From the NCBI RefSeq assembly GCF_007164525.1, contig NZ_AP019791.1, positions 1,103,501 to 1,167,500 on the forward strand: a stretch of DNA of 64,000 nucleotides, in the 5' to 3' direction. Shown here piece by piece: positions 1 to 64,000 of this stretch (its first letter is position 1; each line of letters begins with the position of its first letter). The notes beneath the pieces were generated by a model. It was not told the origin of the DNA. It ran no database searches and saw only the letters and a program-made list of their open reading frames with translations. The translations under genes and the position numbers were made by a program. This DNA is from Rubrobacter xylanophilus. Its GTDB lineage: Bacteria; Actinomycetota; Rubrobacteria; Rubrobacterales; Rubrobacteraceae.

Positions 1-553
1 GCCCGATTCTCACCAACCTGACCATCCAGTCGATGAAGCGCTCTTCGTTGTCGCGCGGCACGCCGAGCAGCCGGGTGAGCACCGCTATGGTCAGATGCCG
101 AGCAAAGTCCCCTACCGCATCGCCCTCTCCGCGCTCTGCAAGCCCTTCTGAGAGGATCCTAGCTTCCTTGCGGACGAACGGCTCCAGCTCGGCGATCTTC
201 TGGGACGTGAAGTACGGCTGCAGTAACCTCCTATAGCTCCGGTGTTCAGGAGGATCAGACGTTAGAGGCGGGATGAAGAGACCGCCACCCGGTCGCGGAA
301 CCGGTCCACCGACCTCAACCGCTCTCGATGAGAACCGCTCCGGGTCACGAGCGATCTGGCGAATATCGTCGTACTCTACCGGCATCCACGACCCTCCCCA
401 GAGGTCGCTGTGCGCCACCGGGCATCCCCCCTCGCGCATCTTATCCCACAGCGAGAACGGGTCGTCGGTGAACTCCGAAGAGAAGATATCGTAGTTGTCC
501 GCCCACTTACATCCGTGCGGCTCTGACTTCCTCTTCTTACCTGGCTCAGCCAT
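1..553 (-). CDS. cytochrome P450, N-terminal part (runs off the left edge)
   Basis: The minus strand reads openly from an ATG at 553 to the window edge, giving about 184 residues. The product has typical bacterial P450 N-terminal features: the block GCPVAHSDLWGGSW near residue 44, and the C-helix motif SDPPEHRSYRRLLQPYF whose His and Arg normally contact the haem propionates. The I-helix and the Cys haem loop would lie outside the window, so activity cannot be judged. It is divergent from the enoyl-CoA hydratase gene. P450s of this general form oxidise terpenoid or aromatic substrates; the substrate here is unknown. Family assignment is firm and the substrate is open. Confidence 0.88.
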   Translation of the reverse strand, partial: MAEPGKKRKSEPHGCKWADNYDIFSSEFTDDPFSLWDKMREGGCPVAHSDLWGGSWMPVEYDDIRQIARDPERFSSRAVEVGGPVPRPGGGLFIPPLTSDPPEHRSYRRLLQPYFTSQKIAELEPFVRKEARILSEGLAERGEGDAVGDFARHLTIAVLTRLLGVPRDNEERFIDWMVRLVRIG

Positions 554-627
554 CTATTCCTCCGATCACTACCCTACTCCATCCCTGTGCAACAGTGCCA
601 AAGCGACTACGTTACCCTTACCAGGAC

Positions 628-652
628 TTTATACTACAATATTTGGTATAAA
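628..652. promoter_or_regulatory. inverted repeat in a divergent promoter region
   Basis: Perfect 7-base arms TTTATAC and GTATAAA are separated by 11 A/T-rich bases. They lie between the divergent P450 and hydratase starts, 47 bases before the hydratase GTG. The position and symmetry suit a repressor operator, and the PaaX-like gene one gene away is a plausible regulator. The link to that protein is inference; the arms do not match the published E. coli PaaX box. Confidence 0.4.
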
Positions 653-698
653 CTGTCAAAATATGTAGATGAACAGGGCAAGACGCGAGGAGGCAAAC

Positions 699-1586
699 GT
701 GGCCGATGAGGTGATTCTGGAGAAGGATGGGGCAATTGCGAGGTTGATCCTCAACCGACCGGAGAAGCACAACGCGCTGAGCTTCGCAGGACTAGATGAG
801 CTTGTTGAGGCCCTGCACAAGGCTGAGGATGACGACGAGATTAAGGTGATCATCCTCAAAGGACGTGGCCCGTCTTTTTGCGCCGGCCACGACTACGACG
901 ATGCGGTGCGGTCCTACGGGCTTGCGCGAGAGGGCTCAGCGAACACGGCAGAAGGCGAGTCGGGAGAGTCCGAACAGAAGCCACGGCGCCCGAGCCAGCG
1001 CTCCCGGCTCCAGCGCGACCGGAAGCTGGCCGAGAACTACATGGCGTTCCAGTACTCGATCAAGCCGATCATCGCCCAGGTCCATGGTCACTGCATTGGT
1101 GCGGGGATGTACCTGGTGGAGCTCGTGGACCTAGCGATCGCCGCCGACACGGCGAAGTTCAGTCATGCCGAACAGAGGCTAGGTCTGGCCGGGAACACCT
1201 GGCAGTTGAACGCACAGATCCTCATGTACGGTCCGAAAAGGGCGCGGGAGGTATTGCTTCTAGCGGAGGAGTTCAACGGTCGGAGGGCTGCCGAGCTGGG
1301 TCTCGTCAACCGCTCTGTCCCGGAAAACGACCTCGAGTCAACCGTCGAGTCGTGGGCGCGCAAGGTGGCAAGGCACCCGAAGGACGCACTGGTAATGGGC
1401 AAGGCTGTCCATCAGATGGCGCTGGACGATCTCGGCTACACGCAGCAGTTCTGGCGTGGCTATGTCGGGCACTCGCTCAGCACGAACATCAAGTACGAGC
1501 CAGAGGACTACAACTTCCTGCGGGAACGGAGTCAGCGCGGCACGCGCGGTGCTTTCCACGGGCGAGAAGAGCACTTCGGAGGCTAA
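699..1586 (+). CDS. enoyl-CoA hydratase/isomerase family protein
   Basis: The product is a crotonase-fold enzyme of 295 residues from the GTG at 699, which follows a strong AGGAGG at 688-693; an ATG 30 bases upstream lacks such a site. The N-terminal strand LILNRPEKHNALS and the two oxyanion-hole blocks (FCAGHDYDD and GHCIGAGM) are present, as is AEQRLGLAG where the family carries a catalytic acid. A charged insertion of about 35 residues rich in Arg, Glu and Ser lies between the oxyanion blocks and is longer than usual. The neighbours (P450, PaaX-type regulator) suggest a catabolic CoA-thioester pathway. The exact substrate cannot be read from sequence. Confidence 0.88.
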   Translation: MADEVILEKDGAIARLILNRPEKHNALSFAGLDELVEALHKAEDDDEIKVIILKGRGPSFCAGHDYDDAVRSYGLAREGSANTAEGESGESEQKPRRPSQRSRLQRDRKLAENYMAFQYSIKPIIAQVHGHCIGAGMYLVELVDLAIAADTAKFSHAEQRLGLAGNTWQLNAQILMYGPKRAREVLLLAEEFNGRRAAELGLVNRSVPENDLESTVESWARKVARHPKDALVMGKAVHQMALDDLGYTQQFWRGYVGHSLSTNIKYEPEDYNFLRERSQRGTRGAFHGREEHFGG

Positions 1587-1656
1587 CGCACTCGGGGTCC
1601 AGGCATCCGAGCCTGGCATGTAGTACAGGTCTACCTCCTGACTCGAGGTGCCCAAT

Positions 1657-2535
1657 CTAGCGCTCGTTGAGCTCGTGCCACCTGTCATGGGCGGCTTCGT
1701 GCCAAGCAGCGCGGCGCTCCTGAAAGAACGCGGCCGCCCGACGCCCGATCCAGTCCGGGGGAAGTAGGCTGTCCGGAAGCTGGGGGTCTATGAACGGAAG
1801 CCTCTGCCAGTCGTTCACCAGCCGGACCTGAGCGAAGAGGATCGAGTCTTCGTCCTCGAGCCGGAGTCCCTCATAGTTCTTCAGTAGCTCTTCATAGTAC
1901 TCCGCGATCGAGTCCAGGTTCCAGGCGCGGTCGACCAACTCATGGTCGCTGAGCCCGATGCCGGTGGAAGACCCCACGAACGAGAACGTAGAGTCGGATA
2001 ACTTCAGGTCATCGATTATGCGCCCGACCTCTCCTTGGCGTTCGGGGTGAGCACTGACCCACAGTCCCGGCGTGGGATTACCGAACCCGACCCATTCAAG
2101 GCTGCGGTACAGCCTCCTGCGGGCCGTGCGACGGCCGTTCGGGATGGTGACCACTAGGATTAACCAGGAACCGTCCCACGGATGGGAGTTGGCGCCCAAT
2201 GACATAACCCTCTCTGCGCCTTCCTCGATCAACTGCGTGCCTGTCGGCGTAAGATGCCAGCGAACCTCGCGTCCACGCCGCTCGGAAGAGATCCAACCAG
2301 CCTCTGCACCGCGAGAGATGGCCTGTCGAGCGGCCTTCTCTTCGATTCCTACACCCTTGAGCACGTGGATGAGCGTCGACGTCCACACCGGCTTTCCTTC
2401 CGGGTACACGAACTCACCGAGGATCGTGAGCAGCATAGAACGAGCGCTTCCGAGGCTGACCTGTGGGCGCACCGAAGAAGCCACACTGCGAGGACTTGCT
2501 TTGTCGCTCAATCGTGTGATGAGATTCCTTTCCAT
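1657..2535 (-). CDS. PaaX-family transcriptional repressor
   Basis: The 292-residue product matches the PaaX layout: an N-terminal winged helix (SMLLTILGEFVYPEGKPVW, then KAARQAISRGAEAGWI and WHLTPTG), a central ferredoxin-like domain (WLILVVTIPNGRRTARRRL) and a helical C-terminal domain (residues 205-292). PaaX proteins repress phenylacetyl-CoA and related catabolic operons and are released by CoA thioesters. It converges with the hydratase gene. The first 30 residues are not typical and the ribosome site is weak, so translation may begin later, near the Met before LLTILGEF. Confidence 0.85.
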   Translation of the reverse strand: MERNLITRLSDKASPRSVASSVRPQVSLGSARSMLLTILGEFVYPEGKPVWTSTLIHVLKGVGIEEKAARQAISRGAEAGWISSERRGREVRWHLTPTGTQLIEEGAERVMSLGANSHPWDGSWLILVVTIPNGRRTARRRLYRSLEWVGFGNPTPGLWVSAHPERQGEVGRIIDDLKLSDSTFSFVGSSTGIGLSDHELVDRAWNLDSIAEYYEELLKNYEGLRLEDEDSILFAQVRLVNDWQRLPFIDPQLPDSLLPPDWIGRRAAAFFQERRAAWHEAAHDRWHELNER

Positions 2536-2613
2536 CTTAAGTGCTACGTCTGGCGCTCGCGACAGCCCGTTACTGTCATTAATTTATTATACAAGCTCGT
2601 CATCTAATTGCTG

Positions 2614-3880
2614 TTAGCTAGGCTTGTCCGGGTCAAGTCCCAAAGTTTCTGCAATTTCCTCCAAGAGCAAACTCGCTCTCATCGCTGCGTGAGAATCACC
2701 TCCTCCCTCGCGCGCTCTTCCGAGTGCCGCTCCTTTAGCTGCTCCATATTCAGGTAGTACCTCCCCGTAACCCACTCCTCCGAAATCTCGACGGCTAGGG
2801 CCGTAACCAACCTTAGACACGCCTCCCTGTTCGGGAAGATCCTCACCACTCTCGTTGTACGCTTTATATCTCCTGGTTGAACCTCTCGAGCCCGTTGGTA
2901 GTACGGATGCGCCGCTGATGAGCCTCCGGGAAAGCCAAAAGCACGAGAGGCACTCCTCGATGTGCTCGGCCACCTTCGGATGACTCCTTCGCCACCGATC
3001 GGCCAACTCCTCCTGGGCGGCTCGGAGGGCTAACTCTCTGCTGGGAGCGTCCAAGACCCCTCGCAAGCCCTCGGCCAGCTCCTTACGCTCGCCGAAACTC
3101 ACCATCCCAAGAAGGTTCCTCGCATAATGCACTTGGCAACGTTGCCAACTTGTCCCTTGGAAATGGCGCTCTATGGCGCTCTTTAGGTCCTCGTGGTCGT
3201 CGCTGATCACCGGTTCCACTCCCTTTAGCCCCTAGCCTTCAGCGAACGGGAAAGATCCTGGTAGGTGGCCTCGCTCTCTCTGTGTCGGCCACCTCCACGG
3301 CGAGGATCTCTCGGTAGCCATCGTCGCGTACCGCCGAGACGACGAGCACACCTTCGCTCACCACCCTGACCTTCTCGTAGCGAGCGTCCACAAAGAGGTA
3401 GGGGTAGGCTTCGACCTCTAGCGGGCGGCATCTCCAGCTTTCAAACTCCGAGTCGAGCTTGCCGGCAAGCTCGCTGACCAAGCTCTTGTAGAAGGAGGTG
3501 CCGCACAGCTCTTCGGTTATCTTCCTGACCTTCCTGGTGGAAACACCTTCCACGTACATCTCCATGAGCGCCAGGACCAGGGCCTTCTCGTTGCGCTGGT
3601 AGGGGGCGAAAAGCTAGGTGGAGAAGGCGCCCTCCCTATCCTGGGGTACCAGAAGGTCGAGTGTGCCAACCCTGGTTTTGAGCTTCCTGGGGTTGTAGCC
3701 GTTGCGGTGCCCTTTGCGGTTTTGGGTACGTTTGTAGGGAGCTGCGCCTACGTGCTCGGTGCTCTCGGCTTCCAGGAGCTGCTGAAGCATCCTCTCGACG
3801 ATCCGGCGTAAGAACTCTGGATCGTCCAGTAGGATTTGTTGCACCAACTCCTTGTCCGCCCTACGATGATGGTCGGCCAT
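2614..3880 (-). pseudogene. IS256-family transposase, degenerate
   Basis: The reading begins at the ATG at 3880 behind AAGGAGG and encodes a mutator-type (IS256) transposase: an N-terminal region ending DLLVPQDREGAFST, a middle part with VDARYEKVRV, and VISDDHEDLKSAI with the second catalytic Asp. It is broken by an in-frame TAG at 3614-3616, by frameshifts near 3290 and 3235, and by further shifts after about 2950, where the NGLERFNQEI block sits in another frame. No intact protein can be made. A hairpin-rich stretch ending near 3988 may be one terminus; I could not match a second inverted repeat near 2600. Confidence 0.85.
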
Positions 3881-4112
3881 CGTAACACCTCCTTGAGAAC
3901 GGTTGACTTCAGACACCAACCATCTTGGAAGACGATGTCCTCTCTTTTCTAGCGACTCACCAATTTACAGAAGAATACGGGCACAACCCAGCACGTCTCC
4001 GTGCTGTTTGTTCCTTGTAAGCGTTACTACTCCTCTGCAATTAAGGAGTAGGGCGCTACTCTGAGGCTTATGGTCTCTGAATCCAACTGGAGCAGTATCT
4101 AACAGAGCAGTT

Positions 4113-5021
4113 TCACCTCTCAATACGACCCACAGTCTCCCACGCTCGCGCTGAGCTCCCGTTATTTTCAGGATCCAACACGATCAGGTACTCCTTGCGC
4201 CGATTGGGGTCTTTGGCCGCGTTACCGATGGACTTAGTCCTTTCGAGCAAGACGCGCGTGGCATCGTTGTACAGCTCCCGCACCTCCGGACAATAGGTGT
4301 TGCTGATGATCACGAGCGCGCCGCGCGCGCTGGCACGTCTTGCCGCCGCGGCCAAGCGCACCTGGTCTTCCCACCCGAAGATGACGGCTCCATACCGGTC
4401 GAAGTGAGCTCGAGTCGCGGCCCTGTAGGCGGGGTCGCAGTAAACCACGTCTCCCTCCCCAGCCGCATCCAGACTCGACTCGAAGTCGGAGATCTCTAGC
4501 GTGATGCCGTCCTTGCGCAGAAGCGGTGAACAACGCTCTATCAGGGCACGCTCCCAGAGGGGGGCTGGGGTGCGGCTTCCGCCACCGTAGGGAGTATTGA
4601 ACGCGCCTCGCTTGTTCTCGCGGTAGATGCCTCCGTAGCAGGTGCGGTTGAGGTAGACGAAGCGCACGGCACGCTGGAGGGGATCCAGGGGCTCCTCCGC
4701 GCGAAGCTCGTAGTAAGTCTCCGCGTTAACAGGCAAAGCGCGCACTTCCTCCAGAAGCTCGTCAGGCCGTTCGGCGACTGCCCGAAACGCCCCTACGAGG
4801 TCTGCATTCAAGTCCGAGAGTAGTGCCCTTTCTGGGGCTACCGCGAAGAACATAGCCCCGGAACCCAGAAACGGCTCGAAGTAGGTGCCGCAGAGCCGCG
4901 ACCTTATGATGGGCGCCAGGGTCGACGCCAACCAACGTTTCCCTCCGGCCCAGCGCAGGAAAGGTTCGACGATGCTTTCGGATGCTTCGCTGCCCCTGAG
5001 GAGGCGATCATCCGCTAGCAC
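4113..5021 (-). CDS. dam: DNA adenine methylase (D12 class, Dam-like)
   Basis: The product is a 302-residue N6-adenine methyltransferase. Motif X/entry FLRWAGGKRWL is at residues 21-31, the SAM-binding motif FEPFLGSGA at 48-56, VYLNRTCYGGIYREN at 122-135, and the catalytic motif IV as CDPAY at 195-199. The usual form of motif IV is DPPY, so Ala replaces the second Pro here. The GTG start at 5021 follows GGGAGGAGG. It sits 34 bases downstream of the NurA gene, on the same strand, and likely forms one operon with HerA and NurA, where it could protect host DNA from the nuclease. That role is inference. Confidence 0.9.
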   Translation of the reverse strand: MLADDRLLRGSEASESIVEPFLRWAGGKRWLASTLAPIIRSRLCGTYFEPFLGSGAMFFAVAPERALLSDLNADLVGAFRAVAERPDELLEEVRALPVNAETYYELRAEEPLDPLQRAVRFVYLNRTCYGGIYRENKRGAFNTPYGGGSRTPAPLWERALIERCSPLLRKDGITLEISDFESSLDAAGEGDVVYCDPAYRAATRAHFDRYGAVIFGWEDQVRLAAAARRASARGALVIISNTYCPEVRELYNDATRVLLERTKSIGNAAKDPNRRKEYLIVLDPENNGSSARAWETVGRIER

Positions 5022-5055
5022 GTACCTCCTCCCGGGGTGTCACCTAGCCTGAGCA

Positions 5056-6381
5056 TCATGGTCTCGGCGTTGTGGTCGTACGCATGAGGTTGTCCGCGAA
5101 CGCGGAGAGGATGTCTCCAGAGGGTCTACGGGCGATCGAGGTCGCGGAGTTGGCCAATACGAGCGGTATCAGCGCGTTGGGATACCTGTAGCTCACGAGC
5201 TCGGAGAGGCTGCGAACCGAGGCATCGAAGCCGATCAGGTCTTTGGGCTCGGGCTCCGTGAGGAAGGGACCGGTGGGCACGTTGAGGGCGAGTAGGTGGT
5301 CGGGACCGATGCGCACGCCCACCTTGGCGCCGTAGGAGACGCGATTGCGGTATCCCTCCGTCATCACCGCCCCAGTTACCTCCTCGACCACGAAACGCAC
5401 CGACGGCAAGAAGTAGTCGCCGGGCTCTTCCAGGGCATGCTTGTATTCTTCCAGGAACCCGACGAAGTTGCCGGTCTTCTCGACCCCGACTAGGTTGGGG
5501 GGGCGGCCCTCCGCTCGAAGGTACGCGATGAAGTCCCTGATGGGGACGACGAGCCGTGAGAGGGCGGCGCGCAACAGGAGCGGGCCATCCTTGATGAACA
5601 GGGTCTCCCCGAGGACCTCCCGGTCATCGCGGTAGACACGTAGGAAGTGCATCAAGCTCAGGGTCTCCAGTGCATCGCGCAGTGCACTGGCCGCTTCCTC
5701 CCTGCTCCAGTCATCGGGACCTTGCGTGCCTATGGAGAGATAGTCGGAGAGCGTGTGCCCGGCGCCGCAGGCGGGGCAGTCGAACTTCAGTTTCCATCGG
5801 GGTAGCCGGATCTCCTCGTCACAGCCGACGCAGGACATGTGTGGCCGCTCCTCCTCCGGCACGCCCCACTCGGCCTCCCATCCGCGATAGACCAGGAACG
5901 CCAGGGTCTCGTAGAGCCCGGTTTCGGAGAGGGTCCTGTCGACGATGCGGCGGATGGTCTCCTGCACGGTGAGACCGGGATGGTGGACGCCCGCCAAGGG
6001 TATCGCGGCCGGGTTATACCAGACCGCCCCCTCTATCATCTTGTTTACGTCCCTGGGATCCATGAGGGGATGTTCCCTCATATGGCGCAGGGCGTCCATA
6101 CGCAGCAGGCACGCCGCCACCTGCACGAAGGCCATAGCCTTCTCCCGACGCGCAGGATTCGGGACCACAGCCTGCCCACCGTCCACGGTGATCACGCGCC
6201 GGATGCCGCTCTCGACCGAGAGATCCACGCTCCCGGTCTTGCTCACCTTCGGGCCGTCGGAGCTAGGAGAGATGTCCTCGAAGTCTTCGATCACCCTCCT
6301 GATCAACTCGTTCCCGACCAGCTTTAGGTGCCCGATCTTGGAAGCCTGCTCTACGGGGTAACCGTCTTGGGAATAGGGCAT
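5056..6381 (-). CDS. nurA: NurA-like nuclease with zinc ribbon
   Basis: The 441-residue product carries the NurA signature: ITVDGGQ (Asp67) near the start of the domain, FIKDGPLL (Asp265) and VGVEKTGNF further on, which in the family form the Mn2+-dependent RNase-H-like active site. A CxxC...CxxC cluster (Cys184, Cys187, Cys202, Cys205) forms a probable zinc ribbon inserted in the middle; I do not know this insert from archaeal NurA. The gene starts at the base following the HerA stop. In archaea NurA and HerA resect DNA ends; bacterial pairs often lie in defence islands, as here. Confidence 0.82.
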   Translation of the reverse strand: MPYSQDGYPVEQASKIGHLKLVGNELIRRVIEDFEDISPSSDGPKVSKTGSVDLSVESGIRRVITVDGGQAVVPNPARREKAMAFVQVAACLLRMDALRHMREHPLMDPRDVNKMIEGAVWYNPAAIPLAGVHHPGLTVQETIRRIVDRTLSETGLYETLAFLVYRGWEAEWGVPEEERPHMSCVGCDEEIRLPRWKLKFDCPACGAGHTLSDYLSIGTQGPDDWSREEAASALRDALETLSLMHFLRVYRDDREVLGETLFIKDGPLLLRAALSRLVVPIRDFIAYLRAEGRPPNLVGVEKTGNFVGFLEEYKHALEEPGDYFLPSVRFVVEEVTGAVMTEGYRNRVSYGAKVGVRIGPDHLLALNVPTGPFLTEPEPKDLIGFDASVRSLSELVSYRYPNALIPLVLANSATSIARRPSGDILSAFADNLMRTTTTPRP

Positions 6382-8475
6382 CTAAGGGAGCCTCCTCTGG
6401 CCGTTTGCGCCGTCAGACCGCGAGCTGCCTGGCTTCTCGGCTTCGCGTGGCTCGAACTTGCGGATCTGGACAGGGAGGGCGAAGCGGTGCGACTGGGTGA
6501 TCATGCGCACGAACCCCTTGCTCATCGTCCTCTGCACGTCGTCGCCAACATCCCGGAAGGCGTACCTGCGGGTCACCTCCTTGACCTCGCGATCATCGTC
6601 GAGGTGGGCGATGAAGAAGTTCTCGGTGTTCTTGAGCAGGTCCGGTGAGAGCGTGGTCATCGACTGCGTAGCGTAGACCATGCTCACGTGGAACTTCGCC
6701 CCCTCCTTGGCGAGCCTGTTGTAGACGTTGTTCAGATCCCGGTCGGCCTGAGGGAAGAGCTGGTGGGCCTCCTCAAAATAGAGGACCACGAAGTCGTCGT
6801 CTTTGAGCTTGCCCTCGCCGAACGCTTTCTCCATGTCGGAGAGAATCCGCCCGCAGATGCGCTCCGAGAGGTTTCTGCGGACCCCTTCATCCGCCCTTGC
6901 AAAGTCTATAAGCACTGTCTTACCTGAGCGGGCATGCTCCGAGATCGCCTCAAAAGTATTAGATCCGGCAACGTCGTGATATTTACGAAACGGAATCAAG
7001 TATCGCGTACCCCGTTTCGATCCTTCATCCTCCAAGATATCAAGCAATGCTCTCTCGACATCGTTAAAGTAAGGGCTACCGTCCGAAGAATTTTCGAACC
7101 AGTACTTCTTAGCACGGTGCTCCTTCCAAAGTGAAGCAACCTCTTTATAGATTGCCGGCAGGGCTTTGATAAGTTGTGTTTGCGCAAACTCCCCGGCGTC
7201 ATCAGTCACCGCGTCACCGAGCTTTTTCACTAGTTCTTTCTTGACGTTCTTTTGAAAGTCCACTGGGATCCGCTTGTCGGGCTCAGATTCATACCCGGCA
7301 AGCTTGAGAACTGCGAACCACATAGCCATCGTGCGCCAGAAATGTTTAAAGGCACTGTAATCGGAACGATTAGGTTGTTCACGCAGATCCCTGGGATCCC
7401 AGTTCAAGATCGGCTGGACGTAACCAGGCTTGTCGGACCATTCACTGTCCCAAAGTCCCCTTATCAAGGCATGCCCTACTGACACGGACTCATAGAAGTT
7501 GATCTTGAGGCTCTTGGGAACCTCAAAATCTCGTTCCTCCTCCTCGGGTGGGAGTTTTTTCGGCACGAGACTGTAGCGCACGCACTTGTCAGGGTGCATA
7601 GCGTAGAGGCTGGTCCCGTCCTGCGCATTGATGTACGTGTACTCGCCGGACGGATCGAAGATCACCTGCCCCACACCGAGGTCGGAAGAGAGAATCGTAT
7701 CGGCTATCACTTTTATGATGTTGGACTTGCCCATCCTCGTCTTCCCGAAGAGCGCGGTGCGGTTACCGTACTCGTGGCCGACGAAATCCCTAGGGTCCAC
7801 CTTTACCGGCACGTTCTCGTCCTCGCTTGCTCCCGGGCGCGGCGTCTCCGTATACCGCAACCGTCCGATCTCAAACGAGTCGGAGTTGCTTACGAAGCTG
7901 TTTATCAGGGTGTCGAGGTCTTCCGCGGTCGGGACGAAAACCGCGTAGGCGTGCGGGGCAAAGAAGGTGTCCACATCGTTGCCGAACGCGGCGACGTGTT
8001 TGCCTGTGCCATCGTCGGCATCATAGTAGGTGCCGAGAATGGAGGCTTTCAGAGCGCTCCACTGAAGCTCTTTAGCCGTTACCGGGTCGGGAATCGCCTG
8101 GACCTTATGGAGCTGGAACATGGCTCCCTGAATGTCGCGTTCGACCGGGGTAGGCACGGAGTCCGTCACGCGAGCGAGGATGACGCGGTCGAGGAACGCC
8201 TGATCCTCCTTGCCAACGGCCGTGTCGCTCAGCTTGATCATTACGAACGAGTTGCGCGGTACCCCGCCGCAAGCCCGCTTCCAGGGATCGCATGTGACGA
8301 TCGAGAGTTCGTCGTAGTTCAGCGAAAGAAGAAATCCCAGGAGTCGCCTGCCTGGCTCGCCGTCGGAGCTTGCGTCGTACTTGCGGGCGATGCGGGCTAC
8401 CGGTCCGGCCTCGCGTGCGGCCCGTTGCTCCGCTCGATCCCGTTCAATGGCTTGCTCAACCGGGTTTCCGACCAT
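6382..8475 (-). CDS. herA: HerA-like hexameric DNA translocase (DUF87 ATPase)
   Basis: The 697-residue product has an N-terminal beta-barrel-type region, a P-loop GKTRMGKS at about residues 244-251, a long helical insertion (about 300-480), a Walker B strand VVLYFEEAHQLFP near residue 580 and a C-terminal sensor region with QSMTTLSPDLLKNTENFFIAHL. This is the HerA/FtsK class of ring translocases. It is the first gene of a tight three-gene operon (HerA, NurA, adenine methylase), and the NurA start abuts its stop, which implies translational coupling and a physical complex. Confidence 0.88.
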   Translation of the reverse strand: MVGNPVEQAIERDRAEQRAAREAGPVARIARKYDASSDGEPGRRLLGFLLSLNYDELSIVTCDPWKRACGGVPRNSFVMIKLSDTAVGKEDQAFLDRVILARVTDSVPTPVERDIQGAMFQLHKVQAIPDPVTAKELQWSALKASILGTYYDADDGTGKHVAAFGNDVDTFFAPHAYAVFVPTAEDLDTLINSFVSNSDSFEIGRLRYTETPRPGASEDENVPVKVDPRDFVGHEYGNRTALFGKTRMGKSNIIKVIADTILSSDLGVGQVIFDPSGEYTYINAQDGTSLYAMHPDKCVRYSLVPKKLPPEEEERDFEVPKSLKINFYESVSVGHALIRGLWDSEWSDKPGYVQPILNWDPRDLREQPNRSDYSAFKHFWRTMAMWFAVLKLAGYESEPDKRIPVDFQKNVKKELVKKLGDAVTDDAGEFAQTQLIKALPAIYKEVASLWKEHRAKKYWFENSSDGSPYFNDVERALLDILEDEGSKRGTRYLIPFRKYHDVAGSNTFEAISEHARSGKTVLIDFARADEGVRRNLSERICGRILSDMEKAFGEGKLKDDDFVVLYFEEAHQLFPQADRDLNNVYNRLAKEGAKFHVSMVYATQSMTTLSPDLLKNTENFFIAHLDDDREVKEVTRRYAFRDVGDDVQRTMSKGFVRMITQSHRFALPVQIRKFEPREAEKPGSSRSDGANGQRRLP

Positions 8476-8609
8476 ATCTTCTCCTCGATTGCTTGAGGCA
8501 CCCTTTCCTATAGTGCGAATGTGCTTGCCCGACCGAGTTTCTCAAGAACGTGTTTCCTTACCTGTTACAGTATTATCGACCGGATAGCTTCGCACCTTTA
8601 GGCTCCCCA

Positions 8610-8948
8610 CTAAGCCTCTGCACGCTTTCGCGCTAGAGCCCCTTCCGGGTCATCGGTGCGGCCCAGGTAGAGCTTCTTCTGCCTGCCGCCCTCGTGGTAG
8701 CGGAAGTACCAGTATGGTCCCTGCTTCTTGACGCTGCCGTCCTTGCGGACGTGGTAGCGGACCTCCGCCTGGAGCATCCCGTCGGCGTGGGGACGGTACT
8801 CCATCACCCCGGAGACGGGCTGCCCCCCGCTCCCGACGGTCCCCTCCGCCCCCAACTCCCGCAGCCTCCTCTTCAGCGCAGCCTCGACGCGCTCAAGCTG
8901 CCCCCGGGCCAACCTTTCCAGGCCGAAGATGATCGCCTCTACGTCCAC
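8610..8948 (-). CDS. conserved mobile-element protein (DUF6788-like)
   Basis: The start is a GTG at 8948 behind AAGGAG, giving 112 residues. The C-terminal half has the aromatic block GPYWYFRYHEGGRQKKLYLG, like short proteins often found on plasmids and integrative elements. The first half is a charged helix (LARGQLERVEAALKRRLRELG). A longer upstream reading exists but has no ribosome site and odd composition. It follows a string of small genes on the same strand. Function unknown; the family name is from memory. Confidence 0.6.
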   Translation of the reverse strand: MDVEAIIFGLERLARGQLERVEAALKRRLRELGAEGTVGSGGQPVSGVMEYRPHADGMLQAEVRYHVRKDGSVKKQGPYWYFRYHEGGRQKKLYLGRTDDPEGALARKRAEA

Positions 8949-9076
8949 GAGTCTCCTTGCACTGTGCGCGCACACTGAAGAACCATTGTGCGCCACGCCC
9001 CTTGTCTGGTCAAGGGACCGTTGATGTCGAGAAGCCGCCGTGGATTTCGAGGTGCGTCTCGCTGGTGATTCCGCGG

Positions 9077-9475
9077 TCAGTCCTCGTCGGGCCTCGTTAT
9101 GGTCACGACGGGCTCGCCCTCGTCGCCGGGACCTATGTGGCATCTGGCCCGGTAGTTGTTGCCGTCGCCGACGGGCATGATGAGCGTGTAGACAAACCCC
9201 GAACGGTCGCGGTTCTCGCGCCTCCCGGCGGCGTGGACCGCCATGAAGAGCAGGTCCTAAAGCCTCCCCTGGACGCTCTGTCCGGCGTACGCATGCCGGC
9301 CGGAGAGGTCGTTCGCGTCGGCCCAGATGCCCCGCGTGAGGGCGACGAGGACGCGAAAGCCGGCTTCCCGGGCCGTCTCCGTCACGTCCACGAGGACTCC
9401 ATCGGCCAGGGCCTCGGCACGGGTGTAGGTGTGGATCGGCTCGCCCCGGAAGCTGGCGGGGTCGTGTTCATTCAT
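9077..9475 (-). pseudogene. DUF6573-type plasmid protein interrupted by an amber codon
   Basis: The ATG at 9475 follows AAAGGAG. The first 72 codons match the family opening (PIHTYTRAEALADGVLVDV, then TAREAGFRVLVALTRG). A single TAG at 9257-9259 sits after QSVQGRL, where family members have Trp. The same frame then continues cleanly with DLLFMAVHAAGRREN and ends GEPVVTITRPDED at 9077. Without the stop it would be a full 132-residue protein. The start overlaps the end of the upstream gene by 4 bases (ATGA). Either it was lost recently or there is a read error; readthrough is less likely. Confidence 0.7.
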
Positions 9476-9648
9476 TGCATTTCTCCTTTCGCTCGCAGGC
9501 AAGCAGCATTCGCTTCCAGGAACTCGCGCCAGCGCCTGGCGCGCACGGTGGTCTCTCGCGTGGTCGTCCGGATCGCGGCCAGGTACTCCGCCCTCACCCG
9601 GTCGCGGGCCGCCCTGAGTTCCTGGAGGGTGGCGGTGGCGGCCCTCAT
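9472..9648 (-). CDS. small helical protein, unknown function
   Basis: A 58-residue basic, helix-forming protein (MRAATATLQELRAARDRVR...). Its ATG overlaps the upstream stop by 4 bases and its own stop overlaps the next start by 4 bases, so three small genes are chained by ATGA overlaps. This coupling is the main support for it being real. No family recognised. Confidence 0.55.
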   Translation of the reverse strand: MRAATATLQELRAARDRVRAEYLAAIRTTTRETTVRARRWREFLEANAACLRAKGEMQ

Positions 9649-9887
9649 CGGAGGGCCTCCAGGTAGCTGACCGGCGCCTCGACCTCGACGCGGCCCCAGC
9701 GCAGGCGGGTCAGCAGTGAGAAGTACGGGCTCCCGTAGAGCGCCAGGGTGCGCAAGCCCCCGCGCCTCCCCCAACGCGCGAAGTCGCCGGCGTCCCGGTG
9801 CAGCTGCAGGTGGTCAGCGGCGGAAAGCTCGCGGGTGGAGCCCTCGACCATCGCTACCAACTCATCACGCGTGATGCGGTAGTCCAC
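9645..9887 (-). CDS. small protein, unknown function
   Basis: An 80-residue product starting MDYRITRDELVAMVEGS, with a mixed helix/strand pattern and no membrane segment. It is the first of a coupled chain of small genes (ATGA overlap with the next). Similar gene strings occur on plasmids and integrative elements of actinomycetes. I do not recognise the family. Confidence 0.5.
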   Translation of the reverse strand: MDYRITRDELVAMVEGSTRELSAADHLQLHRDAGDFARWGRRGGLRTLALYGSPYFSLLTRLRWGRVEVEAPVSYLEALR

Positions 9888-10017
9888 GCCCTACCGCCCG
9901 GCCTCGGCGTCGAAGTCCGACCACGGGCCGTGGCCCGCAGCCGCCCGGCCTAGAGGGAGAGCAGGCAGCGCGCCGCCTCGTGATGGACGTGTACGGCGGC
10001 TCTGCCCCCAGCGGACA

Positions 10018-10215
10018 TCACGCCGCCGTCCTCTCGCGCCGGACCTGCGTCTCGACGGCAGGGGCCGGAGCCCCCACCGCCGCCCACCACAACGCCCAGC
10101 ACGCAAGACCGTGCTTGCACGCCCGCGAACCCCGCCCCGGAGAGACGGCGTGCTCCGCCAGGATGCCCGCCGCCCGCCCGCACCGGGACGAGAGCACCGG
10201 ACGGGCAGCCGCCAC
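10018..10215 (-). CDS. possible small Cys-containing protein
   Basis: A 65-codon reading with GRGSRACKHGLACWALWWAA in the middle; it could lead the small-gene chain that follows. The whole stretch 9888-10289 is extremely GC-rich with several overlapping open frames, so this is the best guess rather than a supported gene; nothing else is visible there. Confidence 0.25.
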   Translation of the reverse strand: MAAARPVLSSRCGRAAGILAEHAVSPGRGSRACKHGLACWALWWAAVGAPAPAVETQVRRERTAA

Positions 10216-10289
10216 CCGCGCACGCTCGACCGCCGCACGATCTCTGGCGAATCTCGATCTCGACCGCCGACTGGAATCGTCGCCGGATC

Positions 10290-10665
10290 ATGCCTTTGTT
10301 CCTGTCCGACGACGGTCGGGTGTTTGCGCCGACTGCCCGGCACATCTGGGATCAACTGCTGACTACTCCGCCCACGATCCTTGCGTCTTTGGACATTGAG
10401 ACCTCTAATCAAGCCTTCGAGCGACTCCGGGAGGTAGCGGAGCGACAGGGGAAGACTCTACGACGAGCTGGTGCAAGCTCACCGGGAGCGTCTTGCTCGG
10501 GAGCGTGAGAAGGGAGAGTACGCCTTCGCTGCGCGACGCAGAGCCATCGAGCGCATCGGACTGCCCCAGGTTCGCAACCATCGCTTGAGTCTACCGAAGA
10601 GCCAGCTCTCTCCCCCCGACCCAAGCAGGAGACCAGCTTCCTGCAGTCGCGTCGACCCCCGGTAA
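10290..10665 (+). pseudogene. SNF2-family helicase, C-terminal remnant
   Basis: One frame reads DGRVFAPTARHIWDQLL and QAFERLREVAERQGKTL. After a one-base shift at about 10457 the next frame reads YDELVQAHRERLAREREKGE then YAFAARRRAIERIGLPQVRN. This order matches the far C-terminus of large SNF2-type helicases that accompany methylases in defence loci. The ATPase core is absent. It is most likely a relic of the same lost system as the DUF1156-type methylase piece at 13.8 kb. Confidence 0.6.
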
Positions 10666-10838
10666 CGCATCATCCCCCTACTTAACGATGGCAAGTCTAG
10701 CTTATACAAAGGCTCTTCTTTATTATTGTGATGGGAAGAGGTTACGGGAGAAAGGAGAAGCGCACAAAACATCTGCAAAACTAGTAATTGATGGTTGGCT
10801 TTAAGCGTCGCTGCAGGCAACGAACAGAGGTTTAATTG

Positions 10839-12125
10839 ATGGGCTTTTCCGTCACCAGCATGCGTCAGCAGCCCCAGGTATATGCCTGGAGCCGGTTTGG
10901 GCAGCCGGAGTACACCAACTGGCTCGACGAGAGCCTCTCGTGGAAGGACACGTGCTATATCGGAGACTGGTCGTTTCTCTGGCAGCACAAGTTCCGCGGA
11001 CCCGATGTCATCAAGCTGTTCTCTGATTTATCTGTGAACAGCTTTGCGAGGTTTGCGCCGGGGCAGTCCAAGCACGTCATTCACACCAATGACGGCGGGA
11101 AGGTAATTCACGAAGGGATTCTCACGCGCTTTCCTGGTGATGAGTATGTACTGCACGGGCGCGGCGGCTTCTGGGTTCGCTACAACCTCGAACGAGGTGA
11201 TTACAACGCTAGCGTGGAGCAAGATGACTGGTTCATCTACCAGGTGTCCGGGCCTAACTCAATCAAGCTGCTTGGAAAGCTTGACCCTTCGCTGTCGTTT
11301 CTCGACACTCGCTACATGTGGATCAGTCCGATCACGATCGCCGGTCACAGGATCTGGGCGCTACGCCAGGGCATGGCGGGTGAGCTTGGTTTCGAGCTCC
11401 AGGGGCCTGCAGAGATCGGCAAGGAGATCTATGAGGCGGTGCTCGAGGCCGGGCAGGAGTTTGGGATCCGCAGGATGGGCGCGCGTGTGGCGATGATCAA
11501 CCACCTCGAGAGCTGTGTGCCGACCATCGCTACCGACTACATCCCGGCGATCTTCGAGGACGAGCTCTCTGAGTATTTGGAGTTCTTCCTCTCATCAATG
11601 CCGTCCTATGCTCAGCCAGCCTATATCGCGGGCAGCTACCAGGGGCGCGAGATCAGTGAGTACTACCGCAGTCCGGTGGAGCTGGGCTGGGAGCGGAACG
11701 TCAGCTTTGACCACGAGTTCCCAGGACGTGAGGCGCTGATGGCGGAGAAGGCAAAGCCGCGCCGCGTCATGCGCACGTTGGTCTGGAACTCCGAGGACGT
11801 TGTTGATGTGTACGCCTCCCTCTTCCGCGAGGGCGCTCACTACACGTATATGGAGATACCCCGCGACCCGTGGGGGTTCATGTGGGCGGATCGGATCGAG
11901 CGGGACGGCAGGCTCGTCGGTGTGGCCACCTCGCGCGGCTACAGCTATTACTTCCGCAAGATGCTCTCCCTCGCCACGATCGACGTCGATCATGCCGAAC
12001 CAGGCACGGAGGTGACGGTCATCTGGGGTAACCCCGGCGAGCCCGAGAAGGCAATTCGCGCTGTGGTCGCACCCGTTCCGTACAAGCCGGACAGAAGCCG
12101 AGGCGATCTGCGCGCAGCGCTGTGA
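10839..12125 (+). CDS. aminomethyltransferase-family protein, LigM-like THF-dependent O-demethylase
   Basis: The 428-residue product has the GcvT fold: an N-terminal folate-binding domain with VIHTNDGGKVIHEGILTRF and YQVSGPNSIKLLGKL, the AGELGFELQGP turn around residue 185, and a C-terminal GcvT_C barrel (RDGRLVGVATSRGYSYYF). Length and the many aromatic residues fit the LigM/DmdA branch, which moves methyl groups from methoxy-aromatics or DMSP to tetrahydrofolate, better than glycine-cleavage T protein (about 370 residues). The ATG at 10839 follows AGAGG. It stands alone between helicase and methylase relics. Substrate not determinable. Confidence 0.75.
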   Translation: MGFSVTSMRQQPQVYAWSRFGQPEYTNWLDESLSWKDTCYIGDWSFLWQHKFRGPDVIKLFSDLSVNSFARFAPGQSKHVIHTNDGGKVIHEGILTRFPGDEYVLHGRGGFWVRYNLERGDYNASVEQDDWFIYQVSGPNSIKLLGKLDPSLSFLDTRYMWISPITIAGHRIWALRQGMAGELGFELQGPAEIGKEIYEAVLEAGQEFGIRRMGARVAMINHLESCVPTIATDYIPAIFEDELSEYLEFFLSSMPSYAQPAYIAGSYQGREISEYYRSPVELGWERNVSFDHEFPGREALMAEKAKPRRVMRTLVWNSEDVVDVYASLFREGAHYTYMEIPRDPWGFMWADRIERDGRLVGVATSRGYSYYFRKMLSLATIDVDHAEPGTEVTVIWGNPGEPEKAIRAVVAPVPYKPDRSRGDLRAAL

Positions 12126-12265
12126 GCCGGGACGGGCAGAGCACAGTTCTGTGAGAAGGTGGCGGTGCTCTCGTGCCTCATCTGGCTTGTGCCAGCACGC
12201 GTGCACCGCCGCCGCAAGGACGCTCAGAGTGCCGCGGGCCGATGCTCGTCAGCTCTGCATCTAAA

Positions 12266-12284
12266 CCTGGATTATTCATGAGAG
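12266..12284 (+). repeat. left terminal inverted repeat of the IS1380 element
   Basis: CCTGGATTATTCATGAGAG matches the reverse complement of the right end at 15 of 19 positions, with the ATTATTCA core identical. IS1380 ends characteristically begin CCTG. Confidence 0.8.
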
Positions 12285-12313
12285 AATTCGGGGTCTGCTG
12301 AGGAGCGCACGTA

Positions 12314-13614
12314 TCAGAGGTGCTGGCCGGGGTGCCCGGAGGCCAGGTGCAGGCGCACCTTCGTGAGCAGTTGGCGTACCTTCCCACCGACCTTGATGAG
12401 CAAGAGCCTCAAGGTATCCAGCTGCATTCGCCTCACGCCTACCTCGACGAGCTTCCTGCGCAAAGCGTCCAAAAGCCAATAGGCCGCCGCGTGCAAAAGG
12501 AGCCGGAACTGATTGGCAAAGAACCGATGGCAGCTCAAGCGGTCAGCTTTTATGGCCCGCTTGAAGTCCTTTATCCAGCTTTCCGCTTCTCCGCGTCTTA
12601 TGTACCAGTCGCAGAGCTCCTCCGGCTCAGGATCGGAGCGACTGGTGACCACAAAGCGAGTGTTTTCTCCCTTCTCCAAAACCTCCACTTTGTAGATGAC
12701 CCTCCGCGAGTGCTCCCAACTACCCGCCCGGTATGAGCCGCTCGAAACCAGCCGCACCTTCTCGCCCGCTCTCTCCTCGGACTCTCGTTTGGCCCGCTCA
12801 AGGAGGTCTTGGGTGAGCTCTTCGAGCCTGGGATTGGAGATGAGCCCGATGGTGTAGACGATGCCCTCTTTTTCGCAGTAGTCGTAGATCTCTGGTACGG
12901 CAAAGCCCGCGTCCGCCCTGATCTCGATGTGCACCTCTTCTCCCCACGCCTCCCTGAGCCTCCTCACGATGCGTTTGAGGATCGCCAATACTCCGCGGCT
13001 GGCGCGGGTGTTGCCACACCTCAACACGGCGGTGATCAGCTGACCGGTGTCCCCGTCAAAGACCAACAGAGGGTGGAGGATGCGCTCTTGATAGTAGCCG
13101 TGGTAGTAAGAGCCTTCCTGCTCTCCGTGGGCGGGTCCGTTGCATCGAAGTCCAGAAGGATGCGCGAAGGCACACCATCCTTGCTGCGCTCTCTGACATA
13201 GAGTTCGCCCAACGCTTCGGCGATGCGCAGGCAGTCCTTCACACCCGGAGCGTTCTCCAGACGCGAGAGGGTAGGCTGGCTCGCCAGGTCCGTCTCCCTC
13301 TCAGGTAGGCGTCCCAACACGAGCTTCAGCAACGGGTCAGTGCGCAGCGTGTCGGCGTCGTTCTGGTCCTCGTAACCGCAGGCTATCTGGTAGACCCGCT
13401 GCCTGACCAGCGTTGCGAGCGAGCGCCTGACCGACCGCTGGCTCCGCCACTCGGGGACGTAGCTGGCTATAGCCTCGCACAACCCGAGCTCACCATCGAT
13501 CTGAGCTAGCCACAGGAGGCCGCCGTCTGAAGTGATGCGCCCGCCGTCGAAGGCAGCCTCGAGTTCGAGGGGAGCGGTTTCGAAACGCAAGAGGTGTGGG
13601 GCACAATCTTCCAT
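12314..13614 (-). pseudogene. IS1380-family DDE transposase with one frameshift
   Basis: The N-terminal 165 codons run from the ATG at 13614 and include the first catalytic Asp in LLDFDATDP. A loss of one G near 13130 shifts the frame. The rest then continues as HGEQEGSYYHGYYQ, IEIRADAGF (second Asp) and RRGEAESWIKDFKRA (Glu), ending at 12314. Apart from the single-base change the gene looks complete, so this is recent decay, an error in the read, or (less likely) programmed frameshifting. Confidence 0.85.
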
Positions 13615-13688
13615 AGGGAGCCTTACCTCCTTTGGTCAGCCTTGGACAGCTAGACCGTATACAGGAGCAGGCTCCCTCTCTTCAACTA

Positions 13689-13707
13689 CCTTCGTGAATA
13701 ATTCAGG
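13689..13707 (-). repeat. right terminal inverted repeat of the IS1380 element
   Basis: Read on the minus strand this is CCTGAATTATTCACGAAGG, the partner of the left end. It lies 75 bases upstream of the transposase ATG. Confidence 0.8.
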
Positions 13708-13769
13708 GTAAGAAGCGCCGGGTGATTCAAGAGGACATCACGCGCTCTCACTTTCACAGCTTCCCAAAA

Positions 13770-14188
13770 CACGACCCTGCTTGAGTCGAGCGCACTTCCG
13801 ATTGCCGGCATCGTTGAACCTGCCATGCGGGAAGGTCAATGCACGAACCCGTTCTATCGGATTCACCGCTGGTTCGCCCGACGCCTCGGTTCTCGGTTCC
13901 GGTAGATTTCGACCGGTCTCTCTTGATACTGACGAAGCGAGCATTTGGGACACCTTTCCGGGTGAGGTGCCGCTGGACGGCGCGGTGGCCCTGGATCCCT
14001 TCGTCGGGGGTGGAACCAGCCTGGTGGAAGCTATGCGCTGTGGCGCCCACGTGATCGGAGACGACATCGACTCGGTAGCCACGTTCATCACGAGATTTGA
14101 ATTGTCAGCAGCCGCCTACAATCCCCAGAGCGAGGAGATTGCCGAGCTCCGCGCTGCATTTGGCGAGTCAGGGTTACGTACTGCGTGA
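13770..14188 (+). pseudogene. DUF1156-like DNA methylase, N-terminal remnant
   Basis: One frame reads LLESSALPIAGIVEPA and NPFYRIHRWFARRLGSRFR, typical of the start of DUF1156 methylases. It then stops at a TAG near 13903, and another frame resumes with EASIWDTFPGEVPLDGAVAL and DPFVGGGTSLVEAMRCGAHV, the SAM-binding motif I, followed by GDDIDSVATFITRFEL. The reading ends at 14188, so the catalytic motif and more than 700 residues are missing. It lies directly against the 3' end of the DUF262 gene and 60 bases from the IS1380 end. Confidence 0.65.
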
Positions 14189-16213
14189 TCGAAGAGATCG
14201 ACTCGCCACGGCCTCTTCAGGTTCGGCAAGGATTACCTTCTCGACGTACGCCTTGAACTCTGCGATCGTTGTAAAGAAGCGGTAGCCGGCCCGGTTGGCG
14301 ACTTCCTCGACCTCCCGAGGCTCGTTGATCAGGATCGCGACCGGCTGGCTGTATCCGGGCTGGAGACCCTCGGGCCACGCCAGGTCGAAGACGGCCAATT
14401 CTTCTCCTGAACTCTCGTCGACGCAGGTGAAGTCTATGTGGGGAGAAGGGAGACCGTTTTCTTCTGCCCAGAAGGCGCACTCGAGTTTCTCGTCGTCCTC
14501 TTGCGAAGCAGCGACGCCCACCGAGATCGCCGCGGGGGCCTTCTCTCCCGCGGGCAGGCTTTCGAGGTGCGTGCGGGTGGGTTCGCCGGCGACATCCTCC
14601 CGGAGACTCTTGTCAACTAGCAGGTCTTCGAGGAGGCGGTTAGCGGCATCCGCGAGGAGCTGGCGGCGGGCGGCGAGGAACCCGCGGTAGTTCTCGACGC
14701 GCCACAGGTTGCGATCCATGGGGATCCACTGCGACTCCAGCGCTCCCGACTGCTTGTTTTCGACTTCCTCGAAGTACTCGTGGGGCGGTTGATCGGAGAG
14801 TTCCTGGTTGGTCTTGGCCGTCAAGAACGCGAAGTTGGTCAGCGCGTTTACTTCGGTCTTGTCGTAGCCGTTACTGTAGAGGTACGATTTTGGGAAGATG
14901 TGGTGGAGCTGCAGCGAGCTGACCTTCCCGAGCAGGTGCCTAGAGAGGAGGTTGCCGTCGCCCCAGTCCCTGGCTCCCCATACCCTGGTGAGGAGGTACA
15001 GCAGCGGGTAGAACCTCGCTCCCTGGCTCCACCCGGAGAAGTCGCCCTCCCTGACCGTCAGGTCTCCCCGACTCTGCCTGAGCTGGGCGATCAACCTGTC
15101 CAGGGGATCCGCACCATCGGCGGTTCCGTCGACGGACTTCTCCCCTTCTATGGCGGCGAGGTCCTGATTGATGACCGTCTCCGTAGAGCCGGTGTAGCGA
15201 CCCCAAAGGAAGCTGTGGACGTACCAGTAGAGAAGCTTGCCCTGCTGACGATGGTCGGTGAGGTGACCTCCGTTCTGGTGCAAGAAGCGGCTCATTACCG
15301 GGAAGGCGTAGCGGCCCCCGAGTACGCGGTCGTGGTCGAGGCCGAAACGCGAAGAGACGAGGTTGAGGAGCATGTCTATGTAGCGCTCGACGCGGTCCAA
15401 GCCGTCGGCCACGATCTGGGTGTCGGCGTTACGCAGCGCGGAGAAGAGCGCCTCGCCGGTCACGATGGTGTTGATGTTGCACAAGAGCCAGTCCATCTCG
15501 AAGTTGAACCCGGCGCTGCGCCACTTGGAGAGTCGTGCCCTCAGCTCGTCCCTGGCCTCGGGCCAGCCGGCGCCGATGCGCGCCAGCGCGAGATCGCCCT
15601 TGGACAACCTGGTTCCGCCGCTGTTGACCAAGTTGAAGATCTCGACGACTACATCGACGGTCTTGTCCCGTCCGGTCACCTCCTCGATGGGCAGATCCAC
15701 CTGCTTTATAGCGTCGATGGCGTTGAGGCGGTTGATGTACGTCTGGAACTTCGGGGCAAGTTCCGGGTTGCCGAACAGATTTTCTATAGCCTTTCCCGAT
15801 CCTATCTGCATCAGCTCCGTGACGCTGACCCACAAAGGGTTGCCGTCCATCCTGGTCGGCCTGTAGAACTCGAAGCCCTCGTCGTCGAGATGGAAGTAGA
15901 GGCCCGTGAAGGTGGCGGCGTTGCCGTCGAAGAAGGGCGGCGGCGTTCCCCGGATAATTCCGTAGAGCGTCGTGATGCGCTGCTGTCCGTCGAGTAGCAG
16001 CTTGACCGTGCCCGGTGGCAGGCTCTGGTCCCCGCGCGACTCAGCGGTGTCCGCGCTGGTTACCCACGCGAGAAGGCCTCCGATAGGCCAGCCCCGGTAT
16101 AGCGACAGCATGAGGCTGCGGACCTGCTCGCGGGTTCAAACGTAACCCCGCTGGAACTGGGGCAGGGCCATGCTGCCGACCTCTATCTGACTAAGGATGT
16201 CCGACACTTTCAC
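14174..16213 (-). pseudogene. DUF262/DUF1524 GmrSD-like protein with an early in-frame TGA
   Basis: From the GTG at 16213 the frame reads VKVSDILSQIEVGSMALPQF then QRGYV, meets TGA at 16136-16138 where family members have Trp, and continues without a break for 650 more codons. The DUF262 part has LLLDGQQRITTLYG near residue 76. The DUF1524-type HNH part has LQLHHIFPKSYLYS near residue 437 and NALTNFAFLTAKTNQ after it. Such proteins are modification-dependent or NTP-driven nucleases (GmrSD, type IV). Restart at the ATG at 16162 or 16111 would lose the QRGYVW region or its context. It starts 60 bases after the helicase stop as the third gene of that operon. Confidence 0.8.
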
Positions 16214-16273
16214 CGGAGTACTTCTCCCTACTCCGTCTGTAGCAACGTCTTCATCAAATCCGGAGTTCCATCT

Positions 16274-19200
16274 CTATGCACCGTTGTCGCCGGGCACGAG
16301 TGCCATCCAAGCAACCAAGTTGACATCCTCTTTTTCAATCTCCGGCAAGGGCTCTACCTCTGGCGGCGGTTCGAGGCCGAGATCTTCGACAAGCCGAATG
16401 ACCGCCGCAACCCGTTCTCTCACGTCCCCGTGCGCATCCAGGGCCTTACGCATCATGCGCTGGATGCGGGTGTCGTAGGGCGCCTCGATGGTGTCGAGGA
16501 GCCGATGCAGGCGGTCGGTGCTGAGGTCACCTGGAGGATGGGTACGCAACAGGTCGGCGGCGTCGCGCATCGGCTTGGGTATGGCGGGCTGCGTGTTTGC
16601 CGGGTCGGTGGCCTCGATCCAACGCTCGAAGATGTGCCGGCGGGCTGCCTCCCAAGCGTCGTATGCGAGATCGGCGATGCTCTCTGGCAGCACTCGCTCG
16701 GTCTCAGGGGAGCAGACCGCCTTGCCGAGACAGGTTAGGGTGTCTTCTACTATCGCTTCAGCCTGGATGCTCGCTCCGTCTTCGGCGATCGGAACCCAGC
16801 GGTACTGGGGTCTCGGATGGTCACCGACTCGGGCGCAGAAGACGAACCCGCCGGGACCTTCAGAGATCTTGCCGCTACCAGCTACCCATGGGAGGTCCTT
16901 GACGGAGTTCCGCCAGTGAGTGTCGTTTAAGGCGTTGGCCAGTTCACGCCGGAACTCCTCACCGGAGAGGGTGCCAGTGTCCTCTGCTTGTTCAAAGAGC
17001 GTGGCGTCTTCCCTGAAGAGAGCTTCTATCTGCTCTTTGGTGTGGGCAAAGACTTGGTCAGAGGACTTGGAGCCTGGGACAATCTCTCCTTCAACGCCGA
17101 TGGACTTGGCGGCTTGGGTGATCTTGCGCTGCAGGGTAGCCTCCAGACCGAGCAGGGCATCGAGATCCTTGCTTGGGAAAAAGCAGCGCAGATAGACACG
17201 GCTGTGCGGAGACCCGATGCGGTCTATGCGGCCGTGGCGCTGAACGAGGCGCATCGGGTTCCAGGGCAGGTCAAAGTTTATGATGTGCCGCGCTTGCTGG
17301 AGGTTGACGCCCTCCGCGAGCACGTCCGTTGCGATCAGGAGGTCGTACTTGTCCTCGTTGCGCCCTGCTGGGGCCTGCGATGAGACTGGAGCGAAGCCGA
17401 AGAGAACATCTTCACTACCGACGCTGCTGCCGGTTACGGTGGCGAGTCTGTCACGGTACGGCGCTAGGCGCGGATCTTCGGCGCATTCCTTCTCCAGCCG
17501 CTTCTTTATCCACTCGACGGTGTCAGCGTAGTATGAGAAGATAATAACTTTACGCTTGTTGCGCTCGTCATCTTTGGAGACGGCCTCGTCCTTCGCCTCT
17601 TTTGCGATCTTCACGAGAGCCTCGACGAGCGCGTTGAGCTTGGGGTCGGACTCGTTGCTCACCTGCTCGGCCTCTGCGGCGAAGCCTTCGAGGAGTTCCC
17701 GGTCGGCCCGGACGGCTTCGCGCAGCTTTTGGACGTCGTAGTTGCTTGCATGGTCGCGGCGGCCCCCGGCGATGGCCTCCGGGTCGAACTCGTCGGAGTC
17801 GGTGCGGTTCCAGGCGGCCAAAGCATCGCTGGTCAAAACCCACCCCTTTTCCAAGGCTTCGAGGAACCTGGTGTGGCTACACGCCATCTTGCGGCAGGTA
17901 CGGGCGAAGGCGTGGGCGGAGGACTCGAAGCGCTTGAGGAGGCCGGAGCTCAAGAGACCTGCGGCTTGCAGCTCGAAGGCGTCGGGCTCGCCGTCAGTCC
18001 GGTACGCTGACGGTGCGTAGCGGGCGAGGGTGAGCTGCTTGCCGTAGTCGAAGTCCTCAGGCGACGGGAGCGGGCTGTCTGCAGCCTTGACGTCCGCCCC
18101 GAGCGCGTGGGCGAAGCGGGGGAAGAAGTCGCGTAGCAGATCGTCGAGCTCGTAGCTCTCGCGCAGGACAGTAGGCTGCGGGAACGCTATGGTTATCTCG
18201 GTATCGCCCCTCTTAATGCGCTCATTCGGGTAGAAGCGCTTGACGAAGCGCCGGGTACGCCTCACGGCGACGGCGTCGAGTACATCGAAGAGCTTGTCCG
18301 GGGAAAGGTTGTCCGGGTCCTCGGCGTTAGCCTCTTTGAAGTGTTTCCTCAAGGACGGGATACCTGCTTCCAGGAATGCGGCGTCGTTGCGGATGAAGTA
18401 CGAGAGCAGGTAGTAGAGATCCCACAGGCTATTGTTAACCGGGGTGGCGGTCAGGAGGACGACCTGCTTCGGAGGAGAACCCGCGAGGAGCTGCCTGAGC
18501 GTCTTGGCCCGGTTGGTCTCGGGGTTGCGGTAGGCGTGGGCCTCATCTATGACGACCATCGCGTAGTCGTTGGGATGATGGCGAAGCACCCGCTTGCCGG
18601 TCCCGCCGAGGGCGGGCTCTCCCGCAAGTTCCTGGAACGAGACGACTTGCACGCCGCCGAGGAAATATTCGTCGAGGAATTGCTTCCACGGACCATCCCG
18701 TAGGGCGGCCGGAGCGATCAGGAGCACACGCTGTCGCCTATCCTGTGTAGCCTGGCGGATCAACTCGCCCGCGAGGTAGGTCTTGCCGAGACCGACACCG
18801 TCGGCGATGAGGACCCCGTTGTTGCGGCGAAGGTAATCCATGGCGCGATATAGGCCATCGCGCTGGAAACCGGTGAGGTCGAGACCTGGCGGTGACTCTT
18901 CACGACCCAGCTCGTTCTTGTAACGTTCCCAAAGCATCTTGAGGTAGATAACGTAGGGATCGTACTCGCCGAACCGCTTCTCATAGAGTCCGGCAAGATC
19001 GAAGGGCTGCGCGGCATCCCAGTTATCCTCGTACCAGTCCATCACCTCTTTAACGACACTGGGCTGGTATTGGCCGAGGTTCAACTCGATGTTGCGGGCA
19101 AGACCGGCGTAGGTGAAGTTGGAGGAGCCCGCCAGCACACCGTCGTGGTTGGTCTCGACGATGAAGGCTTTGCCGTGCAAGAACCTTCCCTTGAGGAGCC

Positions 19201-19615
19201 TGACCTCGACGCGTTCGGAGCGAAGCCACGCGATCATGCGGCTTATCTGCTCGTCAGCTTTGCGGGAGAAGGCGATGAGGTTCCGGTCTTCCTCCATGAG
19301 GCGGTGATGCTCCTTGAGAGCCTCGGCAAGACGGATGCGGCCATCTTCCTCGGGGAGGTGGTCGCCGGTGAGGTGGCGCAGACGGCTCAGGTCCTCGGCC
19401 ACGTCCGGCTCGGCCCCGAGCATCAGGCGGACGTGAGCGGCCTGCTCTAACTGGTCGGCGAGCAGGTTGAACCCTCCAAGGTTGAAATAGGCGGTGGAGA
19501 TCGCAAGCTTCGGCGGCTCCTTCATCGCGCCGAGGAGCCCCTGCCAGTAGCCCGCGAGCGCCTTCGCGACCGTCTCGCCCTTCTTGTTGGTGACGACCTC
19601 CGGCTTGAAGATCAT
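16274..19615 (-). CDS. PLD-domain superfamily 2 helicase
   Basis: The 1113-residue product begins at the ATG at 19615, which overlaps the methylase stop by 4 bases. An N-terminal phospholipase-D-like domain (about 30-190) holds HGKAFIVE and GSSNFT. The SF2/SNF2 core follows: GVGLGKT near 275, VVIDEAHAYRN near 355, LLTATPVNN, and in the second lobe ATDVLAEGVNLQQA and QRHGRIDRIG near 797. The C-terminus (850-1113) is helical with no recognised domain. Combined with the methylase upstream, this suggests a restriction or DISARM-like system in which the helicase moves on DNA and the PLD domain cuts or binds. Confidence 0.88.
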   Translation of the reverse strand: MIFKPEVVTNKKGETVAKALAGYWQGLLGAMKEPPKLAISTAYFNLGGFNLLADQLEQAAHVRLMLGAEPDVAEDLSRLRHLTGDHLPEEDGRIRLAEALKEHHRLMEEDRNLIAFSRKADEQISRMIAWLRSERVEVRLLKGRFLHGKAFIVETNHDGVLAGSSNFTYAGLARNIELNLGQYQPSVVKEVMDWYEDNWDAAQPFDLAGLYEKRFGEYDPYVIYLKMLWERYKNELGREESPPGLDLTGFQRDGLYRAMDYLRRNNGVLIADGVGLGKTYLAGELIRQATQDRRQRVLLIAPAALRDGPWKQFLDEYFLGGVQVVSFQELAGEPALGGTGKRVLRHHPNDYAMVVIDEAHAYRNPETNRAKTLRQLLAGSPPKQVVLLTATPVNNSLWDLYYLLSYFIRNDAAFLEAGIPSLRKHFKEANAEDPDNLSPDKLFDVLDAVAVRRTRRFVKRFYPNERIKRGDTEITIAFPQPTVLRESYELDDLLRDFFPRFAHALGADVKAADSPLPSPEDFDYGKQLTLARYAPSAYRTDGEPDAFELQAAGLLSSGLLKRFESSAHAFARTCRKMACSHTRFLEALEKGWVLTSDALAAWNRTDSDEFDPEAIAGGRRDHASNYDVQKLREAVRADRELLEGFAAEAEQVSNESDPKLNALVEALVKIAKEAKDEAVSKDDERNKRKVIIFSYYADTVEWIKKRLEKECAEDPRLAPYRDRLATVTGSSVGSEDVLFGFAPVSSQAPAGRNEDKYDLLIATDVLAEGVNLQQARHIINFDLPWNPMRLVQRHGRIDRIGSPHSRVYLRCFFPSKDLDALLGLEATLQRKITQAAKSIGVEGEIVPGSKSSDQVFAHTKEQIEALFREDATLFEQAEDTGTLSGEEFRRELANALNDTHWRNSVKDLPWVAGSGKISEGPGGFVFCARVGDHPRPQYRWVPIAEDGASIQAEAIVEDTLTCLGKAVCSPETERVLPESIADLAYDAWEAARRHIFERWIEATDPANTQPAIPKPMRDAADLLRTHPPGDLSTDRLHRLLDTIEAPYDTRIQRMMRKALDAHGDVRERVAAVIRLVEDLGLEPPPEVEPLPEIEKEDVNLVAWMALVPGDNGA

Positions 19616-22600
19616 ATGCTGACCTCCGTGGCCAGCGGCGCGAGTTGCCGATGGTGGTCGAGGACGGCGGAGAGGCGGGACTCGTAATTCCATCCCTCGT
19701 GGAAGGTCGAGTAGATGACGCGCAGGTCGTCTTCCTTCAATCCGTAGAGCAGGGCGACCGCGGCGTCGAGTCGGGCGATCAGTTCGTCGCGCTCCCCGGC
19801 GCTCACCGAGCCGACTGGGACGCCGACCTCCGCCGCCCACTCAGAGAAGCGCTCGTCAACGGCGGCGAGCCGACCAGAGATCTCGACCAGAGATCTTCAC
19901 TACCTCGTTTCGCAGCGGGTCATCGCGGTCTGGGCGTGGGATGGGGAAGGCGTTGAGGATGTAGAAGTTGACGTGGGTCTCGACGAAGCGGCGAGCGTAC
20001 CAGTCCAGTGGTATCGACGCTAGAACGCCGAGGAGATACGCTTCGTCGGAAGAGTCTCCACGAGGCCACGCCAGATAGGGCGCGGTGTTGGTAAGGACGA
20101 GTTCGCCCGGGATTAATGCAGTAACGACCGTGCGTTGGTTCGTGCGGTTCGTAATATCACGGAATGCGATCCGAGGGTGCAAACACGGCAACGTCGAGGG
20201 ATCGTTGACCCACTCCAGCGGGAAGAGGCTGAAGGCAGAGCGGGGGTTTCGCTGCTGGTTGCGACGCTTGATCTGGAGCACCTTGGTGATGCAATCTGGA
20301 TCGGCCCAAGCGTAGTATTCGCCCGTATCCGGATTCCAAAGGTCGAAAGATGAGCCTTTGTACACCGGCCACGCATTAGCGGGTGGCTCGTCTTGGAAAA
20401 TCATGTGTTTCTTGTCTTTGGTGGCGTCAAGCTCGCGTATGGGCCTGGCTCGCCAATCACGATTTTCGTCGTCGAGACGTGGGTGAGCGCGGAGCTTCGC
20501 AAAGACTTCTGCTGCCTCGGGAGACGGGAGGAGCGGGAACGACGCGGTAGCCGTCCACGTGCGGAACGATTCGGTGGAAAACTCCGCGGGATCTTCTCCG
20601 ATTCCAGCGTCGTAACGCTCGTGCGAAGGATACGGACCGCGAAGACGCAGGGTGCCGGCATGATCTTCGCCCTTGCGGATCGAGACGAGTCCGACCGTGT
20701 ATTGTGGATGCACATCTGGGAAGACCCAATGCTTATTGTTGAGCAAGAAGGTTACGTCGTCGAACGTCCCGCCGTCGAGAACGGCCTGCCGCCACGGTTC
20801 GGAGCCGCTCGCGGAGAGCGCGGAGCGAGGGAGGACGACTCCGACGGCCCCATCTTGGCGAACGAGGTTCCAGAATCTCCAGGAGAACGCCTTGTAGAGG
20901 TCCGGATCTCCGGTGCCCATGCCAGGGTACGGACCGGAGAGCAGCAGGCGGCGCAGCCGCTCCGCGTCGGCGACCGCGCGCTCGTACTCGGCGGCGATGT
21001 CGGGCCGCTCGCGTTCGAGGCGTTGGATTTTGCGTCGCTGCTGCGGTTGAGAGAAGCTCTTCAGGCCGGGAAAGCGCAAAGCCCAGAAGCCGAGCTTCTC
21101 GACGGTGGCTTCCTCCCACGGCGGGTTGCCCAAGATCACGTCGAAGCCAGGGCGATCGCGGAGGAAGACCTCGGGAAATGCAACCGGGAAGTGTAGCGCG
21201 TCCATACGTTCCGCGACCTCACGGGCGTGGTCCGTGTTCATCTTGAACAAGTCTTCGGGAGAGAAGCCATCCGGCAGTGTGGCCTCGCCGATCCGGGCGG
21301 CCACGATGCGGTCGAATAGCCCGGCGACTGAGGCGACGGCTCGCTCGACCTCGGCGGCGGTCTCGCGTGCCTCGGCTATGTCGGAGGTGGTAGCGTCCGA
21401 GATCTTCGCCAGGCGGCGAAGCGGTTCCTCAGCCTTGCGAAGCTCCTCGCGTACCGGTTCGGCGAAGAGCGAGCCTTCCCCCACGCCGTGCACGAGCTCG
21501 GCCGTGGCTTCCTCTATCGTGCCGATGCCGGTGAGCGAGTTGCCGACAGCGAGGTTGTGGTCGAGGAATGAGAGCGGGAGGCCGGGGACGAAGGTGTGGA
21601 TCCACATCCCGACACGAGCGAGTTCCACCGCGAGCGGGTTCAGGTCCACGCCGTAGACGCAGCGGCGGGCGATCAGGCGCCGCAGCAGCGAGGAGTTCTC
21701 TATCTCAACGGTATCCGCGAGCTGGCCGAGAGCATCGTTCGCAGCTTTTCGCAACGCGTCAAGCTCGCGGGTGACGTGAGGAATGGGATGGTCCGCGAGG
21801 AAGGTCGTGTAGCGGGCTTCGAGGCGGTCCACGACGGCGGTCAGGAAGTGGCCGGAGCCCATCGCGATGTCGGCGACGCGGAAGTCGAATAGCATCTCGG
21901 CGGCGTCGGCTTCTTTGCCTTCGTCGAGCAGGGCCTTTACTCGCTTCAGGTGTTCTTCGAGGGTGGGGTCAACGGAGTGGGAGATCAGGTGGTCCACCGC
22001 GAACGGCTTGGTGAAGTACGAGCCCGTGGACTTCCTCACGCCGGACTGATTGTGGAGGTAGACCTCCCCCTTCTGCACGACGACGCTATCTCCATCTCGG
22101 GCTGGCAGGTACACGCCGTCGCTGTCGACCGTCAATGGCTGGTCCGCAACAGATAGTTCGGACTCGAGGAGTCCCTCGTAGATGGTTCCGAACTCGCGCA
22201 CCGAGAGCGAGCGGAAGTCTATCGGGCCGATGACGTCGTCGGGACTTCTGTCAACGATCAGTGCGGTGAGCGCCGGTCCGAACTCTGCGTTGGTCAGAGA
22301 GAGCTCTTCGATAATCCTGCCGACGGGATTAACGTCAGGGTCTGTGGAGAACAACCTGCCGTTGTAAGGAGGGACGCCCCAGCGCACGTCCCCCTCGTTG
22401 ACTGCGTGAAACAGCGCCTTGCAGCTATCCCAAAGGTCGGTTTGTGTATCCGCACCGCATTCGATTTCCTCGGTCAGTGGGTTATCGAAGCCGAGGTCGC
22501 AGCCCTCGTTGATGGTATTGGACAGGTCGCGGGCGATGGTCTTCAGCGCATGTCGGGTGTACTCACTGTTGACGTTCAGCGGCAACAGGCGTGAGTCCTC

Positions 22601-23725
22601 GGCGTAGGCGACGAACATCAGCCGGAACAGGATAGTGAGCGCAGTCCGGTAGTGACGCTCCAGGTCTTCCTCGCCGGTACCGCCAACCCGGTCCGCGACC
22701 GCAACCGCTAACCGGGGAACGACCTGTTTGTAGACACGCTCGCGCAGCCTCTCTGAGAGTTCGCTGGTGTAGATGCTCGACGCTTGCTGTATCTGCGATA
22801 TGGTGCCATCTTCGGCGAGGGCTCTAGAGGAAAACAGCAAGTCCAGGTAGCCTGCCTGATCCGAGGGCAGCAGCGGCAGGTTCAGTTCGACGAATGTCTC
22901 GGCCCGCCCGCGCTGGCCGGGGGCGCCCGAGGTCGAGGTCGAGTACAGACGGAGCACACCACTCCTCTCAGCAACTACCCACGGGATGTTGTCTCGATCG
23001 GCGTGAGCCAGCGCGTAGGTTACCGGCGTTTGGTTCTCAAAGCGGGCGGCTGGCTGGTCGGGCTGCTCGCTCTCCTGCAGAAACACCGCGACCGCCTGCG
23101 CCTTCCCCCCGGACGAACGCAAGACGCTATGTTGCGCCTTTTGTTCTATCTCGTAGCCTAGTTCGCGTACGAGGTCCTGGCCGCGCCGGTTCAGAAGCGG
23201 CTTGGAGCGATCTGTGGCGTCTTTCCAATCCGGTCGCTGCGGGACACCGTGCAGCAACTCGTGGGTTGCGAGCAATCCCTTGTTGCGAAGGCCCAGATGC
23301 TCGTCGGGTTCACCTTCCAAGGTTTCGGCGAGGAAACGGAGGGCGAGGTGACGGTCAGGTTCGCTAAGCGCGGCGTCGGCCAGTCTTTCGGCCCGCTCGT
23401 AGTCCATATACACCACGGGAGGGTCGTCACCCGCCGGGCCGCAGACCACCGCCCGGCGTTGTCCTCTATCAGAGTAAGAAACCATGACTAGGAGCGGAGC
23501 GGCACGATGGCCGTGCCGCTTCTTCCAGATCTCGCGAATCGTAGTCGTGTTCGGCTTCGAGTTGGCCGTGCCATAGACAACTTCGAGCCCATCCTTGCCG
23601 GGACCGGTCCAGCGGTAGGCAGGGCGAATATCTTTTTTCTCCAACTCTGGAGCGCGCCATGTAGCCTTGCGTGCATTAACCTGATTCAAGAATGAACCAT
23701 TCAACGTAACCCACCCTGTATGCAC
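19612..23725 (-). pseudogene. Eco57I-like N6-adenine methylase, C-terminus frameshifted by a 13-bp tandem duplication
   Basis: From the ATG at 23725 one frame runs 1289 codons to 19856. It has SAM motif I as ADIAMGSGHFL near residue 620, the YGVDLNPLAVELARVGMW block, and catalytic NPPW near 868 (FDVILGNPPWEE), then a target-recognition-like region. The frame then fails at a duplicated 13-mer. The next frame supplies the true tail (SAGERDELIARLDAAVALLY, then GLKEDDLRVIYSTFHEGWNY), ending at 19612. Removing one repeat copy gives a 1366-residue protein whose stop overlaps the helicase start (ATGA). The truncated form keeps the catalytic motifs and might still work. Confidence 0.85.
19871..19896. 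repeat. 13-bp perfect tandem duplication
   Basis: CGACCAGAGATCT occurs twice back to back (19871-19883 and 19884-19896). Because 13 is not a multiple of 3, two copies shift the methylase frame and one copy restores it. The gain or loss of a copy by slippage would switch the protein end and the coupling to the downstream helicase. Confidence 0.95.
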
Positions 23726-24329
23726 TCTCGAAGAACGGCGGCCGTTTGTAGCCCCTTGCCGCTCTTCTTACTCCACGTACGGTCTCGTCGTACATAATGT
23801 ACAATGTGTAGCGAACGGCGGTATCAGACTCACGCAGGAGATCTGTGCATCCGTAATGTAGGTTCTTCGACTTTCGATTCTTCTTGCCGTTATCGGCGAT
23901 ACACAGATCGCTCACCCAAGTGCCTCTGCTCACTCTACTTCTCCCTCCCCACGGGCACCGCCATCGATGCGGTCCTGTGGTGCAGTATTTATATTATCGG
24001 ATCGATCAGCTTGAGAAAACTCGAGCAGGCGAGTATAGGGCTTCGGCAGCGAGCGCAGGCTGGCCGCCTTACTGGGTCCACCGACCAAAGACGGGCCCAA
24101 GAGGCCCGGGGGCCGACTATCCGGGGCGGCGTGCGTACCGTCAGGCGGAGTTGCGCTCCGCACCTTTTCGCGCCAGGTGAGCGCAGCCCGGGGTCCCCGG
24201 CGGTTGCGGAGCAACCCGTAGGGCGGTATCAGGCCGCCGCCGGGGTGGGTGCGCGGGCCCGACACGGGAGTCTGGAGGCTCAGGGCAACTTCCTCTCTTG
24301 GAAACTCTTCACAGCGACGAAGAGGTCCG
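23726..24329. other. 604-bp gap between defence island and next operon
   Basis: Open frames exist on both strands but none has a ribosome site, a family signature or a consistent codon pattern. The first 250 bases are A/T-richer than the surroundings and could hold the methylase promoter. The rest is very GC-rich with short inverted repeats. I see no RNA gene. Confidence 0.5.
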
Positions 24330-25340
24330 TCAGGTGGTCTCCACCTCGGGACAGGCGCTCCACAATCCCGCACCCCTCTCCTCGGCCTCTTCCCTGGCCC
24401 GCTCGAACTCGCGACGGTAGGTGTGGGCGAAGGTGGTCGTGCGGGCATACCCCTGCTCGATGAGGTCCTCGTTGAAGAGGTGCTCGTACTCTCCGTCGCC
24501 GTCGGCGTCGATCCAGACGTAGGCGAGGGTGCGCCCGTAGGCGTCTTCTGAGTCCCCGATGCGTGGGATCTCCAACCTCACGAGCCGGCCTTCGCGCACG
24601 ACCCTGCCTTCTTCGTCGGTCTGCCTCTCGTAGAGGATGCGCTTCGTGTAGCTGTAAGCCTCCCTCCCGTAGCAGCCTATGGGCTCATCGGGGGCCACGG
24701 TCTCCGGGGTGTCAACGCCGATGAGACGCACCGGTGTGGTACGCCCCTGGGTCTCGACCTCTATGGTGTCGCCGTCGGTCACCTTCGTGACCGTTCCGTA
24801 GAGGGTGTCGGCCCCGCCCAGGCGGTAGACGAGGCCGTCGAAGCCGACCCGGCTCACCGGGTAGAAGAGGAGGGCGAATATGAGAGCAAGCGCGACGAAG
24901 ACCCTCTCGGAGTTACCTCCAGATACGACGCGGTACTCGTCGCGGCCTGGAAACACGGCTATAGCCCTTGACGGCCAGAAGAGCTGGACGCCCCCGAGGG
25001 TCATCATGTCGGCGAAGAGGTGGGAGCCGTAGCCCACCCCCACGGCGATCATCGTGGCGCTCTGACCGGTGAGCCACCACAGGAGCGGGCCGAGGGTGGC
25101 GGTGACGAGCGCGAGGGCGAGCAGGGAGTGCATGAAGGAGCGGTGTCCGAAGAGGCGGTGGAGATCCTCTGAGACGCTGCCGAGCTGGTGGCCGAGCCAG
25201 CTTTTCGGGTAGTCGGCGTCGGGCAGGACGGAGCATAGTGCTGCGGCCAGGACCGAGGGCGTCTCGTAGTGGAAGTCGAAGACGGCGCTTGCGGCGAACA
25301 GGCAGCACTCGCCGAAGACGATGTGGGTGGCTACCTTCAC
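24330..25340 (-). CDS. YdjM-like (DUF457) membrane domain fused to a thermonuclease (SNase) domain
   Basis: The GTG at 25340 overlaps the upstream stop (GTGA), giving 336 residues. The N-terminal 190 residues resemble the YdjM/DUF457 membrane metal-dependent hydrolases: PDADYPKSWLGHQLG, LFGHRSFMHSL and GYGSHLFADMMT with their His/Asp ligands, plus three or four membrane helices. After one more helix comes a staphylococcal-nuclease domain with all expected active residues: VTDGDTIEVE, VRLIGVDTPE (Arg, Asp, Glu) and AYGRTLAYVWID (second Arg). The nuclease part is probably held on the outer face of the membrane, Ca2+-dependent. I do not know this fusion as a described protein. Confidence 0.82.
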   Translation of the reverse strand: MKVATHIVFGECCLFAASAVFDFHYETPSVLAAALCSVLPDADYPKSWLGHQLGSVSEDLHRLFGHRSFMHSLLALALVTATLGPLLWWLTGQSATMIAVGVGYGSHLFADMMTLGGVQLFWPSRAIAVFPGRDEYRVVSGGNSERVFVALALIFALLFYPVSRVGFDGLVYRLGGADTLYGTVTKVTDGDTIEVETQGRTTPVRLIGVDTPETVAPDEPIGCYGREAYSYTKRILYERQTDEEGRVVREGRLVRLEIPRIGDSEDAYGRTLAYVWIDADGDGEYEHLFNEDLIEQGYARTTTFAHTYRREFERAREEAEERGAGLWSACPEVETT

Positions 25341-25909
25341 CCGTCCCTCGGGCGCTGCATCTTGTAGAAGAAGGGCCTCAGGCCGTACATGAGGGCGAAG
25401 GCCATGCCTGCAAGGATGTAGAGGCTCTGGTCGTCGAGGCCCAAGGAGACGTAGCGGACGGCCATGGCTACCGCGGCCACGACGAAGATCGCGGGAGTCA
25501 TGTCCACGTAGCGCCTCTCGTCTTCCAGGCGCAGCTCCTCGACCTCGGCGCCGAGGCGCTCCATGGCGGTGCGGCCCGTGCCGGCGAGACGGCCTTCCAC
25601 GACGATGCGCCTGCCCTTCACTATGGGACCGAGGAGGTGCTCTATCTCTCCGATGGAGGAGCGGTAGAGGGCGCGCTGTAGCCCAGACTCGTCCACGTCG
25701 CGGCCCCTCACCTCGCCGAGCTCCTTCGGGTCGAGCAGGCCCTTCCTCCACGCCTCGAGGGCGAGGTGTACGAGGGCGGCCTTGCGGGATCCGGCGGGGA
25801 TCCTGAAGTCCCCGTCCTCCGGCGCACGAGCCGTCGAGAAACCGGGGATTCCACCGGACCTGTGGCGAGGTTCGCGCCTTCTTCCGTTCTTTGAGGTGTC
25901 GAAGTCCAA
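25337..25909 (-). CDS. membrane protein, unknown function
   Basis: A 190-residue product. The first 130 residues are soluble and charged, including LVHLALEAWRKGLLDPKELG and a strand-rich part (GRRIVVEGRLAGTGRTAMER). Two hydrophobic helices follow (PAIFVVAAVAMAVRYVSLGL and LYILAGMAFALMYGLRPFF). The stop overlaps the start of the nuclease fusion gene, so the two are likely made together and may interact in the membrane. No family recognised. Confidence 0.65.
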   Translation of the reverse strand: MDFDTSKNGRRREPRHRSGGIPGFSTARAPEDGDFRIPAGSRKAALVHLALEAWRKGLLDPKELGEVRGRDVDESGLQRALYRSSIGEIEHLLGPIVKGRRIVVEGRLAGTGRTAMERLGAEVEELRLEDERRYVDMTPAIFVVAAVAMAVRYVSLGLDDQSLYILAGMAFALMYGLRPFFYKMQRPRDG

Positions 25910-25984
25910 GCGTCTCTTCTTCCTCGGGTGCGTGCGATCTTCTCTTTTATACAGGGTTTCTCACACATCTCTTCTCTTTGTCCG

Positions 25985-26242
25985 TCAGCAGTGCCCTTCT
26001 TTGCGTACGGCGTCGAGGTCGGGGTCCCGCCGGTCGAGGAGCACCCGCACCAGCTCGTCCTCGTTCTCCCGGATACGCCGGGCGAGAGGGCGGGCGCGGG
26101 CCTCGGGGAGGGAGCGAAGGCCGCCCACGGCGATGCCGTAGTCGAGGGGTCCGCCGCCGGGGGCGTCTTCGACCCAGAGCTCGAGGCCTAAAGCCCGGAG
26201 CTCCAGGTACAGGGCGCGGGCGGTGCAGGGGTGTCCGTTCAT
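25985..26242 (-). CDS. small TubC-docking-like protein
   Basis: An 85-residue product (MNGHPCTARALYLELRALGL...) whose first half resembles the helix-strand opening of its upstream neighbour and whose second half is a basic helix (ARPLARRIRENEDELVRVLL). The start overlaps that neighbour's stop by 4 bases. It looks like a diverged tandem paralogue. Function unknown; perhaps an adaptor for the primase. Confidence 0.55.
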   Translation of the reverse strand: MNGHPCTARALYLELRALGLELWVEDAPGGGPLDYGIAVGGLRSLPEARARPLARRIRENEDELVRVLLDRRDPDLDAVRKEGHC

Positions 26243-26586
26243 CGCCTCTCCCCGCGCCGCCGGCGGTGAGCCCTGGCGTCTTCGAGGACCCAGGGCGGGC
26301 ACTCGGAGGCAGGTACTTCGTGCCACTCGCCGGTGGTGGGGTCGTGGAGGGAGACGTAGCCTCTCTCGCGGGAGAACTTTATGACGAGGCCGCGGCGGTC
26401 GGCCTCTTCGAGCCTCTTTCGCTCGCGTTCGAGGTGACGGATCAGGGCACCTTTGTGCTCGCGGAGGACGGCGCGCAACTCTTCGGTGACGGCCCCGGCC
26501 GGGGCGTCGACGTGGAGCACGAGGCCGTCGGCCTCGAGGCGGATGTCGCGCTCGCGCAGCTCCGCGAGCAGGTCGCTCGCGTTCAT
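26239..26586 (-). CDS. small protein with TubC N-terminal docking-like domain
   Basis: A 115-residue product. Residues 1-50 (SDLLAELRERDIRLEADG, LVLHVDAPAGAVTEELRAVL, REHKGALIRHL) match the TubC docking fold, known as a linker at megasynthase ends but also found beside phage and plasmid primases. The C-terminal half holds YVSLHDPTTGEWHEVPASEC. Its start overlaps the primase stop by 4 bases. Here it probably serves replication; no synthase is nearby. Confidence 0.65.
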   Translation of the reverse strand: MNASDLLAELRERDIRLEADGLVLHVDAPAGAVTEELRAVLREHKGALIRHLERERKRLEEADRRGLVIKFSRERGYVSLHDPTTGEWHEVPASECPPWVLEDARAHRRRRGERR

Positions 26587-29048
26587 ATCGTGAACCTCTC
26601 GCGCCCGTCGTCGGGTACTCCGGAACTTGCGCCCTTTGCGTCGGTAGCGCTGGCGAACGGGGTCCGCTTCTGCTCTTGAAGCCCGGATCCTGCGTCGGTT
26701 GCGTCGGTAGCGTTGGTGGATCCCGCACCCTTGCCAACGCTACCAACCCTACCAACGCTGTTTTCTGCGAGCTCGAGCCTCACGACCTTCTCCCTGCCGC
26801 GCCAGCCGAAGGAGGCCCGCAGGGCCGGAGAGCGGGTGGCGAGGGCCCTGACGGCCTGGCTGAGTTCCTTGGGCCTGGCGGGGAGCGCCTCGCAGCCCGC
26901 CTTCTCGAGGGCGCGGTGGATCTCTGTCGCCGTGGCCTCCAGGTGTCCGCCGCCCTCCTCGATGAGCTTCTCGAGGTCTGCGCCCAGAGTCTCCAGGGGA
27001 TCGGGGGCGGAGAGCCCGGAGTAGACGCGCCTGGCGTGGGCCTTGAAGTAGTCGAGGAGCCGGGAGGCGGCCTGGACGTCCTCCGCCTCGACGCGCTCCT
27101 CCCGGCCTCCGGTCTCGCAGTGCCGGCAGACGGCGAGAAGGAGCGAGAGGCGGGCGAGGTAGCCGCGCAGCTTGGACCACACGCCCTCCAGGCGCGCCGG
27201 AAAACCAGGGGCGAGGACCTCCGCTCCAAGGGCGTCCACGGCTTCGGCGAAGAGCGCTCTGGCTTCTCGGGAGAGCCTGAGAGGCCTGGGGTTCGGATCT
27301 CCGTGCTCGTCGGTGGCGAGGGTGAGGTTCGCGAGCCTTTCGTAGAGGGAGGCGTAACGCTGCTCGGTCCCGGCGCCGATCTCATCTTCGGTGAAGCGGA
27401 TGTGGCGCGGGGCGGGGTAGGCGAAGAGGAAGCGGTCCATGAGGCCGTCTTCGGCTCCGGCCCCCAGCTCGCCGAGCGCGGCGGGCTGGATGCCGCCGGA
27501 GAGGGAGACGAAGGGCCTGGCGACGATGATGGGCTCTCCGTGGCGGCTCTTGCGGTCCACGACGACTTCGTCCGTGGACCAGAACGAGAGCCAGTGCTGC
27601 CTGTCCGAGCCCTTCCCCCCCTTGTACTGGTCCATCGAGCGCACCCAACCGGCGAGCTCGTCGCGGTGGACGAGCAGGCCGCGCGGGTTGTGCTCCAGGA
27701 TGGAGACGAGCGCCTCGACGGTGGTATCCGAGGCGACGCAGCGGCTCATGGCCGGAGCCTCCGGCTCCTCGGGGGCCGTCTCACCGGCCTTCTGGGCCTC
27801 GCGCTTGCGTACCTCCCACTCCCGAAGCTCGCGCCTCCATTCTTCTTTCTCTCTGGCGTAGGCCAGCGAGAGCACGCGCTGGCGCTCGAAGGCGGGCTTC
27901 TTGGCGACCCTGGCCGCCGGGGTCTTCATCGCGCCGGGAGAGGCGACGACGGCGACGAAGAGGGAGGCCCACTCGCGCCAGCCGCCTTTGATCTCGACGA
28001 CGCGGCTCGTGCCGATGGCGCTCGAAAGGACGGCGAGCATGGGGAGGGCTACGAGCTCGGGGGCGCACCCCAGGGCGCTCTCGGCCTCCTCGATGAGGGG
28101 CCGGCAGGAGGCAGGCATGGCGTCCGTGGGGAACGCAGCGGCCTCCGGGAGCGCCGATGGGGCGGCAGGGTATCCGCGCTCGTCGGCTCCCGTGCCGCCT
28201 GCGGCATCGCCGGGCTGGTGGAACTCTGCGCCTTCGAGGGCGCGGGCCATGGTGCGCCGGCGGTAGTCCTCGCGGTTCCACTTCTCGCGCATGAGGCCGG
28301 AGCGGGCGAACAGGGAAGCTATCCGGTCCTCGTCGGGGCCTACCCAGAAGGCTAGCATGGAGCACAGCGCGAGATCCGCCTCGGAGTCCGAGGGGTAGCC
28401 GGAGCGGTCACCGGCCCAGAGCCTCGCGAACCTCTCGCCGCTTCTGGCGGAGAAGGCCCGGCGCAGGACCTCGGCGTCGGAGAGGCCGCTCCCGGGTCCG
28501 GTTCCGCCGGTGGAGGGCGGTCCCTGCCCCCGCGGCGGAAAGAGGCGGGCGTGGAGGGTGGAGATCCGCTCCTGGCGGTCCGCGATCGGACGCGGGGTTC
28601 CGGGCATCCGCCGCCCCGTGACGGTGAAAAAGCGGCCCCGGTCGTACATCTCGACGCGGCCCTTGCGTCTGCCGCCTTCGGGCAGCCTCGCGCGCACGAG
28701 GACGTGCAGGCCCCGGCCGCTCGGGGAGATCTCGGTGTAGGAGGAGAGATGCTCCACTATCTCCCGAGCCCAGGGTTCGACCTCGCCGGTCTCGGGGTCC
28801 ACGCAGGAGTCGAGGTCCACGCCGCAGAAGGGGTCGGAGGCGGTGAAGACGAAGCCGATGCCGTCGTAGCCTCTTTCGCGGGCGGCGTCTCGTGCCTCGG
28901 AGAGGGTGCCCCAGGTCTCGGGATCGTCGGCGCGGGCGCGGGCTCCAGTGGAGGGGGAGTACGGGACCTTCGTCTTCCTGCCCATCTGCTCCTCGGAGCG
29001 CCAGCACACCCACTGGCGGAGGTCTCTCAGGCCCGTCGCGGCGCTCAC
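26583..29048 (-). CDS. primase-polymerase / DUF3987 replication protein
   Basis: The GTG at 29048 follows GAGGAGG and overlaps the upstream stop (GTGA), giving 821 residues. The N-terminal archaeo-eukaryotic-type primase region has QWVCWRSEEQ, the metal site CGVDLDSC and SPSGRGLHVLVRA. After a linker, residues 300-720 form a DUF3987 ATPase with a P-loop-like ASPGAMKTPAA and a Walker-B-like LLVHRDELAGWV. This architecture is typical of replication proteins of plasmids, phage satellites and integrative elements. The C-terminus is low complexity (STNATDATDAGSG) because the DNA there carries repeats. Confidence 0.85.
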   Translation of the reverse strand: MSAATGLRDLRQWVCWRSEEQMGRKTKVPYSPSTGARARADDPETWGTLSEARDAARERGYDGIGFVFTASDPFCGVDLDSCVDPETGEVEPWAREIVEHLSSYTEISPSGRGLHVLVRARLPEGGRRKGRVEMYDRGRFFTVTGRRMPGTPRPIADRQERISTLHARLFPPRGQGPPSTGGTGPGSGLSDAEVLRRAFSARSGERFARLWAGDRSGYPSDSEADLALCSMLAFWVGPDEDRIASLFARSGLMREKWNREDYRRRTMARALEGAEFHQPGDAAGGTGADERGYPAAPSALPEAAAFPTDAMPASCRPLIEEAESALGCAPELVALPMLAVLSSAIGTSRVVEIKGGWREWASLFVAVVASPGAMKTPAARVAKKPAFERQRVLSLAYAREKEEWRRELREWEVRKREAQKAGETAPEEPEAPAMSRCVASDTTVEALVSILEHNPRGLLVHRDELAGWVRSMDQYKGGKGSDRQHWLSFWSTDEVVVDRKSRHGEPIIVARPFVSLSGGIQPAALGELGAGAEDGLMDRFLFAYPAPRHIRFTEDEIGAGTEQRYASLYERLANLTLATDEHGDPNPRPLRLSREARALFAEAVDALGAEVLAPGFPARLEGVWSKLRGYLARLSLLLAVCRHCETGGREERVEAEDVQAASRLLDYFKAHARRVYSGLSAPDPLETLGADLEKLIEEGGGHLEATATEIHRALEKAGCEALPARPKELSQAVRALATRSPALRASFGWRGREKVVRLELAENSVGRVGSVGKGAGSTNATDATDAGSGLQEQKRTPFASATDAKGASSGVPDDGRERFTI
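26636..26760. repeat. iteron-like direct and inverted repeats in the 3' end of the primase gene
   Basis: The core GCGTCGGTAGCG followed by TTGG or CTGG occurs at 26639 and 26701, with a partial GCGTCGGTT copy at 26692. GTAGCGTTGG at 26707 is mirrored by CCAACGCTAC at 26733, followed by a second CTACCAACGC. Repeats like these next to a primase often act as replication-initiator or origin sites. Being inside the coding region they also give the protein a repeat-rich tail. Confidence 0.6.
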
Positions 29049-29308
29049 GCCCGCCTCCTCGCAACGGCCCGGTGATGGGCCTCCCCCGGCGCCAGCCTCT
29101 CGATGGCGGCGCTCCTGGCCGCAGACCACTCGAGCCTGCGTACGGCGTAGCCGGGGAATGGCGCCCGGTCATCGTCGATCGCCGATCCTCTCGACGCGCC
29201 GGCTACGCAGCCGCTCTCTGGGGCGCGGCGGGCGGGCGGGAAGAAGCCCCGCCCGCCCTTCCCGAGCCATCCGGCCGGGTTGCCGTACGTTCGCCCGTTC
29301 TCGCCCAT
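29045..29308 (-). CDS. small basic protein preceding the primase
   Basis: An 87-residue Arg- and Ala-rich product ending LAPGEAHHRAVARRRA. Its stop overlaps the primase GTG start by 4 bases, which supports translation. The start at 29308 has only a weak GAGG site close to it, and a later start is possible. No family recognised. Confidence 0.45.
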   Translation of the reverse strand: MGENGRTYGNPAGWLGKGGRGFFPPARRAPESGCVAGASRGSAIDDDRAPFPGYAVRRLEWSAARSAAIERLAPGEAHHRAVARRRA

Positions 29309-29385
29309 GACCTCAAGGTAGAGGACGGGCGGCTACCCCGGTACCGGAATCCGGAGGGTCGTCGGATTCCGGGTGAAGCGGGGGT

Positions 29386-30753
29386 TCAGGCCGAGCCGGA
29401 CTCCTCTCCCCTCTTCCGGCCCCGCTCCTCGATGCGCCGGAGGGCGTCCTCGTAGGGGATGCCGAAGGCCTCGGCGAGGTCCTCGGCCTCTCGCTCGGTG
29501 GCGCTCATGGCGTGCCGGCGCCTGGCCTCCGCCTTCATGGCCTCGACGTGGCTCGCGTAGCCCTCCTCGCCCAGGGCCGCCTTGAAGAACCTCCTGCCGC
29601 GGCCGACCATCTTGCGGACGGAGGCGTGGTCGCCCTTGTAGCCGAAGTCGGCGGGAGGCGGGATGCCGAGCCTCTCGCCGATCTGCCTGTAGGTCAGGCC
29701 TTCTACGTCCTTGAGGACGGCGGCCTTTATGTCGCGGGCGATGGTCCTGGCCACGGGCACCGCCCCGCGGCCCGGGACGCCGTACTCGACGAAGGCCATG
29801 AACTTACGCAGGGCTTCGAGGGAGTCGTTGAGGTGGGCGCAGGCTCCGGCGAGGAGCCCGGCCCGCTCTTCGAGGGGCAGCGCGTCGAAACCGGGCCGGT
29901 GGTAGCGCAGGAGCAGCAGGACGTAGTCGAGGGTCTGATGGTGGCGGAGGGACCGGAGCAGCTCCGCCTTGCCCTCCTCGCTCGCGAGATCGGTCCAGCG
30001 ATCCCACACCGATTCACCGTAGGAAGGGACGAGCTCGGGGAGGATCTCGCGCAGGCGAGAGAGGTCTATCGGGCGGCCTTCGAGCATGGTCAGGGCGGCG
30101 AGGATGGCGGCGTCGGTGCGCAGGGGCTCTTCGGAGACGGTGACCTCGCGGTACTGCCCGGTCTCCGACCGTGGGCCGTCGAGGCCCAGCCAGACGGTCT
30201 GGCGGGTTCCCTCCAGGCGCACGGGGTAGGACTCGCCGTAGAGGGGCAGGGACTCGGGAGTCGGGGAGATCTCTCCGGCCTGCTGCCTGATGGGTAGCCC
30301 CAAGGACTCCTCCATGCCGTAGTAGCCGACGCGCAAGAGCTCCTCGAGCCACTCGCGGGCGAAGGAGCGCAGAGAATCGCCGAAGGCGAAGGCGAGCCCG
30401 GAGTAGAGGTCCTCGCGGTATGCGTCGCGGTCGCCGAGCCAGGGTGCGCGGTCCCAGGGGTTCTCGGGGGGCGCGGATGGCGGGAGGACCACGCGGGTCC
30501 AGCCGGTCTCGAAGAACTCCTCCTCTTCCTCCCTCGTCATCCCGGCGAGGAGGGAGGAGAGCTCCGGGAAGCCGCCCAGGGCCCTTCCGCGCTCGAAGCG
30601 GTCCCGGATCTCCGCCCGGAACCCCTCGTCTTCGGAGATGCGCTCGGCGAAGGAGCGTCCGTAGGCTTCGAGCGCCGGGCCGAAGGCGGGACCGAACAGG
30701 CCCTTCAGTTCCTCCAGCAACCTTCGTCGATGTGCATCGGACTCTCCCCTCAT
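29386..30753 (-). CDS. large helical protein with HTH-like segment, unknown function
   Basis: About 455 residues from the ATG at 30753 (MRGESDAHRRRLLEELKGLF). It is acidic and helix-rich, with PYSEDGE-like loops absent and no membrane segment. Near residue 375 the segment GLTYRQIGERLGIPPPADFG looks like a sigma-type or Xre helix-turn-helix, followed by a basic patch (SVRKMVGRGRRFFKAAL). It lies between the LexA-like repressor and the primase, in the same direction, as part of the element's early operon. It may be a regulator or initiator; this is only a suggestion. Confidence 0.6.
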   Translation of the reverse strand: MRGESDAHRRRLLEELKGLFGPAFGPALEAYGRSFAERISEDEGFRAEIRDRFERGRALGGFPELSSLLAGMTREEEEEFFETGWTRVVLPPSAPPENPWDRAPWLGDRDAYREDLYSGLAFAFGDSLRSFAREWLEELLRVGYYGMEESLGLPIRQQAGEISPTPESLPLYGESYPVRLEGTRQTVWLGLDGPRSETGQYREVTVSEEPLRTDAAILAALTMLEGRPIDLSRLREILPELVPSYGESVWDRWTDLASEEGKAELLRSLRHHQTLDYVLLLLRYHRPGFDALPLEERAGLLAGACAHLNDSLEALRKFMAFVEYGVPGRGAVPVARTIARDIKAAVLKDVEGLTYRQIGERLGIPPPADFGYKGDHASVRKMVGRGRRFFKAALGEEGYASHVEAMKAEARRRHAMSATEREAEDLAEAFGIPYEDALRRIEERGRKRGEESGSA

Positions 30754-30814
30754 CCGAATACCCTGGGCGCGGGCGTCCGTGCCGCGGCCCACGCCACCCC
30801 TCCTTTCTACGCTT

Positions 30815-31453
30815 CTAGCGCCTGCCCCTGGGCGGGTGGACCACGTAGACTACTCGTCCCTGTATCCTCACGTCCCCGGCGGGCAGGACGATGTCTTCGT
30901 GATCTCCGTTCTCGGGCTCGAGCCTGACCATCTCACCCTCCCGGTAGAGCCGCTTGACGGTGACCTCCTCCCCACCTCTCAGCAGCGCCGCGACGACCGC
31001 GCCGTCGGGCGGGTCCTCGTCCTCCTCGACGACGAGCAGGTCCCCGTCGGCTATGTGCGCCCCGATCATGGACTGCCCCACCACCCGAAGCAGGTAGCGC
31101 CTCCTGCCGGAGCGGGAGCCCAAGAGCTCTGCGGCGAGCGAGTACGCCTCGTCTCCGAGAGCAACGGCCTCCAGGCCGCGCCCGGCGGCGATCCTGCCCA
31201 TGAGGGGCAGCTCGCCCGCGGCCTCCCAGCCCTTCTCCGTGAGCCGGATCCCACGCGCCCGCCTCCTCGCGCCCTCCCTCTCGACGTAGCCCTCTTCTTC
31301 GAGCTTCTTGAGGTGCTTGTACGCCGTCTGGGAGCTCCTGAGGCCCACCGCATGCCCCACCTCGCGCACGCTCGGCGGTCCCTCTCCTCTGGATGCCATG
31401 CTTGCCAGATACCGGAGCATCTCCATCCTCACCTTCCAGTTCTCCGGGACCAC
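30815..31453 (-). CDS. LexA-like self-cleaving repressor (S24 family)
   Basis: The GTG at 31453 follows GAGGAGG, giving 212 residues. The N-terminal winged helix (residues 10-75) has VREVGHAVGLRSSQTAYKHL. The hinge carries the autocleavage pair Ala90-Gly91 in MGRIAAG. The S24 domain has the Ser nucleophile at 128 (VVGQSMIG) and the general-base Lys at 167 (VTVKRLY). It is either a LexA paralogue or the element's own SOS-responsive repressor. Its location at the head of the primase region favours the latter, with DNA damage releasing replication and excision genes. Confidence 0.88.
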   Translation of the reverse strand: MVPENWKVRMEMLRYLASMASRGEGPPSVREVGHAVGLRSSQTAYKHLKKLEEEGYVEREGARRRARGIRLTEKGWEAAGELPLMGRIAAGRGLEAVALGDEAYSLAAELLGSRSGRRRYLLRVVGQSMIGAHIADGDLLVVEEDEDPPDGAVVAALLRGGEEVTVKRLYREGEMVRLEPENGDHEDIVLPAGDVRIQGRVVYVVHPPRGRR

Positions 31454-31469
31454 CTCGCACCTCCTCTAA

Positions 31470-31526
31470 GGACACCTTCTGGGGACACCTTATCCCAATT
31501 TGTCCTGGACTGCAAACACAGGTTTG
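31470..31526. promoter_or_regulatory. candidate operators upstream of the LexA-like gene
   Basis: Two features lie 17-75 bases upstream of the start. GGACACCTT is repeated directly at 31470 and 31483 (13-base spacing). CAAAC-ACAG-GTTTG at 31513-31526 is a perfect 5-base-arm palindrome with a 4-base spacer, close in shape to the actinobacterial LexA box (GAAC-N4-GTTC). Autoregulation is likely but untested. Confidence 0.45.
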
Positions 31527-31886
31527 TGGTAACGCAAGTAGAGGAGGACATCGTGATCTGCGGCGTCGGCTGCGTCACGGAGCAGGTCGTCGAGGCTTTG
31601 GGCCTCAAGCGATGCGGGACCTGTTCTTAAGAGATGGCCATCCCGGACACGGTGAGCGGGAGGCAGCCCCATCTCCTGCGGCGCGGCCGTGTACGCTCGA
31701 AGCTTACGCCGCGGCCAAAAGCTGCCGGCCGGGTTCCTACGGCGGCCAGGACTCCCGGAGGGTCGGGGCCGCTACGAGCCAGTCGAGAAGCCACCGCAGG
31801 GCCTGCGGTGGCTTGAGGCTCATAGAGCGCAAGGGACCAGCTCGACAGGAGGCTCATGAGCCGGCAGGTCCTGATGACACAGACTC
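31527..31886. other. intergenic stretch without a gene
   Basis: These 360 bases hold GC-rich short inverted repeats and no frame with a ribosome site and coding character. It probably marks a junction between the primase module and the toxin-antitoxin cargo. Confidence 0.45.
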
Positions 31887-32462
31887 TCATCGGGACTTCT
31901 CGCGGCGAACGTATTCCAATACGGCGCGGCTGAACTCCGGCGCGGTGGTTATCAGCCTCTCTTCCAGGACTCCCTCCAGGGTATCCGGGTGTCTCTGGAG
32001 TTGAGCTGTCCAGCGCTCCAGGATCGCGACGAAGCGCTCGGGGTCCACCTGTTCCCATTGGTGGAGGAGGAACTCGTCCGATCCCTGGGCGTCTATGTTG
32101 TATGGCTCGCGGGAGTGCGGCGGGAAGTGTCCGAGGTTGTACGTCACGATCACATCAGCCCCGCCGGTGATCGCGGCGGCCAGTACGTGGCGGTCTTTCG
32201 GGTCGTTGGTCATGGCCGGAAGCAGCCCTTCGTAACCTGTCACCTCCGCGTCCTCGAAATGCTGCTGCATAAGGGAGATCATGCGGTCCACCTTCTGCCG
32301 CCCCGCAGCGTCACGCCCCTTTTTGACGTTGCGGGCTACCTCGTCGAGGATCTTCGCGCTCCACCGGGGCTGGTAGACACCGGCCTGCGCGAGGCGCAGC
32401 AGCAGGTCCCTCAGATACGCAGGGTAGAGCACGTTCGCGTCCAGCAGGGCTACGAACGGCAC
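31887..32462 (-). CDS. PIN-domain toxin, VapC50-like
   Basis: A 191-residue PIN RNase with the acidic site LLDANVLYPAYLRDLLL at the N-terminus, KILDEVARN (Glu) and NDPKDRHVLAAAITGGADVI (Asp pair), then a helical VapC50-type C-terminal extension to residue 191. Such toxins cleave tRNA or rRNA when the antitoxin is lost. The start is GTG at 32462, 15 bases after the antitoxin stop; the pair appears intact. Confidence 0.82.
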   Translation of the reverse strand: MPFVALLDANVLYPAYLRDLLLRLAQAGVYQPRWSAKILDEVARNVKKGRDAAGRQKVDRMISLMQQHFEDAEVTGYEGLLPAMTNDPKDRHVLAAAITGGADVIVTYNLGHFPPHSREPYNIDAQGSDEFLLHQWEQVDPERFVAILERWTAQLQRHPDTLEGVLEERLITTAPEFSRAVLEYVRREKSR

Positions 32463-32477
32463 CGTGGGGTAGAAGCC

Positions 32478-32921
32478 TTACTCGTCGTAGAGGCCGAGTT
32501 CGTCGGAGATGCGGGTGATCTCGTCCAGGGCTTCGAGCCTCTCCCGGTCACGCCGCTCCTTGTACACCAGCAGATCTTCGAGGACCACCCGGCGGTGAGA
32601 GCCCACACGATGGTAGGGAATCTCACCGCGTTCCAGCAACTTCACCAGGTGCGGCCTCGAGACGTTCAGCAGGTCAGCCGCCTGCTGGGTGGAGAGCTCG
32701 GCCCTGACCGGTAGCACCCTGACGGCGTTGCCGCGCGCCATCTCGTGGACCACCTGCTCCAGCACCCTGTAAACGGAGTGAGGCAGGGGCAACTCATCCC
32801 CAGAAGGGCTTCTGAGAACGGCCTTGCCCTGGGCATGGGCCAGTGCCTCGTCCAGCTCTTTAACCGTGCTCGCGTCACGGTCTGGCACCAGCACGGGGTC
32901 TCTCTCTCGCACTTCCGCCAC
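32478..32921 (-). CDS. excisionase-type antitoxin paired with the PIN toxin (VapB50-like)
   Basis: 147 residues from a GTG at 32921 behind GAGGTGAGG. The central MerR/excisionase-type helix-turn-helix is clear (LSTQQAADLLNVSRPHLVKL, then LERGEIPYHRVGSHRRV), and the tail (RDRERLEALDEITRISDELG) would bind the toxin. This architecture is the usual partner of VapC50-type toxins. It probably represses its own operon. Confidence 0.8.
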   Translation of the reverse strand: MAEVRERDPVLVPDRDASTVKELDEALAHAQGKAVLRSPSGDELPLPHSVYRVLEQVVHEMARGNAVRVLPVRAELSTQQAADLLNVSRPHLVKLLERGEIPYHRVGSHRRVVLEDLLVYKERRDRERLEALDEITRISDELGLYDE

Positions 32922-33063
32922 GAACCTCACCTCCTCTTCGTCCTCGTCCGTAGTATACACTGCAAACGAAATAAACGAAACGACCCTCGGACTCTCCGAC
33001 GTTCCACACACAGGAGATCCCAGGGAAAGCCTGGGAGACCCTGGAGCGCAGCGTCCGAGGTTG

Positions 33064-33246
33064 TCACCGACTTCTACGATTTTCGAGCGCAGCGCAGCTC
33101 TTCGGCCAGGTCCTCTTCCGAGAAGTCCGGGTAGCAGGAGCCGTGCGAGGTGTAAGGTCGGATCGCCGAGATCCTGTCGAGGACAGGGACCTTCCCGGAC
33201 CGGGCGCCTCGACGACTTCCACGGGCAGTTCCAGGTCCACGACCAC
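33064..33246 (-). pseudogene. possible small broken gene
   Basis: The frame starts VVDLELPVEVVEAPGPG and then loses sense. A shift of frame gives KVPVLDRISAIRPYTSHGSC and YPDFSEEDLAEELRCARKS before a stop. The second part has good coding character, so this looks like a short gene of about 60 codons with one frameshift. No family recognised. The rest of 32922-33296 shows no gene. Confidence 0.3.
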
Positions 33247-33296
33247 ATTCTATCTCCCAGGATATCGGCAGCGGCGAATCAGGATCCCTGTCCGCA

Positions 33297-34019
33297 CTAC
33301 TCCACGCTGAGGCCGAGGAGGGCGGCGGCTTCCACGAGGCCAGGATCGTCTGCCCTGATCGGTTCGGCCACCTCGCCCGGCTCGTGGCGCATGCGATCGT
33401 GGAAGACCGCCCACAACTCCCAGGTCGGGTTCAGACGCGAGATGTAGCGTATTCCCGCGAAGATTGGTTGGCCTGAAGGATCGTTCAGGTCGTAGACGTA
33501 CCTCGCGGCCTCCTGGGTCAGGCGACGGTGCGGCCCAGTCACCGCGCTCAGGTCGAGGTCCTCGAGGCCTAGCTCCTTCGCCACCACGGCGAGTTCCTCT
33601 CGCAGGATACGCATGGTCTCCGGCGCCGGAAGGTCGGCGAACAGGAGGCTGGATGCGAGCCTGGTGGAGCCCACGCGGCGGCTCAGACGCCACTCCTCAG
33701 GAACGACTCCTCCGCGAAGCTCCGGGTCCAGAGGCTCATCGTCTTCGATCGCCTCAAGTCCGGCCAATAACTCGATGCTCGGCCTGAAGCACGCAATTGT
33801 CTCCCCGAAAGCGCCTGCTCGCTCTGTAGCGCAGTAGATTGCCCGGTAGCGTTCCCCTTCCGGCACGCCCCTGTCGGCCGAGGGGTCGTCGAAGCGGTTG
33901 CCGAAGGTACCGTCCGGGAGCGCGTAGGCCCAGTCCGGCGGCGCGAATACGTCGAGGCCGCGCGCCACGCGGTAGACCAGTTCGGGCGGCCTTACGGCCG
34001 GCAGCGGGGCGTCAGCCAC
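33297..34019 (-). CDS. RES-domain toxin (NAD+-degrading type)
   Basis: The 240-residue product has the RES signature: LVYRVARG near residue 14, GNRFDDPSADR at about 39, RAIYCATERAGAFGETIACF at about 59 with the Arg and Tyr of the active site, and a C-terminal block RYISRLNPTWELWAVFHDRM. RES toxins break down NAD+ in type II systems. The start overlaps the end of the Xre antitoxin gene by 8 bases. Confidence 0.85.
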   Translation of the reverse strand: MADAPLPAVRPPELVYRVARGLDVFAPPDWAYALPDGTFGNRFDDPSADRGVPEGERYRAIYCATERAGAFGETIACFRPSIELLAGLEAIEDDEPLDPELRGGVVPEEWRLSRRVGSTRLASSLLFADLPAPETMRILREELAVVAKELGLEDLDLSAVTGPHRRLTQEAARYVYDLNDPSGQPIFAGIRYISRLNPTWELWAVFHDRMRHEPGEVAEPIRADDPGLVEAAALLGLSVE

Positions 34020-34383
34020 CGGCGACGAAGGCGCGTGCGGCGGCCTTGGCTTCCTTCAGCTTCCCCTCGCGTATCATCTCGGCGGGGGAGACGTCGTCGA
34101 GCTGGGGGTTGAGACCTATGAACCAGGCCTTCACTATCCTGGGCGAGTCGAACTGCACGAGGAGCTGGGCCACCTCGTAGGCCGTGCGGATGCGCTCCTC
34201 ACTCTCCTGGCGGATGGATCCCACCTCGCCGTTTGCCCAACGCGAGACCGTCTTTACGTCCTTCACCCCCGCCACGTAGGCGACCAGGCGCCGCCCCAGG
34301 AGGTCCTGCAAGAAAGAGACCACGTCGGTCACCGGCGTCACCACCGCCTGACGATGAGCCTGTTCCAGGACCCGTGCCTCCAT
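34012..34383 (-). CDS. Xre/MbcA/ParS-type antitoxin of the RES toxin
   Basis: A 123-residue product with the Xre-like block VAGVKDVKTVSRWANGEVGS and the MbcA/ParS toxin-binding part (WFIGLNPQLDDVSPAEMI) that ends near the C-terminus. It sits in the standard antitoxin-first order with an 8-base overlap to the toxin. The pair looks complete. Confidence 0.82.
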   Translation of the reverse strand: MEARVLEQAHRQAVVTPVTDVVSFLQDLLGRRLVAYVAGVKDVKTVSRWANGEVGSIRQESEERIRTAYEVAQLLVQFDSPRIVKAWFIGLNPQLDDVSPAEMIREGKLKEAKAAARAFVAGG

Positions 34384-34739
34384 CGCGCACCTCTTTCTCG
34401 GACACTTGCGCCCTTACAATGCCCTACTAATGCCCCTTCATTCTACACCTACCGGTATCCGGCGCCTGCTCGAGTCCTCTGGCAAGAGATCGCCACGGTG
34501 CTGGCGGAAGCCGCGGAGAGCGTGGTATGCGCCGTCAAGATGGTGCGACAGACGCAGTGGGCGGAGTGGATGAACCGGAAGCAGATGGACCTTACCGAGC
34601 GGATATCCTATCAGCCGCCCTGAGCCAGACGCCTGACTCATGGACCGGTGGCGGTGCACTGGAACCCTGACTCGATTTACGTGGCTGGCGATTTTCTATG
34701 GGTAGCGCGGGCTATCCAGCGCCCTCGACCACTCGACGC
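34384..34739. other. intergenic stretch, possible gene tail
   Basis: On the plus strand 34480-34623 reads EIATVLAEAAESVVCAVKMV then RQTQWAEWMNRKQMDLTERI to a stop, which has coding character but no start or recognised family. It may be the tail of a lost gene. Nothing else is visible here. Confidence 0.3.
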
Positions 34740-34779
34740 TGGCGAACGCGCTGTGGTCGTGAATACTCTCCTGGTTCTC

Positions 34780-34985
34780 GGCGCGTACAGTAGGAACCAG
34801 ACGATGCGATCGTCCTCTCCAGGTCGGACGGCGACGTTGCGGACGACGTCCTCGACGAAGGTTGGGTTGTCGTGGGCTTGCATCGTGACGTAGCGCTCGT
34901 CCGGACGCTCGAGGAGCGGGTAGACCGGCGCGGATGCTGACCGCTCACCGACCTCTATCAGTTCTTCGATCGGCTCTTGGACCAT
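34780..34985 (-). pseudogene. folE2: GTP cyclohydrolase FolE2, C-terminal fragment
   Basis: The minus strand reads EELIEVGERSASAPVYPLLE, then RPDERYVTMQAHDNPTFVED and VVRNVAVRPGEDDRIVWF, matching the conserved C-terminal third of the type IB enzyme. The sequence before and after has no further match, and the expected IHNHNA end is lost. It is an isolated relic with no start. Confidence 0.6.
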
Positions 34986-35131
34986 CTCCTGGGGAGTATG
35001 CAGCGTCGCTGATGAACGAACCAACGGTATCGAATACGGACGCAACCTGCACGAAGAGCGAACGACTCTATGTCCTCTGCACACCGGGCGTGGCTACAGG
35101 TTGCCCTACCCGAAAAAGGAGCGCGACCCGC

Positions 35132-35147
35132 GTTGCGGTACGGTTGC
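35132..35147 (+). repeat. 16-bp direct repeat, left copy
   Basis: GTTGCGGTACGGTTGC, identical to 40593-40608. The two copies flank the integrase segment, 5.46 kb apart, and each is followed within 100 bases by sequence like the 3' half of a tRNA. Confidence 0.85.
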
Positions 35148-35195
35148 AGTCGAACGTCCCTGTCGTCGAAACCGAGGGTTTCTTTGGCAGAGGGC

Positions 35196-35221
35196 GATGA
35201 CGAGCTCGAACCAGCGACCTT
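35196..35221 (-). other. tRNA 3'-end-like fragment
   Basis: Read on the minus strand it gives AGGTCGCTGGTTCGAG then CTCGTCATC, which aligns with the variable loop, T-arm and acceptor of the tRNA-Thr at 40.7 kb if four T-stem bases are missing. It cannot fold as a tRNA. It is probably an old attachment-site remnant. Confidence 0.35.
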
Positions 35222-35396
35222 TGCCGGGTGACCCTCAGGCATGTTCTACACGCTGTTTTGCAGGCATTTTACGAAAATCGTGGCGATAGTGTGCCCACCG
35301 CGTACGCGCCCGTATCGGCCCGTTTGCAGTACTTTCGGGTCTCGAAGAGCGTGTCCTGGCGACGCGACCCGACGTGGTTTCCGCAGGGTTCTGGTG

Positions 35397-35789
35397 TCAT
35401 CGCCGCTCCAGGTATTTGCGTGCTGCGGCGAGGAATTCTTTGCCCTCCCTGATCGTGTGCCCGGCGTCCTCTTCGCTCACGGTTTCGGGTGATGCGGAGT
35501 AGTCGGCGGCTTGCCGGAGTCCGAAAGCCTAGATCAGCAAACGGTGATAGCGTAAGTCCAGCTCTCCGGTCTTCGCGAAGTGACGGCCGAACTGAGCTAC
35601 CACCTGAGAGTGCCGGGAGTAGCTCAGCCCCCTGGAGAGGAGCAGGGCCTCGGCGGTGTAGAAGCAAACGTAGCAGGCTCGGGAGGCGGCGAAGTCCGCG
35701 TGGCCGTCCTCCAGCAAGCCCTAGGCGGCCTCGAACGAGCGCTTCACCTTCGCGAGGAGGTTGTCGAGGGTCTCCGAACCGGCGGTCAT
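35397..35789 (-). pseudogene. HEPN-domain toxin with two in-frame amber codons
   Basis: From the ATG at 35789 the frame reads MTAGSETLDNLLAKVKRSFE, AA, then TAG (35718-35720), then GLLEDGHADFAASRACYVCF, AEALLLSRGLSYSRHSQVV and RHFAKTGELDLRYHRLLI. A second TAG (about 35529-35531) follows, then AFGLRQAADYSASPETVSEE and a clean stop at 35397. The reading frame never changes over 131 codons. HEPN RNase toxins of this size pair with MNT antitoxins; the start overlaps the MNT stop (ATGA). The RxxxxH motif is not evident in this copy, another sign of decay. Confidence 0.75.
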
Positions 35790-36131
35790 CCGGTCACGCT
35801 CGAAACGATGGCGCCTTCTCTGCGGGCGTTGATCAGGTACGGGTCCGAGGGAGCCCGGTAGTCCTCGACGCTCACCGGTACCAGAGAAAGCACGAGGCCG
35901 GCCTCCAATAGATAGGGAAGCCACCAGTCTGGAGGAGCGCCGTATCTCCCTACCGACCTCGACCGGTCCCTCGAGGAGCAGCAACAGGTCCACGTCGCTG
36001 CCCTCGTCGGCCTCCCCTCGGGCCCGGGAGCCGTAGAGAACGAGACCCCGGTAGCGCTCACCGTAGAGATCCCGCAAGCCGCCGTCCAGATCCCGGAGTG
36101 CCTCCTCGAGCGTCCGCGTCTCGATGTCCAT
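35786..36131 (-). pseudogene. MNT nucleotidyltransferase antitoxin, frameshifted
   Basis: The start ATG at 36131 leads DLYGERYRGLVLYGSRARGE and ADEGSDVDLLLLLEGPVEVG, the classic GSxxxG...DxD site of minimal nucleotidyltransferases that AMPylate HEPN toxins. A one-base shift near 35945 moves the remaining part (WWLPYLLEAGLVLSLVPVSV, EDYRAPSDPYLINARREG) to another frame ending at 35786. Both partners of this module are therefore broken. Confidence 0.75.
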
Positions 36132-36289
36132 ACTCCGAAGTGTAGCGTGTGCCGCCAGCGACAGCCCGATATGGCAGGTGGCAGAGCTCTCCGCGTACCC
36201 GGAAATCTAACATCCTTCGGATTCCGGTACGCAAGTGCCGTACCGCACCGTAGCATCCGTGTAACCGCAAGCGAGCGCAGGAGGGCTAC

Positions 36290-36484
36290 GTGGACGAGCA
36301 TCACGAGTGGCTGAAGGTCCCCGAGGTGGCGCAGGTGCTGAGGATCGCACGCAGCAGGGCCTACGAGCTCGTCGCCGAGGGCGAGATTCCGTCCGTCAGG
36401 ATCGGACGCAGCGTCCGGGTCAATCGCGGGGAGCTGGAGAGGTGGCTCGAGGGGCGGCGTCACCCGGAGGTTCGGCGGGGATAG
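36290..36484 (+). CDS. excisionase-like helix-turn-helix protein
   Basis: 64 residues from a GTG behind AGGAGGG. It is a MerR-like winged helix of the excisionase/AlpA type (WLKVPEVAQVLRIARSRAYE, LVAEGEIPSVRIGRSVRVNR). It overlaps the PIN gene tail to tail by 65 bases. It could control the integrase or be an orphan antitoxin-type regulator. Confidence 0.7.
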   Translation: MDEHHEWLKVPEVAQVLRIARSRAYELVAEGEIPSVRIGRSVRVNRGELERWLEGRRHPEVRRG

Positions 36485-36773
36485 TCAGGTAGAGGACTCG
36501 CCACAGCGCTCGAGTCGGGGCAATCAGGGTCTCGACCGTCCAGGTCGCTACGCCACAGCCGAAGGAGTCTTCGTCTCCGGTGAGGATGTTCGCGACCGGC
36601 TCGGGCGACCCTCTGGACACACGGATGTCGAGCCTTTTGGAGACCTCGTGGCGGGGCTCCTCCCACATCCGGGCGGGCACGTACAGATCGAGACGTGGGT
36701 CGGAGATCAACCTGTGCCCTCTCTCCCGGAGCAATTCTGCCACGAGCGTGCTGGCGTCTACGACCAGGCGCAA
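36420..36773 (-). pseudogene. PIN-domain toxin with an internal deletion
   Basis: The start MRLVVDASTLVAELLRERG has the first PIN Asp, and ILTGDEDSFGCGVATWTVET is the family's C-terminal motif. Only about 12 residues separate RLDIRVSRGSPEP from that motif, where intact members have about 60, so the central part with two acidic residues is missing. The last 30 residues are read antisense to the excisionase-like gene. It is unlikely to be active. Confidence 0.65.
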
Positions 36774-37054
36774 GCTCCCTGCCCGCCTACACGCTCGCGG
36801 CCCCGGTCCTCATGCCCCTCGGAGACGAGCTCCTCGACAAGTTCCTCTTCGGAGAGACCGGTCTCACGCCGCAGCTCCGCCAGACTCTCGCCGAGCTCCC
36901 GCACCGCCGCCTGCAACTCCTCTGTGTCGCTCTTCCGCCTCACCGGCAGATAGAAACCCAGCAGCCGGCCGTGCTTTCGCACCGCCAGAGGCTCGCCCCC
37001 CGTCAGATACTCCGAAATATGATCCCTGAACTCCCTGACGCCCACATCCCTCAT
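36758..37054 (-). CDS. Phd/YefM-type antitoxin
   Basis: 98 residues with the Phd opening VREFRDHISEYLTGGEPLAV and RKHGRLLGFYLPV, then a coiled helix (ELQAAVRELGESLAELRRET) for toxin binding. It overlaps the PIN gene by 16 bases in the usual order. It seems intact although its toxin is truncated, as expected if toxin loss is tolerated. Confidence 0.75.
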   Translation of the reverse strand: MRDVGVREFRDHISEYLTGGEPLAVRKHGRLLGFYLPVRRKSDTEELQAAVRELGESLAELRRETGLSEEELVEELVSEGHEDRGRERVGGQGACAWS

Positions 37055-37204
37055 AAGAAACCTCCATCAAATTGTAGCCACATTGTGTTACTAAGTGTAC
37101 CACTCGCTCTCAATGGCGGGGACAAAGAAGATTCCGCTCTTTGCAGTCAATTAATTATTGATTTAATTCGCGAGTCGATCAACAATTACTTTATGCTTTA
37201 GGGC

Positions 37205-37432
37205 ATGGTGAGGGAGGTGGATCTGGACCGGATAGAGGTGCCGGAGGGTTACGAGGTATTGGACGCGACGGCGCTCGCGAGGAGGTTGGGGATAAAGCGG
37301 GAGACGGTGCTAGTGTATCTCTCCCGGAGGAACTTCAAGAACATTCCCCGGCCCAACCGGAGGCTGGCGATGGGACCGGTGTGGTACGAGGCGAGCGTCC
37401 GGGAATGGGAGAGGAGGAGAGCAGGTGGGTAA
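37205..37432 (+). CDS. excisionase-like DNA-binding protein upstream of the integrase
   Basis: A 75-residue winged helix (YEVLDATALARRLGIKRETV, LVYLSRRNFKNIPRPNRRL) ending VWYEASVREWERRRAGG. It overlaps the integrase start by 8 bases, the classic xis-int layout, and should set the direction of recombination. Confidence 0.75.
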   Translation: MVREVDLDRIEVPEGYEVLDATALARRLGIKRETVLVYLSRRNFKNIPRPNRRLAMGPVWYEASVREWERRRAGG

Positions 37433-38600
37433 GCGCGGGAACGGGGAGGGCTCGATCAGCCGCCGCAAGAACGGCACCTGGCGCGCCGAGTACGTCGTGT
37501 ACACGGCCGAAGGTCGAAAGAGGAAGACGGTGTACGGGAAGACCAGGGCAGAGGTAGCGAAGAAGCTCAACAAGGCGCTCAGTCAGAGGGAGGACGGACT
37601 TCTCTGCGACGATGAGGGTCTCACGGTCGGGGAGTATCTGGAGCGGTGGCTGGAGAGCAGCGTCAAGGGCAACGTGAGCCCGCGAACGTACACCAACTAC
37701 CGGCTGCAGGTGCGCCGGCACCTCACGCCGGCGCTGGGACGGATCAAGCTGAAAGACCTCACCCCCTTCAAGGTCCAGGGTCTCTACCGCTCGAAGCTGG
37801 ACGCTGGTCTCAGCAACGCGAGCGTCCGATACACGCACGCCGTTTTGCACCGCGCCCTCAAGCAGGCGGTCAAGTGGTCGCTCGTTCCGCGCAACGTGGC
37901 CGAGGCGGTGGATCCGCCGAGGGTGCGCCGGGAGGAGATAACGCCCCTCTCTCCCGAACAGGCGCGCGTCTTCCTCGCGGCGGCTCGCGAAGCGGGAGAC
38001 CGCTTCGAGGCTCTGTACGTCGTGGCGCTGACCTGCGGCTTGAGACAGGGTGAGCTTCTGGGCCTCAAGTGGTCGGATGTGGACCTCGGGGCGAAGACGC
38101 TCAGGGTGAACCGCCAGCTCCAGAGGCACCGCGACGGGGGCGGCCTCGTCTTCTCCGAGCCCAAGAACGCCAGCCGGCGCACCGTGCCGCTCACGACGAC
38201 CGCGGTAGAGGCACTGAGACGCCACGGCAGGCGGCAGACGGAGGAGAAGATGAAGGCAGGATCCCTCTACGAGGACAACGGGCTCGTGTTCGCCTCCGAG
38301 ATCGGCACGCCCCTCGACGCGCAGAACGTCGTCAACCGCTCCTTCAAGCCTCTGCTCAGGCGCGCGGGCCTCCCGAGCATCCGGTTCCACGACTTGCGGC
38401 ACACCTGCGCCACGCTGCTGCTCGCCAAGGGCGTCCACCCCAAGTTCGTCCAGGCGCTTTTGGGACACGCCAGCATCTCGATCACGATGGACCTCTACAG
38501 CCACTGGGCACCCGCGATGGGAGACCAGACCGCAGCCGCGATGCAGGACATCCTCCAGGAGGATCGAAGCGAAAACAAAGATGAGAACGACGCCGCGTAG
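37425..38600 (+). CDS. int: tyrosine-family site-specific integrase
   Basis: The GTG start gives 391 residues. An arm-binding domain (NGEGSISRRKNGTWRAEYVV) is followed by the SAM-like core-binding domain (about 65-155) and the catalytic domain with Arg near 207 (TCGLRQGELLG), HDLRH near 321, GHAS near 346 and the Tyr near 356 (MDLYSHW). All catalytic residues are present, so the enzyme should be active. The nearby tRNA-Thr and the flanking 16-bp repeats are candidate attachment sites. Confidence 0.92.
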   Translation: MGKRGNGEGSISRRKNGTWRAEYVVYTAEGRKRKTVYGKTRAEVAKKLNKALSQREDGLLCDDEGLTVGEYLERWLESSVKGNVSPRTYTNYRLQVRRHLTPALGRIKLKDLTPFKVQGLYRSKLDAGLSNASVRYTHAVLHRALKQAVKWSLVPRNVAEAVDPPRVRREEITPLSPEQARVFLAAAREAGDRFEALYVVALTCGLRQGELLGLKWSDVDLGAKTLRVNRQLQRHRDGGGLVFSEPKNASRRTVPLTTTAVEALRRHGRRQTEEKMKAGSLYEDNGLVFASEIGTPLDAQNVVNRSFKPLLRRAGLPSIRFHDLRHTCATLLLAKGVHPKFVQALLGHASISITMDLYSHWAPAMGDQTAAAMQDILQEDRSENKDENDAA

Positions 38601-39148
38601 CCGAGGAAGATCTCATCAACTTCAGGATCAACACCGGCATTCTGCCATTTGTCTCTCGCAGCAACCTAGCCGCATGGTTTTCGAAGCTGAGACGTAGGAC
38701 TACCGAAAGAAGCGAAAAGAATCACGCGAACTCCTCATGGCGGAGCTCGAGGAAACGGCTCGACCGATGGAAGAACATCGGACCACCATCAACTTCAGGT
38801 TCTATGCCAGGGAGCGGTCTAGCCCTCACGAGTTCGACACCAGCCTCCAAAGACACCACCTGCAGACCCTCATAATCGGAGAAGCGGTAGAGAGCGGACT
38901 GTTCAACACCGAGTCGACCAAGAAGCTCCGATCCATTAGCCGGCTCATGCACGCGCCAGACCGAGGTCGGATACGTGGTGAACGGTCTGCCACTCGCCTT
39001 CGAGTTGGGCCTCCAAATTCACACTGCGGAAACGCCGTCCAGTCGGTGATGGACTCAGAAGAACTAGTAATCCAAGCGTGCAAAGAGGTAAGGGATTTTT
39101 GGTGAGATCAGAAGTGCGATAGATGACTCCCGGAGCTGCACAGTGGCG
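38601..39148. other. 548-bp gap after the integrase
   Basis: Open frames exist on both strands (for example 38722-38952 minus with a plausible 76-residue product, and 38737-39105 plus), but they overlap each other and neither has a convincing ribosome site or family match. Base composition is lower in GC than the flanks. A small unknown gene cannot be excluded. Confidence 0.4.
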
Positions 39149-40384
39149 CTACAGGCCCCTTATCTTCCTCAATGCCTCGCGTTGTTCACGGTCCGGGTCG
39201 GCGAAACGGATGTTCCAGTACCCTGCGTACTTCTCCCTGGATACCCTGGCAATCTCCGCGAAGTCTACGCCCGCCGCCTTGAGCTCTTTGGCGAACCGCT
39301 CGTGGTCGGAGGACGTGAACTTGCGCCCCCGGGTGTGGTAGTTGACGTAGGTAAACAGGAAGAAGTACGACGCCCCGAGCAGCTTCAACGATTCCGCCTT
39401 GTCGGCTTGCCCGGCGTAGGCAAGTATCAGGTTGGCGGCCTCGTACAATGGCGCTATATTAAAGTTGGTGACAACGCCGAAGGTCCTCTCCGTGGCCCCC
39501 ATCTCAATGTAGGTCCGACCAAGTACCTCGACTGCTCCAAGGTCCCCGTGCTCCACGGCTTGCCGTCCGAACGGCTGCAAGCGCTCTGCAAGGTAGTTGA
39601 TGACCAACGCCGGGCCAGCCCTCCCCATCAGGGCATCCGTTGCGTCCCTCATTGAGTCGCACAACTCGTCCTCTACCCAAGTTGGGACATATCTCTCGTC
39701 CGGCATCACGTATTTGAAGAAGCCATCGGGCATCCGATGCTTGATCTCTTTGATGTACAGCTCGAGCACCTTGCCTATGTGGTTGGCGCAGAGTCGAACG
39801 CTCGTGTAGTCGTTGGTCATCGCAAGATTGTTGAGGGACTCGCCCAGGGCCCTGATCGCCAACCGGGTAGCATCCAGGTTATTCTGCTGCATCCCCGTCA
39901 GCACTTCGGTCACTATGTAGCCGGTGAAGGCAGCAGGACTCACCTGGCGAAACCAGTCGTTCGTGAACCGGGCCAGATAGTAGAAGGTCAGCACGACAGG
40001 TACGACCGCCGCGAACGCGACTTGTCGCGCCAGAGAGCCAACCTCCCGCCCCCCGAAATCTAACAGGCCGAGCAACAAGATGGAAAAAGTGGGGGCCGTG
40101 ATGAGCACCGCGACAGTAAATAGGAAGTTGCTGGAATTGACGACAAGAGCACCGGCTCTGGTGGTAAGTGAGCCGGCCTGCAATTGTATGACCAACACAA
40201 TGACGGCGAACGCCAAAGTGACGGGGACGGCCGCGAACTGGGCAAGCGCGGACAAGAACTCCGAAACCGCAGTAGGATCATCGGAGAGCGGCATCCATCC
40301 CGTAAACCTTTGTAGGAACACAAGCAGCACTACCCCTACCAACACGCGCCACGCTGCTCTGACGAACGCTCCGAACAATCTCAT
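39149..40384 (-). CDS. DUF2254-like membrane protein
   Basis: A 411-residue product with four hydrophobic helices at about residues 10-28, 46-70, 85-112 and 120-142, then a long soluble helical domain with no signal for enzyme function (NLDATRLAIRALGESLNNLA, LNLILAYAGQADKAESL-type repeats). The layout recalls DUF2254 and related cargo proteins of integrative elements. It lies between the integrase and the tRNA, so it is probably element cargo. Function unknown. Confidence 0.6.
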   Translation of the reverse strand: MRLFGAFVRAAWRVLVGVVLLVFLQRFTGWMPLSDDPTAVSEFLSALAQFAAVPVTLAFAVIVLVIQLQAGSLTTRAGALVVNSSNFLFTVAVLITAPTFSILLLGLLDFGGREVGSLARQVAFAAVVPVVLTFYYLARFTNDWFRQVSPAAFTGYIVTEVLTGMQQNNLDATRLAIRALGESLNNLAMTNDYTSVRLCANHIGKVLELYIKEIKHRMPDGFFKYVMPDERYVPTWVEDELCDSMRDATDALMGRAGPALVINYLAERLQPFGRQAVEHGDLGAVEVLGRTYIEMGATERTFGVVTNFNIAPLYEAANLILAYAGQADKAESLKLLGASYFFLFTYVNYHTRGRKFTSSDHERFAKELKAAGVDFAEIARVSREKYAGYWNIRFADPDREQREALRKIRGL

Positions 40385-40684
40385 CGCAACCGAGTATATG
40401 GTGAAGAACTGGAATCCAAGCCCCCATTTGCATGTTGGGATAAGTCCGATACGGCATTCAAGGATCCAATATTGCGCGGACCTCTGTTACCGACAGAGAC
40501 CAGGAAACCTGGTCTGATAGGCGCCGCAGCACCTTTTACTCCTTTTATGCAAGGGATGGAGAACTTCGCCCAAATACAACGACAGCATATGGGTTGCGGT
40601 ACGGTTGCGGTAAGTTGGGTCGAGATCTCCACCAGCCCATCTTCATACTCTCGCTTTTTTCCTGCAAATCCGAAGAAAAAATAG
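40385..40684. other. intergenic region next to the tRNA
   Basis: 300 bases without a coding pattern. It contains the right copy of the 16-bp repeat and an A/T-rich stretch just before the tRNA 3' end, fitting an attachment region. Confidence 0.5.
40593..40608 (+). repeat. 16-bp direct repeat, right copy
   Basis: Identical to 35132-35147 (GTTGCGGTACGGTTGC) and 77 bases from the tRNA-Thr 3' end. Candidate attachment core or integrase arm site. Confidence 0.85.
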
Positions 40685-40757
40685 AGCCGACGAGCGGACT
40701 CGAACCGCTGACCTGCTCATTACGAGTGAGCTGCTCTACCAACTGAGCTACGTCGGC
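40685..40757 (-). tRNA. tRNA-Thr (anticodon CGT)
   Basis: A full cloverleaf on the minus strand: acceptor GCCGACG pairing CGTCGGC, D-arm GCTC...GAGC, anticodon stem GCTCA/TGAGC with loop CTCGTAA, T-arm AGCGG-TTCGAGT-CCGCT, discriminator T. CCA is not encoded. It decodes ACG. It is a typical target for the tyrosine integrase 2 kb away. Confidence 0.95.
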
Positions 40758-40817
40758 CCGTATCTGGGAGGGGAGTATATCGCAAGCCCGGTGAATCTTC
40801 TAACCTCCAGCCGGGCG

Positions 40818-41612
40818 CTAGGCTACGAGGAGCACCGGCCAGCGGCCTTCCTCGAAGAGCCCGCGCAGCTTTATGCCGGCGCTGAAGGGCAAGACCAGAA
40901 GCCCCGTGCCCCCCACCTCCCTGAGGACACCCGAGAGACAGGGTTCGTCGAAGCGCCGCAGCGTGCGCGAAGCGGCTCCGGGAAGCCGCGGCACCTCCGG
41001 TGCGCTGCCTCCGGAGAGCTCCGGAGGCACTAACAGTACCAGCGGAGCCCGCCAGGAGCCCGCCAGGTAGGCGGCGGCCTCCAGGGCCCGGTCGGACTCG
41101 GGGTCGCCGGACCATACGACCACGACGGTACCACCCGGTCGCAAACGGCCGCTCAGAACCAGCACGGCCCCGCCGCGCTCCGCGAGCAACTCCCGGACCC
41201 CCTCGTCGGCGAGGCCCGCCGGGCTGCTCAGCACGATCAGGTCCGTTCCGGAAGCCGCGGAGACGGCGCTCGAGATCCCCGTCCCCTGCACCGTCCTGAA
41301 CGACCAGCGAACCCTCCGGCCCGCGGCCACCTGCCGCAGCGTCTCCTGCGCCCGGCGCGCGTAGGCCCTCATCCCCCGCTCCATGGTCATCCCGTTGAGC
41401 TCCCGCACAACCCCCGAGAACGGATCCACCGCCCTCAGGAACGGCAGCTCGGCCAGCCGCAGCAAATTGGCGTCCTCCACGAACATCGCGAGAAGCTCGC
41501 TGCGCAGGCGGGCGGCGAGCTCCGCCGCGCTCTCGAGCACCGCGGGGTTCTGGGGGGAGGCGTCGAGGACGACGAGCACCCGCCGGACGAAGGCCCGCGG
41601 CTCATCCACCAT
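40818..41612 (-). CDS. universal stress protein family, two-domain
   Basis: 264 residues with two Usp-like halves: VRRVLVVLDASPQNPAVLES opens the first and GGTVVVVWSGDPESDRALEA the second. The ATP-loop GxxGxx9GS/T motif is not clear in either. The ATG overlaps the end of the Lon-like protease gene by 11 bases, so the two are co-translated, suggesting a stress-response operon. Confidence 0.72.
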   Translation of the reverse strand: MVDEPRAFVRRVLVVLDASPQNPAVLESAAELAARLRSELLAMFVEDANLLRLAELPFLRAVDPFSGVVRELNGMTMERGMRAYARRAQETLRQVAAGRRVRWSFRTVQGTGISSAVSAASGTDLIVLSSPAGLADEGVRELLAERGGAVLVLSGRLRPGGTVVVVWSGDPESDRALEAAAYLAGSWRAPLVLLVPPELSGGSAPEVPRLPGAASRTLRRFDEPCLSGVLREVGGTGLLVLPFSAGIKLRGLFEEGRWPVLLVA

Positions 41613-44019
41613 CTTCGTTCCCCTCCCCCGAGGAGCGCGCCGTCAAGGCGCGCATCTTCTCGCCGAGCTCCGCCAGCCGCCGCTCGACCATGCCGTTCAC
41701 CGTGTCCTCCGGAAAGCGTCCCTCCTCGTCCGGCTCGCCGGCCGGAAGCCCCGTGAGAAGCTCCATCCCCTCGTCGACCGTACGCACCGGGTAGATGTGA
41801 AACTCGCCACGCTCCACGGCCTCGACCACGTCCCGGCGGAGCATCAGGTGCCGCACGTTGGAGTGCGGGATGATCACGCCCTGCTCCCCGGTGAGGCCCC
41901 GCTTGCGGCAGATGTCGAAGAAGCCCTCTATCTTCTCGTTCACCCCGCCGATCGCCTGCACGTCGCCGTGCTGGTTCACCGAGCCGGTCACCGCCAGCGA
42001 CTGCTTGATCGGCACCCCCGAGATGGCCGAGAGCAGCGCGTAGAGCTCGGCCGAGGAGGCCGAGTCCCCCTCGACCCCGCTGTAGCTCTGCTCGAAGACC
42101 AGGCTCGCCGAGAGCGAGAGCGGCCGCTCCGAGGCGTAGCGGCCCCCCAGGAAGCCTGCGAGGATCAAAACGCCCTTCGAGTGGATGGGCCCGCTGAGCT
42201 TCACCTCCCGCTCGATATCCACCACCTCGCCCCGACCCATCCGGACGCGGGCGGAGATCCTGCTCGGCCGCCCGAAGGCGAAGCCGCCGAGCTCTATGAC
42301 CGAGAGCCCGTTGACCTGCCCGACCCGCTCCCCCTCAGTGTCTATGAGCAGGGTGCCGCGCAGGATCTCCTCCTGAACCCGCTCGCGCAGCCGGTCGGAG
42401 CGGTAGGTGCGCGCGTCGATCGCCCGCTGGACGTCGGCGGCCGTGACCGCGCCGTTGCCGTTGCGGGAGGCCCAGTAGTCGGCCTCGCGCAGCACGTCGG
42501 CGAGGCTCTCGACGTGGATGGAGAGTTTTCCGGAATCCCCGGCGAGCCGCGAGCCGTGCTCGATGACCCGCGCGACCCCGGTCCGGTCGAAGGGCCTGAG
42601 CCCCTCCCGGCGGGCGATGGTCCCGATGAGCCGGGCGTACAGGAGGTCGTTCTCCCCGTTGCGGTCCACCTCCTCGTCGAAGTCCGCCGCGACCTTGAAG
42701 AGCTGGCCGAACTCGGGGTCCAGCGCCGAGAGGAGGTAGTAGAGCAGCCGGTCCCCGAGAAGCACCACCTTCACGTCGAGCGGTATGGGCTCGGGCTCGA
42801 GAGAGATGGTGCTGATGAGCCCGACCATCTGCCCCGGGGACTCTATGCGCAGAAGCCGCGAGCGCAGAGCCCGCTTGAGGCCCTCCCAGGCAAAGGGCTG
42901 CATGAGCAGGCGCCGGGCGTCGAGGATGAGGTAGCCTCCGTTGGCCCGGTGCAGGGCTCCGGGCCGGATGAGGTTGAAGTCGGTGACCAGAGCCCCCATC
43001 TGGGCCATGTACTCCACCCGGCCGAGCAGGTTCTGGTAGGTGGGGTTGTCCTCGTAGACGACGGGCGCCCTGTCCATGCCCCCCCGGTCGACGAGGACGT
43101 TGACCTGGTAGCGGCGGGCCGGGGGAGGCTGGGTGCGCTCCTCCCGCCCCGGCTCCTGCACGTCTCCGCCCTGCCCAAGAAACTCCCGGGCGTTCTGGAC
43201 GATGTCCCGGCGTACCTCCTCCAGGTACTCGGCGACCTCCTCGAACTCCGCGTACTCCTCCTTGAGCTCCTCTATCCGGGAGCCCACGGCGAAGTTGGTG
43301 ACCTCGCGGTTGAGCTCCCTGAGCTTGCGCTGCATCTCGCGCTGCCAGCGGGGGATGTCCTGCGAGAGGACCCGTTGCAGCTCCTGCTGCAGCTCCTCGA
43401 CCTCCCGCTCCAGCCGGGTGCGCTCCTCCTCGGGCAGCTGCTGCAGCTCCTGCGGCGAGAGGACCTGGCCGCCGCGCAGCGGGGCGAACACCCACCCCAT
43501 CGGGGTCTGCAGCAACGCAAGCCCCCGCTCCTGGGCCTTGCGCCTCAGCCCGGCGAAGGCCTGGTTGGAGCGCTCGGCGAACTCCTCCTCTATCGCCCGG
43601 CGGCGGGCCTGGTATTCCTCCCCCTCGAACGCGCTGGAGAGCGCGGGCCGGAGCTCCTCCACCAGCTGCTCCATGTCCCGCCGCAGCCGGGTCCCCATGC
43701 CCGGCGGCAGCTCTATGGCCCGCGGCCGGTTCGGGTGGGCGAAGTCGTGGACGTAGACCCAGTCCGAAGGCGCGGGGCGCTCCGCCGCCTTGGCGTGCAG
43801 GAAGTGGCGCACCAGGGCGTGCTTGCCGGTGCCGGGGGGGCCGAGCGCGTAGATGTTGTAGCCGGGGCGTTCGATGCCGATGCCGAAGCGAACCGCCTCG
43901 ACGGCCCGCGGCTGGCCCATGCCCCCGTCCAGCTCCTCGAGCTCCCCGGTGGTCTTGAAGGGCAGGCTCTCGGGGTCGCACCGCCTGTAGAGCCGCTCGG
44001 GCTTGAGCTCTTCGACCAC
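41602..44019 (-). CDS. Lon-like ATP-dependent protease (LonB type, S16)
   Basis: The GTG at 44019 follows GGGAGG, giving 805 residues. The AAA part has YALGPPGTGKHALV (Walker A, 60-67) and a long coiled insertion (200-330) typical of this soluble LonB-like family. The C-terminal S16 domain has the Ser nucleophile near 651 (GDSASSAELYALLSA) and the Lys near 694 (IGGVNEKIEGF), so the catalytic dyad is complete. It probably degrades damaged proteins in the cytoplasm. It is followed by the overlapping stress-protein gene. Confidence 0.88.
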   Translation of the reverse strand: MVEELKPERLYRRCDPESLPFKTTGELEELDGGMGQPRAVEAVRFGIGIERPGYNIYALGPPGTGKHALVRHFLHAKAAERPAPSDWVYVHDFAHPNRPRAIELPPGMGTRLRRDMEQLVEELRPALSSAFEGEEYQARRRAIEEEFAERSNQAFAGLRRKAQERGLALLQTPMGWVFAPLRGGQVLSPQELQQLPEEERTRLEREVEELQQELQRVLSQDIPRWQREMQRKLRELNREVTNFAVGSRIEELKEEYAEFEEVAEYLEEVRRDIVQNAREFLGQGGDVQEPGREERTQPPPARRYQVNVLVDRGGMDRAPVVYEDNPTYQNLLGRVEYMAQMGALVTDFNLIRPGALHRANGGYLILDARRLLMQPFAWEGLKRALRSRLLRIESPGQMVGLISTISLEPEPIPLDVKVVLLGDRLLYYLLSALDPEFGQLFKVAADFDEEVDRNGENDLLYARLIGTIARREGLRPFDRTGVARVIEHGSRLAGDSGKLSIHVESLADVLREADYWASRNGNGAVTAADVQRAIDARTYRSDRLRERVQEEILRGTLLIDTEGERVGQVNGLSVIELGGFAFGRPSRISARVRMGRGEVVDIEREVKLSGPIHSKGVLILAGFLGGRYASERPLSLSASLVFEQSYSGVEGDSASSAELYALLSAISGVPIKQSLAVTGSVNQHGDVQAIGGVNEKIEGFFDICRKRGLTGEQGVIIPHSNVRHLMLRRDVVEAVERGEFHIYPVRTVDEGMELLTGLPAGEPDEEGRFPEDTVNGMVERRLAELGEKMRALTARSSGEGNEDGG

Positions 44020-44134
44020 CCTTCTCGCACCTCCCTCAGAGAGAGAACACCCGCATTTTAGGACATCCGGCGGAAGCGGGACATCACGCCCCCCTTTATA
44101 ATCCGGACGGCTGGAGGGCCGCAAAGAAGGAGAG

Positions 44135-44623
44135 ATGGGCGCCGCAGAAGAAAGGCCCAAGACCGTGCTCTTCGTGTGCACGGCGAACATCTGCCGCAGC
44201 CCCATGGCCGCGGCGCTCTTCAACGCCCTGGCGGAGGAGCGCTCCCTCCCCCACCGGGCGGAGAGCGCGGGGGTGGCCGCCCTGGAGGGGGCGGGGATGG
44301 CCCCCTACGCCCGCGAGGCGCTGGCGGAGCTCGGCATCCGGGACGAGGGACACAGGGCGCGGCAGGTGAGCCGCGAGCTGCTGGAGCGGGCGGACCTGGT
44401 GCTCGTGATGGGCCCCCGGCACCTCCGGGAGATAGAGCGGAGCTTCGGGTCTTCGGGGAAGGTGCACACTCTGCGGGGCTTCGTCGGCGAAGCGGACGGG
44501 GAGGAGATCCCGGACCCCTACGGGCTCACGGCCCACGCCTACCGGGCCTCCCTCCGGCAGCTGCTGGAGTACGTGGAGGGCGTTCTGGAACGCCTCCGGG
44601 AGGAAGAAGGCTCCTCTCAGTAG
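44135..44623 (+). CDS. low-molecular-weight protein tyrosine phosphatase (Wzb-like)
   Basis: 162 residues with the CX5R loop VCTANICRS (Cys15, Arg21) and the acid loop IPDPYG near residue 128. In polysaccharide loci such enzymes reset the BY-kinase that controls chain length, and a CpsD-like kinase lies at 58.6 kb. It is divergent from the protease gene, and its end overlaps the end of the sugar transferase gene by 7 bases. Confidence 0.88.
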   Translation: MGAAEERPKTVLFVCTANICRSPMAAALFNALAEERSLPHRAESAGVAALEGAGMAPYAREALAELGIRDEGHRARQVSRELLERADLVLVMGPRHLREIERSFGSSGKVHTLRGFVGEADGEEIPDPYGLTAHAYRASLRQLLEYVEGVLERLREEEGSSQ

Positions 44624-46131
44624 GCCCCGCTCCGGCCGAGCACCACCCGGACGGTGCGGGCCAGGATGATCAGGTCCAGCCACACCGACCAGTTGCGCAC
44701 GTAGTAGGTGTCCAGCCGCACCCGCTCCTCCAGCGTGGTGTCGCTGCGCCCGCTCACCTGCCAGAGCCCGCTTATCCCCGGCGGAACCCGCAGGATGAAC
44801 CGCTCGTGCTCGTCGATCTGGGAGCGCTGGATCTCGAGGTACGGCCGGGGTCCGACGAGGCTCATCTCGCCCCGCACGACGTTCCACAGCTGGGGCAGCT
44901 CGTCGAGGCTGGTCTTCCTGAGAAAGCGTCCGATCCGGGTGATGCGCGGGTCGTCCCGGAGCTTGCCGTGCCGCCGGAACTCCTCCCCGAGGCGCGGGTC
45001 CTCCTCGAGCAGCCGGGTCAGGCGCTCGTCGGCGTCGGCGTGCATGGTGCGAAACTTGCACACCCGGAACGTCCTGCCGTCCTTCCCGGGCCTCTTCTGC
45101 CGGAAGAGGACCGGCCCCGGGGAGTCCACCCGGATCAGGAGCGCCAGCCCCAGCAGCAGCGGCAAGAGCGCGAACCCCAGAGCCCCCGCGAGCAAAAGAT
45201 CCAGCGCCCGCTTGACCCTCTGGGCCCAGGGGTCGAGGAGGTTGTAGCGGACCTCCACGGCGAAGGTCCCGGCGAGATCCCGGGCGACGACCGAAGAATT
45301 GGTCACCCCGTCCAGGTTGGGAACGACGATCACCTCCCGGAAGCTCTCGCTGGCGACCGAGATCATGCCGGAGAGCTGCTCGCGGCGGGTGTAGGGGGTG
45401 GCGAAGATGCAGGTGTCCACCCGCCGCTCGCGCGCCCACGCCGCCGCGTCGTGCAGCGTCTTCTCGTAGGGAGCCTCCCTGTAGCCCCCTCCCGCGGGGA
45501 GCAGATTATAGTCGAAGAGAGCCGCCGGACGGTAGCCGAGGCTCCACTCCCGCCTCAGATGCTTCAGGAAGGCCTCCCCGGTCTCCCGGTAGCTGAGCAC
45601 CACCACGGGCTTGCCCCACACTTTCGCCCGGCGCAGCACCCGGCGGGCCGCGTGCTGGGCGAAGGGCGCGGCGAGAAGCAACCCGCCGAAGGAGATCAGC
45701 AGCATGAGCCGCGAGAGGCTGTCCCCCACGTGAAAGTCCACCGCGAAGACCGCGAGCACGGCGAGCGCCGCGAACACGGAATAGACGTGGCGGCGCAGCC
45801 GCTGGACGGCGTCGAGCCCGTAGCCGGGGTACAGACCGAGGAGCGCCCGCATCCCCACCCAGACCACCACGCTCGGAGCGATGGCCGCCACCGCCACCTC
45901 GGAGGGGCCTCCCCGGCCCCACAGCCCCTGCAGCCCGAGCGCCACCCCCCACACCGCCGCGGCGAGCGCCACGTCCGCCGCGATAAGCCCCGCCACCGCA
46001 AAACGCTGCCGCAGCGCCGCACCCGGACGCCGGAACTCGGGCACCACCCGGGGTCCCGGGAGCACGGCAACCGGGACCAGTGCCTCATCCGTCACCCGCT
46101 CCCCGGCGAAAACTCTCTCTCTCGAGCCCAT
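44617..46131 (-). CDS. undecaprenyl-phosphate sugar phosphotransferase (initiating, WbaP/CpsE type)
   Basis: About 504 residues. Four or five membrane helices (residues 30-150), a Rossmann-like CoA-binding-type domain (160-290), one more helix (VKRALDLLLAGALGFALLPL) and the C-terminal bacterial sugar transferase domain with RQKRPGKDGRTFRVCKFRTM and PQLWNVVRGEMSLVGPRPYL. It loads the first sugar phosphate on the lipid carrier for the exopolysaccharide. An in-frame start 42 bases upstream is possible. Confidence 0.9.
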   Translation of the reverse strand: MGSRERVFAGERVTDEALVPVAVLPGPRVVPEFRRPGAALRQRFAVAGLIAADVALAAAVWGVALGLQGLWGRGGPSEVAVAAIAPSVVVWVGMRALLGLYPGYGLDAVQRLRRHVYSVFAALAVLAVFAVDFHVGDSLSRLMLLISFGGLLLAAPFAQHAARRVLRRAKVWGKPVVVLSYRETGEAFLKHLRREWSLGYRPAALFDYNLLPAGGGYREAPYEKTLHDAAAWARERRVDTCIFATPYTRREQLSGMISVASESFREVIVVPNLDGVTNSSVVARDLAGTFAVEVRYNLLDPWAQRVKRALDLLLAGALGFALLPLLLGLALLIRVDSPGPVLFRQKRPGKDGRTFRVCKFRTMHADADERLTRLLEEDPRLGEEFRRHGKLRDDPRITRIGRFLRKTSLDELPQLWNVVRGEMSLVGPRPYLEIQRSQIDEHERFILRVPPGISGLWQVSGRSDTTLEERVRLDTYYVRNWSVWLDLIILARTVRVVLGRSGAY

Positions 46132-46354
46132 CTCGATCGCGCTCCCAGCCTCGTACGATACGGCGCTCCACACTCAAGCGTAAAGACCTCGAGCACGGGG
46201 CGAAAGGGGCGCGGCGAAGAGGTGTCCCTTAAGCACTACAAAGTGCCTGCGCGTATTAGGCCGGGACGGATACTTGCGTGCTAGCCCTTGATCTTCCCCG
46301 AACCACCTGCCACCCTGACCCCGTGCAAGAGATCCCCCGCGCACCGGAGCCCAC

Positions 46355-47092
46355 ATGACCCGGCGGCTGCCCCGGGTGCTGATGTACCACTCCATAAGCA
46401 GCCCCTCCGAGGGCCCGGACGACCTTTGCGTCTCACCGGAGAGGTTCGAAGAACAGATGCTCGCCCTCCGGCGCGCGGGCCTGCGCGGCGTCTCGATGAG
46501 GGAGCTGTGCTCCGCGTCAGCCAGAGGAAGGGCCCGCCGTCTCGTCGGGCTGACCTTCGACGACGCCTACAGGGACTTTCTGGAAGCCGCCGTGCCGGCG
46601 CTGGAGAGGGTCGGCTTCACCGCGACGGTCTTCGCCGTGGCCGGGATGCTGGGGAAAGAGAACGTCTGGGAGCACCGGAGCGCAGAGAAGAGGCCCCGGC
46701 TCGCGCTGCTTGACGCCGCGGGCCTGAGGGAGGCCGCGGAACGAGGGATGGAGGTCGGCTCGCACACCACCACCCATCCGCGCCTCTCCAGACTGGAGGG
46801 CGAAGACCTGGAGCGGGAAATCGGTGGCAGCCGGCGCCTCCTGCAGGAGGCGCTCGGGCTCCCGATAGAGGGTTTGTGCTACCCGTACGGGGACCTGAGC
46901 CCCGCGGCGGTGGAGGCGGCCCGCCGGGCCGGCTACCGGTACGCCTGCGCCACCAAGTGGCGGGTGGAGGGATCCATCCACGACTGGCCGCGCATCTTCG
47001 TCTCCGACGAGGATACCCCCCTGCGGCTTTGGGCCAAGCTCGCGCTGGACACGCTCCGGCGCCTCACCCGGCGTAGCCGTAGCGGCGCATGA
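46355..47092 (+). CDS. polysaccharide deacetylase (NodB homology)
   Basis: 245 residues with RVLMYHSISS near the start, the metal-site motif LTFDDAY near residue 69 and the SHTTTHPRL motif near 136 (His ligands), then YPYGDLS. It removes acetyl groups from N-acetylated sugars or modifies the polymer. No signal peptide is visible, so it probably acts on precursors in the cytoplasm. Its 3' end overlaps that of the converging sulfotransferase gene by 29 bases. Confidence 0.88.
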   Translation: MTRRLPRVLMYHSISSPSEGPDDLCVSPERFEEQMLALRRAGLRGVSMRELCSASARGRARRLVGLTFDDAYRDFLEAAVPALERVGFTATVFAVAGMLGKENVWEHRSAEKRPRLALLDAAGLREAAERGMEVGSHTTTHPRLSRLEGEDLEREIGGSRRLLQEALGLPIEGLCYPYGDLSPAAVEAARRAGYRYACATKWRVEGSIHDWPRIFVSDEDTPLRLWAKLALDTLRRLTRRSRSGA

Positions 47093-48074
47093 GCGGTCCC
47101 GCTATCCGCCCGGCGAGCCGCACCTCGGCGGGCGAGAGAGAATCCTCCCAGCTGCCGGCCTCGGGACGCAGCCGCACGCTCCCGGACATCCGCAAGCGGT
47201 TACCCCCCACGTTGTGCCCGACGTGCATCTCCTTCCCGGCCGCGAACGAACGGCCCAGCCCGGCGAGGTCCAGCCCGACCAGACCTCCAATCCTCCGCAG
47301 AGAGCCTTCGGGATCTTCGAGAAAGTCCTCGTAGCGGAGGCGGATCCACCTCCCCGGCCCCAGCCACCGACACACCATCTCGGACTCCAGGTTGATGGCG
47401 GACCACCGGAGGCTCGACCACCATGCGGAGCGCCATACGGGATGCGGCTCGTGATCCCACTCTATCCCGGCCCGGATATCTTTCTTGAGCGCCTTACTGC
47501 GCGAGGAGATCACCCCCCTCACATCGCGCACCAGATGAACGGCCCGCAGGTCCAGCCCGGGCACGAGCGCGAGCGGGAAGGCGCACGGAGGAGACTTGCT
47601 GGAATCCACGACGACTGGCTTGCCGCTGACGTCCCGGATGGCCTCGAAGAGCGCAAGCGTCAGCCGGGCGTAGGAGCGGAACTCGGGTGACGGCCGGTGC
47701 CGCTCCCGCAGCAAGCGCGGCCACCGCCTGTGCCGCTCGAAGGCTTCCTGAAGCCCCGGATATCCCTCGATGTCCTCGGACCCGGCGCGCCGCACCCACT
47801 CCTTTCTCACCTCCTTCCAGAACGGGCACACCTCATCCTCTCCCGCGGAGGGTACGTCCAGACGCCCCCCGCAGGAACAGAGCGGCAGGCGCCGCTTCCT
47901 CTCGTCGGCCGCCGTCGTCGCCCGCCGGCTTATCCATCCGGTGCGGGTGAGGTGGACCCTTTCCCCGGTACTCTCCACCAGGGGATGGTTGCCGAGAACT
48001 ATGTCCAGCAGGGTGGAGCCGCTGCGGCCGTTGCCGATCACGTAGAGTACGGTCAGAGAATCTTTAGAACCCAT
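47064..48074 (-). CDS. sulfotransferase family protein
   Basis: 336 residues from the ATG at 48074. The PAPS 5'-phosphosulfate loop is VIGNGRSGSTLLDIVLGNHP and the 3'-phosphate block is VHLVRDVRGVISSRSKALK. A CSCGG...CPFW segment near residues 60-85 recurs in the sulfotransferase at 56.2 kb, so the two are paralogues. The C-terminal region has RLRYEDFLEDPEGSLRRIGG. It transfers sulfate to a sugar hydroxyl of the exopolysaccharide, by context. Confidence 0.85.
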   Translation of the reverse strand: MGSKDSLTVLYVIGNGRSGSTLLDIVLGNHPLVESTGERVHLTRTGWISRRATTAADERKRRLPLCSCGGRLDVPSAGEDEVCPFWKEVRKEWVRRAGSEDIEGYPGLQEAFERHRRWPRLLRERHRPSPEFRSYARLTLALFEAIRDVSGKPVVVDSSKSPPCAFPLALVPGLDLRAVHLVRDVRGVISSRSKALKKDIRAGIEWDHEPHPVWRSAWWSSLRWSAINLESEMVCRWLGPGRWIRLRYEDFLEDPEGSLRRIGGLVGLDLAGLGRSFAAGKEMHVGHNVGGNRLRMSGSVRLRPEAGSWEDSLSPAEVRLAGRIAGPLMRRYGYAG

Positions 48075-48135
48075 CGCTACACCAACCTTCCAGGCACGAG
48101 AGAACGACAAGCCCCGGTTCGGATAGAATCCGCTG

Positions 48136-49212
48136 ATGGGGCGGAAAACACCAGCGAAGGTTCTCCTGCCGGTGGTCGCAACACTCCTGCTGCTCAACGC
48201 CTGCTCCGGTGAACCGAACGCCTGCACCCTGTACGCCTCGCCCGAGGGCTCCGACACCGCAAGCGGCAGCAGGGAAGATCCCTTCCGCTCCGTCCAGCAC
48301 CTCGTCGACACCCTCGCCCCACAACAGACCGGCTGCCTCCTCAAAGGAACCTACACCCAAGAGCCCAACGCCCTCATCAGGATCAAAACCCCAGACATAA
48401 CCCTGCGCAGTGCACCCGGAACCCGCGCCGAGATAAGAGGGCGGATCTGGATCCAGCGCAGCGCCGACCGCGTGACCGTCCGGAACCTCGACCTCGTCGG
48501 CTCCGCCCCACCGAGGAGCCAGCTCGATGACTCCTCCAGCGTTACGGTGACGGCCAAGGGGGCGCGCCTGATCAACAACGACATCACAAACCACAACTCC
48601 ACCATCTGCCTCAGCATCGGTAACCCCAAATGGGGTAAAGCCGCCAACACCCTCATCAAACACAACCGAATCCACCACTGCGGAAAGCTGCCCCCCACAA
48701 ACCACCACCACGGCATCTACATAGGCCACGCCACACACACAAAGGTCATCGCCAACCTCATCTACAAAAACGCCGACAGAGCCATCCAGCTCTACCCCAA
48801 CGCCCAGAACTCCACCATCCAGGGCAACGTCATCGACGCCAACGGTGAGGGAATCCTCTTCTCCGGCCTCAGAGGGCACTCCTCCTCCGGCAACCTCGTC
48901 AAAAACAACATCATCTCCAACTCCACAGTGCGCTGGAACGTCGCCGCAAACTGGCGGCGGGCAGACGCTCCCGGCACCAACAACCGCCTCTCCAAAAACT
49001 GCCTCTGGGCCTCCAACGAAGAGCCGGCCTACAACCACGACGGAGGTGTGCAGTCCCCCCCGGTGGGCTTCACCGCGGAGGACAACGTCGTGGCCCGCCC
49101 GGAATACCGCGACCCGGAGGCCGGAGACTACCGGCTCTCCTCCGCCGCATGCAAGGAAGTCCTCGGGGATCTCATGCCCCAGACGCTCCTTCGCGGCCCC
49201 ACCGATCGCTGA
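48136..49212 (+). CDS. secreted right-handed beta-helix lipoprotein (copy 1)
   Basis: 358 residues with a lipobox LLLLNACSG near residue 23, followed by CTLYASPEGSDTASGSREDP and repeated beta-helix rungs (VTVRNLDLVG, ARLINNDITNHN, TLIKHNRIHHCG, TKVIANLIYKNAD, STIQGNVIDANGEG). This pectate-lyase-like fold occurs in polysaccharide lyases and epimerases; the HHCG...NHHHGIYI segment may be catalytic or binding. Large parts are nearly identical in DNA to the next gene. It is located outside the membrane, in the polysaccharide locus. Confidence 0.82.
   Translation: MGRKTPAKVLLPVVATLLLLNACSGEPNACTLYASPEGSDTASGSREDPFRSVQHLVDTLAPQQTGCLLKGTYTQEPNALIRIKTPDITLRSAPGTRAEIRGRIWIQRSADRVTVRNLDLVGSAPPRSQLDDSSSVTVTAKGARLINNDITNHNSTICLSIGNPKWGKAANTLIKHNRIHHCGKLPPTNHHHGIYIGHATHTKVIANLIYKNADRAIQLYPNAQNSTIQGNVIDANGEGILFSGLRGHSSSGNLVKNNIISNSTVRWNVAANWRRADAPGTNNRLSKNCLWASNEEPAYNHDGGVQSPPVGFTAEDNVVARPEYRDPEAGDYRLSSAACKEVLGDLMPQTLLRGPTDR
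48221..48435 (+). repeat. duplicated segment A, copy 1
   Basis: 215 bases that are identical to 49426-49640 on reading. They encode the N-terminal rung region of the beta-helix protein. Confidence 0.93.
48544..49010 (+). repeat. duplicated segment B, copy 1
   Basis: 467 bases matching 49731-50197 with one difference noticed (C versus T near 48975/50162). Between A and B lies an unrelated stretch, 18 bases longer in copy 1. Confidence 0.93.
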
Positions 49213-49301
49213 AGCCTCCCTCTTCCCTGGCCAGAGACTAAAGTTTCCGTCCCCGACGGCCGAAAAGACGGTTACCACTTTCATCGAAGCGAGGAGGCGG
49301 G

Positions 49302-50387
49302 ATGAGTCCAAAACCCCTGCACCGACGCACGAAACTGCGCGCCGTCATCCTGACCGCAACCATGCTTCCGCTGCTGATGGTCTTCTGGACCACCTCGTCC
49401 CAGAAGAGTGCAGACGCCGGAAACACCTGCACCCTGTACGCCTCGCCCGAGGGCTCCGACACCGCAAGCGGCAGCAGGGAAGATCCCTTCCGCTCCGTCC
49501 AGCACCTCGTCGACACCCTCGCCCCACAACAGACCGGCTGCCTCCTCAAAGGAACCTACACCCAAGAGCCCAACGCCCTCATCAGGATCAAAACCCCAGA
49601 CATAACCCTGCGCAGTGCACCCGGAACCCGCGCCGAGATAGAAGCGCGCGTCTACCTGCCCCGGGGCTCCGACGGCGTCACCCTGCGCGACCTGAACATC
49701 GACGGTTCTCCGAATCCGCTGCCCAGCGTCACGGTGACGGCCAAGGGGGCGCGCCTGATCAACAACGACATCACAAACCACAACTCCACCATCTGCCTCA
49801 GCATCGGTAACCCCAAATGGGGTAAAGCCGCCAACACCCTCATCAAACACAACCGAATCCACCACTGCGGAAAGCTGCCCCCCACAAACCACCACCACGG
49901 CATCTACATAGGCCACGCCACACACACAAAGGTCATCGCCAACCTCATCTACAAAAACGCCGACAGAGCCATCCAGCTCTACCCCAACGCCCAGAACTCC
50001 ACCATCCAGGGCAACGTCATCGACGCCAACGGTGAGGGAATCCTCTTCTCCGGCCTCAGAGGGCACTCCTCCTCCGGCAACCTCGTCAAAAACAACATCA
50101 TCTCCAACTCCACAGTGCGCTGGAACGTCGCCGCAAACTGGCGGCGGGCAGACGCTCCCGGTACCAACAACCGCCTCTCCAAAAACTGCCTCTGGGCTTC
50201 CCACTCGAAGCCCTACTACCGGAAAGACGGAGGCGTAACCTCCGGACGTCCCGGTCTCAAGGTAAGGGGGAACCGCATCGCGAATCCCCTCTACGTCGAT
50301 GCCGAAGCCGGAGACTACCGGCTGCGCGAGGAGAGCCCATGCCGCGGGATCCTCGGCAGATGGACCCCTCCTTTGAAGGGCAACTAA
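49302..50387 (+). CDS. secreted right-handed beta-helix protein (copy 2)
   Basis: 361 residues and a recent paralogue of the previous gene. The N-terminal signal segment (LRAVILTATMLPLLMVFWTT) differs and has no lipobox, so this copy is probably released or anchored by its helix. The core rungs are the same, but one block (residues about 115-140) and the C-terminus after NCLWAS differ from copy 1. It ends 4 bases into the converging sulfotransferase gene. The pattern suggests gene conversion keeping the scaffold while surface parts diverge. Confidence 0.82.
   Translation: MSPKPLHRRTKLRAVILTATMLPLLMVFWTTSSQKSADAGNTCTLYASPEGSDTASGSREDPFRSVQHLVDTLAPQQTGCLLKGTYTQEPNALIRIKTPDITLRSAPGTRAEIEARVYLPRGSDGVTLRDLNIDGSPNPLPSVTVTAKGARLINNDITNHNSTICLSIGNPKWGKAANTLIKHNRIHHCGKLPPTNHHHGIYIGHATHTKVIANLIYKNADRAIQLYPNAQNSTIQGNVIDANGEGILFSGLRGHSSSGNLVKNNIISNSTVRWNVAANWRRADAPGTNNRLSKNCLWASHSKPYYRKDGGVTSGRPGLKVRGNRIANPLYVDAEAGDYRLREESPCRGILGRWTPPLKGN
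49426..49640 (+). repeat. duplicated segment A, copy 2
   Basis: Partner of 48221-48435, offset 1205 bases. Confidence 0.93.
49731..50197 (+). repeat. duplicated segment B, copy 2
   Basis: Partner of 48544-49010, offset 1187 bases. Confidence 0.93.
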
Positions 50388-51271
50388 CACCGCAGCCAAC
50401 CCGAGAGATCCCGGCGGATGAGCTCCTGGAGCCTCACGACGTCCTCGCGGTAGGTCTCCACCAGCTCCCGGCGGGTCTCGGGGTGCACCGGCTGGGGCTT
50501 CGTCAGGTTCCAGCTCTTGAGCCGGTCGAAGCGCTCGGCGACCCGGCGCCGGACCCTGGAGGGGAGACGGGTCTTGAGGAAGTTCTTGAGGGGGCTCTGA
50601 CGCTGGAGGAGGGCGTCGAGGAGCCTGCTCCTGGGCACGCCGGAGACATTGCGCCGGAGCGAGACGTCGGGGACGAAGCCGGGGTCCACCCCGATGAACG
50701 CGAAGGCGTCCCGCATGACCCACAACGGTCGGGTGGCCAGATCCTCGTAGAGGTAGACGCGGATTCTCTCCTCGCCGAACGCCTCGTAGTAGCGAAAGAG
50801 CTGCCGGAAGTAGAAGCCCCGGTCGATGTAGCCGCGAAAGGGGAAGCCCTCGCCGAGATCCCCCCTCTGCTCGGCGGCGAGCGCCGCCTCGAAGCTCGAG
50901 AGCGGCTCGGTTCCGTTGCGCACCAGGTGCAGGTAGTGGGAGTAAGCCCGGTCGGCGGGGTCGCGCAGCACGGCGATGAACCGGGCGCCGGGAACGTGAC
51001 GCCGGATGTTCTCCACGGCCCGCGCCCGGTAAAGCGACTCGTGAGAGGCCTCCCCCACCGCCCTGGCGCCCCCGGCCTCCCGGAACAGCGCCGCGTAGGA
51101 TGAGAGCTCGGTGATCGCGTTCCGCGGCGCCTCCCCCTCCCCCTCGAAAGCGAGGAAGTCCGGTTCCTTGACTGGGCTCATGTACACATCCGGGTGCTGG
51201 TCCAGGTAGTAGTAGAGGGCGGTGGTTCCGCACTTCATGGCGCCGATGACCAGAAAGTCCGGCAGGCGCAT
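50384..51271 (-). CDS. sulfotransferase, heparan N-deacetylase/sulfotransferase-like domain
   Basis: 295 residues with the PAPS loop VIGAMKCGTTALYYYLDQHP at the N-terminus, KEPDFLAFEG, and the 3'-phosphate motif IAVLRDPADRAYSHYLHLVR. This is the carbohydrate sulfotransferase class (Sulfotransfer_1). It is the last gene of the long operon; its ATG shares one base with the stop of the upstream glycosyltransferase. Target: a sugar of the exopolysaccharide, by context. Confidence 0.88.
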   Translation of the reverse strand: MRLPDFLVIGAMKCGTTALYYYLDQHPDVYMSPVKEPDFLAFEGEGEAPRNAITELSSYAALFREAGGARAVGEASHESLYRARAVENIRRHVPGARFIAVLRDPADRAYSHYLHLVRNGTEPLSSFEAALAAEQRGDLGEGFPFRGYIDRGFYFRQLFRYYEAFGEERIRVYLYEDLATRPLWVMRDAFAFIGVDPGFVPDVSLRRNVSGVPRSRLLDALLQRQSPLKNFLKTRLPSRVRRRVAERFDRLKSWNLTKPQPVHPETRRELVETYREDVVRLQELIRRDLSGWLRC

Positions 51272-52494
51272 CAGACCACCACCGCCCCGCGCCGGAAGAA
51301 CCTCTCCTCCAGCGCGAGCGAGAGCTCCTCCATCAGGGTCTCCCTGCAGCAGTTTGCGCATACGAACTCCCTTCCACGCCGGCCCAGCTCGCGCCTGAGG
51401 CCGGGTTCTCTCGACAACAGCCCTATGGCATTCCGGAGCGTCGCGGGGTCCTCCGGGGGGACCGTGATCGCACACCCGGCCCGCCGCAGCAGCCCGACGG
51501 CAATCCCGCGCCCGGCGTAGACCACCGGCCGGCCGGCGGCCATGTACTCGAAGAGCTTCACCGGAACCATGGTCGCGTTGATGACCGGCGTATCGCGCGC
51601 CTGGGCGAAGAGAACGTCGCTCCGGCGGTAGAGCCCGAGCACCTCCTCCCGCCGCAGGTAGCCGGGGAAGGAGACGTTCCCGAGACCCCGAGCCTTCCGC
51701 CGCAGCAGGGGGAGCTCCGGCCCCTCGCCGGCTATCACGAAATCCGCCCCGGGGAGCGCGCGGGCGGCCTCGACCAGAGCCTCGAGGTGCTGGTTGTACC
51801 CGATGAGCCCCGCGTAGGCCACGAGCGGGCGGGGCTTCGTCTCGGGCGGGCCGGGGACGGAGCGCAGGATCTCCTTCAGCATCCCCTCCGAGATGCCGTT
51901 CGGCACCGTCACGGCCCTCTCGGGTTCGGCTCCGCTCTCCACGAGCATCCTGGTTATCCCCTCGGAGGCCCCGACGACGAGGTCGGCCCGCACGAGGACC
52001 CGGCGCATGTACTCCTGCAGGGCCCAGGAGGCGGCGGCCATCGCGGGCGAGGCGCGGCCCACGATGTCCCTGGCATACCCCCACGTGATGTCCCGCACGT
52101 CCCACACGAAGCGGGCCCTCTTCGCCCGGGCCACCGCCAGCCCGGCCGGCCCCAGGAACATGCTGGGGGAAGAGGCTATTACCACATCAGCCGGGCCCGC
52201 GGCGCGGAGCGCCAGCCGGGCAGCGAGAGCGTGCTCTCGCAAAGTCCTGAAGACCATCCCACCGCGGTGCGGCCGGAAGGGAGCTGCGCGCAAAACCCGG
52301 CAGGGGAGGGCGGCATCGTGTTCTTCCAGGGAGACGCCGGCATAGTACTCGGGGGAGGGGTAGCCCGGCTTCACGGTCACCACCGTCACCTCGAAGCGCC
52401 CGGCGAGCACCGCGGCCATCGGGCCGATCCGATTGGCCCCGGCGTAGGTCTCCGGGGGGAAGAACTGGGTCATGATCATGACTCTCTTCTTCAC
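51271..52494 (-). CDS. glycosyltransferase family 4 (WbuB-like)
   Basis: 407 residues. The N-terminal domain begins VMIMTQFFPPETYAGANRIG. The C-terminal GT-B domain has PRPLVAYAGLIGYNQHLEAL and the donor-binding EYMAAGRPVVYAG, although the usual EGFG Glu is replaced by the VPVKLFEYMA form typical of WbuB/WcaI. It adds one sugar to the lipid-linked repeat unit in the cytoplasm. Its start overlaps the stop of the upstream glycosyltransferase by 4 bases. Confidence 0.88.
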   Translation of the reverse strand: MKKRVMIMTQFFPPETYAGANRIGPMAAVLAGRFEVTVVTVKPGYPSPEYYAGVSLEEHDAALPCRVLRAAPFRPHRGGMVFRTLREHALAARLALRAAGPADVVIASSPSMFLGPAGLAVARAKRARFVWDVRDITWGYARDIVGRASPAMAAASWALQEYMRRVLVRADLVVGASEGITRMLVESGAEPERAVTVPNGISEGMLKEILRSVPGPPETKPRPLVAYAGLIGYNQHLEALVEAARALPGADFVIAGEGPELPLLRRKARGLGNVSFPGYLRREEVLGLYRRSDVLFAQARDTPVINATMVPVKLFEYMAAGRPVVYAGRGIAVGLLRRAGCAITVPPEDPATLRNAIGLLSREPGLRRELGRRGREFVCANCCRETLMEELSLALEERFFRRGAVVV

Positions 52495-53696
52495 CGGGAA
52501 GCCCGCCTCCCGTGCTCACCGAAGAGCCTTTCGAGGATGTCTACCGTGCTCCGGACGGAGAACTCCTCCTCCACCCTCCTGCGCCCCGCGGCCGCGAGGC
52601 GCTCGGCGCGTCCGGGCTCCCGCAGCAGCCGCTCCATCGCATCGGCAAGGGCCTCCGGGTCTTCGGGCGGCACCAGCAGGGCGCCGTCGACTCCTTCGAG
52701 CAGCTCCGGTATGCCGCCGGTGGCGGTCGCGACGACCGGCATCCCGCAGCCCATGGCCTCTACGAGGGAGACGGGGATGCCCTCCTGCTCTCCCCCCGGG
52801 GTCACGATGCTGGGGAGGACGAACATCCCCCATGCCCCGCCGCGCATCCGCTCCAGGAGCCTCCCGTGCGGCACGAGGCCGAGAAAGGCCACCCGGTCCT
52901 CCAGGCGCAGCCGGCGCACCTCCCTCGCGAGCTCCCCGAGCAGCGGTCCGTCGCCCGCCACGTCGAGCCGCACCCCTACCCCGCGATCCCTGAGGACCCC
53001 GAGTGCCCGGAACAGGTGGACGTGTCCCTTCACCTCCAGCAGGTTGGCCGCCACCAGCGCCCGGTCCGAGGGCCCCGGGCGGCGCGCCGGGCGCGGGGGG
53101 AGCTCGACACCCATGTGGATCACCTCGGCCGCGCCGAAGCCGGTGATCTTCTGGATCTCACGGGCTCCCCGCCGGCTTATGGCCCGCACGAAGCCCGCCC
53201 CGCGGACCTTCTCCCCGAGCAAGTTGTCCTCGGTTATGTCGAAGCGGTGGGCGGTGAAGCTCCAGGGAACGCCGGTCACCGTCCCCGCCACGAGCGCCAC
53301 GGTGGCCGGGACGGTGGCCCAGTGGGCGTGGACGTGCTCGGCACCCCGGTGCCGGACGAGGTCCGAGAGCCAGAGGGCCTTGGGGAAGGCCGCGAGGTTG
53401 CGCAGGAGCACCCCCGGGCCGCGGCTCCGGAGCAAAAGGCCCAGGGCGGAGGCGACCCTGCGGGGGTGCGCGAGGGCCACCCTCGCGGCGGCCCCGATCA
53501 CCCGGCCCGAGAGGAGCCTCTCCGAGACCGTCCCCGGGAGCAGGGGCTTGGCGTCGCCGTGCAGGATCGCCCCCCGCGGATGGGCGGGGACGACGAGCAC
53601 CTCGTGACCGCGGCGCAGCAGCTCCCGCACCTCCGGTATGACGAAGGCCTCCTTCTTGCCGTAGGGGAGGGTGGAGGTGACGTAGATCAGGCGCAC
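52491..53696 (-). CDS. glycosyltransferase family 4
   Basis: 401 residues from a GTG at 53696. It has the opening VTSTLPYGKKEAFVIPEVRE, the acceptor-domain HVHAHWATVPATVAL, and the donor site GGEQEGIPVSLVEAMGCGMP (the E-x7-E motif). It overlaps its upstream neighbour by 10 bases. Sugar specificity is unknown. Confidence 0.88.
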   Translation of the reverse strand: MRLIYVTSTLPYGKKEAFVIPEVRELLRRGHEVLVVPAHPRGAILHGDAKPLLPGTVSERLLSGRVIGAAARVALAHPRRVASALGLLLRSRGPGVLLRNLAAFPKALWLSDLVRHRGAEHVHAHWATVPATVALVAGTVTGVPWSFTAHRFDITEDNLLGEKVRGAGFVRAISRRGAREIQKITGFGAAEVIHMGVELPPRPARRPGPSDRALVAANLLEVKGHVHLFRALGVLRDRGVGVRLDVAGDGPLLGELAREVRRLRLEDRVAFLGLVPHGRLLERMRGGAWGMFVLPSIVTPGGEQEGIPVSLVEAMGCGMPVVATATGGIPELLEGVDGALLVPPEDPEALADAMERLLREPGRAERLAAAGRRRVEEEFSVRSTVDILERLFGEHGRRASR

Positions 53697-54835
53697 CGCG
53701 TCCCCTCCGGCTCGACCGGACGGTCCCCTCCACCGGCGGCCAGCACCGACCGGTAGAGATCCTGGTACGCCCGCACCATCGCACCGAGGTCGAACCGCTT
53801 CGCCGCCGCGGCGGCTCTCTCGCCCATCCGCTCCCGGAGGCCGCGGTCCCCGAGCAGCCGCCCCATCGCGCCGGCGAATGATTCCGCGTCCCCGGGCGGC
53901 ACGAGCAAGCCGGAGACGCCGTCCTCCACCAGCTCCGGCACCCCGCCGACCGCGGTGCACACCACCGGAAGTCCGGCGGCCATGGCCTCCATGACCGAGA
54001 GCGGGTTCCCCTCCCAGGAGGAGGCGAGGACGAAGGCGTCGGAGGCGGCGAGCAGATCCGCGACGTCCGGGCGAACCCCGAGCAGCGAGACCCGTCCCCC
54101 CAGCCCGAGCGCCTCCGCGCGGCGCAGGATATCCCACCGCAGCTCTCCCTCCCCGGCGAGGAGCAGGCGGGCCCGGGGGAAGGCCGCCGCGCACCGGGAG
54201 AAGGCCTCCAGGAGGATGTCGTGCCGCTTCACCGGGCTCAGGCGGGCCACGCAGACGAGGAGCACGTCTTCGGCAGAGAAGCCCTCCCGCTCCCGCCAGG
54301 CCACGCGCTCGGCCTCCGAACGGGAGAAGGTGTCTACGGGGATGCCGTTGGGTATGAGGGGGCCGGTGGAGGCGTAGACCCGCCGGAGACCCTCGGAGAT
54401 CTCGCGGGCTATCGCCACCGGTACGGCACCGCGCAGAAAGGCCAGCCGGTGCGCGAGACGGCCGGCAACCCCGACCTCCCTCTCCGGGAGGGTGTGCACC
54501 GTGTGGACGGCGGCGGGCGCCCTCCGCGACAGCAGGAGGGGCAGGAGGTAGTAGAGCACGTGCCGGTGGGTGTGTACGACGTGGGGCCGGAAGCGAAAGA
54601 CCACCCCCGCGAGCCGCCGGAAGATCCGGGGGTCGAAGCCCCGGCGCTTGCCCAGGTACCACACCGGCACCCCACCCTCCGCCAGTGCCGCTTCCTGCTC
54701 CGTGCCCGGGGAATCGAAGAGGCTTACGGCGGCGACCTCGAAGCGCGTCCGGTCCAGGCCGAGCATCAGGCGCACCGCCATCGTCTCGGCCCCTCCGGGC
54801 CCGATCCTGGGGAGGACGTGCAGCACCCGGATCAC
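53687..54835 (-). CDS. glycosyltransferase family 4
   Basis: 382 residues from a GTG at 54835 that overlaps the polymerase stop (GTGA). It begins VLHVLPRIGPGGAETMAVRL and has VHTHRHVLYYLLPLLL, VARLSPVKRHDILLEAF, and the donor motif SSWEGNPLSVMEAMAAGLPV. It is a GT-B retaining enzyme of the exopolysaccharide assembly line. Confidence 0.9.
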   Translation of the reverse strand: MIRVLHVLPRIGPGGAETMAVRLMLGLDRTRFEVAAVSLFDSPGTEQEAALAEGGVPVWYLGKRRGFDPRIFRRLAGVVFRFRPHVVHTHRHVLYYLLPLLLSRRAPAAVHTVHTLPEREVGVAGRLAHRLAFLRGAVPVAIAREISEGLRRVYASTGPLIPNGIPVDTFSRSEAERVAWREREGFSAEDVLLVCVARLSPVKRHDILLEAFSRCAAAFPRARLLLAGEGELRWDILRRAEALGLGGRVSLLGVRPDVADLLAASDAFVLASSWEGNPLSVMEAMAAGLPVVCTAVGGVPELVEDGVSGLLVPPGDAESFAGAMGRLLGDRGLRERMGERAAAAAKRFDLGAMVRAYQDLYRSVLAAGGGDRPVEPEGTRCA

Positions 54836-56211
54836 GCCCCGCCCTCCTCCGGCCGGCCGATCCTCAGGGACAGCAGCGAACCCAGCAGGACGTAGCCGAT
54901 CTTCTCGAACTCCCAGGTCAGGGACACGCCGGTGATGACAAAGGCGATGAGCCCCAGCGCGAGGCCGACCCCGAGATCCTCCTCCCGGGCGAGCCGGGTG
55001 GCCATGCCGAACGCGAGGGCCAGCATCCCGACGAACAGGATCAGACCCACCAGGCCCAGCTGGCTCGCCACCGAGAGGAACATGTTGTGGGCGACGCCGG
55101 CGAACTCCCCCCTCTCCGCGGAGAAGGCGGCGATCATGGTCGAGTAGTCGATGGCGGCGTGGGCGAAGTTCCCGGCCCCGACGCCGAGGAGCGGGTGCGC
55201 GGAGATCACCTGCAGGGCCCCCATCCAGATGGACCAGCGACCGGACCAGGTCTGTTCGCTCCGCACTTCGGCGAGCGTGGCGTAGCGCTCGAGCAGCGCA
55301 CCCCCCACAGCGGGGAGCAGCAACACGACCCCGGCGAAGGCCGCCGCCCCGAGCGCGTAGAGCAGCAGGGTCCGCCCCCCCAGCCGGGCGGCCAGACGCG
55401 GCACCAGCAGCCCGGCCAGCGGCGTGGCCACGAGCACCACGAGCGCGGTGCGCGACTGGGTGGCGAAGACCCCGTAGAACAGCACGGGGGTGAGCAGCAG
55501 GACGGCCATCCTGTGGCGCCGGAGGCCGAAGTATGCGACGAAGAAGACGACCACAAGCAGGCAGGCGTAGGCGTTCGGGTCGGCCCCGCCCGGGCTGAAC
55601 CTGCCGACCTCGAGCATCTTCTCCCCCTTGGGGAGCACGTATCCGAGGGGCACGGAGGCCGCCGCCCCCAGCACCGCCGCCCCCCACACCCAGAGCAGGC
55701 TCCTGCGGTCGAGCAGGGCGACGGCCAGCATGAGGCCGCAGACCCCGGCGAAGGTGGTGACCTTTGGCAGCGCGACCTCCGGCCGCAGGGCCCACGACAC
55801 CGAGGACGCCGCCCATCCGGCGAACGCCAGCGCGGCGAACGTGAGCGGCTCCCGCCACAGCCGCGCGAACCGCGCTGAGAGCTCCGGGCTGCGGAGCAGG
55901 GTGAGCCCGAGCGAGAAGAAGGCCAGGAGCGCGAGCGCCTTGGTGCCGCTGGCGAAGGTCCCGAAGTTTATGACGCTCTCGTAAGGTAGCAGCCCGAGCA
56001 GGGCGATCACGCCGATCCTCCACTCGACGAGCACGGCGAGGGCGAAGACCGCGACGAGCGCGGCGAGAACGAACAGCAGCGGCCCCCGGCCCCCGACCAG
56101 CGCTCCGGAGTAGGCGGTGGCCGCCCCGAGCAGGACGGAAAGGGGGAGGACGACCGCGTACGGCAGGATCCTCCGCAAGACGGGACCATACTCCGCCGTC
56201 AGGAGCGACAC
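54832..56211 (-). CDS. O-antigen ligase/polymerase-like membrane protein (Wzy type)
   Basis: 459 residues from a GTG at 56211, with about 11-12 hydrophobic helices and the large loop of the Wzy_C domain ending in GVGAGNFAHAAID and GEFAGVAHNMFLSVASQLGL, the H-N-x-F/Y region seen in polymerases. It should join repeat units on the outer face of the membrane after flipping. Its start overlaps the upstream sulfotransferase gene by 13 bases. Confidence 0.85.
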   Translation of the reverse strand: MSLLTAEYGPVLRRILPYAVVLPLSVLLGAATAYSGALVGGRGPLLFVLAALVAVFALAVLVEWRIGVIALLGLLPYESVINFGTFASGTKALALLAFFSLGLTLLRSPELSARFARLWREPLTFAALAFAGWAASSVSWALRPEVALPKVTTFAGVCGLMLAVALLDRRSLLWVWGAAVLGAAASVPLGYVLPKGEKMLEVGRFSPGGADPNAYACLLVVVFFVAYFGLRRHRMAVLLLTPVLFYGVFATQSRTALVVLVATPLAGLLVPRLAARLGGRTLLLYALGAAAFAGVVLLLPAVGGALLERYATLAEVRSEQTWSGRWSIWMGALQVISAHPLLGVGAGNFAHAAIDYSTMIAAFSAERGEFAGVAHNMFLSVASQLGLVGLILFVGMLALAFGMATRLAREEDLGVGLALGLIAFVITGVSLTWEFEKIGYVLLGSLLSLRIGRPEEGGA

Positions 56212-57167
56212 CCTTCATACCCCCTTCCCACCAGAGGGTAGCCGTACCCGGCGAGCAGCGGGGCGGTGAGGGCGGTGACGAGCGCCCGGTCCCCTGCCCG
56301 CATCCGCTCCCGCCACGCCTCGTCGGGGCTGAGCTCCACGCCCCCGCTCTCGAAGCGCGCCGGGTTGCCGGAGACGGTGTGGCCGCGGGAGAGCGGCACC
56401 TCCCGACCCCGGATGAACCTGAGGTCGGCCTCCAGGCCGAGCTCCCGCAGGGTCTTCCTGAGGCTGGAGGCGGGCTCCCGGACGAAGTCCTCGTAGCGCA
56501 GCCGCGCGCAGGCGCGGACGCCGCCGGAGAGAGGAAGCAGAACCTGCTGCAGGTTCTGCAGGCTCCACGTGCGGGAGGCCTTCAGCGGCCCCAGGCGGGG
56601 CATCGAGGAGCCCCCCGCCTCCGGACGAACCTTGCTCCGGGACCAGGAATGGGCGACGGCCCGGCTGTCCCGCACCAGATGCACCGCGCGGACCTCCACC
56701 GAGGGAAGAGACCCCAGCACGGCGGCGTAGGAGAATCGCTTGGAGGAATCTACGACGACGCAGGCGCCGGAGACCTCCCGCAACGCGCGGTACAGGCGCT
56801 CCAGCGCCGGCCCGAGTTCCCCGAGCATCTCCTCCACCTTACGGGTGCGCACCCCCGCTCCGGCGAGGGCCAGATAGTGTGGCAGGTAGCGCAGCCTGCG
56901 CAGAAGCGGCTTGAAGGAGGCCATCCTCTCCGCGTCGACGTTCCGCCAGCCGCCGAAGGCCTCCCGGCCCACGGCGGTCCAGAAGGGGCAGGAACCGAAA
57001 GGCTCTCCGCAGCCGCAGAGCTCGTTGTGGAGTAGCCCGCGGTCCCAGAGCTGCCAGAGCTCTCCGGCGTCGAAGAAGCCGGGGGCCCGGCCCAGCGTCC
57101 GGGCCAGGATGGTGCTCCCGCTCCTGCCGGAGCCCCCTATGTAGAGGACGTTCACGGAGGCGTTCAT
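56199..57167 (-). CDS. sulfotransferase family protein
   Basis: 322 residues with the PAPS loop YIGGSGRSGSTILARTLG, CGCGEPFGSCPFW near residue 50, VVVDSSKRFSYAAVL, and the 3'-phosphate block VHLVRDSRAVAHSWSRSKV. It is the paralogue of the sulfotransferase at 47.1 kb. The ATG overlaps the flippase stop by 4 bases. Confidence 0.87.
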   Translation of the reverse strand: MNASVNVLYIGGSGRSGSTILARTLGRAPGFFDAGELWQLWDRGLLHNELCGCGEPFGSCPFWTAVGREAFGGWRNVDAERMASFKPLLRRLRYLPHYLALAGAGVRTRKVEEMLGELGPALERLYRALREVSGACVVVDSSKRFSYAAVLGSLPSVEVRAVHLVRDSRAVAHSWSRSKVRPEAGGSSMPRLGPLKASRTWSLQNLQQVLLPLSGGVRACARLRYEDFVREPASSLRKTLRELGLEADLRFIRGREVPLSRGHTVSGNPARFESGGVELSPDEAWRERMRAGDRALVTALTAPLLAGYGYPLVGRGYEGCRS

Positions 57168-58558
57168 CCCGTCCCCCTCACGGACCGCAGCAACGCTCCG
57201 AAGCCGGCGTGGGTCCACATGCCGGTCCTGTATCTGGCGGCGAGCCAGAGGAGCAGGTTCTGGAGCACGAGCCCCGCCACCCGGGCGGCCACCACGCCCG
57301 CGATCCCGTAGGGGACCACCAGAACGAACATCGCCGCGAGGGTCGCGGCGCCGGTCGCGAGGGAGACGGCCATCATCGTCCGCTGGTGGCCGGTCATCTG
57401 CAGCGCGAGCCCGCAGGAGCCGGTCCAGACCGAGACCAGCTGCCCGACGCTCAGCACCGCCAGGGCAAGGGCCCCGGCCCGGTAGTAGTCGCCGTAGACG
57501 AGCCCCAGGATGGGGGCGGCGAAGAGCACGCAGGCGGCGGAGGCCAGGAGGGCGGGCAGGCCGGTCATGGCGCTCGTGGCGCGGACGGTGCGCTCCAGCT
57601 CCTCCCGCCGGCCCTGGGCGTACAGCCCGGCGATCACCGGGGGCAGGATGGCGTTCGCGACTATGAGGGGCATGGTGACCATGGAGATCAGACGAGTCGC
57701 CGCCCCGTAGACGGCGACCTCCTCGCGGGAGGCGAAGGCCCCGAGGAGCCAGAGGTCCCCGTTGCGGAGGGTGAAGAGCACGAGGTTGGTGACCAGCAGC
57801 GGCCAGGCGGTGGCCACCACCTCCCCGAAGACGGGCGGGAGCTCCCTCCCGGCTCCTCCTTCCGGAAGCCGGGCCATCCTTCGGCCGAGGAGCCACCCGG
57901 AGACGAGCGTGGTGGAGGCGCCGGCGCACACGGCGAGCGCGAGCACGGTGGCGAGATCGGCCTCACCGCGGAGGAGCCACAGCAACCCCAGCCCCGCCAC
58001 CAGCAGGCCCACCGTGAGCACCCCGGTCACGGTGCCGGTGACCTGACCGCCGAGGAGGGTGGCGAGGCGCACCTCGTTGAGGCCGCGGAAGATCTCTCCG
58101 AGGAGACCCTGCACGACGGAGACGGCGATCCAACCGGCCACGAGCCCCGCCGAGGCGGCGAGCGCCGGGGTGTGGAAGAGGCCGGCCAGGGTGCCGCCGA
58201 GGGAGAGGTAGGTCGCCGCCGCGGCGAGCGCCCCGAGGGTGCCCAGGGCAAGCGCGACCCGCACGACGAACCGTGCCCGGCCGTAGAGCCCGAGCCCCAG
58301 CGACTGCGCCACCAGCCGGGTCGCCGCCCCCTGCAGCCCCAGCGAGCCCAGCATGGAGCCGAAGAGCACCAGGCTGTAGACGAGAAAGTACGCGCCGAGC
58401 TCCCGCGGGCTCAGGAGGCGGGCCAGCAGGGCCCCAGAGAGGAGTCCGGAGGCGGCGATGAAGACCTTGCCCCCGAGAACCCAGACCCCACCGGAGAGCA
58501 GCCGCCTCCCCAACAGGCCCGGAGAAAGCCGCCGCGGTTCCGTGCCGGCCGCCTCCAT
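57164..58558 (-). CDS. oligosaccharide flippase (Wzx/MATE-like)
   Basis: 464 residues with about 12-14 membrane helices. It starts with a short cytoplasmic end and GGKVFIAASGLLSGALLARL, LGAYFLVYSLVLFGSML, the usual Polysacc_synt form. It should move the lipid-linked repeat across the membrane. It is third in the operon, after the chain-length pair. Confidence 0.87.
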   Translation of the reverse strand: MEAAGTEPRRLSPGLLGRRLLSGGVWVLGGKVFIAASGLLSGALLARLLSPRELGAYFLVYSLVLFGSMLGSLGLQGAATRLVAQSLGLGLYGRARFVVRVALALGTLGALAAAATYLSLGGTLAGLFHTPALAASAGLVAGWIAVSVVQGLLGEIFRGLNEVRLATLLGGQVTGTVTGVLTVGLLVAGLGLLWLLRGEADLATVLALAVCAGASTTLVSGWLLGRRMARLPEGGAGRELPPVFGEVVATAWPLLVTNLVLFTLRNGDLWLLGAFASREEVAVYGAATRLISMVTMPLIVANAILPPVIAGLYAQGRREELERTVRATSAMTGLPALLASAACVLFAAPILGLVYGDYYRAGALALAVLSVGQLVSVWTGSCGLALQMTGHQRTMMAVSLATGAATLAAMFVLVVPYGIAGVVAARVAGLVLQNLLLWLAARYRTGMWTHAGFGALLRSVRGTG

Positions 58559-58586
58559 CGGCTATCTCCTCCCGCGGCCGGCCACG

Positions 58587-59306
58587 CTAGCGGGTGTAGC
58601 CCTGGTGGTACGCGTAGCCGCCCCTGCCGCCGTCGAAGTTGTTCATCACGGTGCCGAGCACGTTGGCCTTGACGCTCCGCAGGTCGTGGAGGGCCTTGCG
58701 CAGGGAGCCCTTGCGCGTCCGCTGGCCGTCGAGCACCACCAGCACCCCGTCGGCCTGGGTGGCGAGGATGAGGGGGTCCGCCACCGGCTCCACCGGCGGG
58801 GAGTCTATGAGCACGTAGTCGAAGGTCTCCCGGGCCTCCTCCACCAGGGCGGAGAAGCGGTTGGAGCTCAGCAGCTCCGCCGGGTTGGGCGGCACGGGCC
58901 CCGAGGGGCACACCTTGAGGTTAGGCAAGGGCTCGGAGAGCACCTCCTGAAGGCCTCGCTCGCCGGTTATGGCGTTCACCAGCCCGTTGATGTTGCGCAG
59001 GCTGAAGATGGCGTGCAGCGAGGGGCGGCGCAGGTCGCCGTCGATCAGGAGGGTGCTCTTGTTCGCCTGGGCCAGCACCACGCCGAGGTTGGCGCAGACG
59101 GTGCTCTTACCCTCCGTGGGCCCCGGGCTGGTCAGCGAGATCACCCGGGGTGGAGCGTCCACCACCGCGTACAGGAGCCCCGTCCGGAGCGTCCGGTAGG
59201 CTTCGGAGGCAGGGTTGGAGGGGTCGTGGAGCGTGATCAGCCGGCCGCTCAGATCCCCGTTCCGCTGCTCCTCCCGGGCCCGCCGCTTGAGGTTCAGACG
59301 CACCAT
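58587..59306 (-). CDS. CpsD/CapB-type tyrosine kinase (BY-kinase)
   Basis: 239 residues: SEAYRTLRTGLLYAV, Walker A SPGPTEGKSTVCANLG, Walker A' TLLIDGDLRRPSLH, Walker B FDYVLIDSPPV, and a short C-terminal tyrosine tail (GGYAYHQGYTR) that would be autophosphorylated. It works with the chain-length protein just upstream (3-base gap) and is reset by the phosphatase at 44.1 kb. Confidence 0.92.
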   Translation of the reverse strand: MVRLNLKRRAREEQRNGDLSGRLITLHDPSNPASEAYRTLRTGLLYAVVDAPPRVISLTSPGPTEGKSTVCANLGVVLAQANKSTLLIDGDLRRPSLHAIFSLRNINGLVNAITGERGLQEVLSEPLPNLKVCPSGPVPPNPAELLSSNRFSALVEEARETFDYVLIDSPPVEPVADPLILATQADGVLVVLDGQRTRKGSLRKALHDLRSVKANVLGTVMNNFDGGRGGYAYHQGYTR

Positions 59307-59309
59307 CCC

Positions 59310-60065
59310 CTACCGACCACCTTTCTTTCCGCCGGCCTCCACCCGGAAGCCCGGGATCACGCCGAACGTGGGCACCCCCGAGGCCCGCTCGACCTCCTCC
59401 GGCGACTCCCAGCTGTCGTCCAGGTACTCCAGCAGGAAGGCCAGACCGACCCCGAGCAGCAGCCCCAAAGCGAGCGCCACCAGCCCGTTCAACAGCGGGT
59501 CGGGGCTCACCGGGATCTCCGGGACGACCGCCTCCTCCCAGACGGTGGCCGTGATCGCGCTGGCCCCCGGGCTGACCTCCGAGACCCGCTCGGAGAAGAC
59601 CTCGCCCACGGCGTTGGCCACCCGCTGCGCCCGCCGGGGATCGGGGTCGCGGTAGCGGACCTCTACGAACATCGTGCCCGGACGCTGCTCGACCTTGAGG
59701 TTGCCGAGCAGGCTCCGGGAGTAGTCCTCCGGAAGCCCCAGCTTCTCGGTGGCGGCTTCAGCGATCGGGCGGGTGGCCACCGCCTCCGCCACGGTCTGCG
59801 TGAGCTGCTGGAGCCCCTCGACGTCCCCGCCGAGGTTGCGCGGCCCGTCCTCCCCGCTCTTCTGACCGACGAGGATGGTGATCGAAGCCTCGTACAGCGG
59901 CGTCTGCAGCAGGCTGAAGCCCACCGCCGAGGCGGAGAGCACGAAGGCCACGAGGAAGATCGCCCACGCGCGGCGCCGCAGGACCCTGAGGAAGTCCTTT
60001 GGGGAGAAGAACGCCTCCCCCTTTTGGGAGGCGGGCTCTCGGGGGATCCTGGTGTCTTCGCTCAT
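59310..60065 (-). CDS. Wzz-type chain-length determinant / BY-kinase activator
   Basis: 251 residues. The N-terminal membrane helix (RRRAWAIFLVAFVLSASAVGF) and the C-terminal helix (LLNGLVALALGLLLGVGLAF) flank an extracellular alpha/beta domain with YEASITILVGQKSGEDGP; the tail passes to the cytoplasm. It is the first gene of a nine-gene operon ending at 50384. ATG at 60065. Confidence 0.9.
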   Translation of the reverse strand: MSEDTRIPREPASQKGEAFFSPKDFLRVLRRRAWAIFLVAFVLSASAVGFSLLQTPLYEASITILVGQKSGEDGPRNLGGDVEGLQQLTQTVAEAVATRPIAEAATEKLGLPEDYSRSLLGNLKVEQRPGTMFVEVRYRDPDPRRAQRVANAVGEVFSERVSEVSPGASAITATVWEEAVVPEIPVSPDPLLNGLVALALGLLLGVGLAFLLEYLDDSWESPEEVERASGVPTFGVIPGFRVEAGGKKGGR

Positions 60066-60322
60066 GCTCCGTCCCGTCCGGTTCTCGATCGACCCAATCT
60101 GCAGCAGCTTGATCCCCATTCTATGGGCGCTTCCCCGCCGGGTGCACCGAAAAACGAGCCCCCGAAGCCCATAGAACACTCTTTGGGTACGAAAGTACGG
60201 CGGAGGCTCTGCCCCGGTGCTATCACCAAAGTGCTCCGGGACGAAACTGGTCTTCAGAACCCCGTTGGGCTATCATGCCGCCACAACGGAGATCACCCAG
60301 ACTACCGGCTGGAGGGGGGAAC

Positions 60323-61396
60323 ATGGACGGCCGCGGTGTAAGGTGGTGTGCCTCGTGCACGTCGATACGATCATGGACGCTGGTCGGAGCATTGCTTCTG
60401 GCCCTGGCCATGGCAGGGTTCCCGACTTCGGAGCCCCGTCAGGCAGAAGCGGCCAGCATCTGCGACAAGTACGCTTCGGTGAAGGGATCGGACAGGGCAC
60501 GGGGCACCAGCGCCGCGCCGTTCAGGACCGCCCAGCGGCTCGCCGACTCCCTCAGGGACGGGCAGGTGGGGTGCCTGCGCACCGGCACCTACACCGCACC
60601 GGACGGGACGCTCAAGCTCCGGCGCGCCGGCATAACGCTGCGCAGCGCTCCCAGGCATAGGGCCACCCTCAAGGCCCGCGTGTACGTCGTCGAGGGGGCA
60701 AACCGGGTGACCGTGCGCAACCTGCGGATACTCGGCACGCCGGGCAAGGCGAACGTGCTGGTGCGCGCAAACCGGGTGCGCCTGGTCCGGAACAACATAA
60801 CCAACAACAACCGCCCCGCGAGCTGCATTCTCGTCGGGAGCCGCACCAACGGGAGCGTCATCGCCAGAGGCACCAGGATCAGGGGCAACAGGATCCACCA
60901 CTGCGGCGCGCTGCCGCGACGCAACAGCCACCACGGCATCTACGTGAGCGCCGGCAGGGCCACCTCCATAACCAACAACCGCATCTACGAGAACGCCGAC
61001 AGAGGCATCCAGCTCTACCCCGACGCCCAAGGCTCCCTCATAAAGGGGAACGTGGTAGACGGAAACGGGGAGGGAATCCTCTTCTCCGGCGCCGGCCGCT
61101 ACGCCTCATCCAACAACAAGGTGCGCAACAACGTGATCTCGAACTCCCGCCGGTGGAACGTGTACTCCGTGTGGGGACAGGCCAGCAAGACCGGCACCGG
61201 GAACACGGTCTCATACAACTGCCTGTGGGCGTCGAGCGGAGACCCCTGCTACAGGAAGAACGGCGGTATATCCACCGCGAAAGGCGGCTTCTCCGCCCAC
61301 CACAACGTCGTCGCGAGACCCTTGTACGCCGACCGGGATGCAGGAGACTTCAGGCTGGGCCGCAAGAGCGGCTGCAGAAAGGTGTTTGGCGGATAG
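60323..61396 (+). CDS. secreted right-handed beta-helix protein (copy 3, diverged)
   Basis: 357 residues from the ATG at 60323, with a signal peptide (SWTLVGALLLALAMAG, cleavage near QAEA-AS). Rungs resemble the 48-50 kb pair (RVTVRNLRILG, NRIHHCGALPRRNSHHGIYV, NRIYENADRGIQLYPDAQGS, GNVVDGNGEGILFSG, NCLWASSGDPCYRKNGG), but the DNA is well diverged, so this is the older paralogue. It is followed by a strong terminator. Confidence 0.85.
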   Translation: MDGRGVRWCASCTSIRSWTLVGALLLALAMAGFPTSEPRQAEAASICDKYASVKGSDRARGTSAAPFRTAQRLADSLRDGQVGCLRTGTYTAPDGTLKLRRAGITLRSAPRHRATLKARVYVVEGANRVTVRNLRILGTPGKANVLVRANRVRLVRNNITNNNRPASCILVGSRTNGSVIARGTRIRGNRIHHCGALPRRNSHHGIYVSAGRATSITNNRIYENADRGIQLYPDAQGSLIKGNVVDGNGEGILFSGAGRYASSNNKVRNNVISNSRRWNVYSVWGQASKTGTGNTVSYNCLWASSGDPCYRKNGGISTAKGGFSAHHNVVARPLYADRDAGDFRLGRKSGCRKVFGG

Positions 61397-61418
61397 CCCT
61401 CTGCCCATCCGCCTTTTT
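61388..61418 (+). terminator. rho-independent terminator after the third beta-helix gene
   Basis: Stem GGCGGAT/ATCCGCC (7 bp, perfect) with a 12-base loop, followed by TTTTT. The stem begins inside the last codons of the gene. Confidence 0.85.
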
Positions 61419-61424
61419 GCGAGC

Positions 61425-62327
61425 TCACAAACGCGCGCCGACCGACTCATCGAGCGTGTAGCCGTACCGCTCCAGATAGCCGCCGAGCGCCGCCTCCAGA
61501 TCCGCTCGCTGCCGGGAGGTGAGGTTCTCCCGGTATTTGCCGTTGTTGTCCTTCAGCTCGTAAGCCGAGATGGCGCGCTCAAACGAGCTCTCCCAGGGAA
61601 GCCCGCAGAACCCGACGACCCGCTTCATCGTCCCAAGGGTGTCCGCGCAGAGATCCTCGTAGCGGATCTCCATGAAGCGCTCCTCTCCCAGCGTCGCGCT
61701 CGCCTTCTCCATCGCGTCCATGAGGATCTTCCACTGTATGGCGGCGAGAACGACGAAGGACCTGCCGGATCGCTCCCACTCCTCCCTCCGATCGGGGCTC
61801 AACTCTCCCCACATCCAGTTCTCCGGACCGCCCCACCCCCGCCAGAAATCCACCTCCAGCAGCGAGTTCACCACGGCCCGCCCGTCCCTGACCACGTGGA
61901 TGAACAGCGCATCCTCGAAGATCTCCGAGAGAAACCCTATCCGCGGCCAGCCGGTGATCTTCGCCAGGAACCGGTCGCGCCTCCGGGTGAGCAGCCGGGA
62001 GGCGGCGGAGCGGATCCGCCGCCGGGCCCCCTCGGTCACGTCCTCCGCGGTCAGATCCCTGCAGGGCGCGCTGAACCCCCGCGAAAGCCGCTCCCAGAAC
62101 GGATAACACTCGCCGGGCCGGATTCTTCGCCCCAGCGCGTCCCCTACGACGGGATAGCCGAGAGCCCGCATGACGGTCCGTGCCAGATCGATCCTCTCCG
62201 GGAACCGGTTCAACAGCGTCCCGGGAAGCCAGGCCACGCCCGGATGCCCGCAGAGCATGTTATGGAAGACCGTGCTTCCGCTCCTGCCGGCGCCCACTAT
62301 GAAAATGGGTCTCTCGATCGGGATCAT
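61425..62327 (-). CDS. sulfotransferase family protein
   Basis: 300 residues from the ATG at 62327. PAPS loop FIVGAGRSGSTVFHNMLCGH, 3'-phosphate block LFIHVVRDGRAVVNSLLEVD, and RFMEIRYEDLCADTLGTMKR. It belongs to the Sulfotransfer_3 type and is not close to the paralogue pair. It lies outside the main operon, converging with the beta-helix gene, and probably adds another sulfate to the polymer. Confidence 0.85.
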   Translation of the reverse strand: MIPIERPIFIVGAGRSGSTVFHNMLCGHPGVAWLPGTLLNRFPERIDLARTVMRALGYPVVGDALGRRIRPGECYPFWERLSRGFSAPCRDLTAEDVTEGARRRIRSAASRLLTRRRDRFLAKITGWPRIGFLSEIFEDALFIHVVRDGRAVVNSLLEVDFWRGWGGPENWMWGELSPDRREEWERSGRSFVVLAAIQWKILMDAMEKASATLGEERFMEIRYEDLCADTLGTMKRVVGFCGLPWESSFERAISAYELKDNNGKYRENLTSRQRADLEAALGGYLERYGYTLDESVGARL

Positions 62328-62352
62328 GAAGTCCTTCCGAAACGTCCCGCCA

Positions 62353-63192
62353 CTACCAGCTGGCCTCGTCGTCGTAGGTGTAGCCGAGCTGCCTGTGGTC
62401 GAGTACCTTGGCCGGCGTGGGCGGGTCGGGCTCCGCGGCCCAAGGCCACAGAGGGTCGTTGAGGTTGTGCCCGACGGGTCCACCGGAGGAGGGCAGGTAC
62501 GGCGAGTTCGGGTAGCGCCGCTGCCAGCGGGCCCAGAGGCGGTCCATGAAGCAGTGGAGCATCCAGAAAACCGGGTCGTTGGGCGACGACCCCTGCAGCA
62601 TCGTACCCCCCACCCAGTTGTGCACTCTGTTGTGCAACGCCTTCTCGCAGAAGGGGCGAAAGTAAGGTCCGGACACCGTGGCGTCCCAGGGCGCCGCGTC
62701 GTAGGTGGCCCGCCGCAGGGCGCCGCTGACCCTGCTTGCCGCAGGAAGACTCGAAACCCGGACACCGAAGGCCCGCCGCAGGTACGGCGGCGTCCGGCGG
62801 TTGTCGTTTACGGTGAGCGTCCACTCGCCGGTGGAGTAGGCGAAGGGCCCGGTCATGACCTGGGAGTCCTCCGCCCGCCCGTTGCCCCCCATGAAATCGT
62901 CGGCCCAGATGGAGGAGCTGGGAGACCTATCCACGGTAAAGTCCCAGTATGGAATGGTCACCGTGGGGTCCACCTTCTGCAGGTCGAGCTCGAAGCGCCG
63001 CAGACACTCCCGGTGCCAGGGGAAGAAGGCCGACCCGAGGTGTGCCGGGTCGGGGTCCATGCTGAGGACCGCGGTCCGGTGGTGGCTCACGTGCATGTCG
63101 TAGATGCCCTCGGCCTTGAGCACCTTGAGCGCCCGGACGAAGGCCGCCCGCTCGGCGGCGGTGAGCCGGGCCTGGTTCTTTCTGACGCCCAT
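62353..63192 (-). CDS. tyrosinase (binuclear copper monophenol oxidase, MelC2-like)
   Basis: 279 residues. The CuA site has HVSHHRTAV and FFPWHRECLRRFE; the CuB site has LHNRVHNWVGG and NDPVFWMLHCFMDRLWARWQ, so all six His ligands appear. It lacks its own signal peptide and lies 5 bases after the cofactor gene, which has a Tat signal, so it should be exported as a complex as in Streptomyces. It makes melanin-like pigment. Confidence 0.92.
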   Translation of the reverse strand: MGVRKNQARLTAAERAAFVRALKVLKAEGIYDMHVSHHRTAVLSMDPDPAHLGSAFFPWHRECLRRFELDLQKVDPTVTIPYWDFTVDRSPSSSIWADDFMGGNGRAEDSQVMTGPFAYSTGEWTLTVNDNRRTPPYLRRAFGVRVSSLPAASRVSGALRRATYDAAPWDATVSGPYFRPFCEKALHNRVHNWVGGTMLQGSSPNDPVFWMLHCFMDRLWARWQRRYPNSPYLPSSGGPVGHNLNDPLWPWAAEPDPPTPAKVLDHRQLGYTYDDEASW

Positions 63193-63197
63193 AATCC

Positions 63198-63572
63198 CTA
63201 CCTCCTCGCCGCCAGAAAGCGCGCCCGCCGGGCCTGCAGCGCCGCCCGGTAGTCCACCATCTCCCGGGCGAGTCCTTCCAGCGTCGGCGACGGAGAGAAC
63301 ACGAACCCCTCGGCCCGGTAGGCTCCGTTGCTGTGGACGGTTCGGATGTGCTCGCCCTCTATGTACAGCTCGCGCCGTCCGCGGACGCGCTGGATCCGAA
63401 TCTTGCGTCCCCGGTGTAAAACGGTCCTCTCCCCCCTCTTCTCGCGCCCCGCGGAATCTCGCATCCCGGTGCTGAACGCAATCAGCATGCTCGCCGCAGC
63501 TCCGAGGGCCAGAGCCTCCCGACGGCTGAACCTCCTGCCACCAGAACCCTGCTCCGAGCTCATCTCTTCCAC
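63198..63572 (-). CDS. tyrosinase cofactor / copper chaperone (MelC1-like)
   Basis: 124 residues with a twin-arginine signal (RRFSRREALALGAAASML), a His-containing middle (ELYIEGEHIRTVHSNG) and the family end FVFSPSPTLEGLAREMVDYR. MelC1 proteins deliver copper to the tyrosinase and carry it out through the Tat pathway. Same strand and direct neighbour of the tyrosinase. Confidence 0.85.
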   Translation of the reverse strand: MEEMSSEQGSGGRRFSRREALALGAAASMLIAFSTGMRDSAGREKRGERTVLHRGRKIRIQRVRGRRELYIEGEHIRTVHSNGAYRAEGFVFSPSPTLEGLAREMVDYRAALQARRARFLAARR

Positions 63573-63758
63573 CTTTCCTGAGAAGCCACGCCTGCCCGGC
63601 GCCTCGAGACCACGCCGCTGAGAATCATGCTAGTCTTCCTGCCACGAGGCCACAATAAGCACATCGGATACTTTCTGCAGGCCGGACGGTCTAGCCCTAA
63701 AGTGCGCGAGAGGGACACTTTTGCTCTCCGAAGGTTCCGGAAAGGTCCGGGGGAACCT

Positions 63759-64000
63759 ATGATGGTTCATATGAAACCAACGACGTCCCCGTTGCTTTTT
63801 CTCTCCGCCGCGTTGCTCGCAGGCCTGCTCTGGGCGGGCTGTGGCCTTCGTGGAGAGGAGGGGAGCGCGAGCCCCGAACGTTCTTCTCCGAAAGAGGAGA
63901 CCACCCCGGCACCGCAAGGCTCGATGGAGAGCACCGCAGAGACCGAACCGCAAACGGCCACGATCCCGCTCCGCCCGGTCGGCGGCTCGGGGGTGGAGGG
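63759..64000 (+). CDS. lipoprotein, N-terminal part (runs off the right edge)
   Basis: An open frame continues to the edge. It has a signal with lipobox (PLLFLSAALLAGLLWAGCGL), then a Ser/Pro/Glu-rich linker (SASPERSSPKEETTPAPQGS). In-frame ATGs at 63759, 63762 and 63771 are possible; GGGGGA just before favours the first two. The functional domain is outside the window. Confidence 0.65.
   Translation, partial: MMVHMKPTTSPLLFLSAALLAGLLWAGCGLRGEEGSASPERSSPKEETTPAPQGSMESTAETEPQTATIPLRPVGGSGVE

What the first reader, a model, noticed from the sequence alone, without database searches (positions are those of the whole stretch)
19612..23725. A 13-bp tandem duplication breaks a defence methylase and could act as a switch
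CGACCAGAGATCT is present twice in tandem at 19871-19896. With one copy the methylase is a continuous 1366-residue protein whose stop overlaps the helicase start. With two copies it is cut after 1289 codons with a wrong tail and coupling to the helicase is lost. Everything else in the gene is intact. This may be a phase-variation point or a very recent mutation.
Basis: seen in the sequence. Interest (0 to 1): 0.72.

Follow-up and report, generated by a model that had tools for sequence, protein, structure and literature searches.

The report
Frameshifted defence methylase in a hot-spring bacterium
A perfect 13-base tandem duplication has knocked the end off a DNA-methylase gene of an anti-virus gene pair in a hot-spring bacterium; it looks like an ordinary recent loss-of-function mutation in a decaying defence region, and nothing found shows that it works as an on/off switch.

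Summary
CGACCAGAGATCT occurs exactly twice in tandem at 19871-19896 and nowhere else in the 3.02-Mb chromosome. The length matches Rubrobacter xylanophilus AA3-22, a Nanopore plus deep-Illumina assembly. The duplication shifts the frame of a large Eco57I/PglX-type adenine methylase: 1289 codons remain, the last 8 wrong, and the 85-residue C-terminus is lost. Ten full-length homologues (actinobacteria and haloarchaea) run through the site without the duplication; eight end in an ATGA overlap with the PLD-SNF2 helicase start, as the window gene's original frame does. The lost tail is still conserved and the gene has no other lesion, so the mutation is recent. A phase-variation switch is not supported: two copies only, no repeat in relatives, no excess of such duplications in 464 kb of the genome. 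The island is also decaying: the DUF262 gene after the helicase has a TGA where relatives have a conserved Trp codon, the flanking IS1380 is frameshifted, and a DUF1156 methylase survives as a fragment. The helicase is intact and has its own GGAGG site, so coupling loss is partial at most. Mixed populations cannot be tested without the raw reads (DRA008612).

The parts
19871..19883 (.). first copy of CGACCAGAGATCT (+ strand order)
19884..19896 (.). second copy of CGACCAGAGATCT, directly adjacent
19856..23725 (-). truncated Eco57I/PglX-type adenine methylase ORF, 1289 codons, last 8 (DLWSARRR) wrong; SAM motif DIAMGSGHFL and catalytic GNPPW present
   Evidence: PADLOC profile PDLC03620 matched only to position 1296 of 1378, intact relatives to 1368-1372
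19612..19869 (-). out-of-frame conserved C-terminus of the methylase (85 codons + stop) that is no longer translated in frame
   Evidence: tail 60% identical to G092 and 39% to G169; continuous in 10 full-length homologues
16274..19615 (-). intact PLD (HKD)-SNF2 helicase, 1113 aa, start overlaps the original methylase stop (ATGA)
19623..19627 (-). GGAGG, Shine-Dalgarno-like, 7 nt before the helicase ATG
14174..16213 (-). DUF262 (GmrSD_N) gene downstream of the helicase, broken by a nonsense codon
16136..16138 (-). in-frame TGA at the conserved Trp of FQRGYVW; homologues have TGG
13781..14188 (+). 135-aa remnant of a DUF1156-type DNA methylase
12266..13707 (-). IS1380-family insertion sequence, transposase frameshifted, 81% identical to intact 457-aa copies elsewhere in the genome

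Best explanation
A recent, spontaneous 13-bp tandem duplication has frameshifted the methylase gene of a two-gene anti-phage module (Eco57I/PglX-like adenine methylase plus PLD-SNF2 helicase) and removed its conserved last 85 residues (shown). The truncated protein keeps its catalytic motifs but lacks a C-terminus present in every full-length relative, so it is probably inactive or unstable (inferred). The helicase is intact and still has its own ribosome-binding site, but is probably of no use, or harmless, without a working methylase and recognition partner (inferred). The module sits in a probably horizontally acquired defence island that is losing function gene by gene: DUF262 nonsense codon, methylase remnant, dead IS (lesions shown; acquisition inferred). 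The two-copy state could in principle revert by slippage at a low rate, but there is no sign that the site evolved as a switch.
For: Exact duplication, unique in the genome. Ten full-length homologues (G092, G169, G245, G297 and plasmids of Rhodococcus, Euzebya, Mycobacterium, Halorubrum, Paenarthrobacter, Halalkalicoccus) read straight through the site with no duplication. Eight of the ten have the ATGA overlap with the helicase start. The out-of-frame tail is 60% identical to G092, much like the rest of the protein, with low second-position change, so it has not yet decayed. No other stop or frameshift over 3.9 kb. The helicase is complete with its motifs. The DUF262 gene has a TGA for a conserved TGG. 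IS1380 is frameshifted and a DUF1156 remnant lies beside it. The methylase, helicase and DUF262 genes have no counterpart in the single same-genus genome held. The assembly combines Nanopore and deep Illumina data and is polished (PMC6706694).
Against: No reads or sister strain could be examined, so fixation of the two-copy form is not shown. Loss of function is inferred from conservation, not assayed. DUF262 is not always linked to the pair, so its lesion is only contextual. The duplication lacks the flanking microhomology of a typical slippage event, so its origin is not explained.
Confidence: 0.82

Rival explanations
1. The duplication is a phase-variation point: slippage between one and two copies reversibly switches methylase and helicase expression.
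For: Period 13 is not a multiple of three, so gain or loss of a copy toggles the frame. The gene is otherwise intact and is a defence methylase, a class often phase-variable; pglX of Streptomyces switches through a G tract (PMC4365076).
Against: Only two copies. Published classes put tracts with few repeat units in the low-rate 'proto-mutable' and 'mutable' classes and attribute phase variation to hypermutable multi-unit tracts (PMC4235727). No repeat or array at the site in ten relatives. A separate non-repeat nonsense mutation lies in the same operon. The helicase has its own Shine-Dalgarno, so switching of the pair would be incomplete.
Confidence: 0.07
2. Assembly or polishing error: the real chromosome has one copy.
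For: With one copy the gene would look like all its relatives.
Against: 6.9 Gb of 2x151 Illumina reads for 3 Mb plus Nanopore reads and Pilon polishing (PMC6706694). The whole 26-bp repeat fits inside one read. A 13-bp exact duplication is not a typical Nanopore or Illumina error.
Confidence: 0.04
3. The 13-bp repeat is the scar of a mobile element that inserted with a 13-bp target duplication and later excised, leaving both copies.
For: The tandem copy has no flanking microhomology, as expected for a filled-in staggered cut. Insertion sequences are present nearby.
Against: The DDE_Tnp_1-type elements with more than one copy in this genome show about 4-bp target duplications, where one could be read, not 13. 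No Ku gene was found for end joining. Other IS families were not surveyed.
Confidence: 0.07

Closest known systems
DISARM class 1 (DrmMI methylase, DrmD SNF2 helicase, with DrmA/DrmB/DrmC)
   Same: Methylase matches PADLOC DrmMI profiles (221 bits) and the helicase matches DrmD profiles (148 bits) and NCBIfam DISARM_DrmD (182 bits against a cut-off of 610).
   Different: No DrmA or DrmB gene was seen beside the pair. The genome's only MZB/DUF1998 (PF09369) protein lies 1.7 Mb away. The helicase carries a PLD domain at its N-terminus.
ARMADA (BrxHII-like helicase, PglX-like methylase, YprA helicase)
   Same: SNF2/RapA-type helicase next to a PglX-like methylase, found in bacteria and archaea (PMC12458937).
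   Different: No YprA-type helicase beside the pair. Here the methylase precedes the helicase and the helicase is fused to PLD.
Type IIG-like large methylases (PADLOC PDLC03620)
   Same: Best profile hit, 785 bits for the truncated protein and 853-911 bits for intact relatives.
   Different: The partner helicase is not part of classical type IIG; a fused endonuclease domain was not demonstrated.
Pgl/BREX pglX phase variation in Streptomyces
   Same: A frame-changing repeat in a defence methylase.
   Different: A mononucleotide G tract switching at 1e-2 to 1e-4 (PMC4365076), against two copies of a 13-mer here.

Membership tests
Phase-variable (hypermutable repeat) locus | multi-unit repeat tract in or before the gene | tested here: not met
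   exactly two copies with no extra bases
Phase-variable (hypermutable repeat) locus | repeat present or variable at the same site in relatives | tested here: not met
   no duplication in ten full-length homologues
Phase-variable (hypermutable repeat) locus | mixture of states in one population | not testable with these tools
   raw reads DRA008612 not available here
DISARM | core DrmA and DrmB (DUF1998) genes in the operon | tested here: not met
   genome-wide search for PF09369 gave one hit, 1.7 Mb away; no other neighbour fits
DISARM | adenine methylase DrmMI and SNF2 helicase DrmD | tested here: inconclusive
   partial profile matches only; NCBIfam DrmD 182 bits against a cut-off of 610
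ARMADA | YprA-type helicase beside the methylase and helicase | tested here: not met
   neighbours
PLD-SNF2 helicase plus Eco57I-like methylase pair | methylase of about 1320-1410 aa directly followed by an HKD-SNF2 helicase, usually ATGA-overlapped | tested here: met
   G092, G169, G245, G297 and six plasmids
Type IIG restriction-modification (PDLC03620) | Eco57I-type methylase domain with SAM motif and NPPW | tested here: met
   Pfam Eco57I above cut-off; motifs present
Type IIG restriction-modification (PDLC03620) | fused endonuclease activity | not tested
   no nuclease domain was recognised by Pfam in the methylase

The most novel reading that the evidence does not exclude
The duplication is a real low-frequency reversible switch: populations of R. 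xylanophilus AA3-22 carry both one- and two-copy forms, so the defence pair is on in a minority of cells, by a two-copy long-unit repeat rather than a microsatellite.
Probability: 0.06. Interest if true: 0.5.

Novelty: new member of a known kind. Interest (0 to 1): 0.15.

Why it matters
It documents the decay of a defence island caught early: one clean frameshift in a methylase whose lost end is still conserved, next to an intact helicase and a stopped DUF262 gene. It is also a caution for annotation: AA3-22 should not be credited with a working copy of this system. A sober side result is that the methylase plus PLD-SNF2 helicase pair, annotated 'hypothetical protein' and 'helicase-related protein' on plasmids, is a recurrent two-gene module in actinobacteria and haloarchaea.

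Tried and rejected
IS-excision scar: the multi-copy DDE_Tnp_1-type elements in the genome have about 4-bp target duplications where one could be read, and no Ku was found. Slippage by flanking microhomology: none present. A genome-wide tendency to such duplications: in 464 kb of AA3-22 this is the only frame-breaking exact tandem duplication of period 12 or more. Separate expression of the lost tail: its frame has only one GTG and one TTG internal codon, both well inside it. Solved structures: no useful template for the C-terminus, since a profile of nine homologues matched PDB chains only over the methylase core. Structure prediction was not run, because the intact homologues come from loci outside what the tool states it accepts and the intact form is not encoded in the window. 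Literature searches on tandem-duplication switches in restriction systems gave no close precedent among the titles listed.

Full report
What is there. The window lies in a single 3,022,875-bp chromosome, the exact length published for Rubrobacter xylanophilus AA3-22 (PMC6706694). The 13-mer occurs only there in the genome. Simulated windows with the same dinucleotide content never gave a 13-bp tandem duplication. In 464 kb sampled across the genome, no other exact tandem duplication of period 12 or more breaks frame.

What it does to the gene. The minus-strand gene is a large Eco57I/PglX-type adenine methylase. Its best profile is PADLOC PDLC03620 at 785 bits, and Pfam Eco57I is above cut-off. 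The open frame ends after 1289 codons, with 8 wrong residues after KISGR, and the frame for the last 85 residues is orphaned. The PADLOC profile is matched only to position 1296 of 1378, while intact relatives reach 1368-1372. The SAM motif and GNPPW are in the retained part.

Relatives. Full-length homologues were found in four other genomes (G092, G169, G245, G297) and on six plasmids from Rhodococcus, Euzebya, Mycobacterium, Paenarthrobacter and two haloarchaea. All ten run through the site without a duplication and keep a C-terminus. In eight, the stop overlaps the start of a PLD-SNF2 helicase as ATGA, the same junction seen in the original frame of the window gene. Head and tail of the window gene both align to the single continuous homologue, meeting at the ISGR that is encoded in the duplicated bases.

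Age. The orphaned tail is still 60% identical to G092, no worse than the rest, and there is no second lesion in the gene. The duplication is therefore recent relative to the divergence of these genes (inference).

The surroundings. The helicase is complete and has GGAGG 7 nt before its ATG, so it can probably be translated without coupling. The next gene, a DUF262 (GmrSD_N) protein at 14174-16213, has TGA at 16136-16138 where G036, G170 and G011 have TGG in FQRGYVW. An intact homologue used as query independently counts one TGA. Beyond it lie a 135-aa remnant of a DUF1156 methylase and an IS1380 whose transposase is frameshifted relative to intact copies. The methylase, helicase and DUF262 genes have no match in the single same-genus genome held. 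DUF262 is found with the pair in G170 and near it in Euzebya, but it also occurs without it, so its lesion is context and not proof.

Switch or mutation. A frame-changing repeat in a defence methylase naturally suggests phase variation, and pglX in Streptomyces is a real case (PMC4365076). The defining features were tested: a multi-unit tract (absent), a repeat at the site in relatives (absent), and a mixture of states (not testable here). Published rate classes place tracts with few repeat units below the hypermutable class responsible for phase variation (PMC4235727). A second lesion in the operon that is not in a repeat fits decay better than switching. Assembly error is unlikely given the read types and depth.

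Origin of the duplication. It has no flanking microhomology. An insertion-element scar was considered, but the multi-copy elements examined leave about 4-bp duplications where readable, and no Ku gene was found; other IS families were not surveyed. The origin is left open.

Filing. The pair resembles the methylase and helicase of DISARM and ARMADA (PMC9142583; PMC12458937), but the YprA/DUF1998 components are not beside it: the only PF09369 protein is 1.7 Mb away. It is described here as a methylase plus PLD-SNF2 helicase module, not as DISARM or ARMADA.

Noticed in passing
   Followed up: yes
L128-L133, L134, L136, L084: The methylase plus PLD-SNF2 helicase pair recurs on actinobacterial and haloarchaeal plasmids and chromosomes, annotated as 'hypothetical protein' and 'helicase-related protein'.
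   Followed up: partly
L129 16415-17263 and 18570-20702: In Euzebya pacifica the pair is followed by a gene annotated as a phosphorothioated-DNA-binding restriction endonuclease and, nearby, a DUF262 gene.
   Followed up: no
L084 15803-19303: In G169 the pair is followed by a 1166-aa protein with AAA helicase, RNase H-like and PD-(D/E)XK matches.
   Followed up: no
window 2614-3231 (-): Broken transposase-like frame, judged from its sequence only, with a 10-bp tandem repeat at 3163-3182 that looks like chance.
   Followed up: partly
window 41044-41067: An 11-bp unit repeated 2.18 times inside an open frame; whether it lies in a real gene was not checked.
   Followed up: no
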